From NCBI RefSeq assembly GCF_023380265.1, contig NZ_CP093366.1, positions 1,364,001 to 1,428,000 on the forward strand: a DNA stretch of 64,000 bases. Direction: 5' to 3'. Under the pieces are notes generated by a model. That model saw only the letters and a program-made list of their open reading frames with translations. It ran no database searches and was not told where the DNA came from. Each line of letters starts with the position of its first letter. The stretch's first letter is position 1. This stretch comes from Bombilactobacillus folatiphilus. Its GTDB lineage: Bacteria; Bacillota; Bacilli; Lactobacillales; Lactobacillaceae. The translations under genes and the position numbers were made by a program. Positions 1 to 64,000 of the stretch are shown here, piece after piece.

Positions 1-1
1 C

Positions 2-568
2 CAGTGCTTTTTGAATCTGCTGTCCAGCCTTAGTCTGTACATAGTAATTTTGATCCAGTCGATAATAATCACTCACAAAATTTTTTAACAACAAACCATA
101 AACATAATTATGATCTACCACCAAACGAATTCCCCGATTGGTAGCAGATATTAGTTTGGCTGGATATTTATCTTGATACAGGACTTGCCTAAAACTTTTC
201 AAATCCGAATTCAACGTTCCCTTGCTAATACTCAACGATTCAGCTAAATCGTCTAAAACAATGTAACCTGTGGAAAAAATCAATTGTAAAACAAGCTTGG
301 CTCTCCGCTTAGATAGATCATTTAAATCTAGTGATTCTTTTAATTTTCCTGACTGCAAATTATTAATATATTGAAAATCTTGAATAACCAGATAAAACCG
401 GACACCATGATGACGGATGATTGCTCTTTGTGATAAATCTTCATTTAATTTTTGAATCCGCTTCAAGATTGTCCGTTTTGAAACATTAAACTCTCCCATT
501 AGCTCTGATATTGACACAGAATCATTTTTTAGAAAAAAGTTTAATAATACGTAATCCTGATCATTCAT
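2..568 (-). CDS. gutR: PRD-type sugar operon regulator, N-terminal part (GutR-like), runs off window
   Basis: The first 189 codons of a transcription regulator that continues past the left edge. Residues about 3-45 form a winged helix (ISELMGEFNVSKRTILKRI) and residues about 85-125 a second, Mga/BglG-type helix-turn-helix (LDDLAESLSISKGTLNSDL), the usual start of PRD-containing PTS regulators. It begins 13 bases after the stop of the sorbitol-6-phosphate dehydrogenase gene. In lactobacilli the gut operon runs gutF-gutR-gutM-PTS genes, which is the basis of the name. The PRD and EIIA/EIIB-like domains that would prove it lie outside the window. Confidence 0.75.
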   Translation of the reverse strand, partial: MNDQDYVLLNFFLKNDSVSISELMGEFNVSKRTILKRIQKLNEDLSQRAIIRHHGVRFYLVIQDFQYINNLQSGKLKESLDLNDLSKRRAKLVLQLIFSTGYIVLDDLAESLSISKGTLNSDLKSFRQVLYQDKYPAKLISATNRGIRLVVDHNYVYGLLLKNFVSDYYRLDQNYYVQTKAGQQIQKAL

Positions 569-580
569 GGCTTCAATTCC

Positions 581-1385
581 TTATCCGCGAGATTTGCCTC
601 CAGCGACGTTGGTCGTAATTCCAGTAATATAACTAGCTTTATCTGACAAATAATAGGCCACCAAATAAGCTACTTCAGATAAACGACCACTTCGACCTAA
701 AGGTGTCGTACTTTTACTCTTGTAACCGGCTCGAATGTCTTTCACAGTTTGATGACGGGTATAGGCCAAAGCTTCTTCATATCTTAATGTCCGCAGACCA
801 GTCGCCTCCATAATGCCAGGAGCTACCCCCACAACCCGAACATTGTATTCACCTAATTCCTTTCCCCCATGATCTAGTGAAACCATTAATGGCTCCTTTG
901 GTAGCTGCATAAATACTTTGTCCCACAGAACCTTCTAAACCTGCTTCGGAGGACATATTGATAATTACACCATTATGTTGTTTGATCATTTGACGTGCGG
1001 ACACTTGACTTAATAAAAAAACACTCTTGACATTCACGCTAAACATCTTTTCAAAATCTTGTGCTGTAAATTCATATGGACCATGGGCATCTTTCGGATC
1101 AGCCAATAATCTAGGCAAATTAATGCCAGCATTATTGACAATACCGTCCAAATGTCCATGCTTATCAACCACCTGTGCCACTAATTGAGTAATGTCATCT
1201 TGAGATGTCACATCAGTTTTTTGATAAATATATTTGGGATTCTTCACTTCAGACGCCTGTAAATCAGCATTATAGACATAAGCACCATCAGCCAATAATT
1301 CTTGAATAATAGCGGCACCAATGCCTGAAGAACCTCCTGTTACAATAAAAATTTTATCTGTTAATCCTAACCAATTTGTTGTCAT
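581..1385 (-). pseudogene. gutF: Sorbitol-6-phosphate 2-dehydrogenase, frameshifted
   Basis: SDR-family enzyme oxidising sorbitol-6-phosphate to fructose-6-phosphate with NAD. The first frame has the cofactor motif TGGSSGIG, NNAG and the catalytic YAATK. It then leaves frame and stops after GFTRSWGKGIR. The remaining family sequence (KELGEYNVRVVGVAPGIMEA to the end AGGKSRG) continues in the next frame. Removing one base from the C5 run at 864-868 (G5 on the coding strand) joins both parts into a 267-residue protein, the usual family length. Start is the ATG at 1385, seven to eight bases after AAGGAGG; an upstream in-frame start would include the ribosome site. As written the enzyme lacks its C-terminal third. 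A sequencing error in the homopolymer is an equally good explanation. Confidence 0.85.
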
Positions 1386-1394
1386 ATTCGCTAA

Positions 1395-1401
1395 CCTCCT
1401 T
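1395..1401 (-). promoter_or_regulatory. Ribosome binding site of gutF
   Basis: AAGGAGG on the minus strand. It decides the start at 1385 rather than an upstream in-frame start codon. Confidence 0.75.
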
Positions 1402-1415
1402 AACAAGGATAGTAA

Positions 1416-1430
1416 AGCAATCGTTTACAT
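1416..1430 (-). promoter_or_regulatory. cre (CcpA) site upstream of the sorbitol operon
   Basis: Minus-strand ATGTAAACGATTGCT matches the consensus WTGNAANCGNWNNCW at every defined position. It lies downstream of the likely promoter and about 30 bases before the gutF start, a usual position for catabolite repression of sugar operons. Confidence 0.65.
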
Positions 1431-1435
1431 TTATT

Positions 1436-1464
1436 AATACAATCTTTTGCACACCCGAGTGCAA
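1436..1464 (-). promoter_or_regulatory. Candidate gut promoter with dyad operator
   Basis: Minus-strand TTGCAC (1464-1459), a 17-base spacer and TGTATT (1441-1436). The -35 box is one arm of a perfect dyad, TTGCAC-6-GTGCAA (1447-1464). A dyad over the -35 box could be an activator or repressor site for the downstream regulator; this is inference. Confidence 0.4.
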
Positions 1465-1546
1465 TTTGTTAACTTAATTTGAACCAAAATTCTGTTTCAG
1501 AAGCTGGCAGAATTAGAAATTGTCATTAATCGTTGATTTAAAACAA

Positions 1547-1593
1547 ACTAAAAGGATTGACACCGATAAAATATCGACATCAATCCTTTTAGT
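1547..1593 (-). terminator. Intrinsic terminator-like hairpin
   Basis: Perfect 14-bp arms ACTAAAAGGATTGA (1547-1560) and TCAATCCTTTTAGT (1580-1593), with an inner CGATA/TATCG stem. The minus strand continues into TTGTTTT, so it probably ends the merR transcript coming from the right. The remainder of the 1407-1798 gap (about 1600-1798) holds nothing else I recognise. Confidence 0.55.
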
Positions 1594-1798
1594 TGACTTT
1601 GATTTAATTGAAGATATGACCTAGAGTGCTGCCTAGACAAATTAATAATTTTTTTCTTTGATTGATTATTATTCGCTACTAAAAAGAGAAAATTAACGTG
1701 ATACCAACGTCTTCAAAAAAATTAGTCAGTAAAGTTAAATCTTATTTGACATGGAGTTTTGTTCACCATCTATCATTATGATAAAGAAAAGCAATGAG

Positions 1799-2161
1799 TT
1801 ATTGGTCTTCAAGCATTGATTGGTATACCTCAATTTTAGCTTTAAGAAAACTTAAACTTTTTTGAGTGTGCTCCAATTCGATGAGCAATTCACCATATCT
1901 ATCTTGTAGTAGTGATAATCGGAGCGGTATCGTTTCGTCTCCTTGATATCTAAGGTTAGCATATTCTCGCATATCTGATATTTTCATACCTGTTTTTTTG
2001 AGGCGCTTGAGAAACTCAATCCAAACAATATCTTTATCGTCATAAACACGTCTGTTATTCGAATCCCGGGCGGGAATAATTAAACCTTCCTTTTCATAAA
2101 AACGTAAGGTGTCAATTGATAAATGTTCTTTTTGGGAGATTTCTCCAATTGTATAATTCAT
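1799..2161 (-). CDS. MerR-family transcriptional regulator
   Basis: A 120-residue regulator with the MerR winged helix at residues about 1-70 (IGEISQKEHLSIDTLRFYEK, then NNRRVYDDKDI) followed by a long dimerisation helix. There is no cysteine cluster or large effector domain, so it belongs to the small group often found beside oxidoreductases. It is divergent from the SDR gene at 2390, its likely target, across a 228-base spacer. A possible own promoter is TTACAA ... TACAAT near 2187-2214. The effector is unknown. Confidence 0.8.
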   Translation of the reverse strand: MNYTIGEISQKEHLSIDTLRFYEKEGLIIPARDSNNRRVYDDKDIVWIEFLKRLKKTGMKISDMREYANLRYQGDETIPLRLSLLQDRYGELLIELEHTQKSLSFLKAKIEVYQSMLEDQ

Positions 2162-2389
2162 TTTTATTCCTCGCTTCTATTTTTTATTGTACCAAAGCTC
2201 ATTTCATTGTAAGAGAAAAAGGAGGTGCTTGCCCCATTGTGTAGGACATTAGTTTCTTTTTGAAAGGAGGGGAAGATAATGAGACTGTTGCTTCACAAGT
2301 ACTAGTGGTTCCGTTACATGAGGACATCCCCTAGATGTTTCTGGACACAGACTGTTCTGCATTAATTAAATTATACGAGGAGAAATATA

Positions 2390-3169
2390 ATGAATAAATA
2401 TGTAATGATTACTGGCGCGAGTTCAGGTATCGGTTTAGCAACAGCTAAAAAAATGGTGTCCCGCGGGAAAAACTTGATTCTTGTAGCGAGGAGAAAAGAC
2501 AAATTATTAAATTTAAAAGATGAACTTAAAAGCAGTTATCCTGAAATTGATGCCGTAATAAAAACATTTGATTTAACAAAAACTGATGCAATAAACAGTT
2601 TTTGGGAAAGCTTATCAAATTATGATATCGAAACATTAATCAATAATGCAGGTATGGGAATGTATTCGCTTATAAAAGATCAAAATGATGAACGGACGCA
2701 ATCTCTATTAAAATTGGACGTTGAAGCTCTAGCGCTACTGACCACTTTATTCGTCAAGGACTATTGGAATGTTGAAGGAACTCAAGTTATCAACATCTCA
2801 TCGGCTGGTGGTTATGAAATTGTGCCAAACGCAATCACCTATTGCGCTAGTAAATTTTTTGTCAGTGCTTTTACAGAAGGTTTGGCGCTAGAATTGAAAG
2901 AAACTGGCGCCAAGATGCGTGCAAAGGTCCTAGCTCCTGCGGCCACGAAAACCGAATTTGGTAAAGTGGCAAATAATGTGGAAGACTATGATTATGATCA
3001 GGCTTTTCCACAATATCATACTGCCGAACAAGTTGCTTCATTTTTAATGGATTTGTACGATCATGATTCAATTCTAGGTTTTATCAATCGTGATAACTTT
3101 GAATTTGAAAAGAAGAATAATTATTTTGAAAATGCTTATGGTAAGGGAACTAATCAAACTTTAAAGTGA
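2390..3169 (+). CDS. SDR-family oxidoreductase (DltE/YdfG-like)
   Basis: A 259-residue short-chain dehydrogenase. Visible are the cofactor loop TGASSGIG near the N-terminus, the NNAG motif near residue 87, the catalytic serine region (NISSAGG) and YCASK for Tyr/Lys. The substrate cannot be told; relatives act on short 3-hydroxy acids or carbonyls. It starts at the ATG after GAGGAG. It is followed by a strong terminator and faces a divergent merR gene, a typical electrophile-responsive pair. The 2162-2389 spacer also holds a 14-base copy of a motif seen at the toxin-like locus near 51 kb. Confidence 0.8.
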   Translation: MNKYVMITGASSGIGLATAKKMVSRGKNLILVARRKDKLLNLKDELKSSYPEIDAVIKTFDLTKTDAINSFWESLSNYDIETLINNAGMGMYSLIKDQNDERTQSLLKLDVEALALLTTLFVKDYWNVEGTQVINISSAGGYEIVPNAITYCASKFFVSAFTEGLALELKETGAKMRAKVLAPAATKTEFGKVANNVEDYDYDQAFPQYHTAEQVASFLMDLYDHDSILGFINRDNFEFEKKNNYFENAYGKGTNQTLK

Positions 3170-3202
3170 CTTACTATTTCTTTATGTATCAAAATAGAAT
3201 TC

Positions 3203-3240
3203 AAAAATCCTGTCAATTAATCAATCGACAGGATTTTTTT
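3203..3240 (+). terminator. Terminator of the SDR gene
   Basis: AATCCTGTC / GACAGGATT stem with a 12-base loop followed by seven T residues. Confidence 0.85.
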
Positions 3241-3305
3241 GGTAGGGAACTATCTATACTGTTAACTGTTGCGTTATCAGTTCCCCGTTATATTTTATTA
3301 GCTCT

Positions 3306-4853
3306 TTATTCCCACTCAATGGTTGCGGGTGGCTTAGACGTAATATCATAGACAACGCGGTTCACGTGTGCCACTTCATTGGTAATGCGCGTGGAAATCT
3401 GCGCCAGCACATCCCATGGAATTTGCGCAAAATCCGCGGTCATGCCGTCAATAGAGGTGACTGCCCGAATTCCGACCGTATAATCATAAGTCCGACCGTC
3501 GCCCATAACGCCAACGCTACGCATCCCCGGCAAAACGGTAAAGTATTGCCAAATGGACTCGTCTAAGCCCGCTTTTTTAATTTCTTCCCGCAAAATATAA
3601 TCACTATCGCGCTCAATCTGCAACTTATCAGCGCTCACTTCACCTAACACCCGAATCCCTAAGCCGGGGCCTGGAAACGGCTGCCGCCAAACCAAATCGT
3701 GAGGCATCTCCATTTGTTCTCCCAGCTCACGAACTTCGTCTTTAAATAAAGTCCGCAACGGTTCGATCAAGGTAAAATGCATTTCTTCAGGTAATCCGCC
3801 CACATTATGATGTGATTTGATCGTTTGCGCGGTATTTGTCCCGCTTTCAATCACATCTGTGTATAAAGTTCCCTGCGCCAAAAAATCAATGCCATCTAAT
3901 TTTTGAGCTTCATCATTAAAAACTTCAATAAACTCGTTCCCAATAATTTTCCGCTTTTGCTCAGGGTCACTAACACCCTTTAACTTATCCAAAAAGCGTT
4001 GTTGAGCATCAACTTTGATGATATTCAAGCCAAATTTGCCTTCTAAACTAGCCATCACTTCATCAGCTTCGCCTTTGCGCAACAAACCATGATCCACGAA
4101 AATACTAGTTAATTGCGAACCGATCGCTTTATGCAATAACACGCCGGTCACTGAAGAATCCACACCGCCTGATAAACCTAATAACACTTGCCGGTCACCA
4201 ACTATCGCACGAATCTTTTGAATTTGCTCATCAATAAAATCTTTCATGCTCCAATTAGCCTGAGCTCCACAAATTTGAAAAGCAAAATTGTGCAACATTT
4301 CCAAACCATGATCGCTATTGCGAACTTCCGGATGAAATTGCACACCATACAGTTGCCGCTGTTCATCAGCCACCACCGCATATGGCGTATTATCGCTAAT
4401 TGCCACCGTTTCAAAACCATCTGGGATCGCTGTTACCCGATCACCGTGACTCATCCAAACAAATTGTCGAGCCGGTAAAGCTTGTAATAACGGATTTTGA
4501 GTTTTTTCAATCGTAATTTGCGCCCGACCATATTCCGGTGCACCGGCAGCTTGTACCTGTCCGCCCAAACTATGCATCATTAATTGCATACCGTAACAAA
4601 TACCCAAAATTGGAATGCCTAATTGCCAAATTTGCGGATCAATTGTTAACGCCTTATCATCGTAAACACTATTGGGACCACCAGACAAAATAATCCCCTT
4701 GGGTGCCCGTTCTTGAATCTCTTGAGCACTCATTGTATGTGGCAATAATTCTGAGTAAATGCCCATATCGCGAATGCGCCGCGTAATTAATTGATTATAT
4801 TGACTACCATAATCAAGCACGATAATGCTATCTGCTTGAACTTGTTCACCCAC
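3306..4853 (-). CDS. guaA: GMP synthase (glutamine-hydrolysing)
   Basis: Amidates XMP to GMP with ATP and glutamine in the last step of guanine nucleotide synthesis. The protein has 515 residues, normal for the family. The class I amidotransferase domain fills the first ~195 residues (nucleophile in ICYGMQ, Cys86; VQFHPE supplies His and Glu). The ATP-pyrophosphatase domain begins with the loop GLSGGVDSS, and the C-terminal dimerisation domain ends [11 protein letters not shown]. Translation appears to begin at a GTG ten bases after a GGAG site. The promoter should lie in the 80-base gap after the upstream terminator, and no purine riboswitch is visible there. Confidence 0.97.
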
Positions 4854-4899
4854 TGAGCTTTCACTCCTCTAAATAAATTGTTTTACTCATTGTACAAAA

Positions 4900-4932
4900 A
4901 AAAGCCGCCGGTGTATAGCACCACCGCGACTT
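4900..4932 (-). terminator. Terminator of the CPBP-like gene
   Basis: Minus-strand AAGTCGCGGTG / CACCGGCGGCTT with one bulge, followed by eight T residues. Confidence 0.75.
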
Positions 4933-4933
4933 C

Positions 4934-5605
4934 CTAAATTAAAATCACCCGCAAAATTGCCACAAAAATTCCCAAGACCACACTAATCCGAAAATTTTGC
5001 GTAGCTAAGTACACAATCGCCAATAAACAACCGACGGCACCATAAATAAAGAAATTTATGAAATTAAATGTTTCCATATTTAAGATGCCATATAAGATAC
5101 CACTCACCAAAATTCCTAACAAAGCACTGGTCAAATTATTACGGCGCCAAAAATAATTAAAGAAAAAGCCCGTCGTCACGAATTGTTGTTCAACCGCCAC
5201 TAACAAAGCGGAAGCTAATAATTCAAACCAAAAAACAACCGTTCCCCGAGCCAAGTAATCTGTTTTGACTTGTAAACTGGGAAAACGTCCCTTTGCTTTT
5301 AAACCACTGATGATTAGCAAAAATAAGCCAATCGCAACAACTGTAAAAGCCACTAAACCAAAAAAATTGCCAACTCCCTCTAAGAAAGTTGGATTTTGAG
5401 GTGTGAAAATTTGGCTTTCATAGCGATAACGTGCCACCATCGCTACCAAAAACAATACCGCACTAATTAAAAATAAACTGGCATAACTCCAATTAATCTG
5501 TTTTACCGAGTAACTCATTTTCAGTAATTGTTGCGAAATCACAACCATAATTATCCAAATGGCATACCAAATCCGGCTTAATGTCGGTGATTTCAATGCG
5601 TTCAT
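4934..5605 (-). CDS. CPBP-like membrane protein with degenerate active site
   Basis: About 223 residues with six or more membrane segments. The region around EQQFVTTGFFFNYFWRR and the following SGILYGILN resembles the CPBP (Abi/CAAX protease-like) family. The usual EExxxR glutamate pair is E-Q and the usual downstream His is Asn, so protease activity is doubtful. Start is set at the ATG at 5605, just after GGTGGAG; a GTG twelve bases earlier lies inside that ribosome site. Relatives are often linked to bacteriocin self-immunity, but no bacteriocin gene is visible here. Confidence 0.55.
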   Translation of the reverse strand: MNALKSPTLSRIWYAIWIIMVVISQQLLKMSYSVKQINWSYASLFLISAVLFLVAMVARYRYESQIFTPQNPTFLEGVGNFFGLVAFTVVAIGLFLLIISGLKAKGRFPSLQVKTDYLARGTVVFWFELLASALLVAVEQQFVTTGFFFNYFWRRNNLTSALLGILVSGILYGILNMETFNFINFFIYGAVGCLLAIVYLATQNFRISVVLGIFVAILRVILI

Positions 5606-5717
5606 ATCTATCTCCACCTATATCTTTTCCTTAGCGAATTATAACATTAACTAAGAATAGACACCACTAGTTATCAATCTGTGACTTTTCAGTGAATTCA
5701 TATGACTTCAATATGAA

Positions 5718-5729
5718 AACTGTTATAAT
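5718..5729 (+). promoter_or_regulatory. Extended -10 promoter of the lipoprotein gene
   Basis: TGTTATAAT, i.e. TATAAT at 5724-5729 preceded by TG; the -35 region is weak. Confidence 0.5.
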
Positions 5730-5767
5730 ATGAGTATTGATAATTCAAATGAAAGTGTGGTTAAAAC

Positions 5768-6472
5768 ATGTTTAATAAAAAATTGACAGTCGCTATCGCT
5801 GGGGTCGCCTTATTGGTCACTGGTTGTTCCAATAGCAACTCTGGTAAGGATAGCGCCAAGCCATTTTCGGCACAAACAACGAAGAGTACCCAAGCTTTCA
5901 AACAAGAGATTACGGGTAATTCTGACAAAGGCAGCAAAGTTTATTATCAAGTTGCCAGCAACAAACAAAAGAGTGTCACCGTTAAAAACCAGAAATATAC
6001 GATTAAATTACCAATTGCGACCAAGAATCAAACTGTGAAGGTTAGTCAAAGTAAATCTTTGAAAAAACCAATTACAGTGAATGTGAAAAAGCCAACTGTG
6101 ATTGCCAGTGGTAAAACTTTTGCCAACAACTTCAATGCTTCAGGTAAAGTTAAGGGCAAAATGGCTAGCCAATTTCCAAAATTATCACAACCACTAAGCA
6201 TTCTCTTTAGCCCAACAACCACTTACAAATTGTTGACAGACGGTTCTAATATCTATCGGATGCAATTAAGCATTGCCGACGTCAAAAGTAACGAAGTAAA
6301 ACCGAATGTGGCAGCTTTAGCTAGTGGCTTAAAAGTGAAGAACGCTGATTTAACTAAATTAGTGAACCAAGCTAAGAATAAACCGAATAAAAAGCAAACT
6401 AAGTCGTTGAATAAGTTACAAATCACCGCATTAGTCAAAAACAAAAAATTAACCTTAGATATTGTTAAATAA
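5768..6472 (+). CDS. Putative lipoprotein, lysine-rich
   Basis: A 234-residue secreted lipoprotein. A short charged start, a hydrophobic stretch and the lipobox LVTGC place the modified Cys at residue 20. The mature part is rich in Lys, Ser, Thr and Asn and has alternating beta-like segments (VKNQKYTIKLPIATKNQ). I recognise no domain. It stands alone between its own extended -10 promoter and a terminator, so it is monocistronic. Its role is unknown; an outer-surface location is the only firm inference. Confidence 0.65.
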   Translation: MFNKKLTVAIAGVALLVTGCSNSNSGKDSAKPFSAQTTKSTQAFKQEITGNSDKGSKVYYQVASNKQKSVTVKNQKYTIKLPIATKNQTVKVSQSKSLKKPITVNVKKPTVIASGKTFANNFNASGKVKGKMASQFPKLSQPLSILFSPTTTYKLLTDGSNIYRMQLSIADVKSNEVKPNVAALASGLKVKNADLTKLVNQAKNKPNKKQTKSLNKLQITALVKNKKLTLDIVK

Positions 6473-6484
6473 TTAAGTTTTGAG

Positions 6485-6519
6485 AAGTCTTGATGATAAA
6501 ATTCATCAAGGCTTTTTTA
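6485..6519 (+). terminator. Terminator between convergent genes
   Basis: CTTGATGA / TCATCAAG stem followed by CTTTTTT, serving the lipoprotein gene and possibly the converging merR gene. Confidence 0.75.
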
Positions 6520-6948
6520 TATTTCATGACCCAATCGCGCCAAATAATCCCGAAACACTTCATTTGGATCAACTTGGCCTTGTTGGCGCTGATGATACCA
6601 AGTGATTTTGTCATTTAAAAGCTGCAAATGATGTTGAATTTCATCAGCCTGTTGCGTCAAACGTTCATGTGCCTGATTCAGTAAAGCAATTCGTTGCGTA
6701 ATGGTTTGATCACCTTGTTGATCCCAATACACATACTGCTTTAATTCATCAATACTCAAACCAGCCTCCTTCAAACACAATAAAAATTTAATCCAATCAG
6801 CATCCGTTTGCGTGTAATATCGTCGATTATTAGCTGTGCGTAATGGTTTGATTAAGCCCTCGTCTTCGTAATAACGTAATGTTGATGGTTTGACGTGAAA
6901 AATCTGACTAAATTCACTAATTCCATATTGTTTATCTGCTAAAATCAT
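6517..6948 (-). CDS. MerR-family regulator, likely controls the adjacent aldo-keto reductase
   Basis: A 143-residue MerR protein with the N-terminal winged helix (GISEFSQIFHVKPSTLRYYE, NNRRYYTQTDADWI) and a coiled dimerisation helix at about 75-125. It has no metal-binding cysteines. It is divergent from the aldo-keto reductase at 7040. That gene's promoter has a 19-bp spacer filled by a dyad, the hallmark of MerR activation by DNA untwisting. Carbonyl or thiol stress is a reasonable but unproven signal. Its similarity in the first 75 residues to the regulator at 1799-2161 suggests paralogues. Confidence 0.8.
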   Translation of the reverse strand: MILADKQYGISEFSQIFHVKPSTLRYYEDEGLIKPLRTANNRRYYTQTDADWIKFLLCLKEAGLSIDELKQYVYWDQQGDQTITQRIALLNQAHERLTQQADEIQHHLQLLNDKITWYHQRQQGQVDPNEVFRDYLARLGHEI

Positions 6949-6968
6949 AATCTTTTATTCCCCCAAGC

Positions 6969-7000
6969 GTTGACTTAAAGTCAACTCGAACTATTATACT
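6969..7000 (+). promoter_or_regulatory. MerR-type promoter/operator of the aldo-keto reductase gene
   Basis: TTGACT (6970-6975), a 19-base spacer and TATACT (6995-7000). A perfect dyad GTTGACTT-A-AAGTCAAC (6969-6985) covers the -35 box and the start of the spacer. The long spacer is the typical MerR arrangement. Confidence 0.75.
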
Positions 7001-7039
7001 AACATTAATTCTGATTATTGTAGCAAAGGAGTGTCTTAA

Positions 7040-7906
7040 ATGAACATTTTAGAATCCACTTATCAATTAAATAATAGTGTGCAAATTCCTCGATTGGGCT
7101 TTGGTACTTGGCTAGTTGACAACCAAAACGTCGCCGACGCTGTGCAAAGTGCTATGGAAGCTGGTTATCGGCTCATCGACACCGCGCAAGCTTATGGCAA
7201 TGAAGCGGGCATTGGGCAAGCACTGAAGCAAACTCAACTCAATCGTTCTGAATTATTTATTGCCACTAAATTAGCCGCCGAAATTAAATCTTACGACCAA
7301 GCTCAAACGGCCATTGATAAATCCCTGACCAGACTGGGGCTAGATTATGTTGATTTGATGATTATTCATAGTCCCCAACCTTGGGCCGATTTTCGTAATG
7401 GTGAACATTATTTTGAAGGTAATTTAGAAGCTTGGCGGGCATTAGAAAATGCTTACCAAGCTGGTAAAATCAAAGCCATTGGTGTTTCTAATTTTGAACG
7501 AGTTGATCTCCAAAATATTTTGGATAATGGTCATGTCAAACCTGCTGTTAATCAAGTTCTAGCCCATGTCAGCAATACTCCATTTGAGCTAATTGATTTT
7601 TGTCAACAAAACGATATTTTAGTCGAAGCTTATTCACCCATTGCCCACGGCGTGGTCTTAGCTAATCCGACCGTCCAAGCTTTGGCCCACAAATACCAAG
7701 TAGAGCCAGCGCAATTGTGCTTACGCTATTGCCTGCAATTAGGCTTATTACCGCTACCCAAATCCGAAAATCCCCAACATATCCAAGCCAACACACAACT
7801 GGATTTTGTCATTAATGACTCTGATCTGGAACAATTAAAACAAATGGCGCCGATCAAAGATTATGGCGCTGCCAACCAATTTCCGGTTTATGACAAGGGA
7901 ATTTAA
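7040..7906 (+). CDS. Aldo-keto reductase (AKR5-like)
   Basis: A 288-residue NADPH-dependent carbonyl reductase with a (beta/alpha)8 fold. It shows GYRLIDTAQAYGNE (catalytic Asp and Tyr), ATKLA (Lys) and IIHSPQPW (His), giving the full Asp-Tyr-Lys-His tetrad. The LPLPKSENPQHI segment near residue 240 is the cofactor-phosphate contact. Family members reduce 2,5-diketo-D-gluconate, methylglyoxal or other aldehydes; the substrate here is not determined. It follows an AAGGAG ribosome site and a MerR-type promoter. Confidence 0.85.
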   Translation: MNILESTYQLNNSVQIPRLGFGTWLVDNQNVADAVQSAMEAGYRLIDTAQAYGNEAGIGQALKQTQLNRSELFIATKLAAEIKSYDQAQTAIDKSLTRLGLDYVDLMIIHSPQPWADFRNGEHYFEGNLEAWRALENAYQAGKIKAIGVSNFERVDLQNILDNGHVKPAVNQVLAHVSNTPFELIDFCQQNDILVEAYSPIAHGVVLANPTVQALAHKYQVEPAQLCLRYCLQLGLLPLPKSENPQHIQANTQLDFVINDSDLEQLKQMAPIKDYGAANQFPVYDKGI

Positions 7907-7916
7907 AGACGGTGTC

Positions 7917-7960
7917 AAAAAGAACGTTTGATGTGAATCTAATCATTAAACGTTCTTTTT
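7917..7960. terminator. Bidirectional terminator
   Basis: AAAAAGAACGTTT / AAACGTTCTTTTT arms between the two convergent aldo-keto reductase genes. Confidence 0.85.
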
Positions 7961-7968
7961 ATAGACTA

Positions 7969-8973
7969 TTATTTTTTCTCATCAATCAAAACGGTGCCTG
8001 TTGGCGGGTTCTGTGATAAAGCGCCGACAATCGGATGGGGTAGATACAATTCTTCTAAATAAGCTTGATCTGCTGGCGTAAGCGACAACTCTAATGCCGA
8101 AACGGCTTCATCTAAATGTGACAACTTGGTCGAACCGACAATCGGTGCCGTGACCCCCTTGCTCCACAACCACGCCAAGGCAATTTGGGACATTGTCGTA
8201 TGATATTGTTGAGCTAATTCACTAACTCGTTGCACGATGCGATAATCTTGATTTTTCGTCTTATCATATTTACCCATGGCCACCCGGTCCGTTTGACTGC
8301 GTAAAGTATCTGTTTGCCACCCCAAATGACTTAAATGACCGGCTGCCAACGGACTATACGGCATCAACGACACCTGCATTTGTTGACAAATCGGAATTAA
8401 CTCCCGCTCATCTTCGCGATAAAGTAGATTATAATGATTTTCCATTGTCTGAAATTGCGCCCAACCGTGGTCTTTAGCAACCTGTTGCATCTGCATAAAT
8501 TGATAACCATACATTGCTGAAGCCCCGATAGCGCGGACTTTTCCCACTTTCACCAAATCGTTTAACGCGGACATGGTTTCTTCAATTGGCGTCTCATAAT
8601 CAAAGCGATGAATGATGTATAAATCTAAATAGTCCGTGCCTAACCGTTTAAGCGTTCCCTCAATTTCGCGATTAATTGCCGCCTTCGACAATCGTCCCGG
8701 ATTAAAATAAACTTTAGAAGCAATCACAACTTGTTCCCGCGCGACATTCTCTGTGAGCGCCTGTCCCAAATATTTTTCACCAGTACCTGCCGAATAAGTG
8801 TTAGCGGTATCAAAAAAATTAATCCCTAACGCTAGCGCATGCTTAACCACTTGCCTACTTTGTTGAGCATCTAGCGTCCAGTCATGCATCGTCTTGGGCT
8901 TGCCTAAACTCATTCCACCAAAACAAATTTTAGAAACCTTTATATTCGTTTGACCCAACGTTGTATATTGCAA
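7969..8973 (-). CDS. Aldo-keto reductase (YghZ/Tas-like)
   Basis: A 334-residue reductase of the longer AKR type. Motifs are FFDTANTYSAGTGE with Asp and Tyr, VIASKVYF with Lys, YIIHRFDYETPIEET with His, and a C-terminal cofactor motif APIVGSTKLSHL. It is convergent with the other aldo-keto reductase. It has its own MerR-type promoter at 8998-9028, so both reductases may answer to the MerR protein at 6517-6948. The dyads differ in sequence, so a different MerR member is also possible. Substrate unknown. Confidence 0.85.
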   Translation of the reverse strand: MQYTTLGQTNIKVSKICFGGMSLGKPKTMHDWTLDAQQSRQVVKHALALGINFFDTANTYSAGTGEKYLGQALTENVAREQVVIASKVYFNPGRLSKAAINREIEGTLKRLGTDYLDLYIIHRFDYETPIEETMSALNDLVKVGKVRAIGASAMYGYQFMQMQQVAKDHGWAQFQTMENHYNLLYREDERELIPICQQMQVSLMPYSPLAAGHLSHLGWQTDTLRSQTDRVAMGKYDKTKNQDYRIVQRVSELAQQYHTTMSQIALAWLWSKGVTAPIVGSTKLSHLDEAVSALELSLTPADQAYLEELYLPHPIVGALSQNPPTGTVLIDEKK

Positions 8974-8997
8974 TACTATCCCTCCCTAGTTGCCTTT

Positions 8998-9028
8998 ATT
9001 GTAGCTCTTCAAGTTAACTTGAACACAA
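8998..9028 (-). promoter_or_regulatory. MerR-type promoter with perfect dyad
   Basis: Minus-strand TTGTGT (9028-9023), a 19-base spacer and TACAAT (9003-8998). The perfect 16-base palindrome TTCAAGTTAACTTGAA (9008-9023) lies in the spacer. Confidence 0.7.
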
Positions 9029-9052
9029 GGAAAATCCTGAATTCCATCATTC

Positions 9053-9091
9053 TAAAAAAATAGACCGCTACGAATTTCGTAACAGTCTATT
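9053..9091 (-). terminator. Terminator of the tRNA-Thr transcript
   Basis: Minus-strand AATAGAC...TACG / CGTA...GTCTATT stem followed by seven T residues. Confidence 0.75.
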
Positions 9092-9100
9092 TATTAATTA

Positions 9101-9173
9101 AGCCATCTATCGGATTTGAACCGATGACCTCCACCTTACCACGGTGGCGCTCTACCTGCTGAGCTAAGATGGC
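9101..9173 (-). tRNA. tRNA-Thr (anticodon GGU)
   Basis: A full cloverleaf can be folded: acceptor GCCATCT/AGATGGC, D-arm GCTC/GAGC, anticodon stem CCACC/GGTGG with loop GTGGTAA (anticodon GGT), and T-arm ATCGG/CCGAT around TTCGAAT. The CCA end is not encoded. Confidence 0.95.
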
Positions 9174-9235
9174 AATTGAGCACCTATATATATTAGCAAA
9201 ATAATTCTTGTTTGCCAAGCCCAATTTATTATCTC

Positions 9236-9751
9236 TTAAAATGCTTCGATAATTTCCAAAATACCCGCCATAAAGAAATAAACAGCGGCAAAAACCACAA
9301 TCAATACAGTGGCCATCATAGGTTCAAATAACAAAATAATGCCCGCAATAATACTCAAAACAGCCAAGATAATCACCAACCAATGATAACTTTTGCCAGC
9401 CAGATGATACAATGGCGCAATGCTCAACTCAGCAATCCCGTCAATAATGAACCAAAATGCAAAAATGTAGATTAATGTTGGCACTGCCACACGCAGATTG
9501 AATAAGAAGACAAAACCCAAAATAAGATCCACAATCGCCGAAAAAATCAGCCAGCCGGTTCGCTTGTTTAACCGTTTATGAAGCTGATAACTCAACCATA
9601 GTTGATAAATTCCGCGCAACAATGCAAAAATACCGATAATCACCACAATCGACAACAAACCCGTTAATGGGTGGCTCATAATCAAATATCCGACATACAG
9701 AGAAAAAATCCCAATTATTAAACTTAAAAAATCAAAGCGACCTGTTCGCAT
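9236..9751 (-). CDS. HdeD/DUF308-family membrane protein
   Basis: A 171-residue protein with six hydrophobic segments in three pairs (SLIIGIFSLYVGYLI, SIVVIIGIFALLRGIYQLW, then DLILGFVFLF and later pairs), the HdeD/DUF308 layout. The family is linked to acid resistance in enterobacteria; no function is established in lactobacilli. The start is the ATG at 9751 after GAGGAG. A GTG further upstream would overlap the promoter of the divergent metalloregulator gene and is unlikely. Confidence 0.7.
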   Translation of the reverse strand: MRTGRFDFLSLIIGIFSLYVGYLIMSHPLTGLLSIVVIIGIFALLRGIYQLWLSYQLHKRLNKRTGWLIFSAIVDLILGFVFLFNLRVAVPTLIYIFAFWFIIDGIAELSIAPLYHLAGKSYHWLVIILAVLSIIAGIILLFEPMMATVLIVVFAAVYFFMAGILEIIEAF

Positions 9752-9787
9752 TCCACCAAACTCCTCATTTATACTTACAAAATTAAA

Positions 9788-9816
9788 TTGCACGTTATTC
9801 TGAAACACTTTATACT
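9788..9816 (+). promoter_or_regulatory. Promoter of the DtxR-family gene
   Basis: TTGCAC (9788-9793), 17-base spacer, TATACT (9811-9816). Confidence 0.65.
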
Positions 9817-9852
9817 AAAATGGTATCTTAAATCGGAAGGGGTCGCAAGCAT

Positions 9853-10503
9853 TTGTCACCGAGCCAAGAAAACTATCTTAAAAACATCTTTGAATTACAA
9901 CAAAGTGCCCAAAAAGTAACCAATAAAAAATTGGCCAACATGATGCAGGTTAGCGCTCCTTCGGTGACCGAAATGTTGTTAACTCTGAGCCAGAATGGTT
10001 ATATTGAGCATACACCGTATAATTCCATTGAACTAACGGATACTGGGCAACAACTGGCTGAAAAATTGGTTCAGAAGCATCGACTTTGGGAGGTTTTTTT
10101 AGCAAACAAATTACATTATGCTATCACTGATGTCCACCCCGAAGCCGACGCTTTAGAACATTCGACTGATGAACGATTGGTTCAAGCTTTAAATCATTAT
10201 CTGGATTATCCGCAAAAATGCCCGCATGGCGGCATCATTCCCGGCAATGGTCAAGGTGAAAGCGATGATGACGATTTGATTTTGGCCGAAACTATTCCAC
10301 CAATGCAGGTCAAAATTGTCCGCATCTTAGATAACCATGAATTTTTAGCCTATTTTAGCGGCTTAGGTTTAGAATTGAACCAAATTGTCACTGTCAAAAA
10401 ACGTTCTAGCTTTGATAACTCGGTTTTGGTAGAAACCAAAGAGCACAAACATATCTCGCTGAGCCATGAGGCCGCCACTTATATTTTTGTAGAACAATGT
10501 TAA
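9853..10503 (+). CDS. DtxR/MntR-family metal-dependent repressor
   Basis: A 216-residue metalloregulator, full length for the three-domain type. The winged helix covers about residues 1-65 (VTNKKLANMMQVSAPSVTEML). The metal-binding and dimerisation domain follows (EALEHSTDE-like helix, then CPHG), supplying Glu, His and Cys ligands. A FeoA/SH3-like domain occupies about 150-215. Translation starts at TTG behind GGAAGGGG. Such proteins repress Mn or Fe uptake; no transporter gene lies next to it, so it acts at a distance. Confidence 0.8.
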   Translation: MSPSQENYLKNIFELQQSAQKVTNKKLANMMQVSAPSVTEMLLTLSQNGYIEHTPYNSIELTDTGQQLAEKLVQKHRLWEVFLANKLHYAITDVHPEADALEHSTDERLVQALNHYLDYPQKCPHGGIIPGNGQGESDDDDLILAETIPPMQVKIVRILDNHEFLAYFSGLGLELNQIVTVKKRSSFDNSVLVETKEHKHISLSHEAATYIFVEQC

Positions 10504-10536
10504 AAGACCTCGCCAGATTGTGGCAAGGTCTTTTTT
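10504..10536. terminator. Bidirectional terminator
   Basis: AAGACCT-GCCA / TGGC-AGGTCTT stem with T-run, between the converging regulator and DUF975 genes. Confidence 0.8.
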
Positions 10537-11281
10537 ACTTCTGATAACGAGCTTTCATTTGTAAATTCAAAATATCTTGATAAAACGCCGCGTAACAAGC
10601 AGCTTTATACGGCGCCACATACAGATTCGTTAATCCTAAAGTCAATAAATTCAATAAATCCCAACCTAAAAAACTCAGATCCAGCATGAACAAACGGAAT
10701 TTATGACCATGCATCATTTTCCAACTATACCACAAAGTCTTAAAAGTTTGCTTCCACGTAACTTTTTGACTTTGCGTCAAATCCATCAAAATCAAATAGG
10801 TTAACCGCAATCCGTAACTAAAGTACAGACCGAATAACCAAAATAATTGCAATCCCAATTCAAACACCAAGTAATAACTCAGCCATAAGACAATGACGCG
10901 CAAAAAATACGGTCGTGAAAAAACTTGTAAACTAGCGCTAATCTGAGCTTGCTGCGGTTTGACGCGTCCTCGCAATTCGTCTAACAAACAAAAACTCACG
11001 CCAATGCTGACCAAAGCATACGCCAATTGTCCTTCCAAACTATACCAAAAAATTTGTGGACTATTAGCCAACGATTTTTGAATCCAAGTATACAGTTGTT
11101 CATAATTCAGATTAGCCGGCATTTGATTCAACAAGTTCGTCGCCATTTGCATAATAAAATAAAGTAAAAACATCAAGACTAAGGTGGGAATCAAACCCAT
11201 CACCCACCAATTTCTGGGATTTCGTCCTAAGGTCTGGCGAGCTTGCTTTTTTAATTCATAAATTGTTTTTGGAAATTGCAA
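10535..11281 (-). CDS. DUF975-family membrane protein
   Basis: A 248-residue protein with an N-terminal ELKKQARQTLGRNPRNWW segment and five or six hydrophobic helices, the DUF975 pattern found across lactobacilli and streptococci. The function of the family is unknown. It begins 27 bases after tyrS stops and is the last gene of a same-strand run that starts with the aminotransferase at 16171. Confidence 0.65.
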   Translation of the reverse strand: MQFPKTIYELKKQARQTLGRNPRNWWVMGLIPTLVLMFLLYFIMQMATNLLNQMPANLNYEQLYTWIQKSLANSPQIFWYSLEGQLAYALVSIGVSFCLLDELRGRVKPQQAQISASLQVFSRPYFLRVIVLWLSYYLVFELGLQLFWLFGLYFSYGLRLTYLILMDLTQSQKVTWKQTFKTLWYSWKMMHGHKFRLFMLDLSFLGWDLLNLLTLGLTNLYVAPYKAACYAAFYQDILNLQMKARYQK

Positions 11282-11308
11282 TCTCTTTTCTACCCGATCT
11301 TTCTTTGA

Positions 11309-12571
11309 CTAATGTTGTACACGCACTAAAGTATACTTCTTCTTACCTTTGCGAATAATCACAAACCGACCATCAAACGCCTGTGTAGGATCTAATTGGT
11401 AGGCCACATCTTGTTGACGTTGACCATTAACATAAATTGCCCCATTTTGAATATCTTCACGTGCTTGTCGTCTTGACGGCTCAATTTCGGTTTGATCCAC
11501 TAAAAATCCAACTAAATCACACGAACCACCTGCATAATCCACAGAAGGTACCGAACTGAAGCCTTGTTCAATTTCTTCAGTGGTCAAACTTAACACATCG
11601 CCCGAAAATAATGCCGCCGAGATTCGTTCCGCTTCATCCACAGCCGCTTGCCCGTGTACAAACTTGGTGACTTCTTGAGCTAAAACTTTTTGTGCGGTCC
11701 GTTGTTCCGGTTCAGTTGCCACTTGCTGGGCTAATTGCTCAATTTGTTCTTGATCCAAGAAAGTGAAGTACTTCAAGTATTTAACCACATCACGATCATC
11801 GGTGTTGAACCAGAATTGATAAAATTCGTACGGACTAGTCTTCTTGGGATCTAGCCAAATCGCGCCACCTTCAGTTTTACCAAACTTCGTGCCATCGGCT
11901 TTTAACAACAATGGCACGGTTAAACCGAATGCTTTCGTCTCATTACCTTCAATCCGGTGAATCAAATCAATGCCCGCCGTAATATTGCCCCACTGGTCGC
12001 CACCACCAATTTGGAGTTGAACATCATGTTCACGATATAAGGTCAAAAAATCGACTGCCTGTAAAATCTGATAAGTAAATTCCGTGTAAGAAATCCCCAC
12101 TTGTAGTCTAGAAGCGACAATCTCTTTGTTCAGCATTGTATTCACGTTGAAAACTTTACCGTAATCACGCAAAAAACTTAACAAATCAATTTTGGATAAC
12201 CAATCATAGTTATTCACAATCTCAAAGTTTTCTGTGCCAAACAAATTAACCATCTGTGCCGTTAACGCAGTTTGATTCTTTTCCACTTGATCCATCGTTT
12301 GAAGCACCCGCTCCGCCTTTTTCCCAGACGGATCGCCAATTGCACCTGTGGCTCCTCCAATCACAATCACCGGTTTATGGCCCAACAGTTGAAACCGTTT
12401 CAGAATCATAAACGTGACTAAATGACCAACATGCAGAGAATCACCCGTTGGATCAACACCACAATATAGAGCAATCTGATGATCCTGAACATATTCTTTG
12501 AGTCCTTGTTCATCGGTCTGTTGATTAATAGCGCCACGCCAGGCTAATTCATCAATAATATTCCGTTTCAT
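11309..12571 (-). CDS. tyrS: Tyrosyl-tRNA synthetase
   Basis: Charges tRNA-Tyr; 420 residues, the usual bacterial TyrRS length. The class I signature is HVGH in YCGVDPTGDSLHVGHL, and the second motif is the TyrRS form KFGKT. A C-terminal S4 domain (about 350-415) ends NGAIYVNGQRQQDVAY. It lies 21 bases behind a glycosyltransferase gene. No T-box leader (no AGGGTGG element) is present in that gap, unusual for tyrS in Firmicutes, so it must rely on the upstream operon promoter or an internal one. Confidence 0.97.
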   Translation of the reverse strand: MKRNIIDELAWRGAINQQTDEQGLKEYVQDHQIALYCGVDPTGDSLHVGHLVTFMILKRFQLLGHKPVIVIGGATGAIGDPSGKKAERVLQTMDQVEKNQTALTAQMVNLFGTENFEIVNNYDWLSKIDLLSFLRDYGKVFNVNTMLNKEIVASRLQVGISYTEFTYQILQAVDFLTLYREHDVQLQIGGGDQWGNITAGIDLIHRIEGNETKAFGLTVPLLLKADGTKFGKTEGGAIWLDPKKTSPYEFYQFWFNTDDRDVVKYLKYFTFLDQEQIEQLAQQVATEPEQRTAQKVLAQEVTKFVHGQAAVDEAERISAALFSGDVLSLTTEEIEQGFSSVPSVDYAGGSCDLVGFLVDQTEIEPSRRQAREDIQNGAIYVNGQRQQDVAYQLDPTQAFDGRFVIIRKGKKKYTLVRVQH

Positions 12572-12592
12572 AAGCTCGCTCCTCCAAAAAAG

Positions 12593-13549
12593 TTATTTTT
12601 TCTTCCTATTATACAGATTTTTCTCAATTGTGAAACGGGGACGTTGCTTTACTTCACTAAAAATTTTGCCTACATATTCACCAATCACACTAATGCAAAT
12701 TAATTGTACGCCACCTAAGGCCCAAATCGAAATCATCAATGACGACCAGCCAGTCACTACTTCGCCACGAATTTTTTGGACGATTGTATATAATAATAAT
12801 AAAAAGGCCACCAACACAATCGAAAAGCCCAAGCCCATAATTAACTTAATCGGTGCAATCGAAAATGAGGTAATGCCATCCATAGCTAGGCGTAACATCT
12901 TGCGCAATGGATATTTGGATTCACCGGCGGCTCGCTCTTGGCGCTGAAAATAGACTTTGGCGCTGGAAAAGCCCACTAACGGTACTAATCCTCGCAAAAA
13001 CAAGTTACGTTCGGGATAAGATAATAACACCTGCACAGCTTGTTGGCTCATTAATCGAAAATCGGCTGCATCAGGAATCATTTTGACCCCCAGCCAATTC
13101 ATCAATTTATAAAACAGTTCAGCTGTCCCCCGTTTAAAGCGACTGTCTGTCGCCCGATTATTGCGGACCGCATAGACAATTTGCGCACCTTCCGCAAATT
13201 TTTGAACCATTTCCAGAATCACTTGCGGATCATCTTGCAAATCTGCATCAATAGAAACCACCAATTGCGCATCTTGTGTCGCACTCAAACCGGCCAACAA
13301 CGCACCTTGATGCCCAAAATTGCGACTCAATTTAATCCCTGAAACATTGGGATCTTGAGCACTAGCCTGCTCAATCAATGACCAAGTTTGATCAACACTG
13401 CCATCGTCAACGAACACCAATTGACTATCCGAACTAACCTGACATTGATCGATCAATGTCAACAAAACCTGTTTGAGCACCGGCAAAGATTGAGGCAAAA
13501 CTTCTTGTTCATTGTAACAAGGCACCACAATACTTAGTTTGTTAGCCAT
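12593..13549 (-). CDS. Family 2 glycosyltransferase with membrane anchor (GtrB/DPM1-like)
   Basis: A 318-residue polyprenyl-phosphate glycosyltransferase. The GT-A fold begins SIVVPCYNEQEVLP and has VFVDDGSVD and the metal-binding DADLQDDP. Two membrane helices follow at about 228-300. Start is the ATG at 13549 with AAGGAG upstream; a TTG one codon earlier is possible. It overlaps the upstream membrane-protein gene by a few bases. Together they look like a system that loads a sugar on a lipid carrier and transfers it outside the membrane, for example onto teichoic acid. Confidence 0.85.
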   Translation of the reverse strand: MANKLSIVVPCYNEQEVLPQSLPVLKQVLLTLIDQCQVSSDSQLVFVDDGSVDQTWSLIEQASAQDPNVSGIKLSRNFGHQGALLAGLSATQDAQLVVSIDADLQDDPQVILEMVQKFAEGAQIVYAVRNNRATDSRFKRGTAELFYKLMNWLGVKMIPDAADFRLMSQQAVQVLLSYPERNLFLRGLVPLVGFSSAKVYFQRQERAAGESKYPLRKMLRLAMDGITSFSIAPIKLIMGLGFSIVLVAFLLLLYTIVQKIRGEVVTGWSSLMISIWALGGVQLICISVIGEYVGKIFSEVKQRPRFTIEKNLYNRKKK

Positions 13550-14990
13550 CAACTTTTTGCTCCTTTATCGTCAATCCCTTTAGCAAGCCCGTAGCCGCAA
13601 TCATTGCCAAAATTGGAATAAATTCGATACGATAGCGACCTTGCACCTCAATCAACAATTGCGCGCACGCATATGCAAACAAGGGCAAAACCAATAATCC
13701 AAAATTCCTCGACCAGTGTCGTCGCAATAAGACAATTGCCCCACAAAAGACGGCACCAATTTCAATCACCGTAACTCCATAAGCTAGACTCGTTAGGCGA
13801 TCAACTTGTTTAGGCGAATGATTGCGTTCAAACAATGAAAATGAAATCGTATTGGAGGGATTCGACCACAAAACAAAGAATTTTTTGACAAATAATTTGA
13901 GCCACAAATGATTTTGATTCAAATCTTGAATATGCTCTTGGGTCACCCGCTGTTCTTTTTTGAGCATCGTTTGCCGACGATCATGCAAATTAAATTTTTG
14001 ACGTACCGCGTTATCATAAGCTCCCGCGCTAGGGTAATTCAGACCCATCACAAATTTCCATTCACTGTCGCGATTACTCAAACCGTATTCATTGAGACCT
14101 GACAACTTGACCGCGCTCGACAAACTCACTAAAACCAACCAGTAGACCACAATTAACCCCGCCAAATGTCCTAAAGCTTTGCGCCAGTCAGGCTGTTGCC
14201 AACAACGAAAGACGAGCCAAAAAACGACAATGCCTGCTAAAAAGACAACACCCAACGGACGCAACACGTTGCCCAAAGCCAACGTAATGCCCGCTGCTAG
14301 CCAGCTAAACGGTCGTTCGTCAATAATCAAAATGAATGTCAATAAAAATAAAATCAATGCTAAATATTGACTGGTCACCCGGTTATTTAACGCCGACCAT
14401 TCCAAATTAATGCCCACTAAAAATAAACTGAGACGACTCAGCTGAACTTTGTGAAAAACTTTTTGTGCTAAGACATATGTTAATCCCAGTACCACCAACT
14501 GTTGCCCAACTGTCAACAATTGAAACAGCCGCAGATTGGCTCCAAATAATTTCAAAAAACCAATTACATAGACTAAAAAGCCCGTCTGATAAGCCCATTT
14601 TGAAAAATAACTGTTATCCGTATGATAAATCGGCTGTCCGGCTACCGCCTGTTGCCCGATTTTCCAAAATTTCTTATAATCGCTCAATTGTTTGGTGGGC
14701 GTTTGATACAACCATAAGCAAAATAATATGGCAAAGATTCCTAATAAGCCAAGCACAATCCAGCGATTCATGCGCGGATTATCAGGAAATTTGATGAGCA
14801 GCCAACTAATTCCCAAAATCAAGACCGCTAAACAAAACCAGCTAGCGGGTAACAACCAACGATCCAAACCAATTTGAACTCGCCATAAGTGCCAGCTAGC
14901 TAAAAGAGCTCCAATGAACATCAAGGACGCAAACAGTACCAACGCCCCTTTTAAAATTTTAATAAAAAAAACTTGAATCTTATTTCTCAT
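13542..14990 (-). CDS. Polytopic membrane protein, probable GT-C glycosyltransferase
   Basis: 482 residues with ten or more membrane helices and one extracellular-size loop rich in Tyr and Lys (KKFWKIGQQAVAGQPIYHTD). The second conserved-looking patch is GNVLRPLGVVF. This is the architecture of GT39/GT87-type enzymes, which take sugar from a polyprenyl carrier. It starts six bases after the aminotransferase ends and overlaps the GT2 gene. I cannot name acceptor or sugar. Confidence 0.6.
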   Translation of the reverse strand: MRNKIQVFFIKILKGALVLFASLMFIGALLASWHLWRVQIGLDRWLLPASWFCLAVLILGISWLLIKFPDNPRMNRWIVLGLLGIFAILFCLWLYQTPTKQLSDYKKFWKIGQQAVAGQPIYHTDNSYFSKWAYQTGFLVYVIGFLKLFGANLRLFQLLTVGQQLVVLGLTYVLAQKVFHKVQLSRLSLFLVGINLEWSALNNRVTSQYLALILFLLTFILIIDERPFSWLAAGITLALGNVLRPLGVVFLAGIVVFWLVFRCWQQPDWRKALGHLAGLIVVYWLVLVSLSSAVKLSGLNEYGLSNRDSEWKFVMGLNYPSAGAYDNAVRQKFNLHDRRQTMLKKEQRVTQEHIQDLNQNHLWLKLFVKKFFVLWSNPSNTISFSLFERNHSPKQVDRLTSLAYGVTVIEIGAVFCGAIVLLRRHWSRNFGLLVLPLFAYACAQLLIEVQGRYRIEFIPILAMIAATGLLKGLTIKEQKVDG

Positions 14991-14995
14991 GCACT

Positions 14996-16171
14996 CTAAT
15001 TTACTCCTACTTTTTGCAGGTAATCGGCTAATTTTGTCACTGCCAACTTAATTTTTTCCATGCTGGCAGCGTAACTAATCCGCAAATAGCCACTGCCACC
15101 TAAGCCAAAAAAACTGCCGGGCAACAACGCTAATTGTTCTTGTTCTAACAATTCATTGGCCACCACCACATCATCTTGGTTAACCTGCGCTGGTAATTTC
15201 ATGAACATATAAAAGGCTCCCTGTGGTCTAGAGGTCGTAATTCCCAATTCTTCCAGTTGTTGCTGCAAATAATCGCGCCGTCTTTGATATTCAGCTTTCA
15301 TCGCTTGCGGATCATCTTGTCCCTTGGTCAAAGCATCGATCGCCGCATCTTGCATGGCTTCTGGCAACGAGGTCGTCACTAATTCATGCACATGTAATAA
15401 ATGTTGCATGACATTTTGGGGACCACAAACATAGCCGACACGCCACCCCGTCATCGCATGGGATTTGGACAAACCGTTCATCAAAATTGTCTGTTCTGGC
15501 AATAATTCTGCAAAACTGACGTGTTGACCCGCAAATGATAATTCACTGTAAATTTCATCACTTAACACAAAGATCTCAAATTGTTTCAAAACTTGGGCTA
15601 AAGCGGTTAATTCTTGGCGATTATACGTAACACCCGTGGGATTATTCGGATAATTTAAAATAATTGCTTTCGTCTTAGGATGCTGCTGGAGCAACTTTTG
15701 TAAAGCCGCTGGATCCACCCGAAAATCTGTTTGTGATGTATTTAAATAAACCGGTGTCGCTTGATTCAACAAAATATCTGGCTCATAGATAGTGAAGCAA
15801 GGCGTCGGCAAAATCACCTCGTCACCCGGATTCAAAATGGCCGTCAAAGTGGTAAAAACACTTTCCGTGACGCCAATCGTCGTCACAATTTGGGTTTGGG
15901 GATCATAATGTAAATTATATTTCTTGTTCAAAAAAGCCGCAATTGCTTGTGTTAGTTCCGGTTTACCTTCTGGAATCGTATAGTGCATACCTTCATGCAA
16001 AATTGCCTGACTTGTTGCATTGCGAATATGTTCCGGCGTCAAAAAATCCGGCTCACCCACGGTCATATTGATCACACCAGGTGTTTGATTAGCTCTAGCG
16101 TTAAATAAAAAAATATCTTGCGGTTTTAACTTCAAAGCATTGGTGTTCATCTTAGTTTCTAAATCACTCAT
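14996..16171 (-). CDS. Class I PLP aminotransferase (PatA/AraT-like)
   Basis: A 391-residue fold-type I aminotransferase. Seen are NMTVGEPDFLTPEH at the N-terminus, NYPNNPTGVTY (PLP-contacting Asn), LSDEIYSEL (Asp), LSKSHAMTGWRVGY with the PLP lysine, and a C-terminal RISYAAS arginine. It is a clear paralogue of the aminotransferase at 58832. Lactobacillus relatives are annotated as aromatic or as N-acetyl-diaminopimelate aminotransferases. With membrane glycosyltransferase and tyrS genes following within a few bases, the operon context does not decide between these. A promoter with TATAAT is visible in the 87-base upstream gap. Confidence 0.82.
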   Translation of the reverse strand: MSDLETKMNTNALKLKPQDIFLFNARANQTPGVINMTVGEPDFLTPEHIRNATSQAILHEGMHYTIPEGKPELTQAIAAFLNKKYNLHYDPQTQIVTTIGVTESVFTTLTAILNPGDEVILPTPCFTIYEPDILLNQATPVYLNTSQTDFRVDPAALQKLLQQHPKTKAIILNYPNNPTGVTYNRQELTALAQVLKQFEIFVLSDEIYSELSFAGQHVSFAELLPEQTILMNGLSKSHAMTGWRVGYVCGPQNVMQHLLHVHELVTTSLPEAMQDAAIDALTKGQDDPQAMKAEYQRRRDYLQQQLEELGITTSRPQGAFYMFMKLPAQVNQDDVVVANELLEQEQLALLPGSFFGLGGSGYLRISYAASMEKIKLAVTKLADYLQKVGVN

Positions 16172-16258
16172 CTTGTCTGCGTCCTTTCAGTTAATCCCAA
16201 TTTATCTGTACTGTAAGCCTCTATTATACAGCTAAACTAAAGATCAAGACAATCACAA

Positions 16259-17050
16259 TCAAGATAGCGTTTGTAAAAAGTTAAAGACCCATTGATTGAA
16301 TAAATCTGGTTCTTCCAAATGCGGCAAGTGCCCCGAATTTTCAAAAATGTGTGCGGTACTCGTTGGCGCTTTGGCCTGACAAAAATCTAAGTAACCGGGC
16401 TGCCAAATAGGCGAATGCAAACTGCCTAAAAATAGCTGCGGCACTGGACTAGTGCTTACTACATCCCGCCAATCCTGCAGCAAATGATCCGTCAATAACG
16501 GCGCATTCAATGCATGACTAAAGGGGTGTGCTTGGCGCTGTTTTTTCAAAGATTGCCACACCTCAGTATTCACTTGGCCCCAAGTCATTTTGGTTAGCGC
16601 AATCTGTTTTTGCTGCTGGCGTACATTTTCCCAGGTCAAATCCAGCGCTCCGTAAGGCCAATTAACATTATTGAGCGTCAAAGGTGACTCATCAACATCC
16701 ACCATCGCCGCCAAACGTTGATAACCAAACAACGATTCATATGCCCAACAAACTCCCGCTCCCATGGAATGCCCAATCAAAACTGTTTGCCGCAAGTCTA
16801 AAGTGGCAATTAATTGCGCACAATCCACAGCTAAACGGGCGATTCGCAAGTTTTTCTTGGTTCGAAAAGATTGCCCATGATTACGATGATCCATTGTCAC
16901 AACTTGATAACCTCGTTCCACAAAAAAAGGCACCTGTTGTTGCCACTCTAATTGACTACCGGAGTAGCCAGCTAGAAATAACAACGGTTGCCCGTTTCCT
17001 TGCACATGATAACTTAATTGCACCCCATCATTCGTGGTTAATTGCATCAT
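16259..17050 (-). CDS. Alpha/beta hydrolase coupled to the citrate lyase operon
   Basis: 263 residues with the canonical fold: oxyanion region LLFLAGYSGS, nucleophile elbow GHSMGA, an acidic residue after the beta-7 region and the catalytic His in ENSGHLPHLEEP. Start is set at the ATG at 17050, five bases after GGGGAG; it overlaps the citG stop as ATGA, so the two are translationally coupled. Hydrolases are not part of the usual citrate lyase set. Acyl-CoA, ester or lactone substrates are possible, and the sequence does not say which. Confidence 0.75.
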   Translation of the reverse strand: MMQLTTNDGVQLSYHVQGNGQPLLFLAGYSGSQLEWQQQVPFFVERGYQVVTMDHRNHGQSFRTKKNLRIARLAVDCAQLIATLDLRQTVLIGHSMGAGVCWAYESLFGYQRLAAMVDVDESPLTLNNVNWPYGALDLTWENVRQQQKQIALTKMTWGQVNTEVWQSLKKQRQAHPFSHALNAPLLTDHLLQDWRDVVSTSPVPQLFLGSLHSPIWQPGYLDFCQAKAPTSTAHIFENSGHLPHLEEPDLFNQWVFNFLQTLS

Positions 17051-17898
17051 AAACTCCCCTCTAATAACGCAAAGTAAATTGTCAAAATTAATAAATCCGC
17101 ACAACCGCCTAAACTCAAATTACGCTGAATAAAGCTTTGATTCAAGTCAGTTAAAAAATCTTGGCCCGCTGAACTCCTTGCTCCACCTAATGCAAAAAAG
17201 TGTTCCACTTGTTGTTTGATCCATGGCAAAACCGCAACTGATTGCGCCCGCTTGATCAAATTGGAATCAGCCGTTTGCGCCGCTAGAAACATCAATGTGT
17301 TTAACAAACGTTGCTGTCGGTAACCGGTTTGTCGGCGTAAAAAAGGTAGCGAACCTTGCACCACACTCGGAAAACCCGCTTCGGCTTCCCCACGCACACC
17401 AGTCATTCCATATTGCCGATATTGTTTTTGCCCTGCTGTCAAAGTTTGTGAAAAATCGGTCGTCTGCTCATTAAAATCATGTTTGGTCAAACCTTTCAAC
17501 ATATTTCGAACCACTTGTTGAACACCCAAAACGGAAAAGTCGTGTTGCTGACAATAATATGCGGTGGCGCCGACAGCAATCCCTAAGGAAAAAATCGCCC
17601 CCTTATGCGTATTAACTTGGTTAGTCGCCAAAAACATAGTCTGTTCAGCATCTTGCCCCAATTGACGTAATTGCTGAAACAATTCCCACAAATCAGTGCC
17701 TGCAAAAGTCTGCCCAGCTTGTCCGGCTGCTTGAAAATATGGTAATAACGAAACTGCACTATTCATAAATGTGAAAATATCCATATCTTGATGTGATCCA
17801 GAGTCTACCGGGTCCACTAGGCCCGGCTTTGGCCAAACGATCACTTCGTACAACAAAGCCGTTTGCGCGGTTTGGGCAAGTTTTTGCGCCGCGATCAA
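17047..17898 (-). CDS. citG: Triphosphoribosyl-dephospho-CoA synthase
   Basis: Makes the precursor of the citrate lyase prosthetic group from ATP and dephospho-CoA. The 283-residue protein has family patches LLYEVIVWPKPGLVDPVDSG near the N-terminus, NTHKGAIFSLG in the middle (nucleotide-binding region) and YGMTGVRGEAEAGFPSV. It overlaps citX by 4 bases and the hydrolase gene by 4 bases, forming the distal end of the operon beyond the internal terminator. Confidence 0.93.
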   Translation of the reverse strand: MIAAQKLAQTAQTALLYEVIVWPKPGLVDPVDSGSHQDMDIFTFMNSAVSLLPYFQAAGQAGQTFAGTDLWELFQQLRQLGQDAEQTMFLATNQVNTHKGAIFSLGIAVGATAYYCQQHDFSVLGVQQVVRNMLKGLTKHDFNEQTTDFSQTLTAGQKQYRQYGMTGVRGEAEAGFPSVVQGSLPFLRRQTGYRQQRLLNTLMFLAAQTADSNLIKRAQSVAVLPWIKQQVEHFFALGGARSSAGQDFLTDLNQSFIQRNLSLGGCADLLILTIYFALLEGSL

Positions 17899-18443
17899 CT
17901 TTGAGCTCCAAAATATTCATGATAATATTGATCGATCGCAGATTTTAAATCATCAATCGAATGCGTTTGATTACGGGCACATTGCTTAGCCGGGCGACCA
18001 CAAACGTAACATTTTCGTGGTGGTAGACCCAAATCCGTACGCGATAATTGATTGGTGACTGACTGTCCTAAAACATCCACATCAAATAACCGACCTAAAG
18101 CAAATTGTTCTTCAAATTGAATCATTTGGCGCTTCACTAAGACAACATTTTCGGCAATGACCATAAAGCATTCTGGACCTGTTAAGCGGCGCAAATATTG
18201 TTTCCAAAAAACTAATGGTAAGTCGGCCACTCGACAAATTCTTTGGATTTCTTTGACACCCGCTGTAAAAATCTGTTGAATCTCCTCGTTGGTCTTGATT
18301 TTTCCCGGAATATTTAATTTAATTCCTAAAACTACATCCATGCGATAATCGCTCAAAAGTCGTTGCTGCTGGTTAGCACGCCAATCCTTATTATGCAAAA
18401 TAGCAATAATCGATTGTTCTTTTCCATGATCCAGTATGGTCAT
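17895..18443 (-). CDS. citX: Holo-citrate lyase synthase (apo-ACP transferase)
   Basis: Transfers the phosphoribosyl-dephospho-CoA group to the serine of CitD. 182 residues from the ATG at 18443, which follows GAGGATG and gives the usual family length; the longer reading upstream would run through a terminator hairpin. Visible are GRLFDVDV and the C-terminal LPPRKCYVCGRPAKQCARN with conserved cysteines. It is separated from citF by 113 bases containing a hairpin terminator, so it is probably expressed below the lyase subunits. Confidence 0.92.
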   Translation of the reverse strand: MTILDHGKEQSIIAILHNKDWRANQQQRLLSDYRMDVVLGIKLNIPGKIKTNEEIQQIFTAGVKEIQRICRVADLPLVFWKQYLRRLTGPECFMVIAENVVLVKRQMIQFEEQFALGRLFDVDVLGQSVTNQLSRTDLGLPPRKCYVCGRPAKQCARNQTHSIDDLKSAIDQYYHEYFGAQS

Positions 18444-18470
18444 TTTTACATCCTCAATTAATCTCCTGAC

Positions 18471-18502
18471 AACAAAACCCGAACAGCCTTGGGCTATTCG
18501 GG
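18471..18502 (-). terminator. Internal terminator between citF and citX
   Basis: Minus-strand CCCGAATAGCC, loop CAA, GGCTGTTCGGG, then TTTTGTT. An 11-bp stem with one G-T pair. Confidence 0.75.
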
Positions 18503-18556
18503 CAATAGTGTAACATAATATTTTGTCAGCGCAAATCACAATTTCATCAAATCTAG

Positions 18557-20095
18557 CTAATCTTTCACAGCATTAATTGCATCAATAATTGTACCATCAC
18601 GATATTCCACTAAGGCCACCGTTTGATCGGTAAATTCTAATGGTTGAGCTTGACCAACAATTTGTTGAGCTTTTTGTTGTAATTCTTCAATGGTATAGAG
18701 CGCCAAGTTCGGCACTTGTTTGAAAATATCCAGTAAATCTTGCCGTTGTGGATTAACTGCAATCCCAGCTTCAGTAACTAAAACATCGACCGAAGCACCT
18801 GGAGTGACCTCCGTGGTTACTTCAGGAACAACTGTTGCAATTCGCCCACGAACTAATGGCGCACAAATGATCGTTAATTTGGAGGTAGCGGCATCTTGAT
18901 GTCCACCGACAGCCCCACGAATCACACCATCCGAACCGGTCATAACATTGACATTAAAGTTCGTATCAATTTCTAAGGCTGATAAAATGGACACATCCAA
19001 TTGATCAACCATAGCACCTTTATTAGCAGGGTCAGCATACCAAGAAGCATCAATTTCTTGTTGATTTTTATTGGCGTGCATTGAAGCAGCTGCACCCTTG
19101 TCAAAATCTTGAACATCCATAACCTTAGAAACCAAACCTTCTTCAAGTAAATCAATGGTCGGTTTGGTAATGCCACCTAATGCAAAGGAAGCTTTGATAT
19201 TTTGATCGAGCATTGATTGACGTAAAAAGCGCGTGACAGCTAAAGCAGCCCCACCAGAACCGGTTTGGAAAGAGAAACCTTCTTTAAAGTAAGGTGAATT
19301 GACAATCACATCATTAACCATCTTGGCAATTTTTAGTTCCTTCGGATCTTTGGTAAAACGAGTTGCGCCGGAACCAATTTTATCAGGATTACCAACTTGA
19401 TCAACTTTGACGACGTAATCAACTTGTGTCTGTTTGATCGAAGCGGGCGTATTAGGATACGGCTTCAATTCATCAGTGATCAAAACGACCTTATCGGCAT
19501 ATTGAGCATCCATCAATGCATAACCCAAGGAACCAAAAGCCGCTTTGCCGTCCATTCCATTGGCGTTACCCATTTCATCAGCATTGGGAACACCTAAAAA
19601 GGCAACGTCAATCTTAATGGAACCTTCTTCAATGGCACGAGCCCGGCCACCGTGGGAACGGAAAATAACTGGATTTTTCAAAGCTCCATGTGAAACAGCT
19701 TCCCCCAAGGAACCTCGCATTCCTGACGAGGTAATATTAGTCACAACGCCCTTTTCAATCGCTTCGACAACAATATCGTTCATGACATTGGTTAAAGAAG
19801 ATGGTGCTAATGTCAAATCTTTATAACCAGCATCGATAATCAAGCGCATGACTTGATTAAAAATATAATCCCCTTCACGGAAATGATGGTGGAACGAAAT
19901 CGTCATTCCATCTTTAACCGTTTGTTCAACGACTTCTTGTAAAGAAGATGCCAATTTGTGTTGACCTGTCGTGGCCGTCACTTTCGGTGCCGTCCGTTGA
20001 ATCGTCGGTTCACCAAAATCTGTTGATGCAAATGGTTCTTTGTCTAATTTTTGCATTACATCTGTGGGTAACTGGCGCTTAATTTTATTCTCCAA
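18557..20095 (-). CDS. citF: Citrate lyase alpha subunit (citrate:acetyl-ACP transferase)
   Basis: 512 residues, normal for CitF. It swaps the acetyl group on the acyl carrier subunit for citrate to give citryl-ACP. Family stretches include [28 protein letters not shown] and the nearby Gly-rich GGHQDAA. Translation starts at TTG behind AGGAGGG located in the end of citE, with an 11-base overlap that indicates coupling. Confidence 0.96.
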
Positions 20096-20999
20096 GATAA
20101 TTGCCCTCCTGATCCACTAAATTATCAGCTTTCGCTAACTTCATTACTCGTTGAGCCCGTAAAGCTACTGGACGATCAACCATTTGACCATTCATTGAAA
20201 TAACACCGGAGCCCTGTCGTTTAGCCTGTTCAATTGCAGCTAAAACATTTTGGGCGTTCACAATTTCCTTTTCTGTTGGTTGATAAACTTTGTTCACCAT
20301 CTCAACTTGACGTGGATTCACTAATGACTTGCCATCAAAACCTAATTGATGGATCAAACGTGTTTCCCGATAAAAGCCTTCTGGATCATCCATATTCGAA
20401 AAGACGGTATCAAAAGCTGCAATACCAGCAGCCCGCGCTGCATGTAAAATCATATTCCGTGCAAAGAACAATTCTTGACCATCAGGATAACGATGAGTCT
20501 TCATATCGGTCGTATAATCTTCAGCTGATAGCGCAATGCCGATCATCCGTTTGGAAGATTTAGCAATTTCTTCAGCATTTAAAACGCCTTGTGCAGATTC
20601 AATGGCAGCCATTAAGTTAATTGAGCCCACTGGCTTCCCAAATTCTTTTTCAGCAGCCACGACACGTTCTTCCAAATGGTGCATCATCTGCGCATCTTCA
20701 ACTTTAGGCAAACGAATAACATCAACACCCGCTTTAACCATAACCCGAATATCATCTTCATAAAAAGGTGTATCCTCGCCGTTAATCCGCACAACTAATT
20801 CTGTATCACCATAATCCAAAGTCGTCAAAGCTTCATAAACTAAATAACGTGCGGCGTCTTTTTCAGTAATGGAGACAGCATCTTCCAAATCAAACATGAC
20901 GGAATCAGCGCCATAAATACCAGCATCTTTGACCATCGCTGGGTTATTACCTGGGACAAACATCATTGTCCGGCGTAAACGTTCAGTATCAACTGTCAT
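20085..20999 (-). CDS. citE: Citrate lyase beta subunit (citryl-ACP lyase)
   Basis: 304 residues of the HpcH/HpaI aldolase fold. It cleaves citryl-ACP to acetyl-ACP and oxaloacetate. Visible are [18 protein letters not shown] with metal-binding Glu/Asp, the VRINGEDTP arginine and AAIESAQGV. The start is the ATG at 20999 after GGAGG, sharing one base with the citD stop (TAATG); upstream in-frame codons would precede the ribosome site. Confidence 0.96.
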
Positions 21000-21292
21000 T
21001 ATAAAACCTCCCAATTTGGTTGATCGACTAAGTCTAAAGCTCTTTGTACCACGGCAATTGTCCGCGCTTTAATAACTAAGTCTAAAGCTCCCTTGTCAAC
21101 TGCTTTCACCTGTGCATTTTCAATCCCATAATCTTTTAAAACCTGCGTAATTGTATCTTTAATTTGAGAACCGAATTGCTTAATCACATCCGATTGCAAA
21201 TCAATTTGAATCCCATTTGTTCCCGGAGCCAAACTGATTTGAATATCTGATGATTCAAGCGTTCCAGCAGTTGCATTTTGTTTAATTTCCAT
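20999..21292 (-). CDS. citD: Citrate lyase gamma subunit (acyl carrier protein)
   Basis: A 97-residue carrier. The TAGTLESSDIQI segment has the serine that receives the phosphoribosyl-dephospho-CoA group made by CitG and attached by CitX. Start is the ATG at 21292 after GAAAGGAAAG, inside the end of citC (about 10-base overlap). Confidence 0.95.
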   Translation of the reverse strand: MEIKQNATAGTLESSDIQISLAPGTNGIQIDLQSDVIKQFGSQIKDTITQVLKDYGIENAQVKAVDKGALDLVIKARTIAVVQRALDLVDQPNWEVL

Positions 21293-22328
21293 CAATTTTC
21301 TTTCCTTTCTGAATTCGAGCCTGCAATTGTGGTAAATGCTGCTCAATAAAAGTTTGCGTTGAATCTGGAACCAAGGCAGCTAAATCTGCCAAATTATTTT
21401 GTGCAATGTATTGACGCACCTGCAAAGCAGAAATGACTTGTTGTCCTTGAGTCTTACGGGGAACAACAACGACTTGTGTTTTGGGGGGCAAAACTTGTTG
21501 CAAGGCGTCATTATAGGCTGCAGTCGTGGGTGACAAGGGTTCTTCACCAACGTAACGTTGTGTTAAATTCAAGCGGGGAACCAACCAGTTCTTGAATAGC
21601 TGGGCATCCAGCTGGGTTTGATATTGCAAAGCTTGTGTAGAACTTGGCAAAAAATACGCTGGAAAAGTGGCAAAACTAATCACGTATTCACTGCCATCAA
21701 CAACTTGCACATTGGGCAGATCGTGCACGCCAGCTTTGACTAAACTTTGGCGTTCTTCAGTTGTAAACAAAGATTCATCTTGTTGAACAACAAACACATA
21801 CACCTGTTCACTATTTTGTGCAGCTGTTTCGACCAAATAACGGTGACCTCGAGTAAAAGGATTGGCATTCATCACAATTGCCGCATTTTGCTGCGTTTGT
21901 GGGATTGGTAATGTCGCCAAATAATCTTGAATTCCACCGAAGCCGCCCTCTAGGATTGCTCCCAACTGGGTTTGGGCCAAGCACTGAAAACCAATGTGCT
22001 CAAAACTACTGATATATTGAGGCTTGGTAAAGACAAAATAGTGAAACTGGCCAGCTTGATTCAAACGTCTAATTAATTCACTCAAAATTTGATTAAACCG
22101 TGCACCCGGCGCCTGTGCCGACGTGCTGACAGCCACATATTTAATTACTTGACCAGCAATTGAGCCCGTCCCAACTAAATGTTGCTGTTCATCAAACAAC
22201 CCAACGGTTTGCTCTAATTGTCCCACTTCACCAGCAGTAAAATTGACAATTCCCTGCTGTCGTAAAAAAGCTTGCCATTGTTGACGAATCCTAGGATTGG
22301 TCAAGTACAAATCTTGTAAAACTTCCAT
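21282..22328 (-). CDS. citC: Citrate lyase ligase (acetyl-ACP activating)
   Basis: 348 residues; acetylates the thiol of the lyase prosthetic group using ATP and acetate, switching the complex on. The N-terminal ~130 residues resemble a GNAT domain. The C-terminal part is a nucleotidyltransferase domain starting AAIVMNANPFTRGHRYLVE. It lies between the transporter and the three lyase subunits. Confidence 0.95.
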   Translation of the reverse strand: MEVLQDLYLTNPRIRQQWQAFLRQQGIVNFTAGEVGQLEQTVGLFDEQQHLVGTGSIAGQVIKYVAVSTSAQAPGARFNQILSELIRRLNQAGQFHYFVFTKPQYISSFEHIGFQCLAQTQLGAILEGGFGGIQDYLATLPIPQTQQNAAIVMNANPFTRGHRYLVETAAQNSEQVYVFVVQQDESLFTTEERQSLVKAGVHDLPNVQVVDGSEYVISFATFPAYFLPSSTQALQYQTQLDAQLFKNWLVPRLNLTQRYVGEEPLSPTTAAYNDALQQVLPPKTQVVVVPRKTQGQQVISALQVRQYIAQNNLADLAALVPDSTQTFIEQHLPQLQARIQKGKKIDGN

Positions 22329-22350
22329 TCCGCTCGTCTTTTCTGATTAC

Positions 22351-23655
22351 TTAATGTAATAGACCCATTAAGAAAATCGCTATCGTCACGGTTAGCGCGC
22401 CACCTATTCGTACCGAAACTTGCGCGAATGGCATTAATTCCATCCGATCGCCAGCAGCTAAAATAGCTAAGGCGCCTGTTCCACCTTGACCTGAACAACA
22501 AGAAACAGCAATTGCAGTATCCACTGGATATAATCCTAAGAATTTAGCAGCGATAAAGGCCGTCAAGACAATGGCAATCACGGTCACCACAATCACTAAA
22601 ATTGAAGCTGGTGATTTGAAGACTTGGATTAATTTATTCCAATCAGTTTGTGCGACCCCAACACCAAACAATAACGGTGGAGTAATTCCTTTAACAACAA
22701 AACTATACAGAGAATTGCCACCCTCTTCAATGTTGTCAGGAATATAACCTAACATTTTAGCAGCCATCAAAACAATCAATAAAATAATTGGTGATGGCAA
22801 AGAAATGTGTAAATATTTTTGAATGACATAATTTAACCAGACAGCTAAGAAGTAAAAAGCAATGGCTAAAACGCCGGCCATTAAGGTTTTATCAACACTA
22901 ATTCCCTGTTGACCACCCTTTAAATTGTCTAGTTTTTCATCATCATTGGCCATCAGTTTACCATTACCAGTTAATTCAGGTCGTTTGTCACCTAAGCGCC
23001 GCATCAAACCAGCTAACACGACCGCAACCAAACTGCCCAACATGACAGCAGGTAAAATCGTCCCAAAGACATCACCTTGTGACATCCCACTTAAAACCGC
23101 CGCATAACCAATTGCGAGAGGCATCGCACCTTCGCCAACACCACCAGCCATAATCGGCGCAACAATGAAGAAATAGGCTTTATAAGCCGATAAGCCCATC
23201 AGCATGCCTGCCAAAGTTCCAATGACAGAACCCATCACATCGCATAAGATCAGCACCACAATAATTCGAGACGTTGCTTTAACCAGAGTCCGACGATTCA
23301 TGGAAGCAATCGAACCAACCACCAACATCGTGATAAAGAACATCAAAAAATTATTGTGATTCATGAAATCAGAAACAGTTGTAATTGTCGTTTTTGGAAT
23401 CCAGTGCATAAAGACCAAGAAGGCTGGCAAAAAGGTCACGACTAAAACTTTACCGCCCAAAGTATTTAAAATGGGAATATGGTCACCAATCTCTTCTAAC
23501 AGATAAGCAAAAACTACCATGACTCCTAAAGAAATGAGCATGTCATTTTTGGGCATCAAATTAGTGACCGTCAGTAGAACATAACCAACTAACAAAACTA
23601 AATACAAAGGCAGTGGCATAAAGCCAATTTTAACTTTTTTAAGTTTATTTAGCAT
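22351..23655 (-). CDS. citP: 2-hydroxycarboxylate transporter (citrate/malate)
   Basis: 434 residues with about eleven membrane helices of the 2HCT family. Both diagnostic Gly-rich re-entrant loop motifs are present: GGVGEG in MAGGVGEGAMPL and GQGGTG in CCSGQGGTGALA. Members exchange citrate for lactate or malate, or import citrate with protons. Its place directly after citM and before citC argues for citrate. Confidence 0.93.
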   Translation of the reverse strand: MLNKLKKVKIGFMPLPLYLVLLVGYVLLTVTNLMPKNDMLISLGVMVVFAYLLEEIGDHIPILNTLGGKVLVVTFLPAFLVFMHWIPKTTITTVSDFMNHNNFLMFFITMLVVGSIASMNRRTLVKATSRIIVVLILCDVMGSVIGTLAGMLMGLSAYKAYFFIVAPIMAGGVGEGAMPLAIGYAAVLSGMSQGDVFGTILPAVMLGSLVAVVLAGLMRRLGDKRPELTGNGKLMANDDEKLDNLKGGQQGISVDKTLMAGVLAIAFYFLAVWLNYVIQKYLHISLPSPIILLIVLMAAKMLGYIPDNIEEGGNSLYSFVVKGITPPLLFGVGVAQTDWNKLIQVFKSPASILVIVVTVIAIVLTAFIAAKFLGLYPVDTAIAVSCCSGQGGTGALAILAAGDRMELMPFAQVSVRIGGALTVTIAIFLMGLLH

Positions 23656-23663
23656 GATTGCCT

Positions 23664-24812
23664 CTACTTTCCTTGTGCATAATCGGCAACTGCTTGACTA
23701 ACAGCGTCTACTACACCCGAATCAAAAACGCCCGGAACAATCGCCTCTTGGTTCGGCTGTTGAATTAAAGCGGCTAGTTTTTGTGCAATTACCAACTGTA
23801 AATCCAAATCCACATGTTTAACACCGTTAGCAATCAAGCCCTTGAATAAACCCGGAAAGACTAAGATATTATTCACTTGATTCGGCCACTGTGAGGAACC
23901 AGTAGCTACAACTTTTGCTCCAGCTTCATGTGCTACATCAGGATCAATTTCGGGTACCGGATTGGCTAACGCAAAGATAATTGGATCTTTAGCCATTTGT
24001 TGCACCTGTTCAGCGTTCAAAACGTCAGCCACGGAAACGCCGATGAATACGTCTTGATTACTAATCACTTCAGCTAAAGTTTGCCCTTGTGGTACAGGAA
24101 CTTGCGCAGCCAATTGTTGTTGATAGTGATTGAAACGTGCATCATCAGCCCGTAAAACGCCATCCTTATCTAACAAAGTCAAATTCTTCATACCAGCTGC
24201 TAACAATAATTTGGCTGTGGCAACACCCGCAGCCCCCATTCCATTAATTACAACTTTCAAATCTGTTAGTTCTTTATGAACAACCTTGGCGGCATTAATC
24301 AAACCAGCTAAAACAACAATGGCTGTTCCTGTTTGATCATCATGGTAAACCGGAATTGACAATTGCTGTGCTAATTTTTCTTCAATTTCAAACACTTTCG
24401 GTGCAGCAATATCTTCCAAGTGAATACCTGCAAACGAATCCTGTAACCGGACAATGGTATCCACAATGTCTTGTGCTGAGCCTTGCTGTAACGTCAACGG
24501 AATCGCATCAACACCAGCCAATTGCTTATATAATAAGGCTTTACCCTCAACGATTGGTAAACCGCCAGCTGGCCCAATATTACCTAAACCTAAAACGGCT
24601 GAGCCATCCGTCACAATGGCTACTAATTTACCACTAACCGTATACTTATCCTTTGCCGTCGGATCTTGTTCGATCAATTTGGCAATTTTGGCAACTCCTG
24701 GCGTGTAAGCTTGCGCTAATTGTTGTCGATTGGTTACTGGCAATTCGCCTTGAATTGCTAAAACTCCAGTATTTTTTTCATGCAATGAAAAAACTTCATC
24801 AGATAATTCCAA
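23664..24812 (-). CDS. citM: Malic-enzyme-like oxaloacetate decarboxylase
   Basis: 382 residues, the short malic enzyme form. It shows TNRQQLAQAYTPGVAKI, the Lys/Asp metal and substrate region in YHDDQTGTA, and the nucleotide site NGMGAAGVA. In citMCDEFX-type clusters of Weissella and Lactobacillus this protein decarboxylates oxaloacetate to pyruvate, so it completes citrate breakdown here; no other oxaloacetate decarboxylase gene is in the window. Translation starts at TTG, seven bases after AAGGGGTG. First gene of the operon. Confidence 0.9.
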   Translation of the reverse strand: MELSDEVFSLHEKNTGVLAIQGELPVTNRQQLAQAYTPGVAKIAKLIEQDPTAKDKYTVSGKLVAIVTDGSAVLGLGNIGPAGGLPIVEGKALLYKQLAGVDAIPLTLQQGSAQDIVDTIVRLQDSFAGIHLEDIAAPKVFEIEEKLAQQLSIPVYHDDQTGTAIVVLAGLINAAKVVHKELTDLKVVINGMGAAGVATAKLLLAAGMKNLTLLDKDGVLRADDARFNHYQQQLAAQVPVPQGQTLAEVISNQDVFIGVSVADVLNAEQVQQMAKDPIIFALANPVPEIDPDVAHEAGAKVVATGSSQWPNQVNNILVFPGLFKGLIANGVKHVDLDLQLVIAQKLAALIQQPNQEAIVPGVFDSGVVDAVSQAVADYAQGK

Positions 24813-24856
24813 CGATCATCACCCCTTGGCTCTTGAGCCTTGTGTATTAGTTAACT

Positions 24857-24871
24857 AGTCAACGCTTTCAT
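24857..24871 (-). promoter_or_regulatory. cre (CcpA) site at the cit promoter
   Basis: Minus-strand ATGAAAGCGTTGACT fits WTGNAANCGNWNNCW at every defined position and overlaps the end of the -10 box and the start site region. This position should block transcription when glucose is present. Confidence 0.7.
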
Positions 24872-24897
24872 TATAGCATCGCGTTGAAATTAGTAAA
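24870..24897 (-). promoter_or_regulatory. Promoter of the citrate operon
   Basis: Minus-strand TTTACT, 16-base spacer, TATAAT (24875-24870). The very AT-rich 24880-24980 stretch between citM and citI probably holds the CitI operators. Confidence 0.6.
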
Positions 24898-24980
24898 TTT
24901 AAATTGCTATTTTTTAAAATATTGAAAAGAAATTTTTTTATTTAACTAATTTATTTCAATCGATTTAATTTTTTTAAAAT

Positions 24981-24988
24981 GCTATACT
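24981..24988 (+). promoter_or_regulatory. Extended -10 promoter of citI
   Basis: TGCTATACT with TATACT at 24983-24988, about 30 bases before the citI start; the -35 region is poor, as expected of a regulated promoter. Confidence 0.5.
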
Positions 24989-25019
24989 TGCTTCAGAAAG
25001 TTACAAGGAGGAACTACAA

Positions 25020-25961
25020 TTGGATCATCGTGAATTACTTGCCAGCGTGGCTCAGGATTTTTACTTATCAAAATTAAATTTGGCAGAAATTGCTGCCAAA
25101 TACCGCATCAGTCGTTACTTAGTGAACAAATATATTGACGAAGCCACCCAAGAAGGCATCGTCACCATCAATATTCAAACGCCAGCTGCCCGCAATCTTC
25201 AGTTAGAACAGCAATTTCATAAATTATTTGGCATATCCAACATTTATATTCTCAAAGAAGACCCTGATTCACCGCAGAATGTCAAAAATGTTCAAAAATA
25301 TGCCGCTAAAAAAATTGAGCGCTATATTAAACAAAGTCATGTCATTGGCACCACTTGGGGGACGACCATTTTTAACGTGATTAATCAATTCCAAGGCAGC
25401 AATTTAGAGAATACTCGATTCACTCAATTTATCGGGGAAAATATGAAGTACAATTCAGCCGTGGGTTCACGTCGAATGGTCGAACGCGCCGCTCTGAAAT
25501 TTTCAAGTTCTTATAATATCTTAACGGGACCTTTATATATCGTTAATAACCAAACTCGCCAAGGCATGTTGCGAGAAATTGCGACACAAGAAACTTTAAA
25601 ATTGGCGCAACGGATGGAACTAATTTTTACGGGAATTGGGACCATTGATTCTGTCAAATCAATCCCCGCTTGGGGCAAGCATTTGCCATTAATTTTTCCA
25701 CAAGTTAACTTGATGCAAATCGTGGGCATGACTTTTGGACGACCGTACGACATCAACGGAAAATTCTTAAATATCGCTGATGACAAGACTTTCGGCACTG
25801 ATTTAGAAACTATTTTGAATACGCCTCTTCGAGTTGCTGTCGTCACCAGCAAATTCAAATCTAAAGCCTTGTTGGGAGCATTGCGCGGTAACTTTTTCAC
25901 CGATATTATTACCAACGAATCGGTGGCATGGCGCGTGATTTATGAAGTAACTAAGGGTTGA
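25020..25961 (+). CDS. citI: SorC/DeoR-type citrate operon activator
   Basis: 313 residues. Residues about 17-45 form the helix-turn-helix (LNLAEIAAKYRISRYLVNKY); residues about 60-310 form a sugar-binding-like SorC effector domain, with GTTWGTT and FIGENM segments. It starts at TTG behind AAGGAGG. Divergent from citM, as CitI is from citMCDEFGRP in Weissella paramesenteroides, where it activates both promoters in response to citrate. That role is carried over by homology and position. Confidence 0.88.
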   Translation: MDHRELLASVAQDFYLSKLNLAEIAAKYRISRYLVNKYIDEATQEGIVTINIQTPAARNLQLEQQFHKLFGISNIYILKEDPDSPQNVKNVQKYAAKKIERYIKQSHVIGTTWGTTIFNVINQFQGSNLENTRFTQFIGENMKYNSAVGSRRMVERAALKFSSSYNILTGPLYIVNNQTRQGMLREIATQETLKLAQRMELIFTGIGTIDSVKSIPAWGKHLPLIFPQVNLMQIVGMTFGRPYDINGKFLNIADDKTFGTDLETILNTPLRVAVVTSKFKSKALLGALRGNFFTDIITNESVAWRVIYEVTKG

Positions 25962-26001
25962 CAAAGAAGAAAATTCCTTTCAATTGCATTGTTAACAGTC
26001 A

Positions 26002-26031
26002 TTGTTATGTATCAAAATTTGATGCTATACT
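26002..26031 (+). promoter_or_regulatory. Promoter of the antiporter leader
   Basis: TTGTTA, 18-base spacer, TATACT (26026-26031) with the extended TG. Transcription would start near 26038, leaving a leader of about 100 bases before the gene. Confidence 0.6.
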
Positions 26032-26063
26032 AATTATAAATAAATCAACATCTGGTTGGAGCT

Positions 26064-26126
26064 ACGGCTTTCAAGAATTGACCTTGGTTTGGGTTGCCAA
26101 GGCATTTTTGAAAGCCGTTTTTGTTT
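26064..26126 (+). terminator. Leader terminator hairpin before the antiporter gene
   Basis: Perfect 11-bp outer stem ACGGCTTTCAA (26064-26074) / TTGAAAGCCGT (26108-26118), with an inner CCTTGG / CCAAGG stem (26082-26087, 26097-26102), then TTTTTGTTT. It sits downstream of a good promoter and ends one base before the AGGAGG of the antiporter gene. It may be an attenuator; it could also simply stop readthrough from citI. Confidence 0.7.
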
Positions 26127-26141
26127 AGGAGGAAAAAATTA

Positions 26142-27293
26142 ATGAACTGGCTCGGCACTTTAAGTTTAATTTTGATTGCAGTAATTATTTGTGGACAACT
26201 GAGCACCTGCTTAAAATTACCGGCAGTTTTAGGTGAATTATTATGTGGCGTTATTTTGGGACCAGCGGTCTTACATTGGTTGCAGCCAAGTCATTTACTA
26301 GATACACTGGCAGATTTGGGAGTGATTTGCTTGATGTTTTTGGCCGGCTTAGATAGTGACTTACCGGCTCTGAAAAAATTATGGCGTCCCTGCCTCTTAG
26401 TCGCCGTGATGGGTATGATTATCCCAATTATCACTGCAGATTTGACAGGACATTACTTTTATTTATCCAATACCGCTAGTCTATTTTTGGGTGTTACCTT
26501 TGCTGCCACATCTGTCTCTATTTCCGTTGTGGTCTTACAGGAAATGCAACAACTCAAAAGTTTAGCAGGCACCACAATTCTTGGTGCGGCCGTCATAGAT
26601 GATCTGTTGGCCGTTTTAGTTTTAAGTTTAGTGACTAGTTTAGAACAACAAAAGAAAGCAGCTACCGGTCAGCCTTTATGGCAAACGCTACTTATTCAAT
26701 TAATTTTCCTGTTGATTCTTGTCTTGATCTGTCCCAAAATCGTTGCTTGGTTAATGAAATTAAGCCAACATCTCGTCTTACCTGCCAGTGAAACTGCTGT
26801 TGCCTTGAGTCTTTGCCTCTTTCTAAGCTATCTCGCCAAATTGGTTGGTTTGAGCGACGTGATCGGTGCGTTTTTCGCTGGACTAGCTATTAGCCGAACC
26901 AAAACGAAAAAAATAGTAAATCATAACATGGAAGCTTTGGGCTATAGTTTGCTGATTCCAATTTTCTTTATCAGTATCGGCCTCAAACTAACTGTCGCTG
27001 GTTTAAAAAAAGACTGGCTTTTAATTTTATTTCTTACAATTGGCGGAATTGGCGCCAAACTATTGGGTGCCGCTTTGGGAGCTAGGTTAGCACATTTTTC
27101 ATGGCATAATGCTTGGATTATTGGTGCAGGTATGATTGCTCGTGGCGAAATGGCGCTAGTCGTTGCCCAGATGGGATTGAAGCAACATCTTTTAGCCCCC
27201 GATTATTATTCAGCCGTCATTGCCGCCATTATTTTGACTACTCTCATTGCTCCAATTCTCTTACGTTTTTTCTTAAAACAACATCACCAATAA
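26142..27293 (+). CDS. CPA2-family cation/proton antiporter
   Basis: 383 residues, about twelve membrane helices, no cytoplasmic TrkA-N domain. It has FLAGLDSDLPAL after the third helix and the ion-binding Asp-Asp in AAVIDDLLAVL near residue 155, typical of electrogenic NapA-like exchangers. The ATG at 26142 follows AGGAGG; an upstream in-frame TTG lies within the terminator tail and is excluded. It would exchange Na+ or K+ for protons and help pH or salt balance. Confidence 0.83.
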   Translation: MNWLGTLSLILIAVIICGQLSTCLKLPAVLGELLCGVILGPAVLHWLQPSHLLDTLADLGVICLMFLAGLDSDLPALKKLWRPCLLVAVMGMIIPIITADLTGHYFYLSNTASLFLGVTFAATSVSISVVVLQEMQQLKSLAGTTILGAAVIDDLLAVLVLSLVTSLEQQKKAATGQPLWQTLLIQLIFLLILVLICPKIVAWLMKLSQHLVLPASETAVALSLCLFLSYLAKLVGLSDVIGAFFAGLAISRTKTKKIVNHNMEALGYSLLIPIFFISIGLKLTVAGLKKDWLLILFLTIGGIGAKLLGAALGARLAHFSWHNAWIIGAGMIARGEMALVVAQMGLKQHLLAPDYYSAVIAAIILTTLIAPILLRFFLKQHHQ

Positions 27294-27328
27294 AAAAAGC
27301 ATATTTCAAATTTTGAAATATACTTTTA
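27292..27328. terminator. Bidirectional terminator
   Basis: ATATTTCAAA / TTTGAAATAT stem flanked by A- and T-runs, between convergent genes. Confidence 0.75.
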
Positions 27329-28027
27329 TGAAGATAACTGACCTGTCTTTTGTTGCTTAAACCGATGTTGCAAACGAGCAAAAACATGACGATCGGCCCA
27401 ACCAATAATTAAGCCTTGGCAAACCAGTGCAAACAAAGTCCCAATGCCCACAGCATGCAATTGTCCGCTTTTGAGCCAGCAATATCCCATAATGCACACC
27501 GGAATCACATAACTCACAATCTGTCCGAGAGCGGCATTGCCATGGAAAAAGCGAAATCGCAACAAATAACTGAATTCATCATTCGGATGCAACATCACAT
27601 TGACTCGTTGATAAATCGACACCGCCGTGGCGATGAAACAAATCCCGATTAAATCTAACATTAATCGCCAGCCAAACGCTAGTTGAGCAACCCCAATCCA
27701 CGTAAAAAGTTGATTGCCAGCTTGAACCAAATAACTAAAACACAGCGCAAAAAGCATATTACTTAACACCAATGACCACACAATGTGACGCCGAATTATA
27801 ACGTTTAAAATTTGAACCACGATTGCATAGACCAACAAAATCAAACTTAAATTCCATGAGATTTGTGTTTCCAAATTGACTGCCGAAGCCGTCCATACCG
27901 CACTGCCTAAATGAGTGGCAATGGTTAAACCGTTGGCTAACGAATTTAAAATTACCGAAAAGGCTAAGTAAAAGAACATTTCCGTCGTTTTTAATCTGCG
28001 TTTTGTGCCATCAGGTAAAACAATCAT
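27326..28027 (-). CDS. YczE/YyaS-like membrane protein
   Basis: 233 residues with about six helices. The segment ANGLTIATHLGSAVWTASAV resembles the YczE/YyaS/YitT signature near the N-terminus. It overlaps the stop of the ECF S-component gene (TAATG). YczE-like proteins have no settled function. Placement with a B6-type kinase and S component hints at a role in vitamin supply, but this is guilt by association only. Confidence 0.55.
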   Translation of the reverse strand: MIVLPDGTKRRLKTTEMFFYLAFSVILNSLANGLTIATHLGSAVWTASAVNLETQISWNLSLILLVYAIVVQILNVIIRRHIVWSLVLSNMLFALCFSYLVQAGNQLFTWIGVAQLAFGWRLMLDLIGICFIATAVSIYQRVNVMLHPNDEFSYLLRFRFFHGNAALGQIVSYVIPVCIMGYCWLKSGQLHAVGIGTLFALVCQGLIIGWADRHVFARLQHRFKQQKTGQLSS

Positions 28028-28581
28028 TAATTAATCCATATCCGTTTCAACAAAGTTTTTTCCAAAGCGATGTAAATTAACGGCACAATAATAAAAGTCA
28101 CAATCGAATTAATTGTTGCTGCCGGCAGACTGACAAAAGCATTGATCATCGCTACATGCAATTGCGTGCCCGCCATCATAGATTCGATCACCCCTGTCAA
28201 CCAGGATGTCACAATTTTAATCAAGCCCGCCGAAAAGGAAACCAGATACAATTTATACAGATGCGGATGAGCTTTGTAATGGACTTTTTGAAAAACAAAC
28301 GCTACCACCGCGGCCAAAATGAGCGCTTCAATAATCGTCAACCACGACGTCGCCGCATAGCCATTGAGAATATCGAATAAGCCTAGCCCAATCATGGCAG
28401 CCAAAGCTCCTGCCCTGAAGCCTAGAATTAAAACACTGATGACCGCAAAAGTATTCCCAAAATGAATAAACGGACGACCTGTGGGCGCAGGCAAATAAAT
28501 ACGAAATAAACTAATGCCGACAAAAATAATGGCTGCACATAGACCTGTAAAAATGGTTTTTTGTAACGCTTTATTTTTCAT
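28027..28581 (-). CDS. ECF transporter S component, probably for a B6 vitamer
   Basis: 184 residues with six helices and the features of small substrate-binding ECF subunits (GRPFIHFGNTFAVISVLILG, then GLGLFDILNGY). These use a shared energising module encoded elsewhere. The ribosome site AAGGAGGAGC precedes the ATG, and the start lies inside the end of the pyridoxal-kinase-like gene. That coupling suggests pyridoxine or pyridoxal as substrate, as for PdxU-type components; hydroxymethylpyrimidine is an alternative. Confidence 0.7.
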   Translation of the reverse strand: MKNKALQKTIFTGLCAAIIFVGISLFRIYLPAPTGRPFIHFGNTFAVISVLILGFRAGALAAMIGLGLFDILNGYAATSWLTIIEALILAAVVAFVFQKVHYKAHPHLYKLYLVSFSAGLIKIVTSWLTGVIESMMAGTQLHVAMINAFVSLPAATINSIVTFIIVPLIYIALEKTLLKRIWIN

Positions 28582-29404
28582 AGCTCCTCCTTAACTCCTG
28601 TAAATCATCAATAATTGGTGTTAATTGTAAATCCAACTCCGTTGCCGGCGTTTGTGCCACGGCTTTTGTCGTCATTTGCGTTGCTTGTTGAACAGCATCG
28701 ACAAACGATGCTCCTTTGTGCAAACTCCCCGCCAAAATACTAGTAAATAAATCACCACTGCCTGCATGACCACTTGGTGCCGCTGGATAAAAAATCGTGC
28801 GTAAACATTCGCCGTCCAGATAAGCACAACCGATTTGATCTTGCATACGCACACTCGTAATCACCACATCTTGTCCGTGAATTTGTTGTTGCAATGCTAA
28901 TAAAGCCTCTCGTAATTGCGTTTTGGTCGTGACTTTTTGGTCCAACAATAATTCTGCTTCCGTCAAATTAGGCGTTAACACATCCGCAAATGGCAATAAT
29001 TTGCGTTGCCACTGGACATAATCAGCAGGCAAAGAACCATATAATTTGCCATGATCAGCCATGGCCGGATCAATCACGACTAAGGGCAATTGATGTTGTA
29101 CCAAATATTGCACCCATAGTTCAATCAATGCCTGATTACCCAAATAACCTAACGCCAAACCACTAAATTCAACGTCTGACCAATAATCTAACACTGTTGC
29201 CAGCCAATGATCCAAGGGCAGTTGCGGTGCATTGACATCGTGTCCCGGATGCGTTGCCAACAAATTGACGGGCAATTTGACACTAGCAATCCCCAAAATT
29301 TGAAAAATCGTCGTCGCACTCTGTAACGAAATATTGCCCCAACTGGACCAATCTTCAGCGATTAAGAATTGATTTTCGAGCTTATTTGGCTGCACGTTTG
29401 ACAT
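28571..29404 (-). CDS. pdxK: PfkB-type kinase, probable pyridoxal/pyridoxine kinase
   Basis: About 277 residues of the ribokinase superfamily. Visible are [15 protein letters not shown] (the PdxK/PdxY form), [12 protein letters not shown], and the catalytic GSGD in [10 protein letters not shown]. The PdxY pattern around the product helix fits a kinase making pyridoxal phosphate. It overlaps efp by over 20 bases and ecfS by 11, so the group efp-pdxK-S component-yczE is one transcript. The exact start (29413, 29404 or a little later) is uncertain. Confidence 0.75.
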
Positions 29405-29945
29405 AACTTCCATCTTGCGTATTAATTTCTAAGCGCTCACCCACATCAATAAAATCAGGGACACTCACGACCAAACCCGTATTCATCGTAGCTGGTTTAT
29501 TAGATCCAGCTGCCGTAGCACCCTTGATCAAAGGTTGCGTTTCCGTCACGGTCAACACGACTGTGGTTGGTAAAGTAATGCCGACCACTTCCGTACCATA
29601 AAAGTCAATTTTAACTTCCATATTTTCCATCAAATAATTCATTTCCTGGGCAATAATTTCCAATGGAACCTCATATTGATCATACGTTTCTAAATCCATA
29701 AACACAGCTGTATTGTCCTGTGTATATAAGTATTGCACCGCTTTGGTCTCAATGATTGCAGGTTCCAGCTTGACATCAGGATGCATCGTTTTATCAATAA
29801 TCGCCCCCGTGCGCATATCCTTGAGTTTTAACCGCATCACCGTATTGCCCTTTCCGGGTTTATGGTGATCAGCACTCATGACTTTGATTAACTTACCATC
29901 TTGCACAAAAGTCATCCCTGCTCGTAAACTGACTGCATCAATCAT
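29382..29945 (-). CDS. efp: Elongation factor P
   Basis: 187 residues, the normal EF-P length, with three beta-barrel domains. The tip loop HHKPGKGNT carries the lysine that contacts the P-site tRNA, of the Lys type found in Firmicutes. It relieves ribosome stalling at polyproline stretches. First gene of a four-gene run. Confidence 0.95.
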
Positions 29946-30150
29946 TTTGACACGCTCCTTTAAAAAAGATTAATTATCTTTCATTGTAGCAGATCTCTGC
30001 TGATTCTGCGTAATTTTACTGAGTTTACGACGAAAAAAAGACGTCAATATAATTATTTGAGACAAAATTAACTAACTAAAATAGTCAATAATGATTATTA
30101 GGCATATGATAAAATGTTTTTATCTAACAAAGGAGGAACATTTCAGCTAT

Positions 30151-31518
30151 ATGCATATCAAAAAAAATCAAAAATCCGATGATACCGAACACGAAAATTG
30201 GTTAGATTTATTAGCAAATAGTTTAAACCGTAAGGAGAAGAGTATTTACTTAGAGGAGGTGGAACCCAGCTTATTAGCTACAAAATATCGTCGTTCAACT
30301 ATTTTTAAAGATAGTACCGAATTTTATCAGCATTCTAAAAAAATTATTCAAACTTGGCAAAAGTATTTGTCCGCTATTTTACTTATCGTCTTGGGAATCA
30401 CAATTTTAATTGCAGTCATTCATAATCAATATAAGAAACCAGTTTATCAAACCGCTCAACATGAAATTACGAAACTGCAGCACAGCCATCGCATCTCATC
30501 CCAGCAAAGTAAGCGAAAAACTGAAGTTTCTTATAATGCCCAACATCGTAATTACAATGTCAACATCGACGGTATAAATACCATTAAGGTTAATCATAAT
30601 AACATTTTCGTTTCTGATAACGCAGATATTGTTTCGAATAGCGTACAAAAAAAGATTTATGAACTGAATCAAAAGCTGGATCAAACAGCGGATGGCGCAC
30701 AATTAATGGTCGTGACCATCGATAGTCTACCTTCAGATACAGACATTAAGGATTACGCCAAAAATATTTTTAACACATTAGGAATCGGTCAATATAAAAT
30801 TAATAATGGTGTTCTGTACTTAATCTCTATTTCCGATCATAAAACACGAATTACAGTTGGTGATGGACTAACTAATGTCTTAGACGATGATACTTGTCAA
30901 GAAATTGTTGATAACAGTACTGTCAAAAAAGATTATCGCCATCAAAATTATTCTGCAGGTATTTGGAAGACCGTTCAACAAATTGCTCCTAATATCAAAT
31001 CCCAGCGCGAGATGATAATGGATGAAGACGAAAATCAACTGAGTACACGTTGGACATTTCCTTTTTGGTGCTTAATTGCAATGTTAATTATTGACTTGCT
31101 AATTTATCGTTATGTAAAAAAAACACTGCGAGATTACTCAAATTATCTAGATGAAATATATCATGAGATGAAACAGACTTTAGATAATTATCCGAACGAT
31201 TTAGTTGCTTTTCAAGATACTATTGCTATTGATTTATTTATGTTATCCACGGGCCAGTTTATTTTCTACCAATTTCGTGATTTTAGTTTTTATAAAAAAG
31301 TCAAATTCATGAAAGAAAAGGCTAATTTATATCGTTTGCAATTTCAATTTCCAGATGGTCAAGTCAAAGGTACACAATTTTTATATAACAATATCCTTTA
31401 TGATGCTGAAGGCTATATCGTCACACACGATTACACTTATTATAAAAACAATGACAGCAATGATAGCGGTTTTGGTGGCGGATCATCCTCCGGTGATGGT
31501 GCCAGCGGTAGTTGGTAG
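30151..31518 (+). CDS. TPM-domain membrane protein with Gly/Ser-rich tail
   Basis: 455 residues. A cytoplasmic N-terminal part (about 1-75) is followed by one helix (YLSAILLIVLGITILIAVI). An extracellular TPM domain covers about 155-290 (LMVVTIDSLPSDTDIKDYAKN, NNGVLYLISI, ITVGDGLTNVLDDDTC). A second helix and a cytoplasmic domain follow, ending in GFGGGSSSGDGASGSW. TPM proteins are linked to membrane protein or photosystem repair elsewhere; the role here is unknown. Start is the ATG at 30151, though the AAAGGAGG lies 14 bases upstream, a long spacing. Confidence 0.7.
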   Translation: MHIKKNQKSDDTEHENWLDLLANSLNRKEKSIYLEEVEPSLLATKYRRSTIFKDSTEFYQHSKKIIQTWQKYLSAILLIVLGITILIAVIHNQYKKPVYQTAQHEITKLQHSHRISSQQSKRKTEVSYNAQHRNYNVNIDGINTIKVNHNNIFVSDNADIVSNSVQKKIYELNQKLDQTADGAQLMVVTIDSLPSDTDIKDYAKNIFNTLGIGQYKINNGVLYLISISDHKTRITVGDGLTNVLDDDTCQEIVDNSTVKKDYRHQNYSAGIWKTVQQIAPNIKSQREMIMDEDENQLSTRWTFPFWCLIAMLIIDLLIYRYVKKTLRDYSNYLDEIYHEMKQTLDNYPNDLVAFQDTIAIDLFMLSTGQFIFYQFRDFSFYKKVKFMKEKANLYRLQFQFPDGQVKGTQFLYNNILYDAEGYIVTHDYTYYKNNDSNDSGFGGGSSSGDGASGSW

Positions 31519-31528
31519 CAAGCATAGC

Positions 31529-31558
31529 AGTCAGTGTTTAATAGCACTGACTATTTTT
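31529..31558 (+). terminator. Terminator of the TPM gene
   Basis: AGTCAGTG / CACTGACT stem followed by ATTTTT. Confidence 0.8.
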
Positions 31559-31565
31559 ATACATA

Positions 31566-31601
31566 CAAAAAAGACGCTACCGCCCACACGATAACGTCCT
31601 A
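31566..31601 (-). terminator. Terminator of gpmA
   Basis: Minus-strand GACGTTATCG / GGTAGCGTC stem with G-T pairs, followed by six T residues. Confidence 0.7.
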
Positions 31602-31613
31602 TTAAAACATTAA

Positions 31614-32303
31614 TTAACCTAATTTAGTTTTGCTGACAATGTTTAATTTATCATCTAAATCGTACACAACAGGTTGGCCAGTAGCCATTTCAACATCCAT
31701 GATATCTTCATCAGAAATATCTTCAATATACTTGGTTAAAGCACGTAACGAGTTACCATGAGCGGCAATAATGACATTCTTATGATCCAATAACTTAGGT
31801 GCAATCTTATCTTGCCAAAATGGAATCACACGTTCCAAAGTAACTTTTAAGTTTTCGCCACCCGGAATAGCACGAAAATCTAAGTCAGCATAACGCCGAT
31901 CTTGTGCTGCAGAACCTTCATCAGACGCATCCAATAATGGTGGTAAAGTATCATATGAACGACGCCAGATATGCACTTGTTCATCACCATATTTATCAGC
32001 AGTTTCTTGCTTGTTCAAACCTTGCAAAGCACCGTAATGCCGTTCATTTAAGCGCCAAGATTTTTCCTCAGGAATCCACAATTGACCTGCTTCTTCTAAC
32101 GCATAATGCAAAGTTTTAATCGCGCGAGTTAAAACAGAAGTATAAGCTTGATCAAATTCAATGCCTTCAGCCTTCAACAAACGACCAGCATTCTTTGCTT
32201 GTTCAACACCTTCATCACTTAAATCTACGTCAACCCAACCAGTAAACTTATTTTCCAAGTTCCATTGGCTTTGGCCGTGACGAATAAATACTAATTTTGC
32301 CAT
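31614..32303 (-). CDS. gpmA: 2,3-bisphosphoglycerate-dependent phosphoglycerate mutase
   Basis: 229 residues; interconverts 3- and 2-phosphoglycerate in glycolysis. The phosphohistidine motif is [18 protein letters not shown], with the Glu of LNERHYG and the second His in [10 protein letters not shown]. Highly codon-biased, as expected. Its promoter is a perfect TTGACA-17-TATAAT. Confidence 0.96.
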
Positions 32304-32343
32304 AATTGCCTACCCCTTTATTTACGTTTACATACTCACGAAC

Positions 32344-32372
32344 ATTATATGTTTTCAGTAAACTAGTGTCAA
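32344..32372 (-). promoter_or_regulatory. Consensus promoter of gpmA
   Basis: Minus-strand TTGACA (32372-32367), 17-base spacer, TATAAT (32349-32344). The -35 box overlaps the end of the upstream acyltransferase gene. Confidence 0.85.
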
Positions 32373-33355
32373 TATGCCCACTTGAAGATTGCCGCCAGCT
32401 TTGTTTTTTGAAGTAAACAGACCACCACATAAGCTAGAAACGACAGCCCCACCACAATCACAAAGCGCAGGATCGAACTATGCACTTGATAATACAAAAA
32501 ATTGTAAATGATTTTCATAAGCAAATAGTGACTTAAATACATAAATGTACTAAAATTACGCCACCACCGTGCATGTGGTAATTTCAGAGGCACTTTGAAA
32601 AAGATCATCACAATTAACGGCGCCAAGAACAGATACATGAACAATTGATCCGTATGCCCATTGTGCGCTGTCACATAAGCAATTTCTACATAAGTTAACA
32701 ATAATACGAAGCTGGTGCTCAAGATGAGCTTGTGCCAGCTAGGTAACTGTTTTAAGTTGGCCAACCATTGCCCCAAGTAAATATAGCTCGGTCCAACAAA
32801 TAAAGTACAAGCAATTAAAAAGGACAATTTCACAGGAAAATATCCACTAAAAATCACAATCCCGCCAAAAATCAGCAGCGCTAAAACGAAGCCCAACCGT
32901 TGCTTTTTTTGAAACCACCAATAAACAAACCAAATTCCAAATAATAGTGCATTTAAATACCAGCCCACTAACATGGTGGGCGGACCAATCAACACAAAAT
33001 GCAAAATAGCTAAGCCCCACCATTTGACCGTCGCGCCATTTTGTTGAAAACCCGGCCACGCATCACGCACAATATAATAACCATATAAAATAATCCAAAA
33101 TAAATATAATTTACCAATCCGCCAAGTATACGACTTCAAGGCACTCAAGCGATCATGATGGCGTTGAATGTGCCGTGCCAAAAAATAGCTCGCAATGATA
33201 AAAAAGATCGGAACTGCCAAACGTACGAACATACTGGGAATTACGGTGTGCGTCACGTGATTTAACACATCTACGAAACCTGTATGAATACTGACGACGG
33301 CCAACGCCGCCAAAATCTTCAAAACATCAATACTGTCAATTTGCTTTGTTTGCAT
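32369..33355 (-). CDS. Acyltransferase 3 family membrane protein
   Basis: 328 residues with about ten helices. The start IDSIDVLKILAALAVVSIHTGF has the conserved His of the AT3 family, and VRLAVPIFFIIASYFLARH follows. Such proteins O-acetylate peptidoglycan, teichoic acids or glycans. There is no SGNH domain at the C-terminus, unlike OatA. Neighbouring surface-protein genes agree with a cell-envelope substrate. Confidence 0.8.
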   Translation of the reverse strand: MQTKQIDSIDVLKILAALAVVSIHTGFVDVLNHVTHTVIPSMFVRLAVPIFFIIASYFLARHIQRHHDRLSALKSYTWRIGKLYLFWIILYGYYIVRDAWPGFQQNGATVKWWGLAILHFVLIGPPTMLVGWYLNALLFGIWFVYWWFQKKQRLGFVLALLIFGGIVIFSGYFPVKLSFLIACTLFVGPSYIYLGQWLANLKQLPSWHKLILSTSFVLLLTYVEIAYVTAHNGHTDQLFMYLFLAPLIVMIFFKVPLKLPHARWWRNFSTFMYLSHYLLMKIIYNFLYYQVHSSILRFVIVVGLSFLAYVVVCLLQKTKLAAIFKWAY

Positions 33356-33373
33356 ACCAACCTCGTTAAAGCT

Positions 33374-33402
33374 AAAAAAGGTCGGGATTTCATTCCCAAC
33401 CT
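33374..33402 (-). terminator. Terminator of the repeat-protein gene
   Basis: Minus-strand AGGTTGGGA / TCCCGACCT stem, then a T-run. Confidence 0.8.
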
Positions 33403-33420
33403 CAAAGCCAATTCATATTT

Positions 33421-35028
33421 TTATTCTTGAGCATCAGCACTTGGAATCACCGACACATTAACCTTGCCCTTGGTCAATTGACTTACCCGTGCTTGGTCAT
33501 TCGTGGAAGTTACTAACACTCCCGCACTCAAACGATCAGCCAACGGTAACAAACGCGTGATTTCCACGGAACGTTTTTCGACATCATCAATATACGGCAA
33601 AACTTGATAATCAGCATCCGGATATTCCAACAAAACATTACAGATTGGCGATTCTAATGGGATAATCACCGTTGTTTCCGGATTGACAACTTTGTTAATC
33701 AACCACCAAGCTTCAAAATCAGCTTCACTGTTGAACGATTGCACCAACAAATTATTATGATTGAAAACTTGTACCTGAGGCTCCGTTTCTTGCGTACTTT
33801 CAATGATAGCCAAAGTCCCATCCAAACGATAATAATGTTTCCGCAATAATTTTTGTGAGGTATTCGGATCATAAAATTGCGTGATTAAATTGTTGCCCGC
33901 CGCATCCAAGTAATCCAAGGTGAAGAGATTATTATGGCAATAATGATAGATATTCGCAGGATTGCCCTGATCGTCCTTAATAACTTTCATCACGAGACTA
34001 TCCCGTTCATAAATATGATCAACATTGCGCTCAGAATCCGTCTTGACGACAGCGTGCGGACTAATCTCAATGCCCATCCCAGAACGTTGCGCCGTTGATT
34101 GCGCATTATCTTCCAGTTGAAAATACTGAAACAGATTCAATAACTGTGTTTCGGGGTTAACGACACCAGCTTCTAAGTAATCTTGCCAATTGGCTTCCAG
34201 TTCCTCATCAAAATTTAAGGTCACTAAGTTTGGCAAAATGTGGAAACTATCTAAAAAGTAATTCAAATCGGCCAACGCATCACTAGCTGCATCATTGGGA
34301 TCTGCTAATTTGTCACCGACAACTAAATAATTGCGTCCAGCTTCAAACATGACTTCTCCCGAAATAGCATCCGTCCCAAACCATTTCTTTAATGAATCAT
34401 TAATCTGCTTAATCTGCTGCAAATCACCGCTCACATTTTGCTTATAAGGTTCACTTGATTCTTGTTTCCGTTGCACAGACTGGTTATAATACGTCCGACT
34501 TGTCAGCAACTGACCCTTTAATAACCGTTTTAATTGACCTTGCTCAGAGTTCAAATTCAACAATTTAGTTTCCGTTTGACGCCACTGATCCCAGTCACTA
34601 TTGGTTTCCTGTGTACTTGAATCATTCATTTCACTAACTTCAACATCTGGTTGATTGAAATTGCTGGAACGATATAAATTCTTATCATTTTGGACTGGAT
34701 ATTCTTCAACATCCTGAAAATAATCGTTTGAAGCACCATTATTATTAGGATCTTGCACCGGCATCTGTTGCGGTTGTTGATTGGCACCTGCATAATTATT
34801 AGGATCCTGTACTGGCATTTGTTGCGTCTGCTGACCTGCACCCGCATAATTATTAGGATCTTGCACCGGCATTTGTTGCGTCTGTTGACCCGCTCCCGCG
34901 TAATTATTAGGATCTTGCACCGGCATTTGTTGCGTCTGCTGACCGACACCATTACCATTCATTTGTTGCTCTTGTGGATTTTGAGGAGCCGAATTTTTAT
35001 TGGAATGTTGTTTATTGAACAATGACAT
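33421..35028 (-). CDS. Large protein with Gln/Asn/Pro tandem repeats, function unknown
   Basis: 535 residues, no signal peptide or membrane segment. Residues 1-29 are polar. Residues 30-101 are four 18-residue repeats (QQTQQMPVQDPNNYAGAG and variants). About 140-225 is a coiled, Gln-rich region. From about 230 to the end the sequence is globular, with HYYRLDGTLAIIES and FEAWWLINK segments that recall non-catalytic parts of accessory-Sec glycosyltransferases such as GtfA/GtfB. I do not see a catalytic motif, so I leave the function open. Confidence 0.6.
   Translation of the reverse strand: MSLFNKQHSNKNSAPQNPQEQQMNGNGVGQQTQQMPVQDPNNYAGAGQQTQQMPVQDPNNYAGAGQQTQQMPVQDPNNYAGANQQPQQMPVQDPNNNGASNDYFQDVEEYPVQNDKNLYRSSNFNQPDVEVSEMNDSSTQETNSDWDQWRQTETKLLNLNSEQGQLKRLLKGQLLTSRTYYNQSVQRKQESSEPYKQNVSGDLQQIKQINDSLKKWFGTDAISGEVMFEAGRNYLVVGDKLADPNDAASDALADLNYFLDSFHILPNLVTLNFDEELEANWQDYLEAGVVNPETQLLNLFQYFQLEDNAQSTAQRSGMGIEISPHAVVKTDSERNVDHIYERDSLVMKVIKDDQGNPANIYHYCHNNLFTLDYLDAAGNNLITQFYDPNTSQKLLRKHYYRLDGTLAIIESTQETEPQVQVFNHNNLLVQSFNSEADFEAWWLINKVVNPETTVIIPLESPICNVLLEYPDADYQVLPYIDDVEKRSVEITRLLPLADRLSAGVLVTSTNDQARVSQLTKGKVNVSVIPSADAQE
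34726..34941 (-). repeat. Four 54-base in-frame tandem repeats
   Basis: Three near-identical units and a fourth diverged one, encoding QQTQQMPVQDPNNYAGAG-type repeats. The high nucleotide identity suggests recent expansion and possible copy-number variation. Confidence 0.9.
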
Positions 35029-35104
35029 GTAAAGTTACCTCACTCTATTCCTAGCTATATCTAGTTTACCATAAAGACCGTCTGCAACAAACTAACTTTG
35101 CTGA

Positions 35105-36115
35105 TTATCTTTTAATCTGTCGAACATGCAATAGGTCTAAGAAAAATGTAAAAATCGGAATGCCGACGATTAATCCCCAAGTTCCCAACAGCCGCTCTGC
35201 CAACAACAAGACCACAAATGTGACAAAAATTGGCAAATGCGTGCGACTGGACATCAATTTTGGATTCAACACATATGTTTCTAATGTGTGAATCAACAAC
35301 ACGGCAATTAAAATATACAAGACACTTTGCCAGCCACCAACGGAATAAGCCACCAGTGCCAGTGGAATCAAGGATACAATGACACCCATCACCGGAATTA
35401 AGGACAAGATAAAGACCATTAAAGCCAAACTCGGAATCCCCGGGAATTTCAAAATAATCATGATGATACTTGTTAAAATCATATTGACTACCGCAATAAT
35501 CAATTGTGCTTCTAAGACAATGCCAAACGTATTCACAAACTTTTGTGCAAAAAACTTTACATCTTCAAAAAGCCAAGCAAAATGCCCCTTTGTAAACATC
35601 CGCCCGAATAAATTCATTTCTTTCAAGTCAAAACTATAAAAATAACTCAAAATAAAGGACAGCACAATCGTCACGCCAAATGCACCCACACTCGTCAGAT
35701 ATCGCCAAACTTCCTTAATTCCTGCGCGCAATTGTTCATCTAAACGTAAACTATTCAGCCAATCCACAATTGAAGCAATCGTGGGATTATCTTGAATCTG
35801 GCTACTATTGTAAAAAGTGACGATTTTTTTCGTCAGTTGTACCGTTGAATCCACAATTGTCGGAATATAATGCGTGGCAAACAAATAAATTAAAAATAAA
35901 ATGACTAAATACAACGGTGTAACAATCCAAAATGGTGATACATGGATAAATTTTTGAACAAAATGGACAAAATTAATCGACAAAAAAGTAAAAATAAAGG
36001 TCATCAAGACGATGCTCATCATGTCCCGAAAAAACCAAATTAACAAAATACAAAATATTAACACCACCATTCGGCGCAACATGACATTATTAATAAAATT
36101 TTGATAAATTTTCAT
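35105..36115 (-). CDS. AI-2E family transporter (PerM/YtvI-like)
   Basis: 336 residues with the two-plus-many helix arrangement of the AI-2E family: an N-terminal helix pair (VLIFCILLIWFFRDMMSIVLM), a polar stretch of about 80 residues, and helices from about 140. The PGIPSLALMVFILSLIPVMG motif and the end LLHVRQIKR fit. Substrates are unsettled in Firmicutes (autoinducer export, Na+/H+ exchange). Confidence 0.82.
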   Translation of the reverse strand: MKIYQNFINNVMLRRMVVLIFCILLIWFFRDMMSIVLMTFIFTFLSINFVHFVQKFIHVSPFWIVTPLYLVILFLIYLFATHYIPTIVDSTVQLTKKIVTFYNSSQIQDNPTIASIVDWLNSLRLDEQLRAGIKEVWRYLTSVGAFGVTIVLSFILSYFYSFDLKEMNLFGRMFTKGHFAWLFEDVKFFAQKFVNTFGIVLEAQLIIAVVNMILTSIIMIILKFPGIPSLALMVFILSLIPVMGVIVSLIPLALVAYSVGGWQSVLYILIAVLLIHTLETYVLNPKLMSSRTHLPIFVTFVVLLLAERLLGTWGLIVGIPIFTFFLDLLHVRQIKR

Positions 36116-36184
36116 AGGTTCCCCTTAAATTTCGCTATCTTTAACTTACCAGATATTCCCCATACACTAAAGCAATGTAACTTC

Positions 36185-37660
36185 TTAATTCCAAGTAATA
36201 TTGGCCACGGGCAGTTTGGCTGGCAACCGTTTAAACCCGGTCCAAGTAGTCGTTGTTGAATCCGCATCTGGTTGCTGCAATAAATATAATTGCTTTTGAT
36301 AAAAGCCAAAAATCAAGAATTCTCCCGCCGGTGTATTGACTGTTTGCTTACTTTTTTTGTCTTGTAATACGGCAGGCTCAAGCATGGCTAAATATTGCCG
36401 TGGTGGCTGCTTTCGACCATTGCGATCAATGCCAATAAAACTTTTAGGATCTTGTGTCACACTAAATTTGCCAGTCAGATTCACCCCAATGCCCGCAATC
36501 TGACTCTGATTTTGGTCAGCCAGCACCGACACAAGTTGGCGCAAATCCGCATTTGAAGCCACTGGCGTCTGCTTGAGATCACGATAATGTTGATACAGCT
36601 TGTCATATTGCTGCTTCAATGTCGGTTCACCCTTATCGGCTGGATACAACTGCAACCCTTGCGTCCCATCATCAGTCACCGGATGCAAATCTTGATTAAA
36701 CAAGAGCAAATTCTTTTGACCTTGCTCCAAACGAAACTGAGATAACTTGATATTTTTGCCATATTTCTTCGAATTAGTGGCTAAATTAATCGATTTAATC
36801 GCCGGATTATCCGGATTTTGCCCACTTGTATAATAATTCACCGTCAACAAATTCTCCGGTTGAAAATACAATTTGCCATAAAGACTTTTTAAATGTCCCG
36901 AAATCGTCTGCTGCTGAAGCATCACCGGATTATCTGCGGAATTATTTTTGCTTTGCTTATCGTGAATATACAAAGTGTTCGTAAAGTGCCCTTGACGATC
37001 AATACTCAGATGCCCATACGCGCGACTCAACGCCAATAAAGCTCGATAATTATACTCACCCGCAATCGACTTGCCAGCTAATTGTGCACTAGCGAGCTTA
37101 GCTTGCGGCTTTTGTAAATGTTTCATTAAAGTCGTGCCTAATTGGTCTGAATGATGCTTTGACAGATGCGCTTGACGAACTCGTTTCTGTTTTTGACGGT
37201 ACTTTTTAACCTGCTGATGATTCGTCGAAGCAATCTGGACCAGCTTCCAAGTTGCCCCTTGATAAGTTACCTGCCAGCCCTTCACTTGATACCCTGCCAC
37301 CTTGCCTTGATACGCCTTTTTGACGGCTAAAATCATGCGTGGCGGTGTTGTCGCAATTGTAATCTCATGACCATCCTTATTGGACTGATAAGTCGGATTC
37401 GTGAATTTGGTATTTAACACACTGGATCCCTTCTTATCACCCAACAAATCAACATGCTGCACACTGACCGTATGGTTAGGATAAAAGCATAAGCGCTGGA
37501 CATTTTGATTGGGCTTTTGGTACAAATACCAAGCCGACTTCGATTGGACCACTTGTTGATTGGCCGGCTTTTGGCGCATGCAACCAGCCATAAGCCCTAA
37601 CCACAGACCACTCACAACCAGCAACAGCCAACTTCGATGCCCAATCTGTTGTTTATTCAT
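36185..37660 (-). CDS. Putative lipoprotein, Gln/Lys-rich
   Basis: About 491 residues from the ATG at 37660; a GTG five codons earlier is possible. The hydrophobic segment SWLLLVVSGLWLGLMAGC ends in a lipobox with Cys near residue 27. The mature protein has two similar-looking halves rich in Gln, Lys and Tyr, with patches such as GKLYFQPENLLTVNYY. I know no named domain. It probably sits on the outer membrane face; the next gene leftwards (an AI-2E transporter) is on the same strand. Confidence 0.6.
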   Translation of the reverse strand: MNKQQIGHRSWLLLVVSGLWLGLMAGCMRQKPANQQVVQSKSAWYLYQKPNQNVQRLCFYPNHTVSVQHVDLLGDKKGSSVLNTKFTNPTYQSNKDGHEITIATTPPRMILAVKKAYQGKVAGYQVKGWQVTYQGATWKLVQIASTNHQQVKKYRQKQKRVRQAHLSKHHSDQLGTTLMKHLQKPQAKLASAQLAGKSIAGEYNYRALLALSRAYGHLSIDRQGHFTNTLYIHDKQSKNNSADNPVMLQQQTISGHLKSLYGKLYFQPENLLTVNYYTSGQNPDNPAIKSINLATNSKKYGKNIKLSQFRLEQGQKNLLLFNQDLHPVTDDGTQGLQLYPADKGEPTLKQQYDKLYQHYRDLKQTPVASNADLRQLVSVLADQNQSQIAGIGVNLTGKFSVTQDPKSFIGIDRNGRKQPPRQYLAMLEPAVLQDKKSKQTVNTPAGEFLIFGFYQKQLYLLQQPDADSTTTTWTGFKRLPAKLPVANITWN

Positions 37661-37756
37661 TCCTTGATGCCTCACTTTGTGAAGAAGACTTAATCTATTT
37701 AACCATAAAAAATTCTGGACGCAAACTCATTTTAATGAAATTTAAAAATCAACCAG

Positions 37757-37798
37757 AAAAATAAGGCTATCAAAAGCCTTGGCCTTTAATAACCTTAT
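37757..37798 (-). terminator. Terminator of the amidase gene
   Basis: Minus-strand ATAAGGTTATTAAAGGCC / GGCTTTTGATAGCCTTAT stem followed by T-run. Confidence 0.75.
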
Positions 37799-37819
37799 CA
37801 TACAAACTATCAAAAATGA

Positions 37820-38749
37820 TTAATATTGTGATGGTGTAATAATGTGAACGCTGGAATCAATTGCCCATTCCTTCGTGGCAACGCGGTAATAGGTGTGACC
37901 CTGTGATTGTTGATGTGCACCATACTTCCATTGCGTGTCAGCCGGCAAGACCCGTGCTGGTTCTTCCTTGAAGTTACCGTTAGAATCCTTGACATATACT
38001 GGCGTGAAATTAACATCACTATTGACTTGCACAACACCATATTTGCTAGGATCTTCACCAAGATCATTGGTTGTATTACCGGCGCCATTGAGCTTGTTGT
38101 AATGATATTGAACTAATTGATAGAACTGCCACATCGTGTAACCCCATTGATTGAACCAACCAATTGGATCCGTGTGACCACCAGCAGAAGGATGATACTT
38201 ATTCACCGCGTTATGTGACCAAATTGTCCCACTGCCCGTATCATCAGCTAACGATGGCTTCAAACCATATTTATTCAACATGTAAGCTGTAAAGTAAGCT
38301 TGGTTGTTAACTGACCGAACAAAACCATCATATGTTGATTCCTCGCATAACTCAATCTGAATGAAACGTTGGTTCGCCCAATAACCAGCTCCCCAAACCC
38401 CGTAATCAGTGCTATGAATCTGCAAAATGTGGTTCGCATCGGCAAACGCATGCACATAAGTCTGCGCATTTTGCCATTCGCGATTAAAATAAGTCACTTC
38501 ATCCCAAGCAGTGGCACCCGGGGTGGCAGTTTCGTGAATCACAACCCCTTCAGGCTTACCAACGCCATTCTCATAACCAAACCATTGGTCAAAAGTACCA
38601 TTGACTTGTTGAATATTGCTGGGCTGAATGTTATTACGCTCAATATAATCATTGATAGATTCAGCATGCACCGTTTGATTAGACCAGCCAATAAATAAGG
38701 CCAAACCACTCAAAACTGATAGCCAAAGTGCTAATTTCTTCTTCAACAT
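37820..38749 (-). CDS. N-acetylmuramoyl-L-alanine amidase with SLAP-type domain
   Basis: 309 residues from the ATG at 38749, which follows GGAG. A signal peptide ends near HAE (residue 30). The Amidase_2 domain covers about 35-220: zinc ligands His in GVVIHETATPG (72) and in GGHTDPIGWF (192), with Glu in QIELCEE. A C-terminal module at about 238-303 (EEPARVLPADTQWKYG, TYYRVATKEWAIDSS) is the same type as in its neighbours and should bind the wall. It cuts the bond between muramic acid and the stem peptide. Confidence 0.88.
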   Translation of the reverse strand: MLKKKLALWLSVLSGLALFIGWSNQTVHAESINDYIERNNIQPSNIQQVNGTFDQWFGYENGVGKPEGVVIHETATPGATAWDEVTYFNREWQNAQTYVHAFADANHILQIHSTDYGVWGAGYWANQRFIQIELCEESTYDGFVRSVNNQAYFTAYMLNKYGLKPSLADDTGSGTIWSHNAVNKYHPSAGGHTDPIGWFNQWGYTMWQFYQLVQYHYNKLNGAGNTTNDLGEDPSKYGVVQVNSDVNFTPVYVKDSNGNFKEEPARVLPADTQWKYGAHQQSQGHTYYRVATKEWAIDSSVHIITPSQY

Positions 38750-38861
38750 TCGGATCTCCTCTGTCTTTAATCTCATAACTATCTTAACAAGAATCATACG
38801 GGACAACAACTGCTTTAACAATCGTGTAACATAAACGCAAACATTTTGCCTCACACACAAT

Positions 38862-38895
38862 AAAAAAAGCACTATCGCAAGGGATAGCGCTAAAA
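38862..38895 (-). terminator. Terminator of the glucosaminidase gene
   Basis: Minus-strand AGCGCTATC / GATAGTGCT with one mismatch, then seven T residues. Confidence 0.75.
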
Positions 38896-38906
38896 TTAAC
38901 TCATAA

Positions 38907-39974
38907 TTAAGAAATCACTGTTGTATCGTCACCTAAGACCCATTCGTTCGTAGCCACACGGTAATAATTGCGACCATGAATCACCTTCACCTGATCAGTC
39001 TTCCAATCAGTATCCTTTGGCAACACCCGTGACGGAATATAAGTCCCGTCAGATTTGTATAACCAAGCAACCTGTTGCACATTCGTCGTCCGCACTACAT
39101 GTTTGAATGGTTGAATCTCGTTACTACTGCCATTAACATTACTGCTGCTATCAGCATTCCCTGTATTACTTGGAATATTTGCCGCAGCCGCCGCATCGTT
39201 GTCATATTGCGTCAAATTATAGGTATCAATAATATTATTCAACTTGCTGGCATAAGATGGATCGGTGGCATAGCGACCTTGCAACCATGCGGTAGCATCA
39301 CGATAGCTCGTTGTATTCTCGCGCCAAGTCCCACTATAATAAGAACTATCCCAACTCAAACCATAGCGCAACTTATCACCATTATCGTTGAATGACTCTA
39401 AATAACTAGGATATTTCCGAAAATTAGCATTCACCGTCACATATTGGCCATTCACCCACTCCAAAGTTGGCATGGAAACACAAGCACCATTGTAACTACC
39501 CTTAATTCCAAATAAATTGTAATTAGGAGCTTGCGACAAAGTTGAAGTGCCCCAACCACTCTCCAAAATCGCTTGCGCCATCATTACTGACGGATACAAG
39601 TTACGCGAACTAGCCGCTTGTTGCGCATAAGGCGCAATCTTATCAATGAACGCCTGTTGAGTGGAAGTTGCCACAGAAGTGGTCACGTCACGCGTGCTGA
39701 TAGCTGGGGTCGCCGTCGGTGCCACCGGACTAACTGTCGGATCAGCATCTTGCGGTGCAATCACTTGCCCTTGATCTTGGGTTGATTGTGTTGCCGCTTG
39801 CGCAACTTGATGGTTCACTTCCGGTTGCGTACTGGACACCTGTGAATTGGATGATGTTTGTGTTTGCGTGGAAACCGTTTGGTCCGCTGCTTGAATCGTT
39901 GCTGCCAGGTTAGGGATAACAGACGATGTTAACACAGCAGCTGTTAAGGTTGAAGTAATGATCTTTTTACTCAC
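38907..39974 (-). CDS. Glucosaminidase (GH73) with SLAP-type domain
   Basis: 355 residues from the GTG at 39974, eight bases after GGAGG; the preceding ATG lies in the ribosome site. Signal peptide, then a Gln/Thr/Ser-rich linker (about 32-105). The GH73 domain (about 106-250) has the catalytic Glu in [11 protein letters not shown] (near 138) and YNLFGIKG. The C-terminal module ends [19 protein letters not shown]. Hydrolyses the glycan strand of peptidoglycan, probably in cell separation with the adjacent amidase. Confidence 0.9.
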
Positions 39975-40167
39975 AAAAAATTCCTCCATTAAAGATTACA
40001 TCCTGTATGTTACATGGTCTGCTCTTGTGATTGCAAGTGATTCAATCATTTGTTACGTAAATAAAACATTGCACGATTATTTGTAACTAAACTATCAGAT
40101 ATATACAAATTGAATACAAAATCTATAAAAATATCCTGAAAGTTTTGCTATGCAAATCGAAGACATC

Positions 40168-40198
40168 AAAAAAGCCTCTCTTCCGAGAGACTCTTTTT
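40168..40198 (-). terminator. Terminator of the S-layer-like gene
   Basis: Minus-strand AGTCTCTC, short loop, GAGAGGCTTTTTT. Confidence 0.85.
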
Positions 40199-40233
40199 CG
40201 CTATTATCATTATCTTTTAGAATTATTAAACCA

Positions 40234-41757
40234 TTAGTAAGGTTGAGCTGAACCAGAAACAGATGACAACCATAATGTTGGTGTTACTTTGTAGTAAGTG
40301 TCACCGCCAAAGTTGGCTTTCTTGTCATAACGCCATGAAGTACCAGGAGCTAAGACACGAGCCATGTTAGCAACAAACTTGCCATCTTGGATCTTGAAGG
40401 TAGCTGTATAGAAACCATCATTCTTAGTTGTGAAGGCACCATCTTCAGCAACTGTGTTAGTAATTGATGAATCAGAAGATGAGTCTGAAGAAGAATCATC
40501 CGATTTAGCAGCATAACTTACATCAGAAGCAGCAACATATTCCGTAGTTGCGACACGGTAGTATTGCTTACCATCAGCTAAAGTAGTTAATTTAGTATCG
40601 GTATACCATGCAGTATTAGCAGGTAAAACACGAGAAGGAATTAACTTACCATCAGCTCTATGCAATTGAGCATAACCAAATTTAACATCCGGATTAACAG
40701 TTACAACACCATTAATCTTTTCAGATTTACTTGGTACATTAGCGTCATTAGATACTTTAATCGGTGTCACAACATTAAATGAACCATCCGTAAGTGTTGC
40801 AAGTGCATGATTAACGTAAACTTTAGTATCGTTACCTGTACCGTTATTATTACCAGCAGTTCCAACTTTGCTTACAGTTGCAACTTGACGATAGTAATAA
40901 GGATTTCCCTGTCCATCAGCAGCTACAAGTTTACCACTAACGTTTTCCCATGTACCATTATTTGGATCTGTTGTCCGTTGAACTTTCACACTAGTAACAT
41001 TTCGACCATTAGAGAAAGCAGGTACATCATTACCATTTTGATCTACTGCACTAAGCTTAGCAGAACTAGTTACTTCATACTTAGCTACATCATCATTTAA
41101 AGATGCATTAATCTCAGATGGAGTAGTTACATAAAGTGAACTGATATTCTGAGGAGTATCTGGCTTAGGAACATTAATGGAAACAGAAGTAGTACCATAC
41201 TTGTTGTTACCATTGACAACCGTATAATTGATTTTGAAAGTACCACCATTATCTAGAGCTTGACGAGCATAATATGCAATATCACCATCATTATAAAGAT
41301 CAGCACTTTGAGAACCATTACTGTATGATTCAGTAACTGCTACATTGTAACCATCACCACTAGCAAGCTCACTATCGCCACTACCAACAATAGAATTAGA
41401 AGCTACAGTATTGTTTTTCGCTTGAATTTTGCCTAAGAGGCCGTTGAAAGCGACCCCTGATGAATTAGTAAATTCAACAATATTTCGAACATTCTTACCG
41501 TCATAGCCTAATTCTTGTTCCAAAGTAGTTTCAAGAGCGGAATTATCTAATATTTTGCTATCTTTGCTTGTATCTAAACTATTGTAACTACCAACAGTTC
41601 TGAAGACATTATTAGCAGTTTCATCCTTTGCTGAACTTGTTGCAGCGTTAACTGTTTGAACACCAGAAACTGAACTAATTGCAGGAGCAGCTACAGGAGC
41701 AACAGCTAATAAAGCTGCAGCTACAACGCTAGCACCCATTAATGAAGATTTTTTCAT
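40234..41757 (-). CDS. Candidate S-layer protein with two SLAP domains
   Basis: 507 residues. The signal peptide ends near VNAATSS (about 39). The mature region is beta-rich with many Asn, Thr and Val. Two C-terminal SLAP-type modules (about 350-425 and 440-505) have PSRVLPANTAWYTD, YYRVATTEY and MARVLAPGTSWRYD. A Ser/Asp linker joins them. The strong terminator, strong codon bias and ~150-base untranslated leader are typical of highly expressed slp genes. It is the best S-layer candidate in the window; protein abundance would need testing. Confidence 0.8.
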   Translation of the reverse strand: MKKSSLMGASVVAAALLAVAPVAAPAISSVSGVQTVNAATSSAKDETANNVFRTVGSYNSLDTSKDSKILDNSALETTLEQELGYDGKNVRNIVEFTNSSGVAFNGLLGKIQAKNNTVASNSIVGSGDSELASGDGYNVAVTESYSNGSQSADLYNDGDIAYYARQALDNGGTFKINYTVVNGNNKYGTTSVSINVPKPDTPQNISSLYVTTPSEINASLNDDVAKYEVTSSAKLSAVDQNGNDVPAFSNGRNVTSVKVQRTTDPNNGTWENVSGKLVAADGQGNPYYYRQVATVSKVGTAGNNNGTGNDTKVYVNHALATLTDGSFNVVTPIKVSNDANVPSKSEKINGVVTVNPDVKFGYAQLHRADGKLIPSRVLPANTAWYTDTKLTTLADGKQYYRVATTEYVAASDVSYAAKSDDSSSDSSSDSSITNTVAEDGAFTTKNDGFYTATFKIQDGKFVANMARVLAPGTSWRYDKKANFGGDTYYKVTPTLWLSSVSGSAQPY

Positions 41758-41850
41758 AATTGGTATTCCTCCTTAAATTTCTAAATAATTATAATCAATA
41801 TTGATACAATATTCCACCATAATGCAAAAAATGATGATCCTTGGTAGTCG

Positions 41851-41870
41851 CTAAATATCACATTATTTAG
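41851..41870 (-). promoter_or_regulatory. Stem-loop in the S-layer-like mRNA leader
   Basis: CTAAATA / TATTTAG, 7 bp with a 6-base loop, inside the untranslated leader. Confidence 0.35.
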
Positions 41871-41910
41871 GAAACAGAATATTTAATCAATATCTCATAC
41901 CAACAACAAC

Positions 41911-41938
41911 ATTTTAACGCATTTCTGATGGTTTGCAA
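41911..41938 (-). promoter_or_regulatory. Promoter of the S-layer-like gene
   Basis: Minus-strand TTGCAA (41938-41933), 16-base spacer, TAAAAT (41916-41911); gives a leader of about 150 bases. Confidence 0.5.
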
Positions 41939-42004
41939 GGCTTTTAACGCCAATAATCATTTTGTAAAATTTTTGTTACATAATCATAATATATAAACAA
42001 ATTA

Positions 42005-44482
42005 TCAATTTAAGCTATTGACTAGAGTCCAAGTCATATCACCAGAATATGTTCCTGCTGGTGACGCATTTTCGGGTCTTAATTGCCATTGATTCTTACC
42101 ACTAACATAAAACGTCAAATCGGCGGTAAACGGCACATTTACTTGCGTATCTGCGAAGCCATCAGACTTAATCAACACACCACTGGGATTGACATCAAAG
42201 TATTGACCCGCATTGTAATTGGGATCACTGGAAAGACGTCTAAAGCCTAAGATGGAGCCAGAGTTACTACCCAAAAGTTTGTTGGGCATACCTAGCAGAC
42301 TTAAACCATTTTTTAAACTAACCGTGATCCGATACCCTTTTTTAGTTGATGTATAACGATTAACAAGAAGCGTCCCTGTAAACGAACTAGACCCCAACGG
42401 ATGGGTAATTGCATTCAAAGAACTACCAAAATCCAGTAATTGCGGCACGCTTTTCAGATAAGTCGTATCTTGCGGCCGGGTAATCACAAACGGATTGGTT
42501 GACGTTGATTCTGGCACACCACTAGTGGTTTGACCTGAAATGGTGGCTGTATTAGCAATATTGGTCACTTTATCTGGATCCAAATCGACGTTAAAAGTGA
42601 CTTCAATGATTTGCCCACTGGTAAATGGTTGACCATTAGCAGTCTGCAAAGTCAAGTTCGATGAAGCAGTATTCGACAATGAACCACTTTTAGTGAGCGC
42701 CGTTCCTGCATCGGTACTGCTTTTTTTCACAACTGCTCGTAAACTGCTAGGCTTATACGTCCACCCAGCAGGCAATGGATCAGCAAAATTGATTTTAGAA
42801 GCCAATTGATCACTGCCGTTAGGATCAATTTGGTAAGCAAATTTGAGCTGCGCTTGTTTTTGGTTCGGGTCTTGCGGACGCCAAGTTAAACCACTGTTAC
42901 TCATTGCCCCCACTGCACCAGAAGCAGAAACAAAACCGCCCGTTTGTGTCATCGTCGCACCATACTTAAAGTCGGCAACTTTTAAAGATTCATTCGAAGA
43001 TTTAACCAAGGTCGTCCCATTGTAAATAGAAGCGGTATTCGTCAAAGTTTTTTTAGAAGCGGAACTCTTAATGTGCGCATCAAATTCCACGGTCAAAGTC
43101 TGATCATCACTTAAACTATCCGTACCAGAAAGAAGGATTGAATTACCACTGCTCTTGTTGACCAACTGACTATCAGTCCCGCCATTTTTTGTAAATTTAA
43201 TTGAGTTAAGATCTAACTTCAAATCAGATGGCAAGGTATCTTGAAATTTATCGAAAGGTAAACTGCTGTCGACACCTTGATTCATAAAGGAGAGTTTAAA
43301 ATGTACTGGCGCTTGATCAGCACCAGCCTGATATTCTGATTCAGATGAACCGGTTTGCTTATTGGTAATTTGTTGAGTCAACGCTGGTATTGAACCTGTT
43401 GGTTGTGGCCAAAGTTGAAATGCATACTTAGCTGTTTGCCCGGGCGCTAAAGTGGTCGGCTTCCAAACCATACGCATAGTAGCTGATTCCGCTGCATCAC
43501 CGGCTTCATACCACATTTGGTCGGTTCCCTTATGCAGTAAATCCCCTCTGGAACTATTAGCAATCGTACTGTTCATCGCTTCATTAATGCCAGATGGAAA
43601 GAAGGGGCTCGATGCTTGTTTAAACGGGGGCTGGAGCGCCATTGACGAAATTGATGTATAGTCAGGACCATTGGGGACTTTGGTCAAAATATTATATCTT
43701 CCCTTCGTTGGACTTGATAGTTTACCCTTTTTCGGGGGCATTGGCGTATAAAAGCCCTTATTACCACCTAAAGAACGCACGTCAATGCTCGCGCTATAAC
43801 CATAAAAAGGATACGCATACTGAGGTCTAGGAGCAAAAAGACTACCATGAACAATCCGATAAGTTTGTGTTTGTGTTTGTGAAATATTTTTAATACATAA
43901 TTGTTGCGTGATTAATTTAGGATTTGTGGGATCATCTGGTGTAAAAGATTCCTCAAATTCCAAATTAGGGTAGTCATGAACAAAGCCTACAATTTTAACT
44001 GATCCATGACTAATGTCTCCAAAATTTCTCAGTGAACCAGTATTCATCGGTGGATACGACCACCTTATCTCTCCATCGGCCTGTGCCACAATTCCATCAC
44101 CGCCAATTAAATTGCTTCCCTGATCATTGGGAGATAGTAAAGCATAATCCAATGACAAATTATTAAAACCTCTTTGTCCACTATAGTTACCAAATCCAGC
44201 AACAAATAAATAAATTTGGTTTTTATACATAGTTGCTTCATAAATCATAGAATTTGTGTAGTAAGTAAAAATATCGGTGGTATAATCCTCCGCAAAATCT
44301 GTTTTAAGAGGACCTGTCCAATCACTAGGATTTTGTGACATTCCGTCATCAGGAAAGTCCGTTAGTCCCGGCGTCGCTCCTTGAACGTTCAGACACTGCA
44401 TGTAGTTCCCCAACCACACAAAAAACAAAGCTATGATCAACTTCCCCAATAGCTTCGGAATAGATTGCATCTTAAACCCCAT
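42005..44482 (-). CDS. WxL-domain surface protein with isopeptide/DUF11-like repeats
   Basis: 825 residues. After a signal peptide (to about 35) comes a ~330-residue lectin-like or beta-rich N-terminal region. Two DUF11-type repeats follow (LTNTASIYNGTTLV; VTNIANTATISGQT) with preceding PLPAGWTYKPSS-like lead-ins. The C-terminal ~150 residues are WxL-like: LLDFGSSL, Gly-rich strands and the end GDMTWTLVNSLN. WxL domains bind peptidoglycan non-covalently. No LPxTG motif is present and no DUF916 partner is near. Confidence 0.75.
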   Translation of the reverse strand: MGFKMQSIPKLLGKLIIALFFVWLGNYMQCLNVQGATPGLTDFPDDGMSQNPSDWTGPLKTDFAEDYTTDIFTYYTNSMIYEATMYKNQIYLFVAGFGNYSGQRGFNNLSLDYALLSPNDQGSNLIGGDGIVAQADGEIRWSYPPMNTGSLRNFGDISHGSVKIVGFVHDYPNLEFEESFTPDDPTNPKLITQQLCIKNISQTQTQTYRIVHGSLFAPRPQYAYPFYGYSASIDVRSLGGNKGFYTPMPPKKGKLSSPTKGRYNILTKVPNGPDYTSISSMALQPPFKQASSPFFPSGINEAMNSTIANSSRGDLLHKGTDQMWYEAGDAAESATMRMVWKPTTLAPGQTAKYAFQLWPQPTGSIPALTQQITNKQTGSSESEYQAGADQAPVHFKLSFMNQGVDSSLPFDKFQDTLPSDLKLDLNSIKFTKNGGTDSQLVNKSSGNSILLSGTDSLSDDQTLTVEFDAHIKSSASKKTLTNTASIYNGTTLVKSSNESLKVADFKYGATMTQTGGFVSASGAVGAMSNSGLTWRPQDPNQKQAQLKFAYQIDPNGSDQLASKINFADPLPAGWTYKPSSLRAVVKKSSTDAGTALTKSGSLSNTASSNLTLQTANGQPFTSGQIIEVTFNVDLDPDKVTNIANTATISGQTTSGVPESTSTNPFVITRPQDTTYLKSVPQLLDFGSSLNAITHPLGSSSFTGTLLVNRYTSTKKGYRITVSLKNGLSLLGMPNKLLGSNSGSILGFRRLSSDPNYNAGQYFDVNPSGVLIKSDGFADTQVNVPFTADLTFYVSGKNQWQLRPENASPAGTYSGDMTWTLVNSLN

Positions 44483-44716
44483 ATACTTCCCCTATACTAT
44501 CTTTTTTAAGATCTTCTATTAATTATTTAGCTACGCATTAAAAATATGATGAATATATTATAAAAATATAATTTTATATGAACATTATAAATTTAAACAG
44601 TCCAAAAATAAACCCCTTTTTCTAAGCAAGAGATAATTATGACACATGATTGCGACCAGTCAACGCGTCAACAAAACAACAAGCCGGATAGATTATTGAA
44701 GATAAATTCAAACAAA

Positions 44717-44751
44717 TAAAAAACGACTTAATTTTAAAAAAATCAAGTCGC
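44717..44751 (-). terminator. Terminator of the small SLAP-repeat gene
   Basis: Minus-strand CGACTTGATTT / AAAATTAAGTCG stem then T-run. The 44483-44716 remainder of this gap is AT-rich and carries no gene I can see. Confidence 0.75.
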
Positions 44752-44773
44752 CTTAAACTTTAATTCATTTCAA

Positions 44774-45913
44774 TTATTTAGTTACACTACCACCAGTAGC
44801 TAAAACCCATTCGTTTGTAGCCACACGATAATAAGTTTGACCATTCCATACTGCTTTTTGATCAACGCGCCACTGTGTTCCTTGTGGTAATAAACGTGCA
44901 GGAACTTCTTCAAAAGTATTGGCTTGAGTCAACTTTTGAAGAGTCAAATAACCACTTGAAGTATTGGCAACTGTAAAGACGCCGCTATCACTTGTAACTT
45001 GAATATTAGACGGTGCAAAGTCGACTGCATCCGCTAAGACATACTCGTTAGTGGCAACTTTGTACATCACACGACCATCTGTAAAGGTCACTTTAGCAAT
45101 AGTTCGCCAAGCACTGCTTGCAGGTAAAATCGTACCTTCCACTTTGTTGCCATCATGATTGTAGACAGCAACATCTTGATCGTCCTTAATAGTCACAACA
45201 CCATATGCTGTATCTGAAGAAGCAATCGTTACGGGATAACTAGGAGCTTGAATATTACTTGATGAAGCTGGAGTCGTAGCTGCTTGCGGCTTAGTAACAT
45301 TTACAGTTAAAGTCTTTGAGGCAACTTCACTATCATCTGATTTATCTTGTAATGTCAGTGTTTCTTTGAGATCGCCACCATTTTGTGACAAGTTAGTCCA
45401 CAAATCTTTCAATTGATCACTATTGGCGTTTTCTGAAGTCACTGCAATAGGAGTACCATTATTCAATGAAACCTCAGATTTCAAATTATACTTGTAGGCA
45501 ATTACCCACATATCAGAAGCAGTCGTCTTCGCATCAGCACCATTGTTGTAGAAATAGCTTGCTAAACCGTTAATTGTACCATCTGGATTTACTAAACCAA
45601 CCTTTGAACCGTCAGGATTGTTACTATTAGTACCAACAGTATTACCACCACGATTAAAGAACGTTTGACCGTCCGTACCAAAGGTTTCACTTAATTGAGC
45701 AGTCGTAAAATTCAATGGTGAGCCTGATAAATTATTCATAAAGTTTATAATCGTTTGACTATCGTCTGGATCAGCAACCTTAGTATTAATACTTGAAGAA
45801 GTCTGATCTGAATTAGCATCAGCAAACACAATCGTCCCAGTCGATGCTATGGGAGCTGCTGCCAATAAGGCTGCTAAAACAACACCTGAAAATTTCCATT
45901 TTGATTGTTTCAT
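44774..45913 (-). CDS. Surface protein: one unknown repeat unit plus two SLAP-type domains
   Basis: 379 residues from the ATG at 45913 behind TAGGAGG. Signal peptide to about 31. Residues 52-206 are one copy of the ~150-residue unit found four times in the next gene (INGLASYFYNN, TASDMWVIAYKYNLKSEVSL, NLSQNGGDLKETLTLQD). Two SLAP-type modules follow (236-298, 305-372), ending [15 protein letters not shown]. It is a shorter relative of its neighbour and may come from duplication. Confidence 0.75.
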   Translation of the reverse strand: MKQSKWKFSGVVLAALLAAAPIASTGTIVFADANSDQTSSSINTKVADPDDSQTIINFMNNLSGSPLNFTTAQLSETFGTDGQTFFNRGGNTVGTNSNNPDGSKVGLVNPDGTINGLASYFYNNGADAKTTASDMWVIAYKYNLKSEVSLNNGTPIAVTSENANSDQLKDLWTNLSQNGGDLKETLTLQDKSDDSEVASKTLTVNVTKPQAATTPASSSNIQAPSYPVTIASSDTAYGVVTIKDDQDVAVYNHDGNKVEGTILPASSAWRTIAKVTFTDGRVMYKVATNEYVLADAVDFAPSNIQVTSDSGVFTVANTSSGYLTLQKLTQANTFEEVPARLLPQGTQWRVDQKAVWNGQTYYRVATNEWVLATGGSVTK

Positions 45914-46087
45914 TTTTATTCCTCCTAATTTAACTATAATGCACATTTATAATACTATTTTAATTCAAAAATGTAAAATTTATATAATAGAAAGTAATTA
46001 TAATTTGTTTATAATAATTATTTCAATAAATATGTGGTATATATTATTTTTTATAAAAAATTGCATTTAAATTATGATGTTTGCATC

Positions 46088-46126
46088 AAAAAAGACCCAC
46101 CAAGTAAATTTTACTTGATCGGTCTT
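46088..46126 (-). terminator. Terminator of the large SLAP-repeat gene
   Basis: Minus-strand AAGACC...CAAGTAAA / TTTACTTG...GGTCTT stem followed by T-run. Confidence 0.85.
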
Positions 46127-46144
46127 CTTTTAAAGCTTAACTAA

Positions 46145-48553
46145 TTAGTTCGCTGAATTATAACCATCATCAGCTAGAACCCATTCATTCGTGGCAACAC
46201 GATAATAATTGCGTCCATACCAATAGGCCTTTTTATCATATTTCCAAGCGGAACCCTGCGGCAAAATCCGCGACGGAATCTTCGTAAAAGTACCATCTGA
46301 ATCCCACTTACGTAAAGCCGTATAAGTTTTGCTTATAGTGAAGACACCTTGCGTAGTGTCGATAATCTGCGCAGCAGGTACGTAAAGAAAGTCCGCATTC
46401 TCAGCTAAAACATACTCATTGGTTGCCACCCGATACATAATCCGTCCGTCCGAAAAGACCACCATTTTATCCGTCTTCCAAGCTGTTTGATCGGCTAACA
46501 TGCGGTTAGCAACCACATTACCGTCTTTATTATACAGAATGGCCAGTGGAACTTTGACAGTTACAACACCCTTAAATGGCACTACATTGGTAATCTTCGC
46601 TGGTGCGGCAACATGAACTTTCAAAGTAACTGGTTGAACATCCTTGACGGCCTGACCATTTTGATCAACTACTTGCAAAATTTCCTGAGCATCACCGCCA
46701 GTTTTAACTAACGTGTTCCAAGCATCTGTTGCTGCTTTATCTGACTTATCCAACGCCACGGGATTATTATCTCCCACTTTGAGACTCGCTTTAATTGCAT
46801 ATTTATCTGCAACTTGATAGAAAGCTTTCGCGTCAGCCTGATTGACATCATTTTGATATAATTTGCCCGCTAACGCTGCTACTTGACCAGCTTGATTAAT
46901 TAAGCCTTGGTGCTTATCCGTCGTCTGAATCGCTCCGCTATAATTGAAGTCAGTGTCTTTGAAGAACTTCTTAGCCTGATCATTCGTTAACTGCAACGGT
47001 TCGGTCGCAAAATGACTCTGAAAGTTCTGAATTAACTTGCTATCAGACCTATCATCAACATTAATTACATCTTTGGCATCGCCAATTTTGAGATTTAACG
47101 TGATTTTAGGTGTATAAGCGCTCGAATCTTTGGTATTATTGAGAATTAAAATTTCCTGTGCACTACCACCATTTTGTGCTAATTGATCCCATTTAGCCTG
47201 AATTGTACTCATATTATCTGGCGTAATTTCAATGGGTGCTTGCTGGGGATCATAGCTCAAGAACGATTTAACCTGATAGCGGCTGCCAATATCCCACATA
47301 TTTTGTGCGTCAGCCTGATTGGCATCACCTTGATAGAATTGACCAGCTAAGCCATAAACTTTGCCGTAGACGTCTAATAAGCCCTGATTATCCGTTGTCC
47401 GTGCCAAAGGACCGCTCAGATTTAAGAAATCGATCAACTTATTGCTGGAACCAGTCTTTTTATCGGCATCGGCACTGGCATACTTTTTGGCATCATCTAA
47501 AGTCATAGCAACGGGATTACTGCTAAAGTGTGTTTGGAAAGCTTTCACCCGTTTTTCAGATTGATAATCATAATTTTCCGTGCCGACTTGGCCCTTCAAG
47601 ACAATCGGTGCAATATCCTGACGAATATTGCCATCTTGATCAGTGAAACTAATAATTTCTTTGAAAACGGCACTCTGTTTGGAACCATCGCCTAATTTCT
47701 TATAAGCAGCACTAATTTTGTCTTTATTAGCTGGTGTGACTTCATATGAACTAGCTTCTGTCTGAAAAATGACCTTAATCGGGTAATCGTTTGCGATGCT
47801 CTTCAGGGCTTTAGCAGCAGCTTGATCCACGTCACCATTGTAATAATAACCAGCCAGTCCTGTGATATTATTATCACTATCAATCAATCCTGATTCTAAG
47901 TTACCACTCGGATTAAATATATATTTATCTCCCAACGCCTTTGCTTGCGCTGTTGGCAAAACTAATGTTTTCTTAGAAAAATTATTACGAAAAGCATCAA
48001 TTTTTTCTTGAGGAGTAGCATTCAGATTACTTTGCGTCTTTTTGATGCGGAACTTCAATAAAATATCTGTCTTTTGATCGGAATCAGCTTTAGCAGTCAA
48101 TTCAATTTGGGCATAATAAGTCCCCTCTTGATTCTTAATTGTATCCCAATCTGTTGGCGTTTTTTCGTCAGACTCTAAAATCGTTGTTTTAACGTCATAA
48201 TCATCACTCATGTCCTTGAGTGCCTTGGCGTCTTGTTGACCAAGATCACCATTATAAAAATAACGGGCAAAACCCTTTAACTGACCATTATCCTGAATCA
48301 AATTATTCTTCGTCGAATCTGTCAAACTATCATAATCCGGATAATCTTGAAAATTTGGTGCAAAAGTCACTGCACTATTAGAGAAATGACTCTTAAAGTT
48401 ATCCAGCAACGCCTTATCATCAGCTTTGGTTTTGACATCTGATTTGCTGGCAACTTGATGGGGCGCAGCATTCACTGGTTGCACCGCTAATGGTGCTACT
48501 GCCAAGAAAGCTGTTAAAGCCATGCTAGCGCTAAGTAATGTTGATTTCCTCAT
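46145..48553 (-). CDS. Surface protein: four unknown repeat units plus two SLAP-type domains
   Basis: 802 residues. Signal peptide to about 30. Four diverged copies of one unit lie at about 46-172, 182-324, 333-491 and 502-648. Shared marks are F..HFS near the start, (G)LAG.(F/Y)YQ(G/N)D..QADA...., a following (D/K)Y.(I/V)K and a closing G..(Q/K)EIL..D stretch. Two SLAP-type modules at about 660-723 and 730-795 end [16 protein letters not shown]. The unit is not one I recognise. The protein should sit on the wall surface through its C-terminus. Confidence 0.75.
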   Translation of the reverse strand: MRKSTLLSASMALTAFLAVAPLAVQPVNAAPHQVASKSDVKTKADDKALLDNFKSHFSNSAVTFAPNFQDYPDYDSLTDSTKNNLIQDNGQLKGFARYFYNGDLGQQDAKALKDMSDDYDVKTTILESDEKTPTDWDTIKNQEGTYYAQIELTAKADSDQKTDILLKFRIKKTQSNLNATPQEKIDAFRNNFSKKTLVLPTAQAKALGDKYIFNPSGNLESGLIDSDNNITGLAGYYYNGDVDQAAAKALKSIANDYPIKVIFQTEASSYEVTPANKDKISAAYKKLGDGSKQSAVFKEIISFTDQDGNIRQDIAPIVLKGQVGTENYDYQSEKRVKAFQTHFSSNPVAMTLDDAKKYASADADKKTGSSNKLIDFLNLSGPLARTTDNQGLLDVYGKVYGLAGQFYQGDANQADAQNMWDIGSRYQVKSFLSYDPQQAPIEITPDNMSTIQAKWDQLAQNGGSAQEILILNNTKDSSAYTPKITLNLKIGDAKDVINVDDRSDSKLIQNFQSHFATEPLQLTNDQAKKFFKDTDFNYSGAIQTTDKHQGLINQAGQVAALAGKLYQNDVNQADAKAFYQVADKYAIKASLKVGDNNPVALDKSDKAATDAWNTLVKTGGDAQEILQVVDQNGQAVKDVQPVTLKVHVAAPAKITNVVPFKGVVTVKVPLAILYNKDGNVVANRMLADQTAWKTDKMVVFSDGRIMYRVATNEYVLAENADFLYVPAAQIIDTTQGVFTISKTYTALRKWDSDGTFTKIPSRILPQGSAWKYDKKAYWYGRNYYRVATNEWVLADDGYNSAN
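46610..48418 (-). repeat. Four diverged ~150-residue protein repeat units
   Basis: Encodes residues 46-648 of the surface protein. The copies align around LAG-(F/Y)Y-(Q/N)(G/N)D and QADAK but differ widely elsewhere, so the duplication is old. Confidence 0.7.
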
Positions 48554-48652
48554 TGAAAAACCTCCTTAATTCTTATTGAAATGGAAAAAATAGTGTAAAT
48601 TTATCCCATTTATGAAACATACACATTTTATCACAATCAAAACCATTTTATT

Positions 48653-48690
48653 AAAAAAGCTTGAACTAAATAATCATTAGTCAAGCTTTA
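48653..48690 (-). terminator. Terminator of the first TetR gene
   Basis: Minus-strand AAAGCTTGACTAA / TTTAGTTCAAGCTTTTTT. Confidence 0.8.
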
Positions 48691-48709
48691 AAATTGTCAA
48701 ACTATTAAT

Positions 48710-49246
48710 TTACTTAGTTGGCCCCATATCCAACAGAATTTCACTGATTTGTTGTGGTGACAAATCTAATCCACGATGAATCCACACCTGAATGACAGAA
48801 ATAATCCCCGCAATCGTATAGAATTCTTGATAATCGTTGCCACAACTTTGAGTATAAACATGCCTCTGTCGCGAAAGATAAACTAAATCATTAATAAATT
48901 TATGACTGACTGGGCCATGAAACATAACTTTCACCGTTTCTACATTATCTTTGACATAGTTCACCACATCCATGTACAGCTTAAACAATTTATCCTGTTC
49001 AGAATCATCAGACAATTGATAATAATACAAATAATCGCTACACAAATTAATAATGTCGTGTTCAATCTCCAACAAAACATCCATCGTCGAACCATAATGA
49101 GCATAAAAAGTTGAACGATTAATTGGCACGCTGTCGCATAGTTGCGTCACTGAAATATCTTCAATGCGATGCTTTTGTAACAATATGATCAGTTCTTTTT
49201 GGATACTCCCCTTAGTACGTCTCACACGCCTATTTTCCTTGATCAT
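48710..49246 (-). CDS. TetR/AcrR-family regulator
   Basis: 178 residues from the ATG at 49246 after GGGGAG. The N-terminal helix-turn-helix is typical (ISVTQLCDSVPINRSTFYAHYGSTMDVL). The ~120-residue effector domain resembles that of its tandem neighbour (YTIAGIISVIQVWIHRG). Effector unknown. It lies directly upstream (in map terms) of the SLAP surface cluster, a possible target. Confidence 0.85.
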   Translation of the reverse strand: MIKENRRVRRTKGSIQKELIILLQKHRIEDISVTQLCDSVPINRSTFYAHYGSTMDVLLEIEHDIINLCSDYLYYYQLSDDSEQDKLFKLYMDVVNYVKDNVETVKVMFHGPVSHKFINDLVYLSRQRHVYTQSCGNDYQEFYTIAGIISVIQVWIHRGLDLSPQQISEILLDMGPTK

Positions 49247-49340
49247 GATTTTCACACTCCCCTAACAATACCTCCATACACTGTTCATCATACAACTAAA
49301 TTCTTCTTCCATCAAAAAATCAATTTTTGAATTTAGGTAC

Positions 49341-49366
49341 AAAAAAACTGCCTTTGAAGGCAGTTG
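49341..49366 (-). terminator. Terminator of the second TetR gene
   Basis: Minus-strand AACTGCCTT / AAAGGCAGTTTTTTT. Confidence 0.85.
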
Positions 49367-49370
49367 TCTA

Positions 49371-49901
49371 TTAACGTGTTAACTTAGCTAAATCAGCACT
49401 AATTTCTTCCACTGGCGTCTGCATATTTTCCTTGAACCACATTCTGACAGCGGCTAGTGTCCCAAAAATAATATAAGTGGATTGAAAATTCGTCAGTTTA
49501 GAACCATGCAATTCACTGATTTCTTCAGCTAACCGTGTTAAATCGTGCTCAAAACTTTCAGAAACACTAGAATTGATTAAAATTTTTGTAACCTTGACGT
49601 TTTCCTGCACATACTTAAAAAAGCGCATGTAGTAATCATACAGGGTATATGGATCACTATTTTTATTAATTAATTGACTTTGAATAAAGTCTTCAATTTT
49701 GCCAACCATTTTACGTTCAAGATTTTCCAAAACTTCACTGGTATTGCGGTAGTATATGTAAAAAGTAGAACGATTTATTTCCGCTTTCTCACAAAGCCGT
49801 TTCACAGTAATTGTCATCAAATCGCTATGTTGCAACAGCTCTACTAAAGATGTCTCGATCGCGTTTTTAGTGTATTCCACCCGTCGGTCGTGTAAACTCA
49901 T
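49371..49901 (-). CDS. TetR/AcrR-family regulator, paralogue of its neighbour
   Basis: 176 residues with TITVKRLCEKAEINRSTFYIYYRNTSEVL as the DNA-binding part, so the recognition helix (INRSTFY) is nearly identical to that of the adjacent TetR protein. The C-terminal YIIFGTLAAVRMWFKEN matches the same effector-domain type. Each gene has its own terminator, so they are separately transcribed. Tandem duplication is likely; they may bind overlapping operators. Confidence 0.85.
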   Translation of the reverse strand: MSLHDRRVEYTKNAIETSLVELLQHSDLMTITVKRLCEKAEINRSTFYIYYRNTSEVLENLERKMVGKIEDFIQSQLINKNSDPYTLYDYYMRFFKYVQENVKVTKILINSSVSESFEHDLTRLAEEISELHGSKLTNFQSTYIIFGTLAAVRMWFKENMQTPVEEISADLAKLTR

Positions 49902-50072
49902 GTATAACTTTCCCCTTAGTTGAATGAACTCTTATTAAACTGAATTGCCTCCCAACAAATCAATTTTCCCCGAAGAACATCAGATAAATTAACTATACAC
50001 TATCTACTATAAACATCCAACTCCAAAACTTCCAGTGTAAATCATTAAAAACGCAAATTAAATTGAGAAAAA

Positions 50073-50780
50073 TTAAACACTAATCATTTTAATCGACATC
50101 ACATTTTGATTCATCGAAATATCCTCAATAATATCGGAATAATTCATTTTGTTAGGAATTTCGATTTCATAAATGTTCGTATAAACGCGATGTTCTGGAT
50201 CACTCTGACTAACATTAAAGTTCACATCACGAACAGTAATCTTATGCTGATTAAAGTACTCCTGAATAAATTCTTTAGTTTCACGTTTGTGACGATATTC
50301 AATCATTATCTTTTTCACTGGTGTAATGTGTAAGACCCGCTTCAAAAAACCAAGCACAATAAAAATCACAATCGTCCCAGCAATCGCAATATCGTAATTG
50401 CCCATACCTGCCGCTAAGCCCAAGCCCGCTACTGTCCACAAACTAGCTGCCGTGGTCAAACCACGAACCACATGATGCTGTACCAAAATAGTCCCAGCAC
50501 CCAAGAAACCGACACCACTGACAACTTGCGCAATCAACCGCGCATCATCAGCACGTAAAACGCCGGAATACTGCGGATATTTGGCCGCCATATTCAGGGC
50601 ATTAAACCCAATCTCTTTTTGAATTAAGGCAATAATACAAGCCCCAACGCACACCAAAATATGCGTCCGCACTCCTGCTGAATGGTTCTTCTGTTGGCGA
50701 TTATAGCCAATCAAACCTGCACACAACACTGACAGCAATAGCCGCAAAATAATTTCACTTAATGGTAACGACATGTTCAT
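50073..50780 (-). CDS. MgtC/SapB-family membrane protein
   Basis: 235 residues. Residues about 1-150 hold the MgtC membrane domain with GLIGYNRQ, GVRTHILVCVGACIIALIQ and GVGFLGAGTILVQHHVVRGLTTAASLW. The C-terminal ~75 residues form an ACT-like cytoplasmic domain. MgtC proteins modulate F1Fo ATPase or phosphate and Mg2+ adaptation in pathogens; the lactobacillus role is unknown. AGGAGG precedes the ATG. No Mg2+ riboswitch is seen upstream. Confidence 0.87.
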   Translation of the reverse strand: MNMSLPLSEIILRLLLSVLCAGLIGYNRQQKNHSAGVRTHILVCVGACIIALIQKEIGFNALNMAAKYPQYSGVLRADDARLIAQVVSGVGFLGAGTILVQHHVVRGLTTAASLWTVAGLGLAAGMGNYDIAIAGTIVIFIVLGFLKRVLHITPVKKIMIEYRHKRETKEFIQEYFNQHKITVRDVNFNVSQSDPEHRVYTNIYEIEIPNKMNYSDIIEDISMNQNVMSIKMISV

Positions 50781-50940
50781 TAACTTCGCTAACCTCCTGT
50801 AAATAATATAATTTTATCTATTATACGCATTTTCGAATAAAAGTATAGGAGAAAGTTCGGAAATTGAACAATAATGTTTAATTTTTGAATAGATTTGTGG
50901 AAATAAAAAAGAAATTAACTCAAATAAATATTTGGATTTT

Positions 50941-50949
50941 TGCTATAAT
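50941..50949 (+). promoter_or_regulatory. Extended -10 promoter of the toxin-like locus
   Basis: TGCTATAAT, with TATAAT at 50944-50949, 43 bases before AAGGAGG. Confidence 0.5.
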
Positions 50950-51007
50950 TAATTTTGTAAGAAGTTTTATGGGCGGTAGCTGTTTGTTCTCAAGGAGGTG
51001 CTTGCGT

Positions 51008-51157
51008 ATGAGAATACGGAAGAAATCTGACGAAAGGCTCACAGCATTACTTGAATACTTATCAAGTATTGATGATTATGATTGCTTTTGGCACACTTGT
51101 TGCCACAATCATGAATCACAAGTAACAAAAAAGCCGTTCCATTCAACTTTAGGATAG
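51008..51157 (+). pseudogene. Degenerate holin-like (Hol-Tox) type I toxin locus
   Basis: The best ribosome site (AAGGAGG, 50992-50998) serves the ATG at 51008, opening a 49-residue frame with no hydrophobic stretch. The frame shifted by one base holds LMIMIAFGTLVATIMNHK (51069-51125), which matches the conserved core of holin-like toxin peptides (LMIAFGTLVV-type). It could be read only from a TTG (51051) or an ATG (51072) without a good ribosome site. So a shift between start and core seems to have broken the toxin. Confirming this needs a peptide-family search; the 50781-51321 gap holds no other gene. Confidence 0.55.
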
Positions 51158-51200
51158 TTATGGAATGACTTTAAAAATTTTATAACCATGCTACTGCCTT
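51126..51200 (-). ncRNA. Possible antisense RNA of the toxin-like locus
   Basis: On the minus strand a TATAAA box near 51180, a TTCCAT / ATGGAA hairpin and a T6 run (51126-51132) could give a short convergent RNA overlapping the toxin mRNA, the usual type I antitoxin layout. Weak evidence; no similarity search behind it. Confidence 0.3.
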
Positions 51201-51219
51201 TAAAGCAGCTTACTTAGGA

Positions 51220-51252
51220 AAAGTCAGTGTTACCAGCGCTGGCTTTTTCTTT
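51220..51252 (+). terminator. Terminator of the toxin-like transcript
   Basis: AAAGTCAG / CTGGCTTT stem with an 11-base loop followed by a T-rich tail. Confidence 0.7.
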
Positions 51253-51321
51253 TACATACACATTATAACACGAATTAAATTTTTGATAACTAAATTGTGT
51301 TTTTATTTTCAACATCAATTT

Positions 51322-52047
51322 TTAAATCAAATTGACGCGTTTAGCTTTAATCCACTGACTATCCACAATGTGATAAAACAAATCTTGATTAACTTGAATT
51401 TGCCGATCAATAGTGATCTGACTGCCATTATCTAATAACTGATCCAGCAACTTCTGCGCCGTCAAATTCTGCTGGTCAATTTGCCACAAAGCCACCTGGG
51501 TACCTTCAGGAATGCTAACTTGAGCAGTAGCCGCAATGGCCGTAGTCAGCGGACCATAACTATCATCATTGTTTTGTTCCAAATCAAACTGTACATCCTC
51601 TGCGCGGACCCATTGATCAACACCGACATTATACAAAGTCGTTTGGGATAATTTTTTTTGTTGATAAAATTGCAAGTAAAGTCCAGACATCAAGGTATCC
51701 GATTGCGGCTGATTCATAGCGTTAACGATTGGAATCTCTTGTCCTGCTTGACCTCGAATCCGCAAACGATCATGATCTTTAGTTTGTTGATCGGACCAAG
51801 CAACCATTTCTTGATATTGAGCCTTAGTTTGATAACGCAATTCAATTTGTTGAACTTGATCCTCGGTAAATAGCAGCGGCTGTCCTTCTTCTGCAGTTCT
51901 TTCAATTTTCATAAAGTAAACATAGCCGTCAATTTGGGGAATTTTATATTCAATTGCACTCCCCACTGTCCCAATTAACTGTTCTGCTGGCAATAGCTCG
52001 TTCATTTGTGCATCTAAATATTGCACCACAGCCTGTCCCTGCGCCAT
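51322..52047 (-). CDS. MucBP-like protein with SLAP-like repeats and no signal peptide
   Basis: 241 residues. Residues about 5-55 resemble a mucin-binding MucBP unit (VVQYLDAQMNELLP, GTVGSAIEYKIPQIDGY). Two repeats of SLAP/GW type follow at about 105-155 (YLQFYQQKKLSQTTLYNVGVDQWVRAEDV) and 175-240 (QDLFYHIVDSQWIKAKRV). The ATG after GGAGGAC is well supported, so the protein really seems to lack an export signal. Where it works is unclear; it could be released by lysis and then bind the wall. Confidence 0.55.
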   Translation of the reverse strand: MAQGQAVVQYLDAQMNELLPAEQLIGTVGSAIEYKIPQIDGYVYFMKIERTAEEGQPLLFTEDQVQQIELRYQTKAQYQEMVAWSDQQTKDHDRLRIRGQAGQEIPIVNAMNQPQSDTLMSGLYLQFYQQKKLSQTTLYNVGVDQWVRAEDVQFDLEQNNDDSYGPLTTAIAATAQVSIPEGTQVALWQIDQQNLTAQKLLDQLLDNGSQITIDRQIQVNQDLFYHIVDSQWIKAKRVNLI

Positions 52048-52217
52048 TTTTTGTCCTCCATTGTTGCATTCTTATTCTTATTATACCAACCATCACTATT
52101 TCGCGCAGATTTTAATGGCGAATTTTACAAAGACTTTATATTTTTGTGAAATTTGTTGCACCAAAGTTATCCCCCCAAACGACCATGTTATACTAATGGC
52201 ATCGGAGGTTTTCATCA

Positions 52218-53081
52218 ATGAAAAAAAAATTATTATCCATTGTTTTACTGACGGCGGGCATTTTTACTTTAACTGGTTGTCAATCTAACTCACAATCCAG
52301 TCAAAACAAGCAAAATCAAAGTTATACGACGATTATGGACAAAGCCCAAAATGCCGCCGACAAGCACGATTTCCAAGCGGCCGAAGCATATTATCAATCC
52401 GCTAGTGCCGTTAAAAGCAGTGACAAAAAGGCTAATGCTTATCAAAGACAGGCTCACGATCTCAAGCGAGCTGAAATGTTCATGCAAAAATATCATTTTG
52501 CTGACGCCAAAAATTCGTTAAATTCTGCTAAAAAAGTTGAAAACGGGTCATCAGATTTAACCAAATTTGCTAATAAGCAGCTCAAAATTGTCAAAACAGT
52601 GTTGAAAAAGCGTGACGATTTTCATGCTAAATTAGAGCAAATTGATCAAGCTAACGACCAAAATAATTATCAAAGTGCTTACCAACAGACCGTGCAATTG
52701 GTGAAAGACGATACTTTCCATCAAAAATATTATGGTGACTTATATCAACAGGCGGTCGAAATTCTGCTCAGCAGTTCACAAAATTTACCGGGTAAAAATA
52801 ATAACAGTAACAGCAATCCAAGCAACCAACAAACCAACAATAATCCAAAAAATAGCGATACCGCAAACGTGACGGGAGCGCCAGGTGAAACTGACGTCGT
52901 CAAGAATAAGACAGCCAACGGCAAAGCAATCACTGACAGTGACATTCAAAAAGCACGGCAAGAGTTAAGTGCCCAAGGCATTCAAGAAAAAGCCGCGAGC
53001 GATAGTGATATCATTCGTGCCATTCAAAAGGCCGCAGCCGCTGGTCGCACCAAAGTGACTCCCAACGATATCGATTCTTAA
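52218..53081 (+). CDS. Putative lipoprotein with helical repeat region
   Basis: 287 residues; lipobox LTGC with Cys at residue 21. Residues about 35-190 are helical with Ala/Tyr spacing like tetratricopeptide helices (AEAYYQSASAV, AYQRQAHDLKRAEMF). A Asn/Ser/Gln linker follows, then a conserved-looking C-terminal block GKAITDSDIQKARQELSAQG with SDSDIIRAIQKAAAAG. Similar small lipoproteins are common in lactobacilli, without known function. GGAGG precedes the ATG. Confidence 0.65.
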   Translation: MKKKLLSIVLLTAGIFTLTGCQSNSQSSQNKQNQSYTTIMDKAQNAADKHDFQAAEAYYQSASAVKSSDKKANAYQRQAHDLKRAEMFMQKYHFADAKNSLNSAKKVENGSSDLTKFANKQLKIVKTVLKKRDDFHAKLEQIDQANDQNNYQSAYQQTVQLVKDDTFHQKYYGDLYQQAVEILLSSSQNLPGKNNNSNSNPSNQQTNNNPKNSDTANVTGAPGETDVVKNKTANGKAITDSDIQKARQELSAQGIQEKAASDSDIIRAIQKAAAAGRTKVTPNDIDS

Positions 53082-53100
53082 ACTAAATTGGTCTTAACCA

Positions 53101-53145
53101 AAAGTCTGGACGCTAATCTCTTTGAGATTAGTGTTCAGACTTTTT
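53101..53145 (+). terminator. Terminator of the lipoprotein gene
   Basis: AAAGTCTG...CTAATCTC / GAGATTAG...CAGACTTTTT, an almost perfect 20-bp stem. Confidence 0.9.
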
Positions 53146-53229
53146 CTTATAATTTCATGAGCTTAATATTATAATTACAATTCTTTTTATATTAGTATAA
53201 CTTTACCAATCAATAAAGGGAGTTTTCTT

Positions 53230-55860
53230 ATGCAGGGTGTGACCCGATTTAAAATTAATTTATCCCCCGCTTTGAGCCTTATTGCTCTGATAATCTTATG
53301 TATTGTCTATCTTCCAACCGTAAAAGCCGATATTTTAGGATCAGATGATCCTTCAGCAATTTTAGATGATGACGAAATTTTGCCGGCCTTACCTGATAAT
53401 TTTCAAAGTATTGATCAGTTGGCCGCGGCACATCCGGTTTCTGATGCAGGTGTGACCGTCAGCGATCAAGATTACACCTTTCGTCCACATTTTAGCGCTG
53501 AACCCACCATTGATTCTTTTGTTTATGATGCCAACACCAAGGGCGAGATCACGACTGATTTTAACGACCCACACATGAAAGGACATCGATATTTAAAGCT
53601 GTCCGCAGAAAACAACGCCACTGATTTAGGTGTCACCGTTATCTATAAAAATGTGGGTACTTATAACGGCAAAAATTTAGATATGCAAGTCCATTCCACT
53701 TTTCATTTGCCGGGTACTAGTTCTGAACGTTATGGTGCCGTGGGAATCAACAAAGATGATTTTTTGAACCTTCATTTGCGGTCACGTGGTAGCGGTTGGG
53801 CTGCTCATAATCAAATTACCTTTTATGAAGCTGGCACCAAAAATCGCGTAACTGTCAAAGGTTATTGGAATTTCACCGGCATTAATAAAGCCAAACTATT
53901 AACGGTTACGCCGGATTTAACACCAAATAATGACACGATTTATTATCAGTATCAAGGTGCAGCATCCAACGAAATTGGATTCAAACAAACAGGTGACACT
54001 TATCAATTCCTAAGCACTGACAAAGCTGGAAATATGGATACCCAATTTACTATGCGGTTTGCTAGTGACACCAACGAGGCATTTGAATATGGATTCGACG
54101 ATCCCAGCATCGGCTCCAAAAATGCCACGGTTGGAATTAACTACACTGATCAAAATATTTTTTCATATACGCCAACTAATCCGAAAAAAGCAGGAAAAAA
54201 TGCGACCGAGTTTAATGCACCATATAATGCATTATTCACCGTCCAGCAAGACATTGCGCCGCTGGAAAAAGTTGGCCGTCCTTACAGCACTTTTACAATC
54301 ACTGATAAGATTAATGCCAATCTTGACATTGACCACCAAAATACCCGCGTGGTAGATCAAAATGACCACACTGTTTCCGGCGCAGATCGACTTTTTCAAT
54401 TGAATTTTGGTGCTGATAACACAATTACTGCTACCGTGAATACCGCTGCTTTAAAACAAACAAATGAAACTGCGGCTAACTATTTTTACAATAACAAATA
54501 CGTTTTAAAAATTTACGGTCGTTTAAAAACCGACACCGATGTAACCTCACTAACACCTAGCACGATTAATCCCACTCAAGTCACGGATCCTGATTTTGAT
54601 CCTAACGCTAATTACTACAACATTAGTAACCAAGCCACCACAAGTGTTAATGGAACGGAGTTAAAATCACCAATAGCTAACGCGAACGTTTTAAGTCCAA
54701 AAAATTGGTGGTACACCAAGGATAATCAATTATATATTCGCAATAGCGCTATCGGTCAATACACCGGAACAGCACCTTGGACAACACAAGCTAACAACAT
54801 CACGAATGTGCATTTCGGTACCAAGGTGACTTTAAACAACACCCAAGATTTCCTCAAAAACATGTTCAATTTAACTAACGTAACTTTACCAGCAGATTTG
54901 GACACCCACTCTAGCACTGACTTTTCTGGCTTTTTTATGAATGATGACCACTTGACGACCATCATTGGTTTAGGCAATTTACAATTCAATAATGCGCAAA
55001 ATTTAGCCAATATGTTTCAAAATACTGGGCTATCACAATTGACTTTGCCCACCAATTTTGCCATGACACGAAATGTAACCAACTTCGACAATTTTAGCAG
55101 CCATAATGCCAACTTAACTAAGCTAGACCTCAGCCAGCTCCAAATGAATGCAAATGCTAGCACCCACAACTTTTTTGCAGAGACGAATCAACTGAACAAG
55201 CTAAAACTCGGTCCAAACAATCATTTTGAACCTAACGACCAAACCAGTTTGACAGCGTTGACTAGTGGCACAGTTAGCGATAACAATGCTTGGTCAGGTA
55301 CAACCGGTAAGTGGCAAAATGATCTCAATTCTAACACCCACACTTCCGAGCAATTGATTAATTCGTATCAGAATAACAACCCTAATCATCCGCAGAGCGT
55401 CATTGAATACACACCGCAAGTGGCTAATTTAGTTTATTTCAAGGAAATTCCCGACAATTTGACTTTTGGTCCGATCATTTTGGATAGCTCGGACCAAGTC
55501 CAAGATTACAAACCGAATGCACCGAACAAACAAATCGTCGAAGTCGAAGATTTGCGCAACAGCGAACTCCAAGGAAAAAACTGGCAGGTTTCTGTCAAAG
55601 CCGATTCCTTCACTTATCAAAGCGACACTGGTCAAAATGAAGCTACGGATCAAATTAGTTTGGCTTTGAACCAAAATATTATTACCAACCAAGCCTATCC
55701 TCTCGAACACAGTAAGCAAACCGTTAATGGTGATTCTTATCAATGGAAGCTTGATCGCCAAAATCAAACAGGCTTGACTGTCAAAATTAATCCAAGTGCT
55801 GATTTAATTTCCCAAGATTATCAATCCAACATCACTTATACCCTCGCTAACAGCTTGTGA
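53230..55860 (+). CDS. Large surface adhesin: BspA-like leucine repeats and variant WxL C-terminus
   Basis: 876 residues. Signal peptide to about 35 (YLPTVKADI). Residues about 40-300 resemble WxL-type N-terminal lectin-like domains. About 315-470 is an isopeptide/collagen-binder-like stretch. About 490-690 carries DUF285/BspA-type repeats (NMFNLTNVTLPADL, ANMFQNTGLSQLTLPTNF, LTKLDLSQLQMN). The C-terminal ~145 residues are WxL-like, with VEDLRNSELQGKNWQVSVKA, and end ITYTLANSL, so the final motif is YxL, not WxL. It probably mediates attachment. Confidence 0.72.
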   Translation: MQGVTRFKINLSPALSLIALIILCIVYLPTVKADILGSDDPSAILDDDEILPALPDNFQSIDQLAAAHPVSDAGVTVSDQDYTFRPHFSAEPTIDSFVYDANTKGEITTDFNDPHMKGHRYLKLSAENNATDLGVTVIYKNVGTYNGKNLDMQVHSTFHLPGTSSERYGAVGINKDDFLNLHLRSRGSGWAAHNQITFYEAGTKNRVTVKGYWNFTGINKAKLLTVTPDLTPNNDTIYYQYQGAASNEIGFKQTGDTYQFLSTDKAGNMDTQFTMRFASDTNEAFEYGFDDPSIGSKNATVGINYTDQNIFSYTPTNPKKAGKNATEFNAPYNALFTVQQDIAPLEKVGRPYSTFTITDKINANLDIDHQNTRVVDQNDHTVSGADRLFQLNFGADNTITATVNTAALKQTNETAANYFYNNKYVLKIYGRLKTDTDVTSLTPSTINPTQVTDPDFDPNANYYNISNQATTSVNGTELKSPIANANVLSPKNWWYTKDNQLYIRNSAIGQYTGTAPWTTQANNITNVHFGTKVTLNNTQDFLKNMFNLTNVTLPADLDTHSSTDFSGFFMNDDHLTTIIGLGNLQFNNAQNLANMFQNTGLSQLTLPTNFAMTRNVTNFDNFSSHNANLTKLDLSQLQMNANASTHNFFAETNQLNKLKLGPNNHFEPNDQTSLTALTSGTVSDNNAWSGTTGKWQNDLNSNTHTSEQLINSYQNNNPNHPQSVIEYTPQVANLVYFKEIPDNLTFGPIILDSSDQVQDYKPNAPNKQIVEVEDLRNSELQGKNWQVSVKADSFTYQSDTGQNEATDQISLALNQNIITNQAYPLEHSKQTVNGDSYQWKLDRQNQTGLTVKINPSADLISQDYQSNITYTLANSL

Positions 55861-55914
55861 TCCCTCAATCATAAGCTGTTTTTCGTTATTACTATCACAT
55901 TTAGCATTTTGCAC

Positions 55915-55937
55915 AGTTCCAAATTTGGAGTATGATG
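55915..55937 (+). promoter_or_regulatory. Promoter of corA
   Basis: TTGCAC, 16-base spacer, TATGAT near 55932. Confidence 0.45.
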
Positions 55938-55989
55938 ATGATTACAAATGATATAAGGCTTTTTCAGGCTTAGAACTGAGGTAAAACTA

Positions 55990-56904
55990 ATGATTCAAAC
56001 CACTGTTTTAACAGACAATTTGAACCTGGTAGCGACCAAACATCTGGACGCTGACGATCTGCAAGAATTACAAAATACTTATCAAATTAAACCAGATATC
56101 ATCAAATACGTAACGGATTTGGACGAAAATCCCAACTACGATTACGACCCACTCTCGCACACGCAATTGCTCATTATCCAAATTCCTAATTTGCTGAAAG
56201 CTAAAGATCTACAATATGACACTCAGCCGATTGGCTTACTTTTATTCCAAGATAACCTGTTTACCTTCAATCAAAGCAACAGTTTATTTTTTGAGCAATT
56301 AATCCAACAAGTTGCCACCAATAAACCACAACTAGAACCGCAGCAACTGATTTTGAATATCATCTTAAAATTAATGGATAGTTTTGTGCCTATCATTCAC
56401 AAATTTACACAAAAACGCAATCAATTAGCGCAAGCTTTACGGCAAAAAATTAAAAATACAGATTTGATTTCACTTTCTTTTTTGCAACAAAGTCTCAGCT
56501 TGTTTTACAGCGGAATTGCTTTAGATGTCAGCGTCATCAAACATCTGCCTCAAACACAATTTGTGAAACATATCGCGGCTACTAAAACTATTAATGCCGC
56601 TTTGATTGATGCTTTAGTTGAGGGCCAACAGGTCCAACAAATGGTCGAAACCGAGCTGGGCGTGGTGGAACAAATTTCTAACACTTTCAATGTGATCGCC
56701 AACAACAACTTGAACAGCACGATGAAATTATTGACAGTTTGGTCGTTAACCTTGACAATTCCAACTGTAATCACCGGATTTTACGGAATGAATGTGGACT
56801 TGCCTTTTTCCAAAATGCACAGTGCCTGGCTTATTATTATTTTAATCATTGTATTAAGCTCCATTTGGTTATTGCTACTTTTGAAGCATCACAAAAAATT
56901 ATAA
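55990..56904 (+). CDS. corA: CorA-family divalent cation transporter
   Basis: 304 residues. A large N-terminal cytoplasmic domain is followed by two C-terminal helices, the first ended by the family motif YGMNV and the second ILIIVLSSIWLLLLL. It would import Mg2+ (or Co2+/Ni2+) as a pentamer. Monocistronic, with a promoter about 50 bases upstream. Confidence 0.88.
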   Translation: MIQTTVLTDNLNLVATKHLDADDLQELQNTYQIKPDIIKYVTDLDENPNYDYDPLSHTQLLIIQIPNLLKAKDLQYDTQPIGLLLFQDNLFTFNQSNSLFFEQLIQQVATNKPQLEPQQLILNIILKLMDSFVPIIHKFTQKRNQLAQALRQKIKNTDLISLSFLQQSLSLFYSGIALDVSVIKHLPQTQFVKHIAATKTINAALIDALVEGQQVQQMVETELGVVEQISNTFNVIANNNLNSTMKLLTVWSLTLTIPTVITGFYGMNVDLPFSKMHSAWLIIILIIVLSSIWLLLLLKHHKKL

Positions 56905-56949
56905 AAATAGTCGTCTACCTCTTTGGGCAAATGACTAATTTTTTACATA

Positions 56950-58338
56950 TTATTCAAGATTTTGACCGGCGTGACGAATGCCGTACACCAGATAAATAAC
57001 CACCCCGATGGCAAACCAGATTAATGATGAAATCCATGTAATCATCTTCAAAGTTGTCATCAGATACAGACATAATAGCAACGAAATGATGGGTAAAATT
57101 GGATATAGCGGCACTTTGAAACCTTTATTTGGAATATCTTGGCGCTTACGCAAGGGAAGCACACCAATTGAAACAAACGCAAACGCAATTAACGTTCCAA
57201 TATTAACTAATTCAGCCAAATGATTTAAATCAACCAAACCGCCCATCACAGCAATAATAATTGTGATCACCAACAAACTATGGTTGGGCAAATGCTTGTC
57301 ATTCACACGACCTAAAAATTTGGGCAGCAAACCGTCACGACCGATCGCATATACCAATCGCGAACTACTATAAATCATTGTGACCATCATCGTGAACATG
57401 CCTGCCATGGCGCCAATGGAAATAATCCCGGCCACTCCGTTCAAATGGAAAAATTGCAGTGCGTACGATACGGGATCCGCCACATTTAATTTGGTATACG
57501 GCATCATGCCCGTCAAGACCGTGGACACTGCCATATACAAAATCGTGGCAACCACTAATGTGCCAATAATGCCGATCGGTAAGTTGCGCTGTGGATTTTT
57601 AACTTCAGGTGCTGACGACGAAACCGCATCAAAACCTAGATAAGCAAAGAATACCGTTGAAGCTCCGGCCTGAATTCCTTTCCAACCAAACGGCAAGAAT
57701 GGTGACCAATTTTTGGGCTTGACATAAAAGCAGCCAACCACCACAAACAACACAATAATAGCAATTTTAATGATTACCATCCAATCATTAATTTTCATTG
57801 ATGTACTCATGCCCCGCGACAACATCAAAGCAATCAACAGAACTACCACAATTGCAACCAAATTAACATACGTCCCGTGACTGGGATCATAAGCACCTGA
57901 GATCGCTTGCGGCAATTTGATGCCAAAGCCTCGCAAAAAAGAACTGAAGTATGCAGAAAAACCGACTGAAACGGTCGCCACCGCTAACATATATTCCAAA
58001 ATGAGCGCCCAACCGATCACCCAACCAATAAACTGACCAAAAATAATATTGCCATAAGAGTATGCACTACCCGCGACTGGCAACGACGAAGCAAATTCGG
58101 CATAACACATTGCCGCCGTCGCACAAACAATTGCTGCCAACAAAAAACTCAAGATGACTGCCGGACCACTCACCGTCGCCGCCACCGTTCCTGGCATAAT
58201 AAAAATTCCCGTGCCAATCACTGCACCAATGCCCAAAGCCATTAATTCTTTGGCCGACATGGTTTTTTGAAACTGTTGATCAGCTTGTAGGTATTGTTGA
58301 ATATCTGCTTTTTGGGTCATTTTTTTCCAAATTGACAT
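56950..58338 (-). CDS. APC-family amino acid permease (CAT-like)
   Basis: 462 residues with twelve helices of the cationic/branched amino acid (YfnA-like) group. The start is KELMALGIGAVIGTGIFIMPG (helix 1 unwound motif), with FFAYLGFDAVSSSAPEVKNPQRNLP in helix 6-7. It is divergent from the attenuator-controlled aminotransferase operon, and a TTGACA-17-TATTCT promoter drives it. Uptake of the amino acids used by that operon is a fair guess; specificity is not shown. Confidence 0.88.
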   Translation of the reverse strand: MSIWKKMTQKADIQQYLQADQQFQKTMSAKELMALGIGAVIGTGIFIMPGTVAATVSGPAVILSFLLAAIVCATAAMCYAEFASSLPVAGSAYSYGNIIFGQFIGWVIGWALILEYMLAVATVSVGFSAYFSSFLRGFGIKLPQAISGAYDPSHGTYVNLVAIVVVLLIALMLSRGMSTSMKINDWMVIIKIAIIVLFVVVGCFYVKPKNWSPFLPFGWKGIQAGASTVFFAYLGFDAVSSSAPEVKNPQRNLPIGIIGTLVVATILYMAVSTVLTGMMPYTKLNVADPVSYALQFFHLNGVAGIISIGAMAGMFTMMVTMIYSSSRLVYAIGRDGLLPKFLGRVNDKHLPNHSLLVITIIIAVMGGLVDLNHLAELVNIGTLIAFAFVSIGVLPLRKRQDIPNKGFKVPLYPILPIISLLLCLYLMTTLKMITWISSLIWFAIGVVIYLVYGIRHAGQNLE

Positions 58339-58372
58339 TGTCCACCATTCCTCTAATCAAAATTTAATGTTT

Positions 58373-58401
58373 AGAATAGATTAATTTTTAGCGTCTGTCA
58401 A
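58373..58401 (-). promoter_or_regulatory. Promoter of the APC permease
   Basis: Minus-strand TTGACA (58401-58396), 17-base spacer, TATTCT (58378-58373). Confidence 0.65.
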
Positions 58402-58506
58402 ATCAATTTTCGCTTCAAAATCACTTTTCCTAACAAAAAATTTGGATTTCTTCTATATACTCCATAAAATTCCAACCAGTCAAATTAAAATTAAATTAAT
58501 TTCAAC

Positions 58507-58535
58507 TTGACAGCAACGTCAAATTATACTAAATT
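58507..58535 (+). promoter_or_regulatory. Promoter of the attenuator-controlled aminotransferase operon
   Basis: TTGACA (58507-58512), 17-base spacer, TAAATT (58530-58535). Transcription would begin near 58542, leaving a leader of about 290 bases. Confidence 0.6.
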
Positions 58536-58564
58536 TAAATTATTCAAACTAGATAGGAGTTCTG

Positions 58565-58630
58565 ATGATGATGTCATTGACCTGTTCACAGTTGAATACT
58601 TGGTATTATAGCTTTTATTTCTTTAGGTAG
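58565..58630 (+). CDS. Leader peptide rich in aromatic residues
   Basis: A 21-codon frame from ATG (58565, with two more ATG codons after it) to TAG (58628-58630), preceded by AGGAG at 58555-58559 with five bases of spacing. Residues 13-20 are W-Y-Y-S-F-Y-F-F: seven aromatic residues in eight, including one Trp, three Tyr and three Phe. Its stop codon touches the 5' arm of the first leader hairpin. It looks like a sensor of charged aromatic tRNAs for the aminotransferase operon that follows. AT-rich, T-rich DNA can give Phe and Tyr codons by chance, so the Trp codon and the layout matter more. Confidence 0.6.
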   Translation: MMMSLTCSQLNTWYYSFYFFR

Positions 58631-58739
58631 TGTTTGCACCAACTTTAAGCGAGTGCAAACACGAAACTGTTTGTACCCGCAAGAAGTAAAGGTCTATTTA
58701 ATTGCCCTTACACCTTGCAGGAAAATCAAAACTGCAAGG
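58630..58739 (+). promoter_or_regulatory. Alternative hairpins of the aromatic leader
   Basis: Segments: 1 GTGTTTGCAC (58630-58639), 2 GTGCAAACAC (58653-58662), 3 TGTTTGTAC (58668-58676). 1 pairs perfectly with 2, and 2 pairs with 3 (one G-T), so the two hairpins exclude each other. Further on, GCAAG..GTAA.GG (58679-58692) can fold on CC.TTAC..CTTGC (58705-58718). That competes with CCTTGCAG (58713-58720) pairing perfectly with CTGCAAGG (58732-58739). Confidence 0.6.
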
Positions 58740-58765
58740 CTAACTTACCAAATCAAACCTTTGAG

Positions 58766-58798
58766 CCCAGCAGTGAAAATTTAACTGCTGGGTTTTTT
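58766..58798 (+). terminator. Attenuator-type terminator before the aminotransferase gene
   Basis: Perfect 9-bp stem CCCAGCAGT (58766-58774) / ACTGCTGGG (58784-58792), then six T residues; 33 bases before the gene start. Confidence 0.9.
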
Positions 58799-58831
58799 AT
58801 TTGATTTTAAAGTCAGAAAGGAAGTTTTATT

Positions 58832-60016
58832 ATGACAGATATGACGCAATATTTAAACAAAAGGCTGGCGAAAGTGAAGACTTCACCAATTTTAACCTTT
58901 TCTACTTTTGCCAAAACAATTCCCCACATTGTTAATTTCACCGTGGGCGAACCGGATTTCAATACGCCCGAACATATCAAGCAAGCTGCCACGACAAGTA
59001 TCGAGCATAATCGTTCCCATTACGCTCCTTCCAACGGGACGCCAGCTTTGAAGCAAGCCACGTGTCAGTTTTTGGCTAATAAATATCAGCAGCACTTTAA
59101 TCCTAACGAAATTATTATTACTGAAGGCGCTTCTGAGGGGATTTATACTGCAATCTTATCCGTGCTCAACCCCGGTGACAAAGCAATTATTCCCACACCA
59201 ACCTTCCCCCTGTATATCGACGATGTTAACTTGGCTGGTGGCCAACCAATTTTAGTGGATACCTCAAAAACAGGTTTTAAATTAACACCGCAATTATTGC
59301 AGACAGCTTTAGAACAAGCAGGATCGGATGTACGCTTATTAATTTTGAACTATCCGTCTAATCCAACCGGTGTCACTTACTCACAAGCTGAATTACACGC
59401 ATTAGCCAGAGTAATCAAAGATCAACCAATTTTTGTATTATGCGACGAAATTTATAGTGAATTAAATTATGATCAACCACATGCTTCCTTGGTTAATGAA
59501 TTGCCCGATCAAACTATTTTGATTACTGGGCTCTCCAAATCACATGCAATGACCGGCTGGCGAATTGGCATCATGGCTGCTCCCAAAGCTATTACCGACG
59601 AACTCAGTAAGATTCATCAATTTACTATCACAAGCACCCCAACCATGATCCAAGATGCTGCCCAAGAAGCTTTAGCTAATGGTCCTGACGATGCCTTACC
59701 GATGAAACAAGAATATCAACGCCGGCGTGATTATATCGTAGAACATTTAAATGATTTAGGTTTTAGTTGCGCCAGTCCTAAAGGAGCTTTTTACGTTTTT
59801 GCCAAAATTGCGCCAGATCTTCAACAAGATGATGTTGAATTTGCTTATGACTTAGCTAAAAACGGCTTAGTTGCTGCTGTTCCCGGATCTTATTTTGGTC
59901 CCGGTGGTCAGCACCACTTACGTTTTAGTTACGCCACAAGTTTTGACAATATTCAACAAGGTATGTCTAATCTCACAAAATATGTTGCACAACAACGTGC
60001 AAAAAAGGAGCAATAA
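58832..60016 (+). CDS. araT: Class I aminotransferase, probably aromatic (AraT-like)
   Basis: 394 residues of fold-type I. It shows NFTVGEPDFNTPEH, NYPSNPTGVTY, LCDEIYSEL and the PLP lysine in LSKSHAMTGWRIG. It is the paralogue of the enzyme at 14996. AAAGGAAG precedes the ATG. Phe, Tyr or Trp to the keto acid is proposed because of the aromatic leader peptide and the following 2-hydroxyacid dehydrogenase, which can use phenylpyruvate; homology alone does not settle specificity and PatA-like roles remain possible. Confidence 0.8.
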   Translation: MTDMTQYLNKRLAKVKTSPILTFSTFAKTIPHIVNFTVGEPDFNTPEHIKQAATTSIEHNRSHYAPSNGTPALKQATCQFLANKYQQHFNPNEIIITEGASEGIYTAILSVLNPGDKAIIPTPTFPLYIDDVNLAGGQPILVDTSKTGFKLTPQLLQTALEQAGSDVRLLILNYPSNPTGVTYSQAELHALARVIKDQPIFVLCDEIYSELNYDQPHASLVNELPDQTILITGLSKSHAMTGWRIGIMAAPKAITDELSKIHQFTITSTPTMIQDAAQEALANGPDDALPMKQEYQRRRDYIVEHLNDLGFSCASPKGAFYVFAKIAPDLQQDDVEFAYDLAKNGLVAAVPGSYFGPGGQHHLRFSYATSFDNIQQGMSNLTKYVAQQRAKKEQ

Positions 60017-60018
60017 CA

Positions 60019-61017
60019 ATGAAAATTTTAGCTTTAAGCGTGCGCGATGACGAACAGGCAGCTTTCACCGAATGGAAACAAGCGCACCCAGAAATACAAG
60101 TCGACACAACAGAAATCGAATTAACCATACAAACCGTTGATCAATTGCAAGGATATGACGGCATTGTTATCCAACAACGGCGGCAAATTGAGCCCGAAGT
60201 TTATCCCATTTTGGAACAAATGGGTATCAAACAAATTACGACTCGCACAGCTGGTTACGATGTGATTGATTTGAAATTAGCTGCCCAGCATCACTTACAA
60301 ATTAGCAATGTTCCCGCATATTCACCTCGCTCGGTGGCTGAATTAACTTTGACCCATACTATGCGGTTAATTCGCAAACAAGAATTATTCGATCAACGTG
60401 TCCGTCAACAAGATTATCGTTGGGCTGGTTTACAAGGATTAGAAGTTCATACCTTGACGATTGGGATCATTGGTGCAGGACGGATTGGTGGCACCACGGC
60501 ACAACTATTCCACGCATTGGGTGCTAAAGTGATCGCTTATGACACCAAACCTAATTCCCAATTGAATGATATTTTGACTTTCATGTCCAAACAAGAAGTT
60601 TTGCAACAAGCTGATGTCATCTGCTTGCATGTGGATTTGAATCCTACATCCGAAAATTTGATCGACGAACAAGCGTTAGACTTGATGAAACCAACTGCCT
60701 ATTTAATCAATGAATGTCGCGGACCCGTTGTCGATACTGCCGCTTTAATTGCTGCCCTTCAACAACAAAAACTGGCGGGGGCAGCTTTGGATACTTTAAC
60801 CGGTGAAGAAAATTTCTTCAATTTTGATTTGCGTAATAAAGAACTTCCTAGTGATCAACTAAAAATTTTACAGGCGATGGACAATGTGATTATTACGCCA
60901 CATATCGGCTTTTACACCAATATGGCTGTAAAAAATATGGTTGATATCAGTTTAGATGATGTTGTGGACTTGTTAACTCATCATTCTTGCGAACATCTGG
61001 TCACAATTCCAGAATAA
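60019..61017 (+). CDS. D-2-hydroxyacid dehydrogenase
   Basis: 332 residues of the D-LDH/D-hydroxyisocaproate group. The nucleotide site is GIIGAGRIGG, with an Asp after it (IAYDTK) for NAD. Catalytic Arg is in INECRGPVVD, Glu in TGEEN and His in ITPHIGFYT. It starts three bases after the aminotransferase stop behind AAGGAG, a tight two-gene operon: amino acid to 2-keto acid to D-2-hydroxy acid. With aromatic substrates the product would be phenyllactate or hydroxyphenyllactate. Regenerates NAD+. Confidence 0.88.
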   Translation: MKILALSVRDDEQAAFTEWKQAHPEIQVDTTEIELTIQTVDQLQGYDGIVIQQRRQIEPEVYPILEQMGIKQITTRTAGYDVIDLKLAAQHHLQISNVPAYSPRSVAELTLTHTMRLIRKQELFDQRVRQQDYRWAGLQGLEVHTLTIGIIGAGRIGGTTAQLFHALGAKVIAYDTKPNSQLNDILTFMSKQEVLQQADVICLHVDLNPTSENLIDEQALDLMKPTAYLINECRGPVVDTAALIAALQQQKLAGAALDTLTGEENFFNFDLRNKELPSDQLKILQAMDNVIITPHIGFYTNMAVKNMVDISLDDVVDLLTHHSCEHLVTIPE

Positions 61018-61045
61018 TTATTTATTTCTACTATTTAAATAGTAT

Positions 61046-61077
61046 AAAAAAGCCCGAACTCAAAGTTCGGGCTTTTT
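61046..61077. terminator. Bidirectional terminator
   Basis: AAAAAAGCCCGAACT / AGTTCGGGCTTTTT around a 3-base loop; overlaps the stop of the converging lysozyme gene. Confidence 0.9.
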
Positions 61078-62536
61078 AATTGAGTTTTGCAATATAATGG
61101 ACTGCTTCTGTTGAAGTTCGTAATGCCAACCAAGCATAACCTTCGACATGTAATTGTTTAAAATAATGAACCGTCTCTCCGGGATTATAGTGACCAATAA
61201 TTTTTCCCTGCAAACTGGGCGTTAAGCGAATACTTGTCAAACTAGACACTACGTATGTTTGGTCAGCCGGTTCAGATTGATCATGTGCCACCATCAGATA
61301 ACACAATTGCCCTGACGCACTTTGATATTCTAACCACCAGCACGAATTCTGATAAAACCGGCGTTGATAGGTAATGGTCGTTTCTGCCGGTAATTGACCA
61401 ATCGTTTCAAAATGATGATCTGGCCGACTATATACAGGCATCGGGTACGTGATTTCATATTGATTATCCAACAAACGAGCCTTTTTATCAGCATTTTCAA
61501 TCAAAAAATAACGCAACTGCTGTGACGCAGCCCGATAAGCCAGCCAAACGCCCCAATCATTAGTCACGCGTTGTTCATAAGTAATCACTTTACCAGAAGT
61601 TAACGTCCCCACTGTCACACTCTTCGGATCGGGCATCTCATAAACTAAAGTATCATTTTGCAATAGATATTGTTGTGTCGTATTAACTTTTTGTGGCGTT
61701 AACTCTTGATTATCCGCAGCACCATCTGGTACCGCAAGATAACAACTTTGCCCACAAGCATTATAATACATCAACCAAGTTTGTCCCTGGATTTTTTGCG
61801 TCGTCATATATGTCACTTTTTCACCAGCTGCATATTGACCAATAATCATCCCTGTCAACTTCGGCTGCAGTCTAATCGGCGTCGTATGCTGCAACGTATA
61901 TTGACGCGCTGGTTGTGCCAAATTTTTGGTAGGATCTTGCAAAAAATGGTACCAAAACTGAGCCTGCGTACCGCGTTGTAACTGCACTTTCGCATTTAAA
62001 TGCGCATAATTTTGTGCAAACACTTCCGCCAAAATTTGCGGCCGCGCCTGACTTTGCAAATATTGTAAGCCATTAATTTGAAAATGTTCCGTCTCTTGAA
62101 AGTGGATATCCTTGGTTAATTCTTCATTTAAATAAGTACATTGTCCCAACACATTTTGATAATTCAGACTAGATTCTTGACACCAAGTTGCTAACTCTTT
62201 GACAGGCCACGACAATAGACCGTAACCATGCCCTTGAAAATCCACGCGCAATTGACTTTCGACGGCCATATTCCCCAGCACACCCGCAATCGCATTCAAA
62301 CTCCAACCTAGTTTGGTCAAATTAACATAAACTTGCTGGGCAACCTTGATTTGATCTACCTGATAATCGGCACTGTAAATCAAATTAGATGTACGATAAA
62401 TACTTTGAGCGCTGGGAATATGTTGTTTGGGAGTTTTCGTGGGTTGTGAAACTAAAGTTTTAGAAGATAATTTAGGCATGATAGAAGTTTGAAAATGTCG
62501 TTTACGAATAGGATGAGCGCTTCTTTTTTTCTCCAT
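61076..62536 (-). CDS. Phage-tail-lysozyme-like protein with four SH3-like repeats, no signal peptide
   Basis: 486 residues from the ATG at 62536, after AAAGGAA. Residues about 60-205 resemble the phage tail lysozyme domain (AIAGVLGNMAVESQL with the catalytic-type Glu, then HGYGLLSWP). Four SH3-type modules lie at 213-269, 290-346, 360-416 and 428-484, each with TP or RP near the start and GQ/GT and W..Y later. The N-terminus (MEKKRSAHPIRKRHFQ) is basic with no hydrophobic core, so export is unexplained. Not near any prophage gene. Confidence 0.65.
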   Translation of the reverse strand: MEKKRSAHPIRKRHFQTSIMPKLSSKTLVSQPTKTPKQHIPSAQSIYRTSNLIYSADYQVDQIKVAQQVYVNLTKLGWSLNAIAGVLGNMAVESQLRVDFQGHGYGLLSWPVKELATWCQESSLNYQNVLGQCTYLNEELTKDIHFQETEHFQINGLQYLQSQARPQILAEVFAQNYAHLNAKVQLQRGTQAQFWYHFLQDPTKNLAQPARQYTLQHTTPIRLQPKLTGMIIGQYAAGEKVTYMTTQKIQGQTWLMYYNACGQSCYLAVPDGAADNQELTPQKVNTTQQYLLQNDTLVYEMPDPKSVTVGTLTSGKVITYEQRVTNDWGVWLAYRAASQQLRYFLIENADKKARLLDNQYEITYPMPVYSRPDHHFETIGQLPAETTITYQRRFYQNSCWWLEYQSASGQLCYLMVAHDQSEPADQTYVVSSLTSIRLTPSLQGKIIGHYNPGETVHYFKQLHVEGYAWLALRTSTEAVHYIAKLN

Positions 62537-62733
62537 AATCTGAAATTCCTTTATCGATTTTGTCAAAAAGTTGCCAATAAAATCACAATCTTGTACAAAT
62601 ATTATTTTAATACAATTGATGAAAAATTTCTCTATAATCTTAACATCATTTTGAGGATCTTTTTCACAAAAAGGTTCAATCAATTTACAGATTTTTGGTG
62701 GCTAGCTACAATATCATTAAGAGGAAATTATCA

Positions 62734-64000
62734 ATGCATAAGAAAAAGTTAGGATTCATCAGCATTATTTTACTAGGTTTAAACGGTATTATTGGTTCGG
62801 GTATTTTTTTATTGCCGAATCAAATAGCTAAATTAGTGGGCAATGGCAGTTTTGGCATTATTATTTTCGATGCTGGCTTGGTCACCAGCATTGCCTTTTG
62901 TTTTGCACAAGCGGCGTCATATTTTAAGGAAGACGGTGGGGCATATTTGTACGCTCAAAGTGCTTTTGGCAATTTTGTCGGCTTTGAAGTCGGTTTTGTA
63001 ACCTGGGCAATTTGTATCATCGCCCAAGCAACCATGAGTGCTGCCTTGAAAACAGAACTTGTGAATCTATTTCCAAACTTGGCACCTTATCAAAATTGGA
63101 TCGTCTCAGCTCTGCTAATTTTCCTCGCATTCCTGAATATTGGTGGCGTGCAAATTTCTAAATGGTTGATTAACTTAACTTCGATCGCTAAATTAACGCC
63201 GCTTATACTTTTTATTGTGATTGGTCTGTTTTTCATTCATCCCAATCGCATTAACGCCTTACCATTCAGTCAAAAAGTAGTTCAAACCAACTTCAATCAA
63301 GCTGCTCTCACAATGTTTTATGCTTTTACTGGTTTTGAAAGTATGGTCTTAGCGGCTGGAGAAATGCGCCATGTTCAAAAAAACTTGCCCCGCGCCATTA
63401 TTCTCGTCATCGGCAGCGTTGCAAGCCTTTATTTGTTAATTCAAATTGTAGCAGCCGGTACTTTGGGCAAAACCCTAGGCATCACCAAGGTACCCGTTCA
63501 AGCTAGTTTCACCCAAATTGCAGGGCGCACGGGTTATAATTTAGTGGGTTTAGGAACCCTTTTATCAATGGCCGGTCTGCTCGTCACTTCTAGTTTTGTC
63601 ACGCCACGTGCTGCCGTAGCCTTAGCAGCACATCAGCATTTACCGCAAATTTTAAACTGGCGTAATCAATATCATGCACCGTTTATGGCCATTCTGGTCA
63701 GCACCGGTTTATCCTTAATCATCATGTGGTTCGGCAATTTCAGTGCCTTAGCTCAAATTAGCGCGGTGTCACGCTTCGCACAATATTTGCCGACCTGTTT
63801 AGCTGTGCTTGTTTTTCAAAAAACTAAAACGTTACATCCCCAGCAATTTCACCTCTGGGGTGGACCAGTAATTCCTCTCATTGCCATTGTAGTCAGCTGT
63901 TGGTTATTGAGTAAAGTTAGCACCGCCAAATTATTAGCCGGGTTAGGCGCTTTATTCATTGGCGTTCCAATTTACTTGCTGATGCATTTTTGGAAGCGGC
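62734..64000 (+). CDS. APC-family amino acid permease, partial (right edge)
   Basis: The first 422 codons of a twelve-helix permease, cut by the window end. ATG at 62734 after GAGGAAA. Helix 1 shows LGLNGIIGSGIFLLPN; FTGFESMVLAAGEMRHVQKNLPRAI is the helix 6-7 region. Members import or exchange amino acids such as glutamate/GABA or basic ones; specificity cannot be told. Confidence 0.85.
   Translation, partial: MHKKKLGFISIILLGLNGIIGSGIFLLPNQIAKLVGNGSFGIIIFDAGLVTSIAFCFAQAASYFKEDGGAYLYAQSAFGNFVGFEVGFVTWAICIIAQATMSAALKTELVNLFPNLAPYQNWIVSALLIFLAFLNIGGVQISKWLINLTSIAKLTPLILFIVIGLFFIHPNRINALPFSQKVVQTNFNQAALTMFYAFTGFESMVLAAGEMRHVQKNLPRAIILVIGSVASLYLLIQIVAAGTLGKTLGITKVPVQASFTQIAGRTGYNLVGLGTLLSMAGLLVTSSFVTPRAAVALAAHQHLPQILNWRNQYHAPFMAILVSTGLSLIIMWFGNFSALAQISAVSRFAQYLPTCLAVLVFQKTKTLHPQQFHLWGGPVIPLIAIVVSCWLLSKVSTAKLLAGLGALFIGVPIYLLMHFWKR

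Follow-up and report, generated by a model that had tools for sequence, protein, structure and literature searches.

A probable leader-peptide attenuator with seven pairing segments upstream of an aminotransferase operon in Bombilactobacillus folatiphilus, and its relatives in Lactobacillales

We analysed a stretch of 64,000 nucleotides of Bombilactobacillus folatiphilus (NCBI RefSeq assembly GCF_023380265.1, contig NZ_CP093366.1, positions 1,364,001 to 1,428,000 of the forward strand), hereafter called the window, in which a leader region precedes two genes on the same strand (Table 1). The best PDB match of the first gene is 4my5, a putative amino acid aminotransferase, and that of the second is 4xkj, a D-lactate dehydrogenase. 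Acting in sequence, a transaminase and a hydroxyacid dehydrogenase yield phenyllactate and acids like it, products of practical interest, and the D-hydroxyacid dehydrogenase is usually regarded as a catabolic enzyme. Divergent from the leader lies a gene for a BcaP-like branched-chain amino acid permease (56950-58338, minus strand; match below cutoff). At the Rfam gathering score the window contained no Trp_leader, Phe_leader or T-box match, and a T-box reading of the leader was rejected on the last of these; elsewhere in the window, the Listeria sRNA families rli38 and rli28 gave gathering-level matches at 3200-3320 (minus strand) and 50934-51121 (plus strand), respectively.

Table 1. Features of the leader region and of the operon behind it (positions within the window).
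Feature	Position	Strand	Basis
Sigma-70-type promoter TTGACA-17-TAAATT	58507-58535	+	Sequence; TTGACA 58507-58512, TAAATT 58530-58535
Shine-Dalgarno sequence AGGAG of the leader ORF	58555-58559	+	Sequence
Leader peptide ORF, 21 codons, MMMSLTCSQLNTWYYSFYFFR, stop TAG	58565-58630	+	Sequence and aromatic ORFs in relatives
Segment A: FYFF codons, 12 bp with A'	58612-58624	+	Duplex -10.2 kcal/mol; covariation, 89 leaders
Segment 1, from the last base of the stop codon	58630-58639	+	Same offset in 33/40 leaders; 1:2 covariation
Segment 2, partner of 1 or 3	58653-58662	+	Covariation, duplex energies
Segment 3, partner of 2 or 4	58668-58683	+	Covariation, partner-swap test, overlap count
Segment A', partner of A	58681-58693	+	Covariation, duplex energy
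Segment 4, partner of 3 or 5	58713-58721	+	Partner-swap test
Segment 5, partner of 4, or of 6 as putative antiterminator	58732-58741	+	5:6 partner-swap, 64/66 leaders
Segment 6, 5' arm of the terminator	58763-58774	+	Hairpin search, partner-swap test
Segment 7 (58784-58793) and T6 run: 3' part of the intrinsic terminator	58784-58798	+	Sequence
Gene 1: class I PLP aminotransferase (AraT-like)	58832-60016	+	NF005588 482 bits, below cutoff 576
Gene 2: D-2-hydroxyacid (D-lactate family) dehydrogenase	60019-61017	+	Best NCBIfam model below cutoff

Transcription of the leader would be expected to start near position 58541, and promoter-like sequences similar to that of the window were also seen by eye in its relatives. 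The leader ORF begins with three consecutive ATGs, of which the second is better spaced from the AGGAG, so that its start is ambiguous; its residues W-Y-Y-S-F-Y-F-F occupy codons 13-20 (aromatic at 13-15 and 17-20), and the peptide ends in TWYYSFYFFR. Three hairpin arms, GTGTTTGCAC (58630-58639), GTGCAAACAC (58653-58662) and TGTTTGTAC (58668-58676), are arranged such that GTGCAAACAC can pair with either of its neighbours. The terminator is a perfect 9-bp hairpin (58766-58774/58784-58792) followed by T6 at 58793-58798, 33 bases before the ATG of the aminotransferase gene. The promoter, the AGGAG, the ORF, the arms, the terminator and the 33-base gap thus all lie where the first-pass annotation, which was made from the sequence alone, had placed them. 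Folding of positions 58626-58800 gave a z of -6.8 against dinucleotide shuffles, with none of 200 shuffles as good.

The same annotation had described mutually exclusive hairpins starting at the stop codon. These are present, but they involve more than one pair: the layout is a chain of seven segments, the first of which overlaps the stop codon by one base, together with a helix A:A' that uses the aromatic codons of the ORF itself. In the window, the duplex energies are -10.2 kcal/mol for A:A', -14.0 for 1:2, -10.6 for 2:3, -8.0 for 3:4, -13.6 for 4:5, -11.7 for 5:6 and -18.3 for 6:7, whereas four unexpected segment pairs gave -4.0 to -5.6 kcal/mol. Comparison of the leaders of related genomes lends support to helices A:A', 1:2, 2:3 and 3:4 and to the putative antiterminator 5:6; the remaining two helices, 4:5 and 6:7 (the terminator), fold as stable hairpins.

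Compensatory changes, proposed by the first-pass annotation as a check on the stems, were found in an alignment of 89 leaders (85 distinct). For A:A' with 2:3, 91.1% of cells were paired, double changes occurred at 20 of 21 pairs (shuffles 11.9; slid controls at most 9) and the covariation score was 0.454 versus 0.219, the alignment having been fitted to this very structure, which favours that count. For helix 1:2, which is absent from the model, 93.3% of cells were paired and both sides had changed in 8 of 11 pairs (shuffles 4.6). The later segments were examined with an alignment-free partner-swap test on 66 leaders, in which arms were exchanged between genus labels, a design that removes shared ancestry only in part. 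Where the arms had been chosen independently of the helix, own pairs were better than swapped ones, with -12.5 against -9.9 for 3:4 (51/66, t = -5.7) and -14.2 against -8.0 for 5:6 (64/66, t = -13.7). The 4:5 and 6:7 helices reached 66/66 each, with t of -21.2 and -29.0, scores that arise partly by construction because these arms were picked as hairpins. The unexpected pairs 3:5, 4:6, 5:7, 3:6 and 3:7 gave no signal in the 66 leaders (|t| at most 1.3); 4:7 gave t = -6.7, which we read as a by-product of the resemblance of segment 4 to segment 6. These counts include some loci of one genus that carried different labels (g37/g37b, and probably L032 with g18 and L033 with g22), and they retain the few leaders in which the automatic 4:5 hairpin choice is visibly wrong (L203, L211 and L040). 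We dropped a further candidate helix, in which TATTCAA at the start of the transcript would pair with the LN codons: on inspection it seemed convincing within the genus of the window, but the swap test gave it no support (own pairs better in 41/64, t = -1.8).

The competition between neighbouring helices recurs among the relatives. Helices 3:4 and 2:3 have at least three paired bases in common in 36 of 39 leaders, and when 2:3 and A' are considered together this holds for 39 of 39, with a mean of 10.5 of 12.3 bases; the window stands at the low end, since of the seven pairs of its 3:4 helix three bases are common to 2:3 and one to A'. A terminator-like hairpin with a T run was present in all 66 leaders, including those of the RF02863 loci discussed below, a count that stands without a control rate.

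To follow the element across genomes, we used a covariance model (R1) built from ten leaders with the structure A:A' and 2:3. Of 397 Lactobacillaceae genomes, 144 gave a match at E≤0.01, and these belong to 22 of 40 genera. From these we fetched 60 stretches with 61 R1 matches, picked to span genera, and named the gene clusters behind the leaders from one representative each (NCBIfam, Pfam). The first gene was a TrpX-type ABC transporter in 30 cases (one with a permease ORF only), the representative scoring 338.5 bits against a TrpX cutoff of 390. An aminotransferase came first in 10, shikimate dehydrogenase in 7 and a hydroxyacid dehydrogenase in 2; an MFS protein followed by chorismate synthase accounted for 6, and a transketolase followed by shikimate dehydrogenase for 3. 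Chorismate synthase, an APC permease and a gene without assignment contributed one case each. The sole MFS-gene representative tested, at L161, carries a chorismate mutase domain. The leader had been regarded as a device of araT and as rare in Firmicutes; neither idea held, since the element also stands before transporter and shikimate-pathway genes and, together with a sister class described below, is common in Lactobacillales. At locus L157, an ORF first guessed from its sequence to be pheA found no match in NCBIfam or Pfam at the thresholds used, and at L144 a leader of this long, seven-segment class precedes a BcaP-like permease 60% identical to that of the window.

At the aminotransferase loci we read 19 upstream regions (L007 and L008 on the other strand). 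The leader is present at 11 of them (L001, L007-L011, L032-L035 and L040), among which are Weissella paramesenteroides (L032), Ligilactobacillus salitolerans (L033), Liquorilactobacillus (L034 and L035) and, with a divergent leader, a Lactobacillus MAG (L040), and it is absent from the other 8 (L012, L036, L037, L041, L042, L052, L055 and L072). Two relatives within the genus (G001 and G004) that have no chorismate synthase match retain the leader. Five short variants (L108, L122, L134, L163 and L164) lack segments 1 and 2 and have segment 3 near the stop codon; their 3:4 helix has an energy of -12.5 to -15.2 kcal/mol, only 0.6 to 3.4 standard deviations better than shuffles.

We propose that the window leader is a ribosome-mediated transcription attenuator that is induced by starvation, a reading to which we assign a probability of roughly 0.87. 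It combines an SD-preceded ORF, an enrichment of aromatic codons, the mutually exclusive helices 5:6 and 6:7, and cognate biosynthesis or transport genes downstream. In this scheme, RNA polymerase would make the leader RNA while a ribosome translates the 21-codon peptide. When charged Trp-, Tyr- or Phe-tRNA is scarce, the ribosome would stall on codons 13-20 and block A:A', leaving segment 1 free to form 1:2, after which 3:4 and then 5:6 could form; 5:6 would take segment 6 away from the terminator, and the aminotransferase operon would be transcribed. When charged tRNAs are plentiful, the ribosome would reach the stop codon and cover segment 1, so that 2:3, 4:5 and 6:7 would follow in turn and transcription would end; with no ribosome, A:A' and 2:3 would lead to termination as well. 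The ORF, the aromatic codons, the competing helices, the terminator and the gene associations come from sequence comparison, whereas ribosome stalling, the kinetic order of pairing and the sign of the response are inferred. The core of the earlier proposal, a ribosome-mediated attenuator with a Trp/Tyr/Phe leader, is supported by the aromatic codons, the covariation and the partner-swap results, its stalling step being conjectural.

The sign is suggested by the position of segment 1: among 40 Lactobacillaceae leaders in which this segment and the stop codon could both be placed, its first base is the third base of that codon in 33. Because segment 1 abuts the stop codon, a ribosome finishing the leader would sit on it and leave 2:3, 4:5 and 6:7. 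Most of the relatives examined control biosynthesis or uptake genes, which fits induction by starvation. Since the short variants, and the trpB-motif class described below, differ from the long class by two segments, the same sign is predicted for them; the short variants should represent natural five-segment versions that keep it.

Folding with both pairings, another check proposed in the first-pass annotation, bears this out for the first step of the switch and not, at equilibrium, for the whole of the relay. In constrained folds to position 58730, stalls at W13, Y15 and F17 gave 1:2 with 3:4, a ribosome at the stop codon gave 2:3, and the fold without a ribosome gave A:A' with mostly 2:3, although in the stop state 3:4 was partly formed as well (expected pairs 5.6, versus 6.8-7.0 for the stalls from W13 to F17). 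Up to 58745, 4:5 won in every ribosome state; up to 58776, 5:6 prevailed solely for the F17 stall, with about 3 pairs for W13, 0.8 for Y15 and at most 0.4 for F19, F20 and the stop; up to 58792, the terminator had formed in every state. Equilibrium folding therefore backs the relay only in part, and the switch must rely on kinetics.

The rival that survives best, and which we nevertheless consider unlikely, is the excess-induced sign suggested by the first-pass annotation, in which, as in tnaC, a free aromatic amino acid would act via the nascent peptide to arrest the ribosome as it completes the leader, turning a catabolic operon on. The established role of transaminase and hydroxyacid dehydrogenase in phenyllactate formation is in its favour, and so are the QLN codons before the aromatic run, which are often conserved without explanation. 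However, an arrest at the stop codon would cover segment 1 and so favour 2:3, 4:5 and the terminator, and shikimate genes and transporters stand behind most of the relatives examined; the placement of segment 1 in 33/40 leaders and these biosynthesis and uptake genes contradict the excess-induced sign. Leaders of the tnaC type have a fixed arrest motif with a Pro before the stop, whereas the aromatic codons of the present family vary in order and number, no C-terminal Pro is fixed, and the window peptide contains no Pro and ends in FYFFR. For the starvation-induced attenuator that we prefer, the D-hydroxyacid dehydrogenase is an odd partner; our guess would be a salvage role for 2-hydroxy acids.

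The aromatic codons were evaluated with an ORF rule that requires an SD-like sequence upstream and ignores amino-acid content. This content-blind rule found an SD-preceded ORF in 64 of the 66 leaders and in 60 of the 61 fetched R1 matches, and an ORF in 153 of 157 leaders of all kinds, with none for L138, L234, L237 and L246. At L234 (698-1558) and L237, from Bacilli that are not Lactobacillales, an RF02863-like leader precedes a gene for prephenate dehydratase (for L234, NF008865 207 bits, cutoff 219), and the leader ORF missed by the rule reads NTFFFSDFR by eye. Over the last 12 codons of 64 leaders, the mean number of F, W and Y was 5.41 in the reading frame; the two alternative frames gave 1.00 and 1.25, and base-shuffled sequences 2.30, so the conservation of aromatic codons anticipated by the first-pass annotation was indeed found. 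An origin of the window leader by chance was rejected on the folding z against shuffles, the matches in 144/397 genomes and this in-frame excess.

The identity of the aromatic residues differs between targets, and the leader codons follow the target gene. Counting Trp over the 12 codons before the stop, we found it in 9 of 10 fetched aminotransferase leaders, 4 of 4 transketolase leaders, 5 of 21 before shikimate dehydrogenase and 2 of 6 before the MFS gene, and in none of 4 before DAHP synthase, 2 before the hydroxyacid dehydrogenase or 71 long-class leaders before the ABC transporter; one Trp-containing leader, at L233, precedes a gene without assignment. Among the 19 upstream regions, 8 of the 11 aminotransferase leaders contain Trp, as do 3 of 6 in the genus of the window, the window included. 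These patterns make it very improbable that the aromatic run is a mere by-product of helix segment A with no sensing role. Such an origin is suggested by the U-rich character of segment A and by the base-pairing constraint on it, yet it would account neither for the excess in the reading frame nor for a Trp content that depends on the target, from 0/71 long-class transporter leaders to 30/30 leaders of the trpB-motif class.

That class corresponds to the trpB motif (RF04312, SRC-39-1), with more than 900 examples, which was published as a strong riboswitch candidate on the basis of strong covariation and a mostly 5'-UTR placement; its authors leave a classic attenuator possible, and the accessible part of their account makes no mention of a leader ORF (PMC11109978). 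The window leader scores 28.5 bits with this family, below its cutoff of 59, and L235 scores 47.4 bits. Among 295 genomes of Lactobacillales, RF04312 gave a match at E≤1e-4 in 133, of which 52 exceeded the cutoff. In a phylum-wide sample, 1 of 299 genomes exceeded the cutoff, and since that genome lies within Lactobacillales we make no claim for the motif outside the order. We examined 30 loci from the best-scoring genomes, several of them near-identical, so that they do not amount to 30 independent cases. An ORF such as ...SWQNWRR ends directly before the motif, with at least one Trp in 30/30 and at least two in 27/30, whereas of 907 ORFs taken by the same rule at random places 27% have a Trp and 6.4% at least two. 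The segment after the stop codon, which lies upstream of the first position of the Rfam model, forms a helix with segment 2 that is better than its shuffled versions in 26/30, and segment 3 does so with the arm of the terminator in 30/30.

The trpB motif resembles the window element in its 2:3 hairpin, in a segment 3 with pairing capacity for the terminator arm, in its terminator and in the Trp leader ORF upstream, and shares with the long class a downstream gene that is mostly of the same ABC-transporter family; it differs in having five segments rather than seven, in its Trp leader and in its publication as a riboswitch candidate. It looks, from these comparisons, like part of the same system, a short Trp-only sister of the long Phe/Tyr/Trp class. 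A metabolite riboswitch or a protein-binding RNA, as put forward for the motif (PMC11109978), would explain the covariation and the placement reported there, but not the Trp ORF that ends just upstream at all 30 loci examined or the pairing of a segment outside the Rfam model, and we regard it as highly unlikely.

Some observations by eye concern this short class. In the genome of the window, a leader ORF ending in SWQSQHS, with a trpB-like hairpin and a terminator, precedes a TrpX-like transporter (L239:1530-1586); it is absent from the Rfam matches at E≤0.05. L238 and L239, both from that genome, were intended as negative controls of the R1 search, and R1 matched neither, although L239 is not a clean control because of this leader. 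Three equal RF04312 matches of 32.3 bits in the same genome (G000:C1:806721-806832, G000:C1:815853-815964 and G000:C2:9526-9637) are probably a repeated element. At L272, the first ORF behind a trpB-motif leader (2047-3105) encodes a group II intron maturase, which may have inserted between the leader and the gene that it controls.

When 20 R1-type loci were compared with Rfam, a single match reached the gathering level, to RF02863 (Enterococcus sRNA 2410) in L119. The window scores 24.5 bits against this family, below the cutoff of 61, and is thus no formal member; other loci reach 177.3 bits. At E≤0.01, RF02863 gave a match in 162 of 295 genomes of Lactobacillales (in 71 above the cutoff) and in none of 14 control genomes; in a class-wide sample, 26 of 299 genomes matched at E≤0.001, 5 of them outside the order. 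R1 re-found 30 of 31 RF02863 loci at E≤1 and 26 at E≤0.01 (31 searched of 66, none of which was used in R1). In the 31 loci read, the upstream ORF mostly ends in YFSYFR, and the region covered by the family starts where the leader ORF ends and reaches approximately to the long-class terminator; it differs from the window element in being catalogued as an sRNA and in leaders that mostly carry F and Y only. Behind 49 RF02863 loci we found a transporter in 35 (one with a permease ORF only), shikimate dehydrogenase in 12, DAHP synthase in 1 and an unassigned gene in 1. To judge from these comparisons, RF02863 looks like part of the attenuator system of the window.

The E. faecium RNA of this name, 195 bases long, was detected by RNA-seq, gave two transcripts on Northern blots and was called an sRNA (PMC5593968); its length is as expected of a terminated leader. 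Its reported increase with daptomycin (2.3-fold by RNA-seq, 4.1-fold by qPCR; PMC5593968) falls outside what the attenuator model explains. A stand-alone small RNA whose upstream placement is incidental, as the Rfam label implies and the discrete E. faecium transcripts might suggest (PMC5593968), is the least probable reading of all, given a same-strand aromatic-pathway or TrpX-type transporter gene behind 48/49 RF02863 loci and a terminator-like hairpin in 66/66 leaders of both kinds.

Taken jointly, these results make it likely, at a lower level of confidence than the attenuator itself, that one ancestral Lactobacillales leader-peptide attenuator for aromatic supply gave rise to two classes, a short one for Trp and a long one for Phe/Tyr(/Trp) with two more segments and the same sign. 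On that joint reading, sRNA_2410 and the trpB motif would both be this device, neither a free sRNA nor a ligand-binding riboswitch, the long-class transporters whose annotation is close to TrpX would have Phe/Tyr as substrates, and the window operon would be starvation-induced, perhaps rebuilding Phe, Tyr and Trp from 2-oxo or 2-hydroxy acids.

Leader-peptide attenuation is a known kind of control. The trp and phe attenuators of Proteobacteria have four segments, leader codons for the regulated amino acid and a competing antiterminator and terminator; the window element shares the cognate-codon leader and the competition, and differs in its seven segments and in the absence of a Trp_leader or Phe_leader match. 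TRAP-regulated leaders carry repeated (G/U)AG triplets, and in lactic acid bacteria amino-acid attenuation is usually discussed in terms of T-boxes. Panina et al. 2003 (FEMS), on aromatic regulation in low-GC Gram-positives, reportedly proposed that DAHP synthase genes of streptococci and lactococci carry a DNA signal, and a Listeria study of branched-chain amino acids is said to concern an ilv leader attenuator. That study (PMC5864092) and the his leader-peptide attenuators described in some Firmicutes (PMC9413887) resemble the window element, as far as their descriptions allow, in placing leader-peptide attenuation outside Proteobacteria, and concern other amino acids and lineages. The uORFC-13-1 motif, with 24 examples upstream of aroF in Acholeplasma and environmental sequences, is described as having a uORF, a U run coding for Phe, a shikimate gene and a terminator, features that are like those of the window element (PMC8632094). 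In Streptococcus suis, trpXYZ is reported to be under T-box control (PMC9382623), which is transcription attenuation of the same kind of transporter operon; unlike the window element, which has no T-box match, a T-box reads the tRNA directly. A paper on regulons of lactic acid bacteria (PMC3616900) makes no mention of attenuation, leader peptide, aromatic, tryptophan or T-box, and the literature matches listed, from a search whose scope left out most subscription papers, contain no description of the family as an attenuator. What appears to be new is the reading of this family, widespread in Lactobacillales, as an attenuator.

Such an attenuator family would account for a large part of how the order regulates the shikimate pathway, the aromatic aminotransferase and the aromatic transporters, and it could explain both an orphan riboswitch candidate (the trpB motif) and an sRNA family (RF02863). 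The leader codons give predictions of transporter specificity, Trp versus Phe/Tyr, and the seven-segment chain, with natural five-segment versions of which the same sign is expected, provides a test bed for the lengthening of attenuators.
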